Source: Spirogloea muscicola (taxonomy: Eukaryota > Streptophyta > Zygnematophyceae > Spirogloeales > Spirogloeaceae). From it: DNA of 41,981 nucleotides. Location: assembly GCA_009602725.1 (NCBI GenBank), contig WELB01000033.1, positions 142,011 to 183,991 on the forward strand, given 5' to 3'. Within the stretch, counting starts at the first letter, position 1. Each line of letters starts with the position of its first letter. This document shows, in pieces, positions 1 to 41,981 of the stretch. The position numbers were made by a program, and so were the translations under genes. The notes under the pieces are model-generated. The model did not search any database, had not been told where the DNA came from, and was given only the letters and a program-made list of their open reading frames with translations.

Positions 1-649
<649 letters not shown>

Positions 650-3600
650 ATGTCGCCGCCGAAGAAGATGGTCGCGGTGCCGATCCTGGAGGCCGGCGTC
701 CGTCGGTGGGACGCGAGCGAGGCGGCCCGGCGGTCGGCCGCCCCGTCGTTCTCCTTTGCCGACGCTGCCACGAGGGAGGCGGAGCTGCCGGACATGGCGG
801 CGGGTGATGTTGGCCTCGACCTCGGTGCGGCGAGCGTGCCCCACTGCCGGCTCGAGAATGGGCAGCAGGTCGTCACGATCAAGGTCAGTCGTCCTTCTCT
901 CAGCAGCAGCAGTGGCCGCCCTTCCGGTGGAGGCCGCTGCGACCCCCATGAGAGGTCGCCTGAGAGCTTGCTGATGCTGGAAGTGGAGCTACGCACCTCG
1001 CCTGGCAGCTCCCGGCAGGGACGTCCTTCTACGGCACTGGCGAGACCGGCGGCTCGCTCGAGCGCACCGGCCGGCGGGTCAGGCTCGTCCCCCCTCCTTG
1101 ACCCTTATCCAGCTTGCTGGATTCGCCTTTTGATAGGGCCAGCTTTGCAGTCTGCAAGAGCTCGGTTCCTAAACCCTTGGTATTTGCCATCTGGTATTTA
1201 GGCATCAGTTAGCGACCTTCATGTGTTGACCCGTGGTTACTGAGCAATACGCAGTGGGTAACTTACGTTATTATATTTGCTTGCTGTTGTGATTGGCCTT
1301 CCCAAACCCCTCCCCTGCACGCTGCTGTCATTGCGCAGATTGTTGGGTGGAACACCGATGCGTGGGGTTACGGCCGCAGCACGTCGTCCCTGTACCAGTC
1401 GCACCCCTGGGTGCTCGCCGTGCTACCTGATGGCTCCGTGCTCGGCGTGCTCGCAGATACGACGCGGCGTGTGGAGGTCGGTCATGGCCGAGCCGAGCCG
1501 ACGATGCTTCATCTGCTGCTTCCGACTCAGCTCCTGTTGCCCACATTGGTGGCCAACCGCCAATGGAGCTCTCTCACTGGTAGCCCCTCTTGGGCCGGGC
1601 AGGTGGACCTGCGCAAGGAGGGCGTCATCCGCTTCGCCGCACCGGGAGCATACCCTGTCGTCACGTTCGGGCCCTTCTCAACACCCGAGGCCGTCCTGAC
1701 CTCCCTCTCGCACGCCATAGGTATGTATAAACACTGAGAAGCCAACTCATCAAATCACCGCGCCGAGGTCAAGTCGTGAGTCACGCCTTGAGTTGACAGT
1801 GCCAAGGGTTTTGAGCAATATTGGCTGCCCCCCTCGACCCTCTCTTAAGATGCTTATTCTCTTCGAATAGGTTGCCCCTTCTCCTCAGAACCGCATCCAT
1901 GCCTCACACTCTTTTGGCCCTTGCGCTGGGTTGGTCGCCTGCGAAACCGAAACCCTAAACCTAATTCCTAAATCTGCGACGCAGGTGAGATGCCCATGCC
2001 CGCCAAGTGGACGCTGGGTTACCACCAGTGCCGCTGGAGTTATGAGACTGCTGACAGGGTCCTAGAGGTACTGCCGCTGGCGCAGCGCGGGTCGCGCCCT
2101 CTCCTCCTCTCCAGCATCTCCTTGTCTAGAGTCCTCCAGGTGGTGCACGCCTCTTTGATGCAGGCGCCTGAGCAATGGCCAGGCTGCCGCGGCCCTTGCT
2201 TCACACAGGGACTCTGTTCATGCCCCCCCGGTGGTCGCTCGGGTTCCACCAGTGTCGCTTTAGCTATGAGCCAGACTCGCAGGTCCGCAAGGTGCGTACG
2301 TACGTATGTCGGACCAAGGCGAGAGTTGGCAAGGCAAGAGTCGGCCTGATCGCATGGGCTGTGGCGCACACCTGCATCCTGCGAGAGCCTTAGCTTTCCC
2401 GAGCCCCTGGTTGCTGACTTGCTGGGAGGATCCAATTGGCTTTTGTTACTGGGCAATGTTTGCCCTTTCATTACCGCCTTATTGGGTTCCAGAATATGTT
2501 TCAACAAAAGTTGTGGGCTTGAAGTGCAGACTTGCCAGTCACTGTCCATAAGGCTGAGGTGCCCTGGTGCAGGTTGCGCGGGAGTTCCGTGAGCGGCGGA
2601 TACCTTGCGATGTCATATGGATGGACATTGACTACATGGATGGCTTCCGCTGCTTCACTTTTGACCCAGTGAGCGGCCCGCCTCCAGTCTTGCCAGCTGA
2701 TTTTGACTAAGTCTAGCTTGCTTGACAGCCATGGTTGCCCTGGTCTTAGGTCCAATTCAAGGCTGTCTTGCTGCTCCATGTCTGGTTGTAGTTTGTGCCA
2801 AAGACACGTTTCTGGTATGGCTTCTCACAAGCCGGCCATGGATGGCAAGGCTAAGGCTTCACAGCCGCTGTCCTTACTTGCGTGCAGCTTCAGGGTACTT
2901 ATAGGAAGTTAGAAAGCTTATGATAGTGATATTCCTTATTCTACCTGTAAACTTTAGAGCCATGTGTGATTGAGTAGCTGCTTGACTTGGCACTTGCAGA
3001 AGAAGTTCCCAGACCCCGAGGGCCTGGCTGCGGACTTGCACGCGCAGGGCTTTAAGGCGGTGTGGATGATTGACCCTGGAATTGCACGCGACGAGGGCTA
3101 CTCAGTGTTCCGTCAGGGCACCGAGCAGGACGTCTGGGTGCAGCGTGCCAATGGCCAGCCGTTTGTGGGTAAGGGCTACAGTGGCTGACTTGACTGCCTT
3201 TGTGGAGAATGAATTCTGGAGACTAGGTGCTGTAAGTGATGGGTCAGTAGGTCATTCTCACTGTTTTTTATTGTTATTTTGTATGGGAAGATGCTTGCGC
3301 CCTTCAGTAACCTGAATCTTTGAACACCCTATATTCATTGCCATCAAACTCGTACTGAAAGGCTTCCATCATTTGTTACAAGAAGAATCTTATTACTGGG
3401 ATTGAGCACATTCTACAAGTCTCTTTTATGATTATGGTGCAGGTAATGTGTGGCCCGGCCCATGCGTATTCCCAGATTACACAGCTGAGCGCGTGAGAAA
3501 GTGGTGGGCCGATCTCATCTGCAAATTCAGCTCCAGGGGAGTCGATGGCATCTGGAACGACATGAACGAGCCAGCCGTGTTCAATGTGAGTTACCACCAC

Positions 3601-6600
3601 CCTACACGCCCTTGTCCTCTCTCCTGATTTACAACCTGCGCCCCCCATGTATATTTCTACTACTATCTGATTGCAGTGCTGAAAACAAGCAGGGTTAGTG
3701 GGGCTTTGGGGCTTCGGGGTTTCGGGATAGCATTCTGCACATGAATGTTCTTTTTCCAAAGATCCAAATCAGGGAGTAAACATGTTCCCTGAAAGAAGAA
3801 TCACTCCACTTAATAGCACCTCTGAAATAGCCATTCATACAAACTTATTCACTGATTTTTATGGCTCCACTTATCCTATGAACAATTGAAATGAAAGTGG
3901 AAGTAAGCTGTCTGTCTGAGAGGAGAGGTTGAAGGTGGGTGGCGAGGTCGGCAATCTCACAATCATAGTACTACCTTGCAACACTGGCTGGTCATATTGA
4001 AGTCCCTCGGCCTGTCCTTGTCCAGACGATCTCCAAGACAATGCCTGAGAACAACGTCCACCGTGGGGACAAGGAGCTTGGTGGCAAGCAGAGTCACGCC
4101 CACTATCACAATGTGAGCTTAAGCTATGCTTGGTTACCGTGCACCTTATTTGGCTTGTGTTGTCGTACTTGTCTAAGTTCCAGTCGAGGTGAGGTCAGCA
4201 AAGGTCAAGATAGCAGATTGGCGCATGTCTAGAAGATGCTGTCATGTGGTCAGATGGACTCTAGGTGTCAGCCGTACATTGTAGGCTCTAAATTTCAGGT
4301 CTGGGCCAGGTAACTCGAGCTAAGCTGCAGCTGGTCGTTGTCCTGACTAGCCTGTATCGCTGTTCTTGCGCTCGATATGCAGGTGTATGGCATGCTGATG
4401 GCGCGGTCCACCTTTGAGGGCATGCGATTAGCAGATCCAGACCGCCGCCCCTTTGTGCTGACCCGCGCGGCATACATTGGTAGCCAGCGGTATGCTGCGA
4501 CGTGGACGGGCGACAATCTCGCCTCTTGGGAGCACCTGCACATGTCCATCGCCATGGGCCTCAATCTTGTATGTACTTGTGATACTCGCACATGCATTGC
4601 TCAATGTGGCAATGCAGCTGGTGGCTACATTGTCAGACAATCGTCAGAATTGCCTACCTCGTAGCCTTACTTCCACAAGACAAAAGCCTGAAGCTTGGAT
4701 AGTAGCAGTACCTAGAGCTTGTTCTAGGTCTTGATTCCTTTCACTTCTTTTGAGATGCTTCTGAGAGCGTCGCTTTTACAGAGACACAGTTGCTTGCACA
4801 GTACTACGGAGAACTATTTCTGCACTTGTTTCCATTATTTGCTTTTCTTCTCTAGTCAAACTTGACACCACTTGTCACCCTTTTGTATCACTGCCCGTGC
4901 AAGGTACAACAGATCCACAAGGTTCTGATGCACTAAGCTGTGACCTGAGGTGTACTACAGGGTCTCAGTGGACAACCCTTCTCTGGGCCAGACATTGGCG
5001 GCTTCGCAGGAGACTCAACGCCCCGTCTTTTTGCCAGGTCAGCCTCGACTAGGGGATATAAGAGAGAGTGGCCACTCCAGGCACTCTGGTATCAGCTATC
5101 ATAGATACCGGACTGCGCAAGCCATATGACAGCTTGTGTCCATGGCAGGAAACAGTGATGTTCAGGAAGTCTTTCCTAGGCCTTACTCAAGCAGCTCTAG
5201 CATGTCAGGTGGATGGGCATTGGAGCGTTGCTTCCTTTCTCCAGAGGTCACTCTGAGCAAGGCACCTCGCACCATGAGCCCTGGTGCTTTGGGGAGGAGG
5301 TAAGCTTGCTTGGCCTGGTTCTGATTATGGTCTTTGCCGGCACAGCTGTGCCCAGACTTTGACTGCATCTATGACCAAGTAGTTACAGGCACACATGTGA
5401 AAGAGGCTTCATATCTAACTTGCCAGGGCATGCCATTGACTTTGTCATATCAATCAGAGGGTACTGTGATGAAGTCTTTGGATTCTGAGATCGTGACAGC
5501 TATCGAGCCCCTGTCCTTGATAGTGGGTTGCCATCATTGGCTCTTGGCTTGTGTGTTCCTTTTAGCGATGAAGCCAGCCAAAATCAGATCCACAGGAGGA
5601 AGGTGAGGTACCATTCCTCAATGAGCTGCTTTCTTTATGTCTTGTGGGAGCATTTTATCCCACTGCGCAAAAGTAGAAGCGTTGATCAAAGTGGGATACG
5701 ATGCTTCCACAGACATAAAGAAAGTAGCTCATCCAGGAATGCTACATCGTCTTCCTCCTGTAGATCTTATTGTGACTGGCCTCCCTTTCTGATGGGGCTG
5801 ATGAGGTTCAGAACAGCAGGTGCATGTTGACATTATTATTTCCTGATCTACAACAAGTTCTGCATCATACTGTGCATCCCATCTAGTGCGAAAATGTTTC
5901 CCGGGCGGCCTTGCTGAGGAGATACCGCCTGCTGCCACACTTTTACACCCTCTTTTACAAAGCTCACACCACAGGAGTACCAGTGATGACTCCAGTCTTC
6001 TTTGCAGGTGTGCATTTGCAGACCAAAGTCCACTGCTGAACTTTTATTGTCTACTTCTCAGGATACTTGCAGCTGTCCCGCTGTTAGTAATTATCAAAGT
6101 CCAAGTCTAATTCGTCACCACAGAAGTATGATAAAAGGTGCTCTGAGAGGGTCTGTATCACAAAATGTCAGCTATTATGTGAAGGTCTGGTGGGTGCTGT
6201 GGCACCAGTGCTGGGTATGTAGCCTTCTTGTAAGAGCTCTTTGTCTGGGCAATCTATGATGCAGACCCAAAGGATCCAAAACTGAGGGAGATTGAGGACT
6301 GTTTCCTCCTAGGCAACCTCCTTGTGGCAGCAAGGTGACCACTCCACTTAAACGCTTCAATAATGCAAATATGTGACTAAAACGGCAGACCTCGCATTCA
6401 TGCAATCAACCTGAAAAACCGTGTGGCAATATGGTCCATTCCTCGTATATGCACACTACTCATTAGGCACATGGCTCGGTCCTAATAATCGGCTTATGTC
6501 TTGCAGCACTGATAAGCGACGAGCAGCTGAGCCAGGCTCTGTGGTGCTGCCTGCGGGCATATGGCAACGCTTTCACTTTGACGACAGTCACCCGGTAATA

Positions 6601-9341
6601 AGCTGCAGCCCACATGTATGCCACTCTAAATGGGTGCCCAGGTGTTGGTCAAGCTGGTCTTCATTGGTTTGGTGTTTTGAGTGTGCACTTGCTTAGAGCT
6701 GTTTCTCTTATTGCTTGTTTCCTGTTATAGGACCTTCCACTTCTCTATTTGCGAGGGGGCTCCATTGTCCCCACTGGGCCACCCCATCAAAGCGTCACAG
6801 AGTGCTCACCCGAGGATCCAGTTACGCTTTTGATTGCACTAGACTCTCAAGGTGATGACACTGTGTTTCTTCTTATTCTACTGCAGTCCTCAGCTTGTGT
6901 GGACTGGCCACTGTTCAATCATATGCTAGTGTTATGATAATCAGTGTTGAGGTTACGGGAAGCAACTTGCACGCGTAATAGTAGGTTGTGAAGCTGGTGG
7001 ACCAGATCAGCACACGCCGATAATTGGCCTTCTACTACATGAAATGCGTAATTGAACCCAATTATTGGTCTCAGGCAAGGCTGAGGGCCAGCTCTTTGAG
7101 GACAGTGGTGACGGTTATGGTTTCCAAAAGGGCAAGTACCTGCTTACCACCTACAGCGCCGCTGAGGAAGGCGGGCAGCTCCATATCTCCGTCAAAGCCG
7201 TTGAGGGCTCACTCCAGCGGCCCAGGAGGGCGCTTCGAGCTTGCCTTCTCCTTGGGGAATGCACGCAGGTTCATATCTACTTTGTCACTTGCCGAGGATA
7301 ATATAGATCAAGTCCTACCATTATATGAGGTTCTAGATGATGTCCAATCTTTGCTAGGGCCTGTCAGCAGACCAGAAGCCATGCATGCAGATTGCTTTTG
7401 CACATCTTGTGGGTCGACAAGGGCATGGGTCTAGTGCTTAGCCTCCACTCGTGAATGCTACTCGTGGATGCTATTTGCTGTTATCGGTTTCAACTATGCA
7501 ACTTACAGACAATGGTGCACCCTCCGTGCTTGTGGTCGTCCTTGCAGGTAGAAGCTGAAGGGGTGGATGGGGAGCCTCTTGTGATGAAGTTGCCCGACAA
7601 GAACGAGACTGAGACGATGGTGACCAGCACAAAGGAGATGCTCCAGCATGCTGGTGTGTCTCAGTTTTCCTGTGGTAATGAATAGCCTGTGAAAGCTCTC
7701 AAAAAGAAGTCATATCTATAAGCCTAATTATAATTTTCTATTATCACATTGGTAGTTAGCCCTGTGTAATTTGACAAACGTCTGAACGCCTCCTTGTACA
7801 AACTTCAGTGAATGGCAGAGGTTTGGAGGACGACGAGAGCAGGGAGGAGCAGCTTGAGCAGGAGCCAGAATTCAAGACATTTGTGGAGCTGGCCGCCGGT
7901 GACTGGCTGGCCAAGGTGGCGCCCTGGATTGGTGGCAGGATCATCTCGCTCATCCACGCTCCAACAGGTTCTTCCAAATATCAGTCAGTCATGGACGTTC
8001 CTTCTCTTCTTCGAGCTATTTTACGAATTATGCTGCTTCCACAGGAGAGCACTCCCAGGTGCGATCAAGGTTATCGTCTCATGCAAGTAGCGTACTTTTG
8101 TGTCAGGGAGAGAATGGCTGGAGGCGAAGCTGGAGCAAGGGGGCTACGAAGAGTACAGCGGGCCTGAGTACCGAGCAGTCGGCTGCACAGAGCCGTACGA
8201 GGTCGTCAAGTGGGTTGCCAGCCCTTGGCATTTGACATTGGAATGCCTATTCAATGAAGTTAGCATCGTTGTGTGGGGCTCACCATTAGCCACTGAAGCT
8301 CCTGGAGTGAAAAGTGCAGAGAGATTCCATCGCAGTGATTGTAAAGCAGGAACAGTTCATCTTGCAGCTGGGTTTCTTTACCGCCATGGCTTAGTATATA
8401 CTGCCGTTGGCTCTGGGCTGCCAAGCAGGAGGACGACGACGCCGAAGGGCGTGGACAGCAGTGTGACCATGGAGGGCGACATTGGCGGGGGCCTGGTGCT
8501 GCTGAGGACCATCCAAGTGCCATCGGACGACCTCCACAGGCTCTGCATCTCGTCGAGCATCGAGGCGCGTGCCATTGGGGCCGGCGCAGGCGGCTTCTCT
8601 CGGTGACTGACCTTCCCTGCAGCTCCAATCCGCTTGGCATCATGGGCAGACTACTGCTCTGAGTCTGATCATGACTTCCTAGACGCAGGACCTCCTGTGA
8701 AAAACAAGTCTACGTGGGCGCCCTTATCTCCAGGCTAGTTGACGTGATTTGCGGCTATGGCATACCCTGCCACCTCTCAGACTTCAGCAGTCAGCTCAAG
8801 AGACACACTCATTGCCTAATTGACTGCTCCATTTCGTTTGGCTTCGCGGGTTTGCAGGCCTGTGTGCCTGCGTGCGCACCCATCCTTTAAGCTGCCCCAC
8901 ACAGCAGCTGCGGTGGTGCGCTTCACGGCAATCGATGGCAGCACCCACGAGCTGCGGGCGGAGTTTGGGGAGGCGGTCCTCAAGGGCACAGATCGCCCCA
9001 ATGGTACCCTCTTTCGACTGTCTCTACTTGTATACGCGCATTTGATTGCTTACAATATCCAGGCATCACATCAGTTGCTGGATCACCTGCACAATTGCAC
9101 TTGATGAGCAAATAATGGGACTTAGTGCCGTGCAGGCGAATGGATGCTGGTGGACCTCGCCGAGGGTGCAGCCATTGTGAGCAGGTTCGACGTCGGCGAG
9201 GTGGAGGCGTGCATGGTGCACTGGGGCGGCGGCTACTGCAACCTGGAGCTCTGGTCGCCCGAGCGGCCCGTCTCCAAGGACACGCCGCTGCACGTTGCAC
9301 ACTCCTACGAGGCCCACCGGGTTGCCAAGCTCGTGGAGTAG
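650..9341 (+). CDS. HGL1: GH31 alpha-glucosidase, plant HGL1 (heteroglycan glucosidase 1) type
   Basis: Hydrolyses alpha-linked glucose residues by family analogy; the Arabidopsis relative is heteroglycan glucosidase 1. Exons: 650-883, 1009-1077, 1339-1476, 1603-1720, 1985-2067 or 2209-2291, 2573-2668, 3000-3168, 3443-3585, 4026-4112, 4383-4568, 4961-5037, 5209-5299, 5887-6007, 6265-6334, 6507-6594, 6731-6851, 7075-7268, 7548-7653, 7809-7967, 8107-8209, 8429-8602, 8858-9003, 9136-9341. All phases join, giving about 992 aa, close to the plant protein. Landmarks are WNTDAWGYG, HQCRWSY, VIWMDIDYMDGF, the nucleophile Asp in GIWNDMNEP, the acid/base Asp in ATWTGDN, and GPDIGGFAG. The start at 650 is chosen because MVAVPILEAG aligns near the family N-terminus. 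Convergent with the RRM gene downstream. The gene looks intact; its oddity is the duplicated fifth exon. Confidence 0.93.
1202..1245 (+). repeat. fragment matching 30989-31030, possible LINE ORF tail, in HGL1 intron 2
   Basis: About 43 nt are nearly identical to 30989-31030. One frame reads VSDLHVLTRGY followed by a stop, like the C-termini of the two LINE ORF pieces (SYSDLLLLTRGH and VYTDLLLLTRAY). It is probably a 5'-truncated copy, although the match is short. Confidence 0.45.
1985..2067 (+). other. HGL1: alternative exon 5a of the HGL1-like gene
   Basis: An 83-nt exon flanked by AG and GT, with entry phase 1 and exit phase 0. It encodes MPMPAKWTLGYHQCRWSYET and then ADRVLE. It carries the usual Trp of the GH31 HQCRW motif. 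It has the same length and phases as exon 5b, so only one of the two can be used if the frame is to be kept. Confidence 0.8.
2209..2291 (+). other. HGL1: alternative exon 5b of the HGL1-like gene
   Basis: An 83-nt exon flanked by CACAG and GTGCGT, with the same entry and exit phases as exon 5a. It encodes TLFMPPRWSLGFHQCRFSYE and then PDSQVRK. By my alignment 13 of 27 codons match exon 5a, and the Trp of HQCRW is Phe here. The reading frame and both splice sites are intact, which argues against a decayed duplicate. Confidence 0.75.
5573..5783. mobile_element. MITE-like foldback element in HGL1 intron 12
   Basis: Two arms of roughly 85-100 bp face each other. The left arm runs from about 5573 and the right arm ends near 5783; they share ACAGGAGGAAG, CATTCCT, GAGCT, TTTCTTTATGTCT and TATCCCACT in the same order, about 85% identical by eye. 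No coding capacity. The size and long terminal inverted repeats fit a non-autonomous DNA element. I could not identify a target-site duplication. Confidence 0.7.
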
Positions 9342-10230
9342 CCTGCCGTCTCTGCTCCATTGTCACTTGATTCCATGTTCACAGCTGCGAACCTTTCCTC
9401 AGATATTGAGCACCATAGTCTGATCCTTAGCGCCTGTGCGTAGACTACGACGGCAGCTTTTGCACCTCAAGTATTTTCTCATGTTGGCCTGATTATTGGC
9501 CACTATGCTGGCATTCAGCATTGTGCGCAGTTGACAATCACTGAGCACTCGTGCAGACTGCTCACTCTCCTTACTGCAGGGGGCTACGACTGGCGCTCAT
9601 GCTCCTTCTCGAGCACGACAGCCCAGTCGGCCCCAATGATCTGGCTATATACCGTCGTCGAGGGTTTGAGTGTGTTGCACTCTTGACCTGGAGTGGGTGC
9701 CATCTACAGCAGCAAATGCACTCGCAGTGGGTACACATATGTTGGCAGGGAAAATCTCTAGCGTATCTGCTTAAACAACTTGTCAGATGAGCTAGCATTC
9801 ACGTCTACCTACCTCTCAACACCGCAAAAGTAAAGCGGGGTGCAGATATAGGGACTTGGCACTTAGCAGGGATGTAGCAGGGACACCAGTGACAGGATTT
9901 CATGGAGGCTGGCCATTATGCGGTCTCATTAAGGTCAAGCCGCGCGGCCTCTGGACTGCTGCCATGGAGCTGAAAGGACAGCAGATGTTCAAGCCGCAAC
10001 TTGGCAGCCTAGCTGCACAGATTGCCTAATGGACATCTCCTACACATTCATGATTCCACCTTCAGGAGACGCTACCTATGTAAACCCTACCCACAGTTGG
10101 AATCTTGACGTCACTGACACGAATTTTCCAAATTCATAAGTCTTTCTTTCTTAGGATAGGGCACACACCCCCACACTTCTCAACCTGCCAAATGTGGCTC
10201 TACCACCTTGAGAACTGTGGGGATTGATAA
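9342..10230. other. convergent intergenic region with two 3' ends
   Basis: This lies between the stop codons of the plus-strand HGL1-like gene and the minus-strand RRM gene. No convincing exon, repeat or RNA gene is visible. It presumably holds both 3' UTRs. Confidence 0.6.
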
Positions 10231-13132
10231 TCACGTTGAGATGCGATCTGCACTGCTCACGGTTTCCTTGACAGACTGGAGCTCACGCGGGTGTTGGTGC
10301 TGCTGTGATGGCCGCGACTGCTGTCTCGAGGACATTGCATTAGCTGGCAGCTGCAAGACAGGGTTGACATCTGCCATCTGATGGAAGTCTGCAAACTGTA
10401 TAATCCTGTCATCTTGCCACGTACCAAGAACTTCCAACGGTCCTGTTGGGCTTGCATCTCTTCCGTGGTTGTGTAAGCCCATCTGCACCTGTGATGGGCC
10501 GCTGCATGTTGGAGGTAGTGTGTAACCACTTCCCAGCATCATTGGAGCTGTCGGCCAATAAGCCATTGGTACGAAGCCTTGTCCTGTGTCATATATGCCC
10601 ATTTGCACGCCATAGCTTCCCTGCAGGAAAGGGTTGGCCGACAAGCAGCGCTCCGAGCCGGCCTGGATCTCCACAGGTGCATGGAGACCAGGTTGACCTG
10701 CGACATAAGGCTGAGGTATTCTATATACAGGAGGGCTTACGGTCTGCCCATAGCCTTCTGCGGGACATTTTCAACCATGGGGTCAGTTCACCTCTTTCAT
10801 ATGTATCAGCCATGCAATTTTCAGGTGATGCTGCCAAAGTGCCTGCAACTGTTGCTTCAGCAGAAAGTGCCTGAGCTTGATTCCACTACCAGGTCAGGGT
10901 TGCATTTACCTGCAAGGTTTTGTGTCGGAGACAATCTCCCTGAGAAATCTGGAGTTTGCCTCCTGGGTAGTGCAACAGATCGCCGCGGCTCAGCTTTTTT
11001 GACTTCCACCCCCTTTCCCCCAATCTCCTGTACACTGCAGGAAGAAGTTTGCGGAAATGTCATTCCAGCTCCAAGACAGACCTAGCTAGCTGCATGCTGA
11101 CAAGTTGCTGGTCAAGGTAGTGATTGCGATTGAGAATCTTGCAAACGAATATTTTGTTGATGCATGGCAAGCTGTGAAGCTCATCTCCTTTCCTGTTCAT
11201 ACCTTCCAGCAAGCAAGGCCCTTGCTGCAGCTTGCTCTGTCTCAAAGGTGATGAAAGCGAAGCCTCGTGACCTTTGGGTCTCCCTATCTCGTAGGACCTG
11301 GGCTTCCAGGACCTGGACGATAACGTGTGGTGATCAACTATTGAGAGTTGAAATGCTTCTCTACTAATTGGTATGTTCTGAATTATCTTCTCTGTCTGAG
11401 CCACAGTAAAGCCATACATCATGCAATTGCTGAGAACCTTGAAGAGTCTTTTGAGTGACTATTTACCCGACCAAAGCGAGCAAAGTGTAGAACAATAACA
11501 TCTTCAGCGATGTGGTTGGGGAGACCTCCGACGAAGAGCTTTCTCAGTCTTGGCGGTTGTATAGCCCTTGCCTGTGTGGTCACATGACAATGATACTCAG
11601 TCTTTCTGAAAATTCACACTCATCAGGCAGGTGAATGGAGCGGTCAAGGAACTGCATGCATCAAGGCAGCTTTCTGTGAGAGCTTGTAGGCCCCAGAGCT
11701 TGCACCTGCTGCATTCTAAGCGCAGCATCTCGTGGGACAGGGAGTTTCACTTCGACCATCCTGCACCGGGAGATCCAGATCATCATACTTGGGCGGCAGC
11801 AAGCATTCATAAGAGCTATGCCCGGCAGTATGTCTAGGGTGAAGAGGACATCAATGTTTGGTTGTTCAATTGACACAGGGACTTCTCAGGCAGTAACACT
11901 TCTCAGATGTACATAGTCGAGGATGGAAAACTTCTATATATCTCTGCGCAAGCTTGCACTGAACAAGTCAGAGCGAAGACCTATGCAAGACACGTTGTTC
12001 CTTACCTTCCCTGGATGATCTGAGGTTGGTGGAGGGCCTCGTCGCTGGAATACTGCTCAAGGAAAGTGACGAAGCCGAATCCCCGAGATCGCCCAGTTGC
12101 ACGATCTTTCACCACGACTGCATGCAAGTGCATGTTAAGTTTACATCTCAACTGATGGCCAGCAGCAAGCACTATGGTATAGTCCTTACAGTAGGCAGTG
12201 GCCGAATGTCTCGGCTCAAAGCAGCACATTCAGGAGCGCGTGAATGTAGACCTACTTTACGATGAACAGCATGCTATCACCAGGATCTGACAATATGACG
12301 GCCGCATAATGTCAGGATGCTGTCAAATTTGGCTTGCGGACTTATATTTGTACCTGCATCCGTGATCTCCCCATACTTTGCAAAGTGACGACTCAGATCC
12401 TCAGTGGTTGTCTAACAGCCAGTAAGCATGCAGGCAGCCACGAGGAAACACAGAAAGAGGAGGTGCTGACTAAGGCACCAATTAGGCACAGAAGCTATGT
12501 AAATCAGAGGAAAGCTTGAGGTATAGAGCGGGCGCAGAGGACCCAGAAGACAAGCATGCCATGTCTACCTGCCAGGGGAGCCCTCCTACAAAAATCTTGC
12601 AGTCTTCCACTACACCAACATCTCCAAGCAAGTCTTCACCATTCTCGTGCTTGTGCTGCACGGGGAGGACGTCTGGCTGTACTGACTTTCCAGTTTCTCT
12701 GAGGGACTGTGCACTGTAGGGACAACAAGCGGGCTAAGCATACAGCGGCACAGCATGACGCACGGCAACCAGTGAATGCTGGAGAATGGGGGAGGGGACA
12801 ACAAGCGGGCTAAGCATTCAGCGGCACAGCATGACGTACAGCAAGCAGTGAAGGCTGGAGAATGGGGGTAGCCGAAGTAAGCAGTCAGTATGTATCGTTT
12901 CATTGACTGTTTAGCTACTATGAAGTAGTCTGATGGATGGAAACAGATCAACGATTAAAGCCGTGACCTAGCACCTCGCTGTCAAGGTCGCCAGCAATAG
13001 TTGTTGCTTGCTAGTCAGCTGATAGATGATTAGCTGACGGTTACACAGCAAGTGGCAACATGTCGGCTCTCACCACGTTTCGCCACTTTGCACTTGCAGT
13101 TGCGCTCCTGTCGCAGAATTGGCATCTTCCAT
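10231..13132 (-). CDS. two-RRM RNA-binding protein, hnRNP A/B or Musashi-like
   Basis: Likely a nuclear or cytoplasmic mRNA-binding protein; its target is unknown. Exons on the minus strand: 13132-13074, 12713-12569, 12411-12354, 12117-12006, 11760-11706, 11571-11467, 11312-11203, 11034-10910, 10757-10231. All phases join, giving about 431 aa. RRM1 has RNP2 KIFVGGLPW and RNP1 RSRGFGFVTF. RRM2 has RNP2 KLFVGGLP and RNP1 RSRGFAFITF. Each RRM ends in a VEVK strand. The C-terminal third is low-complexity and rich in Gln, Pro, Gly and Ser, as in plant hnRNP1-type proteins. The start MEDANSATGAQ is chosen because its donor joins the next exon in phase; it is the least certain part. Confidence 0.88.
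12719..12868. repeat. 76-bp tandem duplication in intron 1 of the RRM gene
   Basis: Two head-to-tail copies with a period of 76 bp, starting GACAACAAGCGGGCTAAGCA at 12721 and again at 12797. They differ at only a few positions, so the duplication is recent. No coding meaning is seen. Confidence 0.9.
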
Positions 13133-14636
13133 GTCTAAGCCTGACTGTTTTATTTGCTGCAGGGTAACAGCTGGCAAGAACTTGATTACATGCTGAATGA
13201 GGACCACAACTGCTGCAATGGATGATTGGCATTCTGCAAGGTAGTGGTTTGACACGAATTACTAATTACATAAGTGTAGTGGCAATCATGAGAGGCTATC
13301 TAAGGACCTCAATGTCTACACCCAGAAGTCAAGAGGCCGTACATCTGCTAAGGCTTCCTAGTTCCCGATCCAGTCATCGCCTGCCTGGCTAGGTAGCGAG
13401 CGGACTGTCTACAAGATTTTCAGGACGGATCATGACAAAGCGATGCTTGACCTTCGCTTCATTCTGGCATACAGGCGGTCAGCAGCATAGACTACATGGT
13501 TTTGTAGACGTCAAGCAGTGAAATGATCACAACTTTTACATATGCACATGATCACAACAGAAAAGACATCTTTTGTGGATGTTTGCAAGGAGGAGCAAAA
13601 CCTTCCGAGCAGTGATCAGTTATCGTTGAAGTGGAGCATGGTGGGTCGCTTGACCAGATCAAAGTTGTCGAGCCTGGATGCGAGTAGGACTTCTCATACA
13701 TAAGGATCTCTTAGGCGTCACTTGTCAAGGTATGCTTTAGCTCGCCGTACAGCATGAGCTGTGTTGTCCAATGGCATACCCAACACATCCTGCATATGTC
13801 ACGAGATATTATCGTATTGTTGACCAACCAACAACCTGACAGACTAAATGGTCTATGACGACAACTCAATCCAACTTGCTACATCACTGATTTGTCGCTG
13901 CAGATGCACACTGCCAGATGCTGCTGCTCAATGAGGCCGTCTTGTCCACCGCTTGACATCCTTGGAGTTGCTTAGCATGTAGCTTGCCAGATGCATGTGC
14001 ATAAAGAAGAAGCAAGTTCCGCTTACGGCGAATTTGCAGCAGCATGGAAGCTGAAGTTGGCGAAGTATAGGCGCCTTGCCAAGTGCTTCACAAGGGAGTG
14101 GTCGTGAAAGGCCTACATATGCATCTGGACCTTCACCACCAGGTTGGCAAGCAGGAAATTCTCGCACGGAGTTTCCGGATGCGAGAGCTTTCGTGCCGTT
14201 CCTCGCCAGCCGTCTTCTCGGCAGTGTGGCCAATGCTGCGGGTGCCTGCGGCGCCTTGCTTAGCTGCAATTGCAGCACATCATGGGCCACGTCGCACAGG
14301 AGCAGAGCTGACGGCGGTATCGATTTCTTCGCGCCGCCAGCCAGACGCCTAATCGCTCGTGGCAATCCTCTTGGCCGTCTATAACGCGTCTCGATCCTTG
14401 GCGGCACTGGAGGGCCGAGACGGCGCCGCGGCGGCGGCCGGCACGCTGCCCGCACCGTGAGGCGTCTCTCCTGCAGGCGGCTGCTGGGGGTGTGGGATCT
14501 GCGGTGGTAAGGCGGGGGTGAGAGACGGAGGGAGAGAGAGGGAGGAGGAGTGGAGAGGGAGGGGAAGAGAGAGGGAAGGAGGGAGGGGGAGNTCGCAGCT
14601 TTCGCTGGGCTTGTTCCTCATTCGTAATTTTTCACA
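13133..14636. other. divergent promoter region between RRM and MenA genes
   Basis: Separates two divergent genes. The part from about 13930 to 14455 is GC-rich with a long minus-strand open frame that has no recognisable domain. A polypurine GA-rich tract runs from about 14520 to 14592 and ends in a single undetermined base at 14592, so the assembly is uncertain here. No convincing exon is seen. Confidence 0.5.
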
Positions 14637-14650
14637 TATATAGTATATAT
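14637..14650 (+). promoter_or_regulatory. probable TATA box of the MenA/ABC4 gene
   Basis: TATATAGTATATAT is followed by a CT-rich stretch typical of a plant 5' leader. It lies about 100 nt upstream of the first ATG (14749) and 270 nt upstream of the ATG chosen for the protein (14907). Confidence 0.55.
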
Positions 14651-14748
14651 CTCTTTTCCACAGCCATCGCCCTTAACCAGAACAGTCTCCCCCTCCGGCC
14701 CTGGACCTCCGCCGCGCAGCTTCCCCCGGCAGCGGCGGCGGCGGCGGC

Positions 14749-14784
14749 ATGGCCGACGGCGCGGAGGCGGAGGCGGCGCCGACG
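14749..14784 (+). other. upstream ATG with 12-codon open frame and donor site
   Basis: An ATG in GGCATGG context begins 12 codons (MADGAEAEAAPT) that end at a GTGAGA donor in phase 0. If it is spliced to an AG at 14882, it joins in frame to the chosen start of the MenA protein. It could therefore be an alternative first exon or a short upstream ORF. Confidence 0.4.
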
Positions 14785-14871
14785 GTGAGAGCGCCAGCGC
14801 CGCCGACAGCCCTCGCCGCCTCCTCAGCCGTGGCGGCGGTCGCTGGCGTTCCCTAGCGAGCCCGCTAGGGG

Positions 14872-14887
14872 TTAGGGTTTAGGGTTT
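14872..14887 (+). promoter_or_regulatory. telo-box-like motif before the MenA start
   Basis: TTAGGGTTTAGGGTTT lies 20 nt upstream of the ATG at 14907. It contains the reverse complement of the plant telo-box AAACCCTAA, which in plants recurs near transcription starts of growth-related genes. Its function here is inferred only from the motif. Confidence 0.45.
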
Positions 14888-14906
14888 GGGGCCGCGACTG
14901 ACGGGC

Positions 14907-14917
14907 ATGACGGCGGC

Positions 14918-14951
<34 letters not shown>

Positions 14952-15087
14952 TGGCTGTCGTCGCGGAAGGGCTCCTCGGGCCGCTTGTCCTCCACGTGCC
15001 TCGCTGCTCCGCGCTGCCATCATGGCCTTCTCTCCAGCGGCCCCGGCGCCAGTGCGCTCCCGCCTTGCGCGGACGCCACCCGGCGCC

Positions 15088-15121
<34 letters not shown>

Positions 15122-18100
15122 TTCTGGCCGCATCGCGCTGCGCCCTGACGACCGTGCGAGCCGCGCTCTCGACCATCCGGTATGGACGGAATGGCAACGC
15201 CTAGCTCAGATCAGACGATCCCTTTTGAAGGCTGCGGTACACCCTGCAGCCTCTAGGTGCTTGAAGCGACTCCATGGTACTCACCGCCGTCCCTTTGTGT
15301 GGCCCTCAGTGGCAGCAGGCGCGCTTTCGGGCGGGCGACGGTTGCGACACCTCCCCAAGCAGGGCTGCAGTGGCGGAGCTCGCCTTGCCAGCCTTTGCCG
15401 CTGCCTCGACGTAATGCGGCCGACTGTCGGACCAGCTTCGGCGGCTGTAGGTGCAGAGTTGTGCCTGTAGCCAGCCTTGCCATTGGCGAGTCAGGTGAGG
15501 CTGCCATTCGGATCGAGTCTAGGCTCTAAAAGAACAATGTCACAGCTCCACAGAATGGTTAAAGGTGTGAGAGGACAAGGCTCAGCACCTTGCTGGCACG
15601 AGCTGAAGCACCGGCCAGGCCTCCATTACTCACTTTCATTCAATGGAAAAGAACGTCAAGAAACCAGGGCTGATTGGAATGTGTTTGGCAGTGTCATTGT
15701 GCTGTTAGCCCCTACAAAGTACTGTATCTGCACCAAGCACACGTGCGGAGTCTGCATTGGATTAGGACCCTGGAGAGGCAAGCTCTGGTTGCTAACAGAC
15801 TGTTGGCCATGGCCCTGTGGCTGAGTCAGCCGGCAAGGCACTTCCATTATGCACCTTGCCACCAAGATTTACTCCGTCCCACAGATTCAGGCCATTGAAG
15901 CGCAGCATGTGTTGTCCTTTCCTAGGTGGTGAGGCCCCTTTGGCAGAAGCTGTGCTTGGCACGCCAGCGATTGAGGTGCAAGAGAAGCCAAAGCTCAGCC
16001 AAGCCACCTTGATCTGGAGAGCAGCAAAGCTGCCAATATACACTGTTGGACTCATTCCTCTCACTGTAAGATAGTGCTCATCTCCTAAATTCGAATACAG
16101 CAATTTGTATGACAGAGCTCCTAGAATTGCTTGAATAGGCAAATGTGCTGCAAGTCTGACAACATCATGGCCTTACCATGGTGTGTCTCTTGCTAGGTGG
16201 CGGCTGCTGCAGCTTATCTTAAAACGGGCATCTTCCAGGCTACAAGATACTGGTCATACTTATTCTACTCTGTCCTTGTACTCCTGTGGTTGAATCTCAG
16301 GCAAGTCATTGCTCAATCTTGACGTCATCCGTTTGTACACGACAATGAGAAATTGTGCGGATGATACAGAGAGAGCTGTCTGAAGGTGGTCGACTCGAAG
16401 CACTACAGCTTCACAGTGGTTCCATGTTGTATGTTTGGCTCCTGTGCAGCAATGATGCTCATGATGCGGAGACAGGAGTTGACAAGGACAAGCCCGAGTC
16501 AGTTGTCAACATGACAGGAAGGTGTTGTCTAAACCGAGCATGCAGTCGAGAATGTCATTGCACAGCCTCAGCATGACTTGCATTCAGGCAACTTCTGATC
16601 CACTCATTATCATGCTCATGCGAGAAAGAATTACATGCATTACCACTGCGCTGTGCTACTTTGTTTTCAGAAGTCTACTCCTGGCCTCGCTGGCATCTAT
16701 TCAATCTGCACCATGTGAATTTGTGTGCAGCCAGCCACTCGTTTTAGGTGCAGCCTATCTTTGCCTGGTTGCTGGTGTATGGGGTATAAGTGTCGGAGCC
16801 GCATCAACAGGTGACCTAAGAGTGGCATGGTTACTTGCTGCTGCAATCACTTGCGGATATGTGTACCAGGTGTGTGCATTTTGTCAGCTGCAATGTGGGT
16901 GGAGGAATTTGTGAAATAGCAAGTGCTTGCCTTCTGTCTCATGTTTATGCTGAGTCATTGCCTTTTTAATGTTGTTCTTTATTGTCAATTTGCAGTGCTG
17001 CTTGCTTATCAAGTCCGTCATAGACAGATATGTTTACTGTCTAACATCATGGTGCACTGTCTTGTCTGACAGTGCCCCCCTTTCAGACTCAGCTACAAAG
17101 GGCTGGGAGAGCCCTTGTGCTTCCTTTCATTCGGACCACTTGCAACCACCGCATTCTACCTCTATCAGGCATCGTATGCCCTCAAAGTCACACTGCATGT
17201 CAAGCTTTTGCTTTGATGTGCAACATTCGCATTTTTTAGGCAAGTAGAATTCTAGCAGAGTGACAAATGCAGAGCTTCACATGTATTTTTCCAGCTTCTT
17301 ACAACACGATGCCTCTCTCCTAGAATACAAGTGACTTATCTGCCCTGCAGAGCTTGCGACTCTGAGTTTGTCATTGGCTCATGACAGGTCCTTGCCTACA
17401 TTGCCTGCTTATACTAGTAAAAGCCCACATAGAATCAGACTGTCTACCATGACAGTCATCCCTTTGCTTAGTCACCACTAAAGCGTAAACGATGCTTCTG
17501 CGTGCCTCAGGCTGGGGAGAACCCAAGCACCTGTGACTCCAGAGATTCTTGGAGTGTCTGTCCTTGTTGGAATCACAACAACACTGATTCTATTCTGCTC
17601 TCACTTCCATCAGGTACATGCCAGTGACTTTCAGTGCTCTTATGTAATGGATCTGGTGATAGGAGAAGAGCAAGTGTCATATTGCTGCTTCGGAAGAGCT
17701 CAGAGATGAGCTTTGTGAAGCTTGGCCTCTTCTCCTACAAGCCCTTCACTTTCAGATACCTTGCCTCAGATTGTAGGCATGTGACAGTACCTCACACGAT
17801 CGCACGGTGGCTGCAGATTGAGGGCGACCTCCAAGTTGGCAAGATGTCTCCTCTAGTGAGCACCACTGTGTGTGGGATGTCTCCTGCTTGTGTTGCATCT
17901 CTGGCAAGAGGGGATGGAATAAGGTTCAGTGAGCACAGGTTGTTAGAAGTAGGTGATCATATCTATGTTTATGTTCTTATTGACAGGTGTGTTGTCTTGT
18001 TCAGGTAAGAATAGGCACAGCCAAAGGTGCGCAGGTGGCAACAGCTGGCGTGTTTAGCCTATACATCATTACTGCTGCCCTTGTGCTCTTCAAGCTTCTC

Positions 18101-18670
18101 CCACCTAATTGCCTTGTAAGTGACTCACTCACCAACATGCCACTCCTTCAATGAGCAAGATGCATAGAGGACCTGTTAGATTTGCCATGTGTTTAGATCA
18201 ATTTGCTACTGACAAAGGGTCATCTTTTGTTGATCTTTGTTTGCTGTCTGTCTGTATTCTTGTGCCGCTCTGCAAAGCAATCACATAGTCAGATTTAAGG
18301 TAGTACATGTCAGTAACTTGTGTCTCCTCTTCATCAGGTCGGCGCTATAGTGACACTGCCACTTGGCAAGCTTGTAGTTGACTTTGTTTCCAAGAACCAC
18401 ATGGTACCCCTATCCCCTTACTTCTGGCATTTGAGGGTTTGCTGCTTCTCAGTCTTCATTTACACACTCTGTTAGTAATCTCAGCACCAAGAAAGTTATT
18501 GATATGCCATATCCCAGTCTCATTCCTGCTATTGACATGCTCTTGCCCAGGACAAGAACCTCATATTCATGGCCAAGTATTACTGTGTGAGGTTGCATGT
18601 GGCCTTTGGCTTCATGCTGGCCTTGAGTCTGACGTCAACCATATCATTCCCCATAAGACCGTTCTGGTAG
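14907..18670 (+). CDS. ABC4: MenA/ABC4-type polyprenyl (phytyl) transferase, plastid
   Basis: UbiA-family membrane enzyme that attaches the phytyl chain to the naphthoate ring in phylloquinone (vitamin K1) synthesis, expected in plastid membranes. Exons: 14907-15179, 15257-15494, 15926-16065, 16197-16300, 16450-16521, 16731-16869, 17073-17173, 17511-17613, 17817-17855, 18005-18115, 18338-18403, 18551-18670. All phases join, giving about 501 aa. The core starts at TLIWRAAKLPIYTVGLIPLT. The prenyl-diphosphate motif WLNLSNDAHDAETGVDKDK spans the 16300/16450 junction, and IEGDLQVGK supplies the second acidic site. Further landmarks are GLGEPLCF, LILFCSHFHQ and FMAKYYCVRLH. The first two exons encode an Ala/Ser/Arg-rich leader of about 170 aa, consistent with a long transit peptide. 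Intron 4 has a GC donor. The start codon is uncertain. Confidence 0.93.
16301..16449 (+). other. GC-AG intron in the MenA/ABC4 gene
   Basis: The donor is GCAAGT and the acceptor is GTGCAG. The junction restores Ser in WLNLSND, the conserved first Asp motif of the family, so the GC donor is well supported by the protein. Confidence 0.85.
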
Positions 18671-19499
18671 GCTGGATCTGGAAATGCTTGCATCACCGTC
18701 ACAGCATTAGTCAACCCTTGCTGTCGCCTCTTACCCTTCTTAAAAATTTATGTTTACCTATGTTGAGTTGCTTGATACTTATGGTCGTTGCAAGAAACAC
18801 TTCACCTGCGTTCGTGTTGATTGTATTCTTGCCAGCGCAAAGAATGAGACCACTTGCAGCCATCTATGTGAGCAGCCAAGGGCAAAACCAGAGTGTCATG
18901 TGCTGCTTGCATCTTTGTCTGAGTACAAAGTAAACATGCATGGATATGCAAAGAGATTAGAAGAACTTATAGCTGAGCCACATCGTGCGAGTATCCTCTG
19001 TAAAGCATATTACTAGGCACTTAGATCGTCCTTTCTTGTGGCTAAGGTCGTCTGGCGTCCGTGCACGTCTTGACTTCTGTGAGCGGCACATGATGAACAA
19101 GGGAAAGGACAGCATCAAGCGATGCCTGTGGCCGACCATGTACGTAAGTATTTGGTCGTGCCGCATGCAAATGTTGACACCCACTTGATCTCTGATGCCT
19201 CTCTAAAATTTGTGAACATTAGACCAGGCGTACAAGTCAGTGCCTGTCGATATCTCGCGTCTTTGGATCCCCTTTTGTCTCTGTGGACGGGTATCCGATT
19301 GCTGCAGTAAACGGCCAATGTCGAGTTTGAATCTCATGCACGCTTCGCAGCATGACTGATCAGATGTAGAATGTCAGCAAGATGGATATGATGCAGCCAA
19401 TTGCTGCAACTTCATGGGCTCTTGCCAAGTCCAACACTGCTCCCTACACGAAATAGATGGAATGTTCAAGTCTCTGAACAAACCACGCATGCCTTTGAG
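18671..19499. other. 3' flank of MenA, no gene seen
   Basis: Short overlapping open frames only, none resembling a known protein. It probably holds the 3' UTR of the MenA/ABC4 gene and unique spacer up to the LINE tail that begins near 19500. Confidence 0.5.
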
Positions 19500-20050
19500 T
19501 CCTTCAATCTATGCTGTAAAAGCCGGCCCAGAAAGAATGAACAAGGTTCAAGAAGGTAGTGCTCTCTTATAAAAGGTAGGGGCTGGGAAAGGTCAGCCCA
19601 AATAGGAACAGACAAGGTCCAAAGAGCTGGAAGGCGCCTAAAATCACACAGCTAGATACGAAATTACGGAACATGGAAGATTAATAAGCACGAGTGAGCA
19701 GCAGCAAGTCGGTGTAAACTTGCAGCTGGGAAAGAAGCACTCCGCCTGGACCTAGATGCAGCAGCCATAGAGCGGCCTGCTCACAAGTGGACTGCATGAG
19801 CCAGGGAGCGCTGAAAAGAGACTGATAGCAAAATGCGAAAGACCTGGGCAAGCGAGCCGGCAGCGTAAAGCTGGGCAGCTTCCCTTGCGGACCCAGCTGC
19901 CGATCGATGGTCTGCCGGGCAAGCTGCTGCAGGAGGTCCAGCCAGCGACTGCCGGAAGCCCCGTGGACGTCATTCGCAAGCGCCGCAGATTCATCACCAG
20001 CAGAGTGATCGGCATACTTGAGCTCCTTGCCACGGGCCGCCAGGTCTGAA
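19500..20050 (-). mobile_element. 5'-truncated LINE, C-terminal ORF piece and 3' tail
   Basis: From about 20050 to the stop at 19681 the minus strand reads [13 protein letters not shown], then SRWLDLLQQLARQ, and ends LLLLTRAY-stop. This is clearly related to the plus-strand piece at 31563-31913. After the stop comes a 3' UTR with the GGACCTTGTC...GGGCTGACC...CAGCCCC tail unit, then a second unit near 19530. The KERKY.DH...F..LA.DV..FG pattern resembles the end of LINE ORFs that carry a C-terminal restriction-like endonuclease. It is a fragment only; reverse transcriptase is not seen. Confidence 0.65.
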
Positions 20051-22300
20051 AGAAAGTGGCTCTCCCGATGGGGGCAAGGGCTGTGATAAGCCAGCCCAAA
20101 AAAGAATAGTAGAAGTGGCTCTCCCAATGAGGGCAAGGGCTGTAAGAAGCCAGCCCGAAGAGAATTGACAAGGTTCGAAGGCAACAGACTTTGAAGGGGC
20201 CAGAAGCACTATCACAACTGGGGGGTTGGAGGAACCACTCAATAACACCGAGTGAGGAGCCTCAAACCCGACAAGGTAGCTGGCTGAAAACAATACCCCC
20301 TGCGAGCTCGTTCCACTTGAGATTGTCTGCTGGGTGCCTGCACTGTTGGCTTGGGGCTGCCAGAAAATCGAGGAGCTGGCCTGCAGGGGGCCAGAGGTGA
20401 GCGTTGAGACCAGCGGCTGAGGAGATTGCCATGCCCAGCTGCTAGTAGGCTTGCTCGGGCTGCTGGCTACCGCCTTTGAAGATGTTTGGCTGGCAGCCCC
20501 ACTATGGTATTCCGGATCTTGGAGCAGCCCAAGTAAACGGTTGCTTGCATTGACAGCACGTCCCACTGGGCTCAAGCTGGCAGTCTCGGCCACAGGCTCC
20601 TCCTTGACCTGCCAATGTAGGAATGTCTCAAAAGATGCTCTAGGCTCGTAACAAACTGCAGCCAGCAAGTTATGTACTGTTCTTAACGACTCAAGGCTCA
20701 GAAGCTCCCTAACAAATGCTGCAAAAAATGAATGGCGTCTTTAAGCGCGTACAATGTAGCAGGAGGCTGTACCAGTCATGCAATTCATGTCCATTTGGGT
20801 GAATTAGACCTAACTTGACAGTATTGAAAGGCAACCCAAGCTGCGTCAGAAGAGATAGTGTCAAGCACCTTGTGAGTTGCACGGTCTGGTGCGCTGTCAT
20901 CATCGTCTGATAGTGGTGATGCTGCTCTAGCCCCACGACTAGAAGCTTCACCAGGGTGCTCGCTGCCTTCTTGAGGTCCCACCTTCTTTTTCTGTATACG
21001 GATTACAACCCAAAAAGGCTGCGCCACATCAAACAAGCGTGCTCACGATCAGTAGCGAGGCTCAATGGGTTCTATCTGCACGTTGTGTGTTGTCATAGAA
21101 GCAAGAGAAGTGCTCGCCAAGAGAGTGATGCTGAATTGTGTCCTGAAAGTTCAGAACAGAGAGCAGACAACAGATTTGAGCAAGCTTGAGCACTCAATCA
21201 TCAACTTCTGTGGTCAATGGCCTATGCACTTCGTACTGTGTCTGAGGACAAGAGACGTTGGTATGCTGAGGACATCAGACAGCACTATGCGAGGACATCT
21301 GCAGGTAGCAACGCCTGCATTCATTATGTATAGCTGGAGTGATCGATAGGGTTGATCACATTGAGGGCGTCATCTCTCCCCCTTGACTTACGGCTGTGGA
21401 CAAGTCAGCTCTGCTTCAAGTTGCGGCCTCGTCATGCTCCATCAGACGGTACTCATGCATCACCCAATCCATCTTTTCTCCGATGGGTGCTCTACCCCTG
21501 TTGACAGATGAAGATATCCTTCTTGAAAAGTCTTAGTCAATGATTGGCCAACGATGGCAGACAAGTCTCTCCAGGTCCACAAATGATTGGCCTATAATGG
21601 CAGACACATCTCTCTAGGTCCACAGGTCAGTTCCCAGAGCTTGGGAAGGATATACGTGCTTACAGATAGTACACCAAGGTCTTCTTCATGCCTATCTGTG
21701 TGCGCCCTCTGTAGACGGGCTTGTCCTTCCCCGTGGCCTTCCAGTAGCCAGCCTCGGTGGTCCTCTTGGCTCGGTGGCCACCAGGATACTTCCTCTTCCT
21801 ATGCGCGAAGAAGTAGCTCTGATGCTCCCCTCCCACACCCATCACTGCACATTGGTTGTTGGACGCCTACCATCAGGACACTTGGACCTAACCAAGTTGT
21901 ACGTGTCAGTGCTCCACCATCAGGAGCTTGCCTCCAGCTGTTGCTTGTCATCATAGGACAAGCTCAATGTGATTCCACCAGCTCAACTACAGCGGAGCTG
22001 GGCGCAGACTTGTCCAGCAAAGATGACGCTGCGGGAGCACTCGATGTCCACCCAACTTAGGCTCGCAGAGAAGCTCTGACACATACCTGGCAGATCCCAA
22101 GGCTCGATCTTGTATATCTCAATTTCCCCAAAAATCGGGAAGTCGGGCCCACGGTCTGCCACCTTGGGCCTCAGGTAGTACCAAACGAGCTCCTCGTCAG
22201 TCGGGTGGAAGCGGAAGCCTGGCGGCACACGGTTGGCCACAGCCGGCTCAGGCCGCTGTGCCTCTCCCTCCTGCGCATGGCCCTCCAAAGGCGGCTGCAT
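19994..22300 (-). CDS. NAC-domain transcription factor
   Basis: Plant-specific DNA-binding regulator of the NAC family, nuclear. Proposed exons on the minus strand: 22300-22087, 21844-21664, 21497-21425, 21018-20820, 20718-19994. Subdomain A is [20 protein letters not shown] is [12 protein letters not shown] is [21 protein letters not shown] is [11 protein letters not shown] and [15 protein letters not shown], and E is [10 protein letters not shown] and [10 protein letters not shown]. The start at 22300 places the NAC domain about 24 residues in, as usual; an ATG at 22381 in the same frame is possible. Exon 3 has no GT donor before an in-frame TGA, so I use a GC donor after the codons for HDEA. 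The last roughly 62 codons lie in LINE-tail sequence, so the true stop is uncertain. Confidence 0.82.
20055..20185 (-). repeat. two tandem LINE-tail units
   Basis: Two copies of the roughly 65-bp unit lie head to tail on the minus strand. Each has GGGCTGGCTT, CACAGCCCTTGCCC or a near variant, then a GGGAGAGCCACTT end. They sit directly between the NAC 3' end and the truncated LINE piece. Confidence 0.75.
21540..21625. repeat. 43-bp tandem duplication in a NAC intron
   Basis: Two adjacent copies begin ATGATTGGCC and end TAGGTCCACA or CAGGTCCACA, in the intron between exons 2 and 3. They differ at about six positions. Confidence 0.8.
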
Positions 22301-23220
22301 GGCTGGCTCGCTCGGCGCGCGACAGGGGCCACCGACTTGGAGCTGGCTTTGTGCGCCTGCTCCTGCGGAAGACAATAGCATCCGCTCTTCAAGGGCAGTG
22401 AAGGACGTCTATGACCACAGCAGCGTCCCATCTCTCACGAGGCCCACAGCTCACATGCAGCAGTGCGAAAGTAGCGCCCTACTGCCCAAGAGGACAGGGC
22501 AGCCTGCATGGTCTCATGTGCAAGCAGCTGGGAGCATTGTCTGGCAGGATGCATTGTGTGTGGCCACCACGAAGGAAGGGGGCAGCATTACACGTGTTCT
22601 GACTGCTGCAATCTCCCTTCATGGAGTGCGCAAGACGGAGTACCTGATCACAACCAGCAACAGCACTTGCAAAAGGTTGTGAGCCTGACGGACCTGGACT
22701 GGTGTGAGCTGCTCATCCAGCCGCGGCAGACGGCGCCTCGGACACCGCCATGCTCACGCGCTGGGGGCTGGGCCGGCCTAGTTGGCGGAGGAGCAGCAAC
22801 GAGGCTCGTTCCTTTCAAGGCATTGGGTCGGTCGGGCGCTGCGGGAGGAAGAAAGTGAGGCCGTTGGGCAGCGCAAGCCCTTCACCGAATGCGCGCCGCA
22901 GCGGCCAGAGGAGGGGGGGGGGGAGGACGAGAGGCGTGAAGGGAGGCGCGAGGCGCGTTCCGAGGAGGAAGAAGAAAGAGGAGGGGCGGAAGCGCGGCCC
23001 ACCCGTGGGGCGAGCGAGGCTCGGAGGAGCTCGAGGGCACTGGGCTTGACGGCAGTGGGGCTCGCGGATATGGGCTTGCGGGCAACGGGCTTGGGGGCAG
23101 TGGCGGCGCCGCGGTGGGCAGGAGGCGGAGGAGGGCGCGGCAGGGCCTCAGAGGGGGGGGGGAGCTCCTGCCGGCCCGCGCCATGGGGGGCGCTGCGCCG
23201 ACACAGCGAACGGGCCTGGT
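22301..23220. other. 5' flank of the NAC gene, GC-rich low-complexity DNA
   Basis: The promoter of the NAC gene should lie here. The part from about 22850 to 23180 is strongly purine-rich, with G runs near 22911 and 23152. Long open frames there are compositional and encode Glu/Arg/Gly-rich sequence without a recognisable domain. Confidence 0.45.
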
Positions 23221-23221
23221 G

Positions 23222-23320
23222 GCGTCGGAAGGGGCGAAGAAGTGGCACTCCCAATGGGGGCAAGGGCTGCGAAAAGCCAGCCCAAAAAGAATTCACAAAG
23301 GTTCAGGAGGGGCCTAAGAG
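23222..23320 (-). repeat. LINE-tail unit
   Basis: Minus-strand copy of the tail unit (GGGCTGGCTTTTCGCAGCCC) followed by TTGCCCCCATTGGGAGTGCC, closely matching the units at 20055-20185. Confidence 0.7.
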
Positions 23321-24219
23321 CGGTGAGCAGCTACAAAGGGGCCTGAGGATGCAATGGTAAAACGTCGGAAGGGGCGGCTGTAAGAGACGACGCTTCCGGG
23401 AGACGGGCCAGCGAGGTGCAGACAGATGATGGTGTTCTCGGCCTACTTTTGGCGGAGCCAGACGGGGCGCACTTGGTACCCCCCGGGGGTCGGCAGCCCG
23501 AAGTCCGACGGGGGAGGGGATGGGGAGATGGACCCCACCGACGGCCGGCGGGCGGCCCCAGTCCCCGGCCGCTTCCGCCGATCCGTTGGCGGTGGTGGGG
23601 TAATAAGCGGCGCGCCCCCCAGAAGGGAGACGGCGCTCGCCCCGACGGCCGTCTGCCCGACTTTCCACTTTGACGGATGGGCTTCGGGCGCCGTGGGGAT
23701 TTCACGCGGCGGTCAGAGTGGTTGACCCCAGCCATCCGAGTCTCCCGCCCCCGCCCCACATCCGACCCCCCCGCCGGCCGGCGGCCGCGCCCCCCGGCTT
23801 TGTAACCAATCAGTCATTGCCGCGTGGCAAAAGGTGACACGCGTTGCACGCCCGGGCGCGCGAAGCTTCGGCGCGTGCCGACTCCGGATGATCCCGCGTG
23901 CGGCCTACCCGCCACGTCAGCGCAAACCGAGTCGTCGGGGGGAGGCGGCCGACTGCCTTGACCCGGCGGGTGGACGAGGATCTCCCTTCGGCCGCGCTTT
24001 CTTGCCACGTGGGGCGCGCATTGCAGCCGCAGCTTTTGCGCGCAGATTCCCACTTGGATCCAAATGGATGTAACACTCCATCCCCCAGCGAGGAATGTTT
24101 CGTGTATATTAAACAAATGAAGGCCAAATGACCAAGTACACAGGCAAGCACGTCCGAAGACCTACATAGCGGAGTGTTCGCGAGGCTGCCTGGCGCCCCC
24201 GCTTGACCTTCTACGTCCT
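23321..24219. other. GC-rich unannotated region
   Basis: GC-rich DNA with overlapping open frames on both strands and no recognisable protein. It probably belongs to old mobile elements, judging from the repeats on both sides. Nothing firm can be called. Confidence 0.4.
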
Positions 24220-25215
24220 CTACTGGAAAAGTCGTTCTCCCAAGTCTGACCTTCTACCTTCTGCAATTTTGGCCCCTTTGAACCTCGCTCATACCTTCTG
24301 GGCTGCCAAATCACAGCCATCGCCCTCTACTGGAAGAGTCGTTCTTCTGCGTTCCACCGCCCTCTACTGGAATAGAGAAAGAGCTCGCCCATAGAAGAGG
24401 GGCTGGCAGAAGCCAGCCAAAAAAGAATGGACAAAATCCAAAGAGCTACAACAGGTGCCGAAAAGAAGGGAAACACACAGCTAGGCATCTAGACAGATTA
24501 GGATCTCTTCCATGTAGGACATTCATGGCTGGCCAATCACACCCATCGCTTTCTACTTTCTGTTTCTACTGGAACAGTCTTTTCCCCCTTCTCTTCGACG
24601 TTCTCCTCCGGCTGGCTTCTTCTGCCCTTTGGACCTTGTCCGGTTTTTCTGGGCTGGCATTTCACAGCCCTCGCTCCTTCGGGAAACAGCCTACTTCTTC
24701 GGGAAGAGCTTCTTCCCGAGCCCGTGTCAATCACCACGGCCCAGGCGCCACTGCTGGCCACTCTTGAGGAGCACAAGCAATCCAACTCCTCCGTCCGACT
24801 TCTTGTCCATTCCCTTTTGGGCTGGCCTCTCACAGCCATTGCAATACTTCAAAAGAGCACAATCTTTCTTCTCTGTCTCCTTTCTTTCTTGGGCAGGACT
24901 TTCACAACCATCATCCCTCTTCAAGGACGCTCTCTTTCTTTGACTTATTCACTCGTTTATGGTGCTGCATCCTTTTCATAGTCTTCACATTTTACGGACC
25001 TGTGAACTTTGTCCTTGTTCATTGAATCCTTTGCGCTGGCCTCTCACAGCCATTGCCTTACATTAGATGAGCTATTTCTTGTGCTGTGGGCTGGCCTTCC
25101 ACAGCCCTCACCCCCTTTGAAGAGCTGCTGCTTTCTTTCTTCGGGGGAAATTCTTTCTTCTGTGGTCTGGCCTCCCGCAGCCGTCGTCGGTGGAAGAGCT
25201 GCTTCCTCTCAGCCA
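24220..25215 (+). repeat. array of LINE-tail units
   Basis: At least seven diverged plus-strand units occur, near 24290, 24526, 24645, 24819, 25032, 25086 and 25163. Each shows a GGGCTGGC core, a CACAGCC arm about 8 nt later, and usually a TTGTCC...TTTT lead-in and a GAAGAGCT-like end. One minus-strand copy at 24395-24520 also carries the 3' UTR motif CTAGCTGTGTG seen after the LINE stop at 19681. This is a cluster of nested or tandem tail insertions. Confidence 0.7.
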
Positions 25216-25220
25216 CTCGC

Positions 25221-26348
25221 GGCGCCAGTGGCACGCTCGAAGCGCCGCCCAATGTCGGCCCGTTTAGCCGCGGCCCATGCCACACGGCGCGCCTCTCCTG
25301 CCCTGCCGGTGCGCGACCCGCGCCGCCCACCTCGCCGTGCCTCGCTCCGCCCGTCCTGGCCAGAGCAAGCCGCAGCAAGCCGCTCCTCGTCCGCATCGCT
25401 TGTGGGCCGGCCAGTGTCGCAGCGGGCTGGTGATCCTCCGCCTTTGCTGGCGCGAGAGACAGGGGTTGCACAGCGTGGAGCCCGCTCATCTAATTTGACA
25501 TATCACCACCATGGCAGAGCGAGGCTGCATGAAGAGCAAGTTCGTGAACCAGGCGTGCAGGGCGCATGAATTGAAAGGGAGGCCAATTCAAGCCAATACC
25601 TTGTTCAGGCAGAGTCTAGTGCAGACTAGGAAAGGGAGGAGGAGCCGTTGGGCAAAGGAGGACGGTGGCTCCTGTTAACCTGTGGACTTCTTAGCTTAAC
25701 GGACACCTTGGGCCGGCTCTGCAGCCGGCCCCTGCCCGACTAGCTTAACGGACACCTCGGGCCGGCTCTGCAGCCGGCCCCCTCGGGCCCCCGGCGGGCG
25801 ACCCGCCGGGACCCACTGAGCCCGTGTGGCTTGCATCCTTTCAATTCAGACAAAAGGGGGTCGAGTGAGCACAAGCTCTCTCACTCTAACAGGAGCCACC
25901 GTCCTCCTTTACCCAACTGCTCCGCCTCCTTGTCCTCCTTTTCTAGTCTGCACTAGACTCTGCCTGAACAATGTCTTGGCTTGAATTGGCCTCCCTTTCA
26001 ATTCATGCGCCCTGCACGCCTGGTTCACGAACTTGCTCTTCACGCAGCCTCGATCCGCCATGGTGGTGATATGACAAATCAGATGAGCGGGCTCCACGCT
26101 GTGCAACCCCAGTCTCTCGCGCCAGCAAAGGCGGAGGATCACCAGCCCGCTGCGGCACTGGCCGGCCCACAAGGACGAGGAGCGGCTTGCTTCGGCTTGC
26201 TCTGGCCAGGACGGGCGGAGCGAGGCTCGGCCAGGTGGGCGGCGCGGGGCGCGCACCGGCAGGGCAGGAGAGGCGCGCCGTGTGGCATGGGCCGCGGCTA
26301 AACGGGCCGACACTGGGCGGCGCTTCGAGCGTGCCCCTGGCGGCGCTC
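25221..26348. mobile_element. 1.1-kb foldback element (large inverted repeat)
   Basis: The left arm at about 25225-25677 and the right arm at about 26346-25887 are inverted copies, roughly 95% identical by eye, separated by about 210 bp. Both arms include GCACGCTCGAAGCGCCGCCC at the outer side and GGTGGCTCCTGTTA at the inner side. One 6-7 bp indel separates the arms. Each arm has an open frame starting MA(E/D)RGC(M/V)KSKFVNQAC of unknown meaning. The structure fits a foldback transposon or an inverted duplication; an assembly palindrome is also possible, but the differences between arms argue against a simple artefact. Confidence 0.75.
25692..25805. repeat. tandem GC-rich palindromes in the foldback spacer
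   Basis: A 49-bp unit starting TAGCTTAACGGACACC occurs at 25692 and 25741. Each contains the perfect inverted repeat GGGCCGGCT-ctgc-AGCCGGCCC. A third hairpin (CCCGGCGGG...CCCGCCGGG type) follows. Confidence 0.85.
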
Positions 26349-26349
26349 C

Positions 26350-26738
26350 ACGGGCACGATCCACGGACACGCTCTCTTACTGTCATCCTCTTCACCAGCA
26401 ACTTCCCATGGGTCCTGGTTTTCCTTAACGTAATTCTTCTTCATCCAGTGCACATCTGCTGCCAACCACTCTGCAATGTCTACATCCTTGCCATAGTCCG
26501 CAAGCAGTGGGACATTTACGACGTCCTCAAACTCCCCATCCATCTGCTCCAGAGTAGGATCAGCATCTGCGACATGTGGCTTCGCTTCGTCTTCCACCAG
26601 CTTCGGCAGCGGTCTGTCATTGCACTCATGGCAGCGATTGGCTGCTTCTGCTTCAGTCTCGCTCCTCTGAAATAAGCCATCTGACAACATACCGGAAATG
26701 TAGCTGCCTCCATCGCCTTCTGATGCTTCTTCTCGTAC
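26350..26738 (-). other. acidic open frame continuing from the last N-half exon
   Basis: The frame of the exon at 26842-26739 stays open for about 130 more codons, encoding an acidic, Glu/Asp-rich stretch (DVDIAEWLAADVHWMKKNYV and around it). A GTAAGAG donor lies at about 26380. It is either a lineage-specific insertion in the enzyme or an intron that happens to be open. The donor GTACGA at 26738 joins the C-terminal half in phase 0, so I prefer intron. Confidence 0.4.
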
Positions 26739-29700
26739 CTGACCACTAGCTGAGATACCGGCTTCGAGCTCTTCCACGACTTGCCTGTTGAGCTCTGCCC
26801 ACATCTCTGGGTAACGATTGTGCGCTGTCCTGGCATCCTCTCCTGGGCTCAAACAGCAGCTTGAAGCAGGATTTCAGTGACTTAAGAGCAGGGAGTATGC
26901 GGTCTGACTGACCACGACCACACTTCACCATCTGAAACTAAGTCGAAGAGATGTTCACCGGAGAAAAGAGAAGCTTCAAATGGTAGCGCCTCGCAAAAGT
27001 CGGCCATCCAGCCGCTGATCCCGAGCTTGACCATGCCTTGTATGAGCTTGTGATACCAGGCCTTGCTTGCTGGGTTGGTCAGGTCGATCATCGCTGCGCT
27101 GAAGTTCGTATTCTGTATCATGATTGTGCTGCCCTGCTTGTCAGCAACCACCAAATTTTCCTCTGCAAACGAGGCAGAGTACCAATATGAAGTGAGGTGT
27201 GGCAGGAGATAGCTCAGCAAAAGACGATCCAATTGCACATGTGGCGACATGAAATGTCAAAAGTCCAATATATGAGGCTGGCATCCTGAGCTGAGCTATG
27301 TGAAGCTGCCACATCCATTAGCGGCTTACTCGAAGCTTCGGAGAAGAGATCTCTCCTCCTATTGAGCTTCTGAGTCACTTCGGCGAGATAGGGGTTGACG
27401 TATGCCAGAACTCGAACATCCTTGGACCTCAGATATCTCACAAGCTTTGCCCAATTGGGATAGTGCTCTTGGTCAAGCTCCCAGTTCCACCAGAGCTGCT
27501 TCCCTATGCTGGTGTCCCGCTGGCCACACCAGTCCTGCATAGAGGAAAGCTCAATCAGGAATTGAAGCTGACCACAACAGATTCAGGGATTCCAGGAAAC
27601 AATTATGCCCAAACTGAAGTCCATCTAGACCAAGATGACAAGACCTGATCAGCATGGGCCTAAGGCTAAGTGATGCAATTAGACGCTTCTATCAACAAGA
27701 AATCCATAGTAAGGGATAGGTCCTAAGGCATCCTATGATGCATTAAGATGAGAGGGGGTTGTCTGTGACCTGCAGCCAAAATGCAGCCACAGGTGTGCGA
27801 TCACTCAACAGATGCCTGAACACATCAAGCACTTTGGCAGTGCCGCCTTGCATGCCGACAACAGCTCCCGAAATTATCCAGCTTGGGAGCTCCCTCATTC
27901 TCCCCACACATTCTGTATAGTGCTCGATGATGTCCAGCGGCGTTTCACCATAGACTATCCTCCCACTCAGATGCCCAGCATGAATCTGCACAGGTGAAGC
28001 ACTGGCTTACAGATGCACACTTTCCTCTTAGTCCATTATCATCACAGCAGCTGACTTGCTTCCTGGCTCCAGCAGTAGGCAATGAAAGGGCAGAATGGCG
28101 TCTAGGATCATAGAGGACAAAGTTGACCTGGATTTGCACGCAGTCCTTCCGCCGCAAATCAAATAAGCAGTACTCGTAACAGTCCAGGTACACACATCTC
28201 AAATGAGAGGTGATATACTGCACGGCAGTATACAACCTGCCACTAGTCAGCAAGTCAAGCAACCTCAACAAACCTAAAAGCCTGACCAGCAACGCTGCCG
28301 TCTCGAAGGTAGACTGTTGTGAGTCCTCAGGCTTGCTTGCTGTACTGAATAACTGCCAGACAGACCTTGGAAAATTTGCTACATCAAGCCAAGCACGAGC
28401 TCATAAGGGACACAATCAATTACTAAGGGAGTCAGTCATGCGATGGCTCCACCTGTGGCACGGGGGCGTACGTTGTGTGCCAGGAGCCACCGCCCCTCTT
28501 GGAGAGGATGTTCGCTGCCCATGTCACTGGCTGATCACCCCTCCCAATGCCCTGTGTCAAGAATGCAGGTGTGCACCATTTATTTATGGACTCATTCGTG
28601 CAGATTGAGCAAAGTCAGTGCCTACAAGCCCCCCCAAAGTATCACTCACCTCTCGATGTACTTGCAAGTGGCTACAACAACCAGAAATCCACCGACTTCT
28701 AGACCTTCGACTATGACAGGTGCTCCAGATGGGCGGCAGCGGACTTGCTCTTGGACGAGGATGGGGACACGGCGGCCCTTCATGTCGAAGTACGAAAACT
28801 GCTCGCCAAAGCCGAAGAAGCCCTCGCTCGTGCTTGATGCGTACGTCAGCTGCCCAAGGACATCGCATGTTACGCTGCCTGAGCTTGGGCCAAGGTGAGC
28901 CGACACGGCTAGCAAAGGCACAGGGCTAGCACAGACTACCTTCGCTGCACCTGCAAGCAAGTACATATTGGTCCAAAAATTAGTCGAAGATATGGAAAGT
29001 ATTTATGTAGCTTGCACAGGAAGGTCTGGGTACCTGGATGCGATTGAGGTCCGTGGCCCTCCCAGCTGCTTTCCACTGCTGCAGAACTGGCCGCAGCGTG
29101 CGGTGGTCGCCTGACAGAACGAGACGGCGCCACCTGCCAGGAGGGTGGTGACCGGATGTCACTCCATGCTGCAGAATGAGACCTGAGCTATCGCTTGGCG
29201 AACTGCACACGAAGTAAAACTGCACTACCTGCATCATTACATTGATCTTGATTTCCACTTCTATTCAAGAAAGTCTATCTTCAAGTGGCTCAAGTGCCAA
29301 GTTGTGCGCTTAACGACTTACCGACGCAGGCGGCCCATGAGGCCGGGCCTGGAGGGCTTGGCGAGCTTGTTGGTGGGGCCCACGGCAGAGCCAGCGGTGA
29401 CGTCATACGACCACCACCACCGCCGCGGCGAAGGCCGCTGGCCGCTGCGCCCCGAAGACCGGCCGCCCGACACGGCACCCACGGCCGGCGGCGGCGGCTC
29501 CGCCACGGGGGCATCAGCTAGTGCCGTCTCAGTGTGGCCCCACTTGCCCACGAGCTCGGCGACCGCGTCGTCGCTCTTGGGCGTCTCCGCCTTCCACTTG
29601 GCACTGCCGGCGGCGTCGGCGAGGGCCCTGCGGCTCCCGCTCTTCCTGATCGCCCGATCGGCCTTCTTGGCTGCTACGCGCCTCGAGCCGCCATGACTGC

Positions 29701-30641
29701 TGCCGCCGCCGACGCTGTCGCCGCCCACGGCGCTGCCCTCCTGGCTGCAGTCGTCGCCATCGTCCTCCTCGTCATCAGAGTCGTCGCAGACAAAGGCCGG
29801 CGTCTCCAAATTGATGGAAAACTGGAGGCTGTGGTCAGTGCGCTCCTCGAACGTGAGCGTGTAGCGCACGCTGAGCTCGCAGCGGGGCCGCTCGGCCAGG
29901 CTGAGGCACGCCGCGACGCCCCGACCGTACTGCAGCCGCGGCCGGAAAGCCGCGAAACCCCGTCGGCTGGCCACTCGAGCCAGCGCGCTCTCGGAGAGGA
30001 CGCGGCGGAAGTGGCGGCGGACGACCTTCCGCGCCGACAGCGGGTTGGAGTAGATGCGCCCCGACACGACGACCTTGGCGCCCGGCGCCGGCGGCGGGAG
30101 CTCGGCGGCCATGGCTGCGTCCAGGACGCTCCCGCTGCTGCCGCCGCTCGAGGCGCTGCGACCTCCTTCTGGAAGCCTGGCGGCGCTCGTCTCGCTGCGC
30201 CCATCGCCGCCATTGCCGAGCGAGCTCCGCGCCGCAGCCTCGTCTCCGCCATTGGCAGCCCGCAGCGGAGGCGAAGCAGCAGCAATGGCGGCTGCAGCAC
30301 CAGCAAAATCCGTCGCCGCCGCCACGGCCGCGTCCAGCTCCTCCCACACGTCGCCGTCGTCGGCCGCGGCGCCGGCCTCCCCGCCCGCGGCGGCGGCGGC
30401 GGCGGCGGCGGTGAAGGAGCGCACGCTCTCGACGGTCTGGTGGCGCACCACCAGCAGCACCTTGTCGTGGACGCCAAACGACCCGCGGCTCTCCTCCACC
30501 GTCGCCTCCCCCAGCGCCGCCGTCACGAAGGCCCTGGCGCGGCAATGGGAAGGGCCGTCAGAAGCGGACGAGAGGCGACGGAGCTCGGCTCAGGGTTTCA
30601 GGGCTTAGGGTTTGCGGGTCAGGCCACGACGGCCCCGGACC
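26739..30641 (-). CDS. GH31 sulfoquinovosidase-like enzyme (YihQ clade), N-terminal half
   Basis: The relatives are family 31 glycosidases that release sulfoquinovose from sulfolipid remnants in bacteria; the plant clade's substrate is unproven. Minus-strand exons: from upstream to 30641, then 30533-29322, 29182-29034, 28950-28745, 28551-28453, 28217-28128, 27985-27770, 27534-27330, 27162-26959, 26842-26739. All phases join. Landmarks are GFGEQFSYFDMKGRRVPILV, GIGRGDQPVT, LPSWIISGAVVGMQGGTAKV, WLQDWCGQR, LWWNWELDQ and the nucleophile Asp in GWMADFCEAL. Exon 2 carries an Ala/Gly/Ser and acidic insertion. Exon 1 (FVVAWRPDAGG...RALWVSIP) has an undetermined base at 30749 and no visible start codon. 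The acid/base half is missing here and lies at 36630-38354 on the other strand. Confidence 0.88.
30605..30613 (+). promoter_or_regulatory. telo-box motif in SQase-like intron 1
   Basis: TTAGGGTTT (AAACCCTAA on the gene's strand) lies in the short intron just after exon 1 of the minus-strand gene. A similar motif lies before the MenA start and in HGL1 intron 4 (1950-1960). Confidence 0.35.
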
Positions 30642-30796
30642 TGTGAGGGATCGAGACCCAGAGCGCGCGGGCGGGCGCCGCGCGGTGGCGCACGGCCAGG
30701 ACGCCGCCGGCGTCGGGGCGCCAGGCGACGACGAAGCCGGCGCCCGCCNCTCGTCGAGCCGGGCCGGGGTGATGGCCGGCCGACGTGGCCGCCGAC

Positions 30797-30848
30797 GCCC
30801 GACGTTTCGCTCGGCGACCGGCGCCCGACGTTTCGTTCGGCGACCGGC
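30797..30848. repeat. 26-bp tandem duplication near the SQase-like 5' end
   Basis: Two adjacent copies starting GCCCGACGTTTCG and ending CGGCGACCGGC. They lie upstream of, or within, the first exon, close to the undetermined base at 30749. Confidence 0.85.
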
Positions 30849-30984
30849 CGCCGGGTCGGCTGGCCGGCCACAGCCGCCGCCCCTTCGCTTCGTGGCGCCT
30901 TCCGGCCCTTTCCGGCCCTCAGCTGGTCGAGCCTTCGAGCCTTGGCTGGTAGTTCAAGAGCTTGTCGACTGCCGTCCGGTACTC

Positions 30985-31030
30985 GAGCATCAGTTAGCGA
31001 CCTCCATGTGCTGACTCGTGGTTACTGAGC
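30985..31030 (+). repeat. possible LINE ORF tail fragment
   Basis: Nearly identical to 1202-1245. One frame ends VSDLHVLTRGY-stop. It lies immediately upstream of the minus-strand SQase-like gene, so a truncated element may have landed in its 5' flank. Confidence 0.45.
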
Positions 31031-31167
31031 GGGTCAGCTTAGCAGCAGGTGACGTACATTTGTCAATGTGCTTGCCTTTGTACTTGGCCACACATGGCCT
31101 CCCATCTCTTCATACACACGTTTCTCTTTCAGCCCATTATGAGAAAGCAAGCGAGGCCACATAAATT

Positions 31168-31260
31168 GGTGGCTGGGAGAGGCCAGCCCGTAGAGAAGGG
31201 CTCGCCCACTGAGAATAGAGGCTGGAATGGAAGTGGGCGAGCACTTCCATTCCAGCCCAC
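31168..31260. repeat. LINE-tail-like unit with perfect 16-bp hairpin
   Basis: A GGCTGGGAGAGGCCAGCCC unit is followed by a perfect hairpin: GGCTGGAATGGAAGTG at 31220-31235, a 6-nt loop, and CACTTCCATTCCAGCC at 31242-31257. A second overlapping arm pair (CTCGCCCACT at 31201-31210, AGTGGGCGAG at 31232-31241) could pair instead. Confidence 0.85.
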
Positions 31261-31261
31261 G

Positions 31262-32050
31262 ATGACCCTGCGGCGCTGGCAGCCCACATGCTCCGCTGCG
31301 CGCACGGGGGCGAGCGGACAGGTTCGCACGACCTCCTGCGAGACGCCATGTAGGGTGTGCTGGAGGCCGGCTACAAGGTGGAGAACTCAACGATCATGCC
31401 CACCCCTGCGGGGCGCTGACGGACAGCTTCACAACCGCCGCGCGGACCGCGTTTGCCATCCCGCCCGAAGGAGGTCCGCGTATCATCGCTGATGTGGTGA
31501 CTGAATTGCGTTGATCGGCCAACCCCGCAAAGTCGGCGACGCTCGTCGGGCACGCGGTCGCTTTGGCGGCTCGGAGTAAGGAGCGCAAGTACTCTGACCA
31601 CCCTCCAGGCGATGCCTTCGCGGCACTAGCCTTTGACGTACACGAGGCCTTCGGCAGTGGCTGGTTGGATCTCCTCCAGCGGCTTGCCCGGGAGGCCATC
31701 GAGCGGCGGCAGGGCTCGCCAGGTTTCAATGCTGCCGGCTCCCTCTCGCAGGTCTTTCGGGTGAGGCTGGCGGTCTCGCTGCAGCGCTCTTTGGCTCATG
31801 CGGTGCACGCGCGCGCTGGCCGTGCTATGGCTGCTGCTTCCGGGTCTCGACAAAGTGCCGCTTTTCCCGCTTCGAGTTACTCTGATCTGCTGTTGCTCAC
31901 ACGTGGACACTGAGCATCCATCTGAATCTCCCTCTGCACCGTCTCGTGCTTTGTAGTGTAGTCCTTTTTCGGCACTTCTTTCTTTGGCTTTGGACATTGT
32001 CCATTCTTTTTGGGTTGGCTTTGTCAACTCTTCTTTATGGGCTCCTCTTC
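31262..32050 (+). mobile_element. 5'-truncated LINE, C-terminal ORF region and 3' tail
   Basis: Reads RCAHGGERTGSHDLLRDAM, a Cys/His pattern like the zinc knuckle before a restriction-like endonuclease in some LINEs. It continues RIIADVVTEL, KERKYSDHPPGD, FAALAFDVHEAFGSGWLDLL and ends LLLLTRGH-stop at 31913. About 75 nt after the stop comes GGACATTGTCCATTC, TTTTTGGGTTGGC, the 3' tail unit. At least two frame breaks are present, so it is decayed; reverse transcriptase is absent from the window. Family assignment is by motif order only. Confidence 0.65.
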
Positions 32051-34800
32051 TATATGAAAGCACAAAATACCCCCCGAATTCCTTGTACTCCTCTCGTGCG
32101 GTCCATCTGATTCGCCGGCCAGGCTGACACCTCGTCTACAGCTGAACCAGGCCAGGAGTGGCTATCATATGATGGTTGAGGTTGTAGTTGACAACTCCTT
32201 ACCTCCCAGTTGCCCGTCGGATCTCCGAACTAAATTATAAGGCTTCTCAAACCAAGGCGCCCTCGTCTCCCGTTCGATGACATCCTTCGCAACACCTTCA
32301 ATCCACATTAGCATTCGAGACTGTTGTTAGTAGACAACTGGGTAGTGAAAAAAGAAAAAGACAACTTGGAACCACCTCACGCACCCACCGCACTGCCAAG
32401 GCCACGAGCACCTCTTTCCGGTTCCCAGACGAGGCAGTCGGAGACTTGTCACTTCACGTTTCTGGCCCTTCGGTTGTTTGCTCATTCGAGTCTGGTAGCC
32501 TTCCACAGCCAGGGCCCGTCGTTGTAAAAGTCTTCCTTTTGTCACTTGTGTAGTTGCGTGGTTTGCATTCTCTGCCCATCCCACAAATATTACATTTCTC
32601 TTTTTGCTGGCCTTTCATAGCCATCACACACACCCCTTGGAAGACAACCAGATGACTGAGCAGGCCACTGGCTTCCATGGCTGTCCATCGGTTCCAAGTC
32701 AGCCTGTCGCGCCCGTTTGGGCTCACTCGTCGGTACTGAAATTGCCCTTCAGCTATGCTTTAGCCTTGTTACCTTAGCCCCTCTTAGCCTAGGGCTTCAA
32801 TTCGGATAGCCCATCACATTGTGCACTGATATACCCCCAACTGCTGTACTGGCTCGCCTTGACCTCCCTTTCATCCATGCGCACCGTGTGCCTTGTGTCT
32901 AGACTAGTATCCTGCTTTCTGCACCATGCGGCCCTTGCAGACATTGTCCATATCCTTTGGGCTGGTCTCTCACAGCCATTGCTGTCACTGGTAGAGCTGT
33001 TTCCTTTTCTCGCGTCGGGAGGGGAAGGGGCGGGAGAGGGGGGGGTGTTATAAGTGAAGTTCCGGCCGGCGGGGGCCTGCAAGCTTAATTTACCGACTGA
33101 CGCCCGCAAGTCGCACGAGGTCGGGCCGCCTGCTGGCCGCACTCCTTCTTTTGCTGGCAGAGAAACAACTCCACGGCCGTGGGCACACACTGCCCCCTCC
33201 TTATCCGAAAATCCTTCGTACGTTCCTTTTAGGGCTGGCCTTTCACAGCCATTGCCTTACGTTGGAAAAGCTGTCTTCTAATGTCAGCAGCCGCGGTCTA
33301 CTTTCTTCCTGGCGGTCACAGCGCGTCGGCCAGCGCCTCGTCGTAGGCCCCGCCCTTACACCTCGCGTCACCTCGCCCGACCTTCCTCGCTTTCTCTTTG
33401 GCCCTCACCAACGCTACTACACGCTCCTATCTTGCCGCGGCGCGGCCCGGCCTACGCTAACATAGTCTTGAAATTCCTCTGTAGTATGCATCTGGCTGGC
33501 TTTACAGCCGCTCATTGGATATCAGCAGCCGCATCCTTCCCCGTCAAGTGCAGCCCGACGTAAGCGCGGACGTGATGGTGTGGCGGCCGGCATCCCGCGC
33601 CCACGGCCTTGCGGCGGCGACAGCGGCGGCGGGCAGGGAGCCATCGTTGTGGGTCTTCGTGTTGGTCTACCTTGCAGCCGACTGTGCCGCCCCAGTCCTG
33701 CTGATAGTGGCCGTTTGGTAGCAGTGGCGGCCCTAGCAGCTGGTCGCACACCTGCTGGGACCTCGAGGTCCTCCAGACCAGAGCGTCACCACAGCTGCAA
33801 CACCGCTGCAGCACTGAGCGGCTGCGAGATATCTGTGAGCCAGTGGCCGCCACTCCCCGCTGCATTGCCGAGCTCGCGGACCACCCTGGCCTCTTCATAG
33901 TCCACCAAGTCCGGCCTGCCCTGGCCTTGCCGCGCATGCCAAGATGCTGCGCTTGTATATGGGTCGACACCTCTTCCGGCTCTCCTTCTAATTCTACTGG
34001 CCATTCACCTGTTTGAAGACCACAAGGCTCTCGTGGCTCTTGACGTGCGATCTGGTCATCAATAAGGGCACAGACCCCTGTGACCATATAGACCAGCAAT
34101 CTCCTCCGTCCGCTGTTCGCACTTGTGGCCTGCAGTGCCTGATGTCCACTTCGCCATGAGGCACTGCAAATGTATTGCTGCATCTCTTGTCACTTGGCAG
34201 CCATATGCATCCCTTTACTGGTTGTATCTGCTGTGTGCGGGACCTGCCGTGCTTATGGACCCTCAGTGATTTCTACCGTCCTTCAACAAGCCATGAAAGG
34301 ATCCTGTGCTGTTGACCTGGCCGCCGAACCAGGTCGGGGATGGCGAAGTGCTTTCATTCTGACTCATTTGTCTAGGGTGATACACATTGTTCCCCTCATA
34401 AGTCAATACTAGATGGGTCGTGTCTGGGCCCGGACATCATTGCTTCGAGCTTATATATCTAGTGCACGCAATTTTTCGAGCAAAGTGGTACGCACCTGGG
34501 CAACTTCAGCTATGATGCAGTGAGCGCCAGATCTGGAGTACTTTGTACGATTCCGTGGCAATCACTGCCATTGATGGGGTGACTACACATGCTCGCGTGA
34601 CACAGGACGGCCGGCGGGCTTGTCAGTGATTAGCCAGCCAAGTAGAATCTGCAACTCTCTTGAAGTTGTGAGTCTTTATACGTCATGCCCCCTCCATTGA
34701 TGGGAACTGAGATTGTATGCTTTAGTGCTTCATTTCCTTATGAAGCATATCTGAAGTTTTTCTGCCAGTTGCTTTGTATTCGTTATAAGTAAGCTTGGGC
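32051..34800. other. repeat-rich region with scattered LINE-tail units
   Basis: Plus-strand tail units occur near 32606, 32957, 33232 and 33491, and a minus-strand one near 34628. Between them are open frames without recognisable domains, including a 223-codon minus-strand frame at 33512-34183. I see no host gene here. Confidence 0.5.
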
Positions 34801-34815
34801 ACCCTGTCCTTCATG

Positions 34816-34857
34816 AGTGCTTGAGGCACATGAAGCCTCAAGCACTGAGGCTTCATG
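34816..34857. repeat. overlapping perfect hairpins
   Basis: AGTGCTTGAGGC (34816-34827) pairs with GCCTCAAGCACT (34835-34846). CATGAAGCCTCA (34829-34840) pairs with TGAGGCTTCATG (34846-34857). The two stems are mutually exclusive, 12 bp each and perfect. Confidence 0.85.
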
Positions 34858-34929
34858 ACTTCATGGCTTTCTTAATGTCTATAACCTTCATGGTAAATAG
34901 CCACTTGATCGTGTACAAGGGCTCCTCTA

Positions 34930-34973
34930 CATCCTAGAAAATCAATGTTGATTAATGTTGATTTTCTAGGATG
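34930..34973. repeat. perfect 16-bp hairpin
   Basis: CATCCTAGAAAATCAA at 34930-34945 and its exact complement at 34958-34973, with a 12-nt AT-rich loop. No gene is recognised around it. Confidence 0.9.
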
Positions 34974-34979
34974 CACCAG

Positions 34980-36600
34980 ATTGGATGCATCGACAGTGCA
35001 CGCGCTGTCATTACGATCGTAGTAAAGGCTCTGCGTCCTTGCAAGTTGTCGGGAGCAACTTTGAGCTTGTCTGACCAAGCTTGCTCCTTCGATTGACGAG
35101 CAGCGTCTAACTGGATGGAATTGCATTGTGCGATGTTGATAGCAAGGATGGGGCTGCAACGCGAGCTCGTTCCAAGCGCGCACAACCCCAGGGTGCAATA
35201 GAACGTGTCAAGCAGCCCCTGAAAGAGCCGATGTTTGCTGCCCCGGCCGGCCAAGTCCAGATCAGGTGCGGCGCAGCAGCCACTTATGACTGCCTAGCGG
35301 GCCTGGTTGGCGAGACGGCAACAGTCTTATGGGATGCTTTCGCAGCTTCGAGCAAGTCATTAAGACAGTGGTAGCAGGGGCAGTAGCGGCAGCCCTTTGG
35401 CCCAGAGGCCCTCGAGGCTCATGACCAGTGTGCAGCTAGCGACGGAAGAGGCCGTTAGAGAGGAAGTTCTTTTCAGAAGGGCCTTCGCTGTGGCGGTGGC
35501 GACAACGGTTGGGCGGGCGGAGAGCCAGAGCTGGCCTCTCGCGGTGGCTCGCCAAAGCAGGAAGCTGATATCTTGACACGGCGGGCTGCCCAGTGGAGCA
35601 TAAGCATTCTGTTTAGACGCCAGCTCTAGAAAATTGGTGATCGCAGGCAGCAAATTCCAGCCAGTGGGTCCGTTCATGAGCTCTTACCACATGATCAAGG
35701 TGACTAACTCCTTGTTGCTTTACTCGGCTGCTATGTACTAGTGGACCAATTCCAGCTTTTGTCAGTGGTGAGAGCCCCTTGACAGGTGACGGCTCGATGA
35801 TAAGAACAACTCTCTTTCAGTAAAGGGCGATAGCTGTGATTAGCCAGCTCAGTAAAATTCGAACAAGTTTCGAAGCGGCCAGGAAAGGATTGCTACCTAA
35901 GCAGAGTATATGTACTGCACCAAACCCGCCTGATATACATAAGAGAACGCCCCAACCCGTGCATACATGCATAACACGCCAGGTCTTCATCTGAAGGGCG
36001 CCCCCTCATTGATGCGCAGGGCATGAAGGCAGCTGCACACCCTTAGTCACGTAGTAGCTGCTCGTACCTTGACGACTCCAGCTACAAGGCTGTGAGCTCC
36101 CTTCTCTGAGGAACTTGGCACGGCTTGCTGGGTTCACAACTGCTTTGAAGGATAGCTTATCCTTTTCTTAGACGTGTACGGCAGCTGTATACTCAGCAGA
36201 AAGGGTAGTTTGTCATCGCCATCGGATGGGGTGGCAAGTTGGCGTCAAGATTACAACAATCATGCCAAGGATCTCGTCGCAATTGGTCCGGGCGACCTGG
36301 CATGCAATTATATGACCCTGTAGGACCTCCAAGGAGGTGCACTGACCTGATGTGAATGCTAATTCCTGATCGCGAGGCAAGACGAGAGAGCTGATTAGAA
36401 TTAAGCTTGACATCGATCCAACTCGAGAAACGTGAAAACAAACGACGTGGAGGAGAGTCTGGCGGCCGTGCTTGTAAGAATATAGGCATTAGCTCCTTTC
36501 GTTATTCTTCATATTTTTCATATGTCCCACTTAGGGAAGCGCCTATCGCTTCCAGGGGCGACTTGCCTGGACCATCAGGGTGACACGTAGGCAGATCACA
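34980..36600. other. unannotated region left of the SQase-like C-terminal half
   Basis: A frame near 35126-35374 (WDAFAASSKSL) and following pieces weakly resemble the LINE C-terminus but not well enough to call. A minus-strand tail-like unit lies near 35828. No host exon is seen. One end of the proposed inversion should lie between about 31000 and 36629. Confidence 0.4.
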
Positions 36601-36629
36601 CGTGTGAGCATGTGCCTCACAGGTCTCAG

Positions 36630-38354
36630 GAGCTTAGAGAGGAGGGCTTGGTATTCTTCATGAGGTCAGGTTACCGGGGCAGCCCAAGGCACTGCACTCT
36701 GTTCTGGGCTGGGGACCAAGTAAGCTCACTGCTGCTCCTGACTACGATTGACCTGCATATGAAGCACTTGTCGGTATGCCTGGGCACTGGCTGAAGGTGG
36801 GAATGATTGTGCCACTTATGGCAGATTAACTTGACAGGAACTCTGACTGAATGGCCGTGCATGTGATTGCGTCAGGTCTTGACCTTTTGCTAAGTGGTCC
36901 ATGCTCTTGCAATTTGCTCTCATTCAGAGACTGATTGTCAGGTCCATGACTCACTTGCCCAGAACATGTAACCTTGTGCGCAGATGGTAAGCTGGCAACG
37001 GCACGATGGTATCAAGAGTGCAGTCACTGCACTTCTCAGCAGTGGACTCTCTGGCTTTGCTTTCAACCACTCTGATATTGGAGGGTGAAGCCTATGTTCA
37101 ACCACTTGCATTATTGTGCCACAAGGGCTTAGCCTGGCCTATCAACAATGTGCCGATCAAATAATTCTTGCTGCTCACTTAGAGCGTCACTCACTACTCT
37201 CAAAGAGAGTGGTCCTACCACTTTATTTCTTGCCTTGATTTTGACAGCTATGGTAGTTTGGCTGTCAATATTTGATGCTAAAGATGTGGTTCCCTGCTGT
37301 ACTTGGTGGCTTGCTCAGCTACACAACAGTTCCGCACCCTATCATTAACTACCAGAGGAGTCAAGACCTACTTTTCAGATGGATGGAGCTTAATGCTTTT
37401 ACTGTCCTTTTCCGGACTCACGAGGTAGTTGCTTACTGCCATTTGCAACAAGTAGCCCGTCGAGTCTATGCTGAGACCTTCTTTGAAGACCGACATCTAT
37501 GGGCCAATTGCATACATTTACCTTCTGGCTAGTAAGGTCTAGGGTTCTTATTACGTGGTGACATATCTTGAGAAGCATAGCAGTACTATCTGTGGGTTTG
37601 CCAAATGCTGATCTAAACGATGTGTCTTGTCCAGGGAAATCAGCCCTCTGCTAATTGCCAGTTTTATAGCAACAGTCTTACTTACTCTCACTTCAACCGC
37701 TGTGCACGCTTGTACAAAGCCTGGCAATTTTACCGGGTTCAACTTGTAAAGGTTGTTGATTTGCACATGTTTATCCTTCTTATCTTATGCATGTCAATGC
37801 TTTGCTAAGCTTTCTGCAAGATCCTGATAGATACTTAGCATCAAAGCGCTAGCAACAGTTGTTGAGCTTGGTGATTGAGACAACAGAGAGTGTGCATGCT
37901 CACCTGGCTGGATTCCGGTCTCCTGACTGATCTATCTAGGTATTCTGGTGGACGGTAAAACTTGCTGACATCCGGTGTTCTGGTCTTTCAATTGCAGGAA
38001 GGGGCAAGCAGAGGGCTGCCAGTGGTGCGCCACCTGTTCTTGCACTACCCCAAGGACCCTGACGTGCGGCGCATTACGTACCAGCAATTCCTGGTCGGCT
38101 CTGAGATACTGGTTGCCCCCGTTCTGAACCCCCGCACTGTGCGGGTGCTTGTGTATTTCCCGCCAGGCGAGCTGTGGGAGCACGTGTGGACGGGCAAGGT
38201 GTATGGAGATGTCACGTGGGTGGCAGGCCGTAGGTTACGGGTGCCTGCACCACTGGGAGAGCCGGCTATCTTCGTGAAGAAAACCTCAGTTGTTGGGCAG
38301 CGGTTCGTTGCCAACCTCCGGGAGGACGGCCTCCTCAAGCTCGCTGCAGCATGA
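36630..38354 (+). CDS. GH31 sulfoquinovosidase-like enzyme, C-terminal half
   Basis: Continues the enzyme whose N-terminal half is on the minus strand at 30641-26739. Exons: 36630-36719, 36984-37084, 37319-37424, 37635-37751, 37998-38354; all phases join. It carries the acid/base Asp in TLFWAGDQ, then GLSGFAFNHSDIGG with the conserved His-Ser-Asp, RWMELNAFTVLFRTHEGN, FYSNSLTYSHF, GLPVVRHLFLHYP and the C-terminal beta-sandwich strands (LVGSEILVAPVLN, VYFPPGELWEHVW). The first exon enters in phase 0, matching the exit phase of the minus-strand exon ending at 26739. No start codon or N-terminal domain precedes it, so on its own it cannot form the active site. Confidence 0.9.
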
Positions 38355-39827
38355 TGGGTTTCAAAGCTGTCTGCTTGTGCCTTCTTCACTGCTAAAGGTG
38401 CTCGTCTGCAAGCCATTGCAGAGGAGCAATGCAGGATTGCTGAAAGGTATGACGTTGAGAGAGTGTACAATTGTACATAGCAACGAAGGTGGCTGACAGA
38501 GGTCCTCTGTCAGCTTGACTACTTAAGCCCAGGCTCGAGCTTGTCCAGTGCATTGTCTAGATGGCGATGCTCTTTAGGTGCCCCATCCAGTCCGGGCCGA
38601 CTCTGTTGAGGCAGTCGAGAGCTTGGAGCCCTAGCTCTGCAGGTGCTCTTCGTTGTCCGTGATGACCGCATGGCAGCTTAGATGGCTGCTGGGCTAGCCG
38701 ACTGGAGCCTCTTAGTTGCGCGGATGCAATTAGCATTGACATGTATTCGGATGCTGCTCTGTATGCGGCAGTAGTGCCCCTCCTGATTACCCGTTGGGGC
38801 ACACCTTGCACACCCAGATAGAAGCGGCAAGAGAAGTACTGCTGTATAAACTGCTCATACCATGTAAGGTATTCATGTCCTCTTCGTTAGATTTAGGGAT
38901 TAGAACGACCCTGCTGATTGTGCTGCACAATCACATTAGTCCAATGGTGACCTTGAAAAGTCAAGGCCGTAGAGCAGACCAATGATGTAACTGGGGCAGC
39001 TGGACAGTGGGCGCGACATCATCTGGGGTGTGAATGCTAGAGCTGCCGCAAGGGGCGGCGAATGGTCGAGCTGACCTGAAAAGCTGCTTGTGGGATTGAT
39101 GCTGTTGCTTTTCCTTTACACATTGCCGTACCACTGTGCTGTCAGCGCGCTTCTATGATCATGCTTGCAGGAATGGTGCTGATGCAATCGTCATAGCCTG
39201 CACAGGGCACATAAATTATCCCCTCTGCCAAAACAGAAGCTTTCTGGGCTCCTACGGTTGTACTGGAGATATGTTGAGTAGCAATTCAGCAAGAGACAAC
39301 GCGTGTATTGCACACAAAGTACAGCTCATTTCCTTGTTCGTAAATTGCTGCAATATGCTTTGTTCAGGCTAAGCACATCAGTGAGGGGCGACATTCTGAA
39401 TGCTGCACTGTCTTTCCTCTCCATGACATCGAAAGTATGCATATCCACAATCAGCTGAGTAGATGGACTTGCGTTCGGCTTGCCATAAGGCACGCAAAGA
39501 ATGGGGCAAGGCAAAATTGTAAGGTGCTTTCGAACTCTGCTAATGTCTGCACGCACCAACTACTTAGCAAGCAAGGTCATCTAACACGCAAGCATGAGAA
39601 AGGGGCGAGGGCGGCAGTCGCACTACTAATCTACGTGACTTGCAGAGGACGGGCGACGTGTTGCGTCTTGGAGACTCAGATGCAGCTCCTGCTCAATGTC
39701 AAGTGGGCCCGCAGCCCGCGGGAAAACCCACTTGACGGTGGGCAGGCAGACTCGAGCCCCTGCTTGAGTGGCAGTGTAAGTACTACTTGCCATTATTACT
39801 TCATAATCTCTAACTCTGCTGCTGGGT
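38355..39827. other. convergent intergenic region
   Basis: Between the SQase-like stop and the stop of the minus-strand beta-helix gene. It contains the palindrome TGTACAATTGTACA (38464-38477) and the hairpin GCTGACAGAGG/CTCTGTCAGC (38492-38514), both probably in the 3' UTR. No other gene is seen. Confidence 0.55.
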
Positions 39828-41780
39828 CTACTGGGCAGCCTGCCAAAATGAATCGTAGTACGCGGCGTCGTCCACCACTTGCGGCCCGACCTGGCTTCGT
39901 GGGCAGTTCTTGAAATTTGGCAGGTCTGTGAGTATCGGCGAGCCTGCCTGCACTCCAAAGTCCTGGTTCGCGGCATCAATGAATTGGAGATCTGTCTGCG
40001 TTGCATCCGTGCCATTGTACACCTGAAGGAGCTCCGAGAGACCAGCATCAGCATACCTCAATGTGTGGACTCTCAACACAAGGTGTGCGGCATGCAATGT
40101 CTCTGAATGAGTAATCTGTAAGTTTCATAGTATCACTGCCCGCTTGTGATGTGCATAACCTAGAGCTGGGTAAGAAAGTATCAAAATCAGTATCAGGACA
40201 CATCAGCAGAGTCAGTGTCGCGCATAAGAGCATACCAGTTGACCAATCGAGTTGAAGTTGGGCACGTTAGTCAGATTGGAGCACTGAGTGAACAGTGGCG
40301 TCTTCTGGTACTTGGGTGGCGGAGCGACGACAACGACCTGCACGTCGTTCTTGGTGGGCATGCCGCTGCACTTGCCTGTCACCTCTGCGGTCGCGTTCGT
40401 CTGCTCCGGCGGGTTGCAGTCAAATCCGTCGACGCTGGAGCGGTCGCACCAGCCATCGAGGAAGGGCGCGGCGGCCAGCACGTCAGCGTTGGTGGCCCAC
40501 AGCGTTTGCCACCGGTAGTCCCAGTAGTTGCCCGGGTCCTTGAGGCAGTTGTTGTCGAAGTAGTTTTGGCATGAGATCCAGGCCGACAAGCCGCCCCGAA
40601 TCTCCACCATGAGGACCGACGAAATGGAATTGAAGTGGCCCGTGTTCAACTTGATGCCCGCAACCGGCTGGATGCAGACACCGCCCTCGATGAGCGTATC
40701 GGATGAGGCATAGTCGAGGTAGTAGCATGCATTGGCCTGATCGACGTAGTTGCACGACAGCGTGTTGCCGGGGTTGTTCCAGTGAGTGTCGAAGTAAATT
40801 CCTCCGGTATCACCAGTGAGCTGCTTTGACAGCCCTGCAGGCAGTCAGCCATGGAACGTGCAGGCAGTCAGACATGAAGATCCTTAATCATAACTGTATA
40901 TTCTAAGAGACAACTAATATTGTTCTCAGAAAGAAACTCATGCATAAGATATGAATTTATGTTCCTCTAGTGCTTAAAAAGATGGATACTTGTTTGGAGC
41001 GAGCTGGCCAAGGACACCCAGCCATGTCCTTTAGAGTCATAACGAAGAAAGCAAGAGATTATGATACATGGCTACTCAGCGATTACTGTCTTTGCTACTT
41101 GCTGCAAGGAGCGTATCAATTTACCGGCATGAACGTAGTTGTTGTTCATCGTGTTCCACATGCAGTCACCAACATTGTGTACGCCCTGGCCAAATTGCAC
41201 TGATGTCCACCGATAGTCTCGGATGATATTGTTTGACACAGTAACGCCAATGGCCCCATACGTCAGGGCCACGCCAATAAAGCCGCCTGCATTGCAGGTG
41301 GGACGGTGGCCGATTAGCTCTCCTGCTGGAAAGCAATTCACATCCTTACATTAAGAATGTGTGCTTCCTCCAATGCTACCCAGTATTGCAGTAATGGTCC
41401 GTAATTGTTGGCTCTACTTCTGGCAGCTGAAGGTGCCGCCCTCTCTCCTAGAGTATCGTCACATTGTGGCGTGCGCCAAAGTGGCACTGATCTCTCCGCA
41501 TCACGTATTTCCAAGTTGTTCCTCATGATGTGGTCAGTACCTGCGATGTAGTTGTTGGACACTACATTGTTAGACTTGATGGCCTGCATGCCATCCCCAA
41601 CGTTCTGGAATCGCACATTGGCGTAGTCGGCGAGTGGGGTGTACATAAACATGCTGTCGACCAACGTGTTGTTGCTCTGGACAATGTCCACGCGGCCGTG
41701 TGTCGTGCCCTTGGCTAGCTGGACATAGGTGGACAGCAGTATGTACACCGCAGGGCAGCCATAGGAGTTCAGCTTGAGGC
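39828..41780 (-). CDS. right-handed parallel beta-helix protein, 5' end missing
   Basis: Pectate-lyase-like fold, probably an extracellular polysaccharide-related protein; no specific activity can be assigned. Exons on the minus strand: 41780-41541, 41323-41126, 40834-40236, 40022-39828; all phases join, giving about 410 codons. Asn-rich beta-helix coils are visible: VQSNNTLVDSMFMYT, IKSNNVVSNNYIAG, VSNNIIRDYRW and WNTMNNNYVHAG. GDTGGIYFDTHWNNPGN, DTLIEGG and GIKLNTGHFN continue the helix. Cys residues and N-glycosylation-type sites suggest secretion. The first exon present enters mid-codon, and the signal peptide would lie upstream, beyond the low-complexity contig end. Confidence 0.75.
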
Positions 41781-41981
41781 CTGGCATTGAGAGGGCCCGA
41801 GTTCATGTGAGGCAGAGTTAGTTTGAGAGAAGAGAGAAAGTTTGTTCAACCGTATGCATTTGGAAATGAGGAGAGTGGAGGAAGGAGGGAGGTCTATGAG
41901 GGAGTGGTAGACATGAGGGCAGGAGAAGACGTGGGGAGCGGGGGGAAAGAGGGGGGGGGGGGGGGGGGGGGGGGAGGGGGG
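41781..41981. repeat. purine-rich tract ending in poly-G at contig end
   Basis: GA-rich DNA degenerates into a G run of over 20 bases at the end of the window. Like the poly-T start, it is probably where assembly failed. Confidence 0.85.

Follow-up and report, generated by a model that had tools for sequence, protein, structure and literature searches.

Can a single alpha-glucosidase gene supply a cell with two enzymes that differ in the pocket in which the sugar is held? The question is raised by a locus of the streptophyte alga Spirogloea muscicola, situated in a stretch of 41,981 nucleotides that was analysed as a whole and is referred to here as the window (positions count from its first letter). 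A first-pass annotation of this stretch had proposed that two neighbouring exons of an HGL1-type GH31 glucosidase gene, 5a and 5b, are used alternately and that the choice between them exchanges a residue of the active site.

Identity of the gene

650..9341, + strand: GH31 (HGL1-like) alpha-glucosidase gene, delimited by GT-AG junctions and Pfam domains, with both isoforms open in three copies

The gene, whose ATG is probably that at position 650, consists of 24 exons, namely 22 constitutive ones plus 5a and 5b. A Pfam profile search found PF13802, PF01055, PF21365 and PF17137 in the isoform carrying 5a (isoform a) as well as in the one carrying 5b (isoform b), with near-equal PF01055 scores of 417.9 and 415.8 bits for the two (cut-off 23.5), and no Pfam match in either isoform over residues ~690-992. 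The GH31 motifs GIWNDMNEPAVF and WTGDNLASWEHL are present and align with those of 5djw and GANAB; we take the Asp of WNDMNEP to be the catalytic nucleophile and that of TGDN to be the acid/base. The top PDB match was 5djw (E 3.6e-201), followed by maltase-glucoamylase (5.1e-151) and glucosidase II alpha (~1e-108). Bacterial relatives, mainly from Phycisphaerales and other MAGs, showed 48-57% identity among the best 80 of 476 loci, a set obtained with a query that contained the 5b peptide.

According to a passage in PMC3087550, Arabidopsis HGL1 (AT3G23640), also a plant GH31 enzyme, belongs to a group whose nearest relatives outside plants are bacterial, and the bacterial affinity of the algal gene, seen among the PDB entries and bacterial genomes searched, fits this group. 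The earlier designation as an HGL1-type GH31 gene is secured by domains as far as GH31 is concerned; its HGL1 part is putative and reflects the closeness to bacteria together with that passage.

Anatomy and reading frame of the exon pair

1603..1720, + strand: exon 4, left in phase 1, that is, after the first base of a Gly codon
1721..1984, + strand: intron before 5a, not specially conserved (63/226 ungapped columns variable, 50 gapped)
1985..2067, + strand: exon 5a, 83 nt, peptide GEMPMPAKWTLGYHQCRWSYETADRVLE with the split Gly
2068..2208, + strand: spacer intron between 5a and 5b, 141 nt
2209..2291, + strand: exon 5b, 83 nt, peptide GTLFMPPRWSLGFHQCRFSYEPDSQVRK with the split Gly
2292..2572, + strand: intron after 5b (35/277 columns variable)
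2573..2668, + strand: exon 6, entered in phase 0 and common to both isoforms

When rechecked, the coordinates of 5a and 5b, their equal length, their AG and GT borders, the entry in phase 1 and exit in phase 0 and the reading frames were all as originally described. The homology of the two peptides was likewise reproduced, with 13 of 27 residues identical, or 14 of 28 if the shared split-codon Gly is counted. Aligned without gaps, 5a and 5b reach a BLOSUM62 score of 86, compared with 36 for the best of 26,583 stop-free windows of 28 residues, taken in six frames from position 9401 of the window onward. A tblastn search within the gene led from the 5a peptide to 5b with an E value of 2e-8 and in the reverse direction with 2.4e-8, the best off-site match of any other exon peptide being 0.06. 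The 14 of 28 residues that differ lie in many cases in the final third of the exon, where the last eight residues, preceded by E21, have only V26 in common.

With either 5a alone or 5b alone the isoform is an intact protein of 992 residues. Inclusion of both exons breaks the frame, as had been claimed, and leads to a stop at codon 297 in exon 7, 1965 nt upstream of the final junction; if both are omitted, translation ends at codon 193 (exon 6), with 2111 nt left to that junction. Since the frame breaks with both exons or with none, their use would be exclusive at the protein level. In the mechanism that we propose, exon 4 would be joined to 5a or to 5b and then to exon 6, whereas transcripts with both exons or neither, in which an early stop lies far before the last junction, would presumably be removed by nonsense-mediated decay.

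Three gene copies and their conservation

The 153-Mb genome holds two further copies of the region, so that it is present on three contigs, and the copies are 83-90% identical over their aligned pieces, introns included. Weak PF01055 matches lie 20-25 kb away from each of the three copies, and this recurrence near every copy suggests three homeologous blocks. PMC10487979 reports that the genome of Spirogloea muscicola was recently triplicated, and the three copies of the gene may well stem from this event. Both isoforms are open and all borders of 5a and 5b are kept as GT-AG in all three. The first-pass annotation had named loss or decay of 5b in all close relatives as evidence that would speak against the pair; in the two other copies within the same genome 5b is intact, with 0 and 1 differences from the window copy.

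Across the three copies one of 83 sites is variable in 5a and one of 83 in 5b, compared with 204 of 2896 (7.0%) in the 22 other exons and 1100 of 4336 (25%) in the 21 other introns. The difference between 5a and 5b taken together and the other exons was significant (Fisher P 0.0006), as was that for 5b alone (0.018), in tests that treat columns as independent. The single change in 5b is synonymous in the homologous frame and the one in 5a is nonsynonymous, from Thr to Ser. At fourfold sites, 1/25 being variable in 5a and 5b vs 86/503, there was no significant synonymous constraint (P 0.06). Windows of 83 columns with at most one difference were absent from the introns (0 of 4010) and rare in the joined constitutive exons (12 of 2814). 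The longest invariant runs of the alignment, 78 nt (2217-2294) and 74 nt (1974-2047), fall on 5b and 5a, respectively, and the next longest measures 51 nt. Its low variability, its share in the longest invariant runs and its retention in three copies indicate that 5b is not a decayed duplicate.

Among the 23 introns, the spacer (2068-2208) has the lowest proportion of variable columns, 13/136 with 7 gapped, and the intron at 2292-2572 the second lowest. If introns are instead compared by their most conserved window of 83 columns, gaps included, the intron at 2669-2999 (7 differences) surpasses both of them (9 in 2292-2572 and 10 in 2068-2208), which tempers the claim of conservation for the introns neighbouring the pair.

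These numbers bear on two alternatives. Given that just 14 of 28 residues match 5a, 5b could be taken for the unused remnant of a duplicated exon or for an assembly error, but it is found on three contigs, each time with its splice sites and frame preserved, and it has 1/83 columns changed vs 10-28% in the adjoining introns, with no intronic window equal to it. To all practical purposes, the three copies and the conservation rule out both a fossil exon and a mis-assembly. Near-identity of 5a and of 5b across copies would also be expected if gene conversion between the copies, rather than selection, kept them alike. Conversion tracts would, however, need to end at exon borders twice, and the flanking introns (63/226 and 35/277) vary along with the 13/136 variable and 7 gapped columns of the spacer. 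Because the spacer between the exons has diverged, we reject gene conversion as extremely improbable.

Splice sites and the choice between the exons

2164..2202, + strand: invariant block of 39 nt ending 6 nt before 5b, candidate splicing element

The pair had been credited with good splice sites. This holds for the GT-AG borders and for the strong donor of 5b, but not for the donor of 5a or for the two acceptors. A matrix derived from the remaining introns of the gene in all three copies places the 5a donor (GAG/GTACTG) last among the 23 of the window copy, with a score of 3.67 (4.78 in the other two copies), and ranks the 5b donor second from the top; the acceptors of 5a and 5b both rank in the lower third in the window copy. 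The combination of the weakest donor on 5a with a strong one on 5b suggests that inclusion of 5a depends on assistance and that the choice is set by a regulator. Such a regulator might act at the block of 39 nt before 5b, which exceeds in length every other invariant run outside exons in the three-copy alignment.

RNA pairing gave no clear signal over the four stretches analysed with RNAalifold (z -0.9, -0.7, -0.5 and -2.4), on an alignment of only three sequences and with column shuffles that do not preserve dinucleotides as a simple control. Nor does the spacer of 141 nt offer a steric cause of exclusivity, since introns of 125-132 nt are present, and spliced, elsewhere in the gene; a steric block from a short spacer is hence unsupported. 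In the window copy, a stretch of 35 nt before 5a (1938-1972, + strand) contains the telomere-repeat-like AAACCCTAAACCTAA; it is absent from the other two copies and alters the acceptor context of 5a.

Family residues in each exon

Measured against the best 80 of 476 bacterial relatives, each exon has kept residues of the family that the other has not. Exon 5b retains Pro7 (80/80), Pro22 (79), Asp23 (68) and Thr2 (52), positions at which 5a carries Ala, Thr, Ala and Glu; 5a in turn retains Tyr13 (70), Arg25 (72) and Glu28 (66), for which 5b carries Phe, Gln and Lys. On average, 5a is identical to these 80 at 16.0/28 positions and 5b at 16.7/28, with a query that carried 5b. Residues found in none of the 80 are E2, A7 and T10 in 5a and L3, F4 and K28 in 5b. 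Judged by these positions, neither exon is the decayed one.

The same residues help to assess whether 5b could be a poison exon, that is, one spliced together with 5a or otherwise non-productively, which lowers mRNA levels by decay and whose coding appearance is a relic. The stop at codon 297 after inclusion of both exons, the strong 5b donor next to the weak 5a donor and the conserved 39 nt of intron ahead of 5b would all suit such a role, and a regulatory exon would also fit the strong conservation. Yet 5b in place of 5a restores the frame exactly in 3/3 copies and keeps Pro7, Trp9, Gly12, Gln15, Arg17, Ser19 and Tyr20, which are invariant in the best 80 bacterial relatives. It moreover has family residues lost from 5a. 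A poison exon would require none of these features. We therefore regard a poison exon as improbable.

Instead, we think it likely that 5a and 5b arose by tandem duplication and are used as mutually exclusive exons of an HGL1-like GH31 alpha-glucosidase gene, giving rise to two full-length enzymes. Of the original claim of mutual exclusivity, the equal length and phase and the logic of the frame stand; the constraint in three copies comes in addition, and exclusivity at the transcript level is a prediction. Judged from sequence, the pair exists and is in all likelihood functional, and transcripts containing 5b are predicted.

The exchanged pocket residue

2035..2037, + strand: TGG codon, Trp204 of isoform a, pocket position by alignment
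2259..2261, + strand: TTT codon, Phe204 of isoform b, the same pocket position

The two isoforms would differ solely where the catalytic barrel domain begins, a difference that includes Trp204 vs Phe204 and could result in two active enzymes with different pocket geometry. The proposed equivalence of this position to Trp376 of GAA and Tyr299 of NtMGAM agrees with its place in alignments to the sequences of known structures, where it is index 299 in 2qly, 327 in 3lpo, 296 in 5nn3 and 172 in 3n04; we read these positions as gapless because the ends of the aligned stretches are equal in length. It aligns with Tyr299 of NtMGAM and Trp327 of NtSI and, if we assume index offsets of 80 for GAA and 3 for a tag, with Trp376 of GAA and Trp169 of the R. 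obeum enzyme. The residue at this site is F in 5djw (QQCRFSYSPDSRV), Y in both MGAM halves (9kz6) and W in GANAB (8d43, 7kbj) and in 3w37, which we take to be the sugar beet enzyme. In the best 80 of 476 bacterial relatives it is Y in 64, W in 14 and F in 2. The scarcity of F, like the residues of each exon that none of these 80 share, counts against the reading of two active enzymes. Within the same genome, another GH31 gene (three copies) has Y at the site and a further one (two copies) has W; there is no exon swap in these genes (contigs C8/C126/C2 and C4/C13), since the site lies inside longer exons.

In GAA, W376 makes a hydrophobic contact with the ligand at subsite -1, as described in a passage of PMC5653652. 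A review, in the section concerned (PMC9612090), states that W169Y turns the R. obeum enzyme from alpha-1,6 to alpha-1,4 specificity and that Y299W and Y1251W in MGAM increase isomaltose hydrolysis. These mutants concern the same alignment position and, like the algal pair, exchange one aromatic residue for another, the difference being that W and Y were exchanged by mutagenesis whereas W and F would be exchanged by predicted splicing. On the other hand, GAA is reported to prefer maltose 32-fold over isomaltose despite W376. As W is thus compatible with a preference for maltose, a change of linkage is not certain, and W at this site is not tied to one linkage. In addition, with 13 differing positions besides W/F, the exchange could make itself felt in the fold or at the surface.

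Both isoforms could accordingly be made while the swap alters stability, partner binding or regulation and leaves substrate choice as it is. The extent of the exchange (14 of 28 residues, with V26 alone shared among the last eight) would agree with this, as would the tolerance of the site for Y, W and F in relatives, by which W/F is a tolerated aromatic exchange, and the variable preference of enzymes with W, exemplified by the 32-fold value for GAA. Against it stands the finding, as the review section (PMC9612090) presents it, that engineered W/Y exchanges at the same residue alter linkage preference in three GH31 enzymes, and we consider an effect restricted to stability, partners or regulation rather unlikely.

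We infer that both transcripts are made, that both enzymes are active and that the exchange shifts linkage or substrate preference. More specifically, splicing may toggle a linkage-switch residue of GH31, so that one locus has two linkage preferences, kept through genome triplication, a proposal that we put forward tentatively and at somewhat less than an even chance. The W form would then be better on branch-type or isomaltose-like substrates and the F form on maltose-like ones or other linkages.

Comparison with known systems

Most of the familiar mutually exclusive exons come from animals. In human KHK-A/KHK-C, PKM1/PKM2 and CYP4F3A/B such pairs change enzyme kinetics or substrate preference, and, as with 5a and 5b, one segment of the protein is exchanged through tandem exons. 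Unlike the algal pair, these are animal genes of other enzyme families, and no sugar-pocket residue of a glycoside hydrolase is involved. To our knowledge, there are few cases in which mutually exclusive exons exchange a residue of a catalytic pocket. Arabidopsis HGL1, as far as we know, has this exon in one form only, with Trp at the corresponding position. The entry 5djw, named Alpha-glucosidase II and presumably BT_3299, has F there, like isoform b. It resembles the bacterial HGL1-like enzymes, and differs from the algal gene, in having one fixed residue per gene, no introns and, in the aligned part, no plant-type C-terminal extension.

No description of a spliced swap at the GH31 specificity position was found in the literature searched, which covered few subscription journals and was in part represented by extracts. 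As far as seen in it, mutually exclusive exons that alter an enzyme are already known, and the predicted swap at the specificity position of a GH31 enzyme is new. If both isoforms are made, the locus would be a natural counterpart of an engineered specificity switch, and gene models with one exon would be incomplete for the enzyme. The three conserved copies would also offer a way to test, in an alga closely related to land plants, whether splice choice governs the use of carbohydrates.

Other features of the window

Pieces of a second GH31-like gene, perhaps, we presume, sulfoquinovosidase-like, lie on the - strand at 26882-27582 of the window (PF01055, E 1.7e-7 and 7e-4), and a PF01055 match of the same score was observed at C33:320089-320313. 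A pattern search of viral contigs yielded no match. Just upstream of the gene and inside the contig, positions 1-122 of the window are a run of 122 T.
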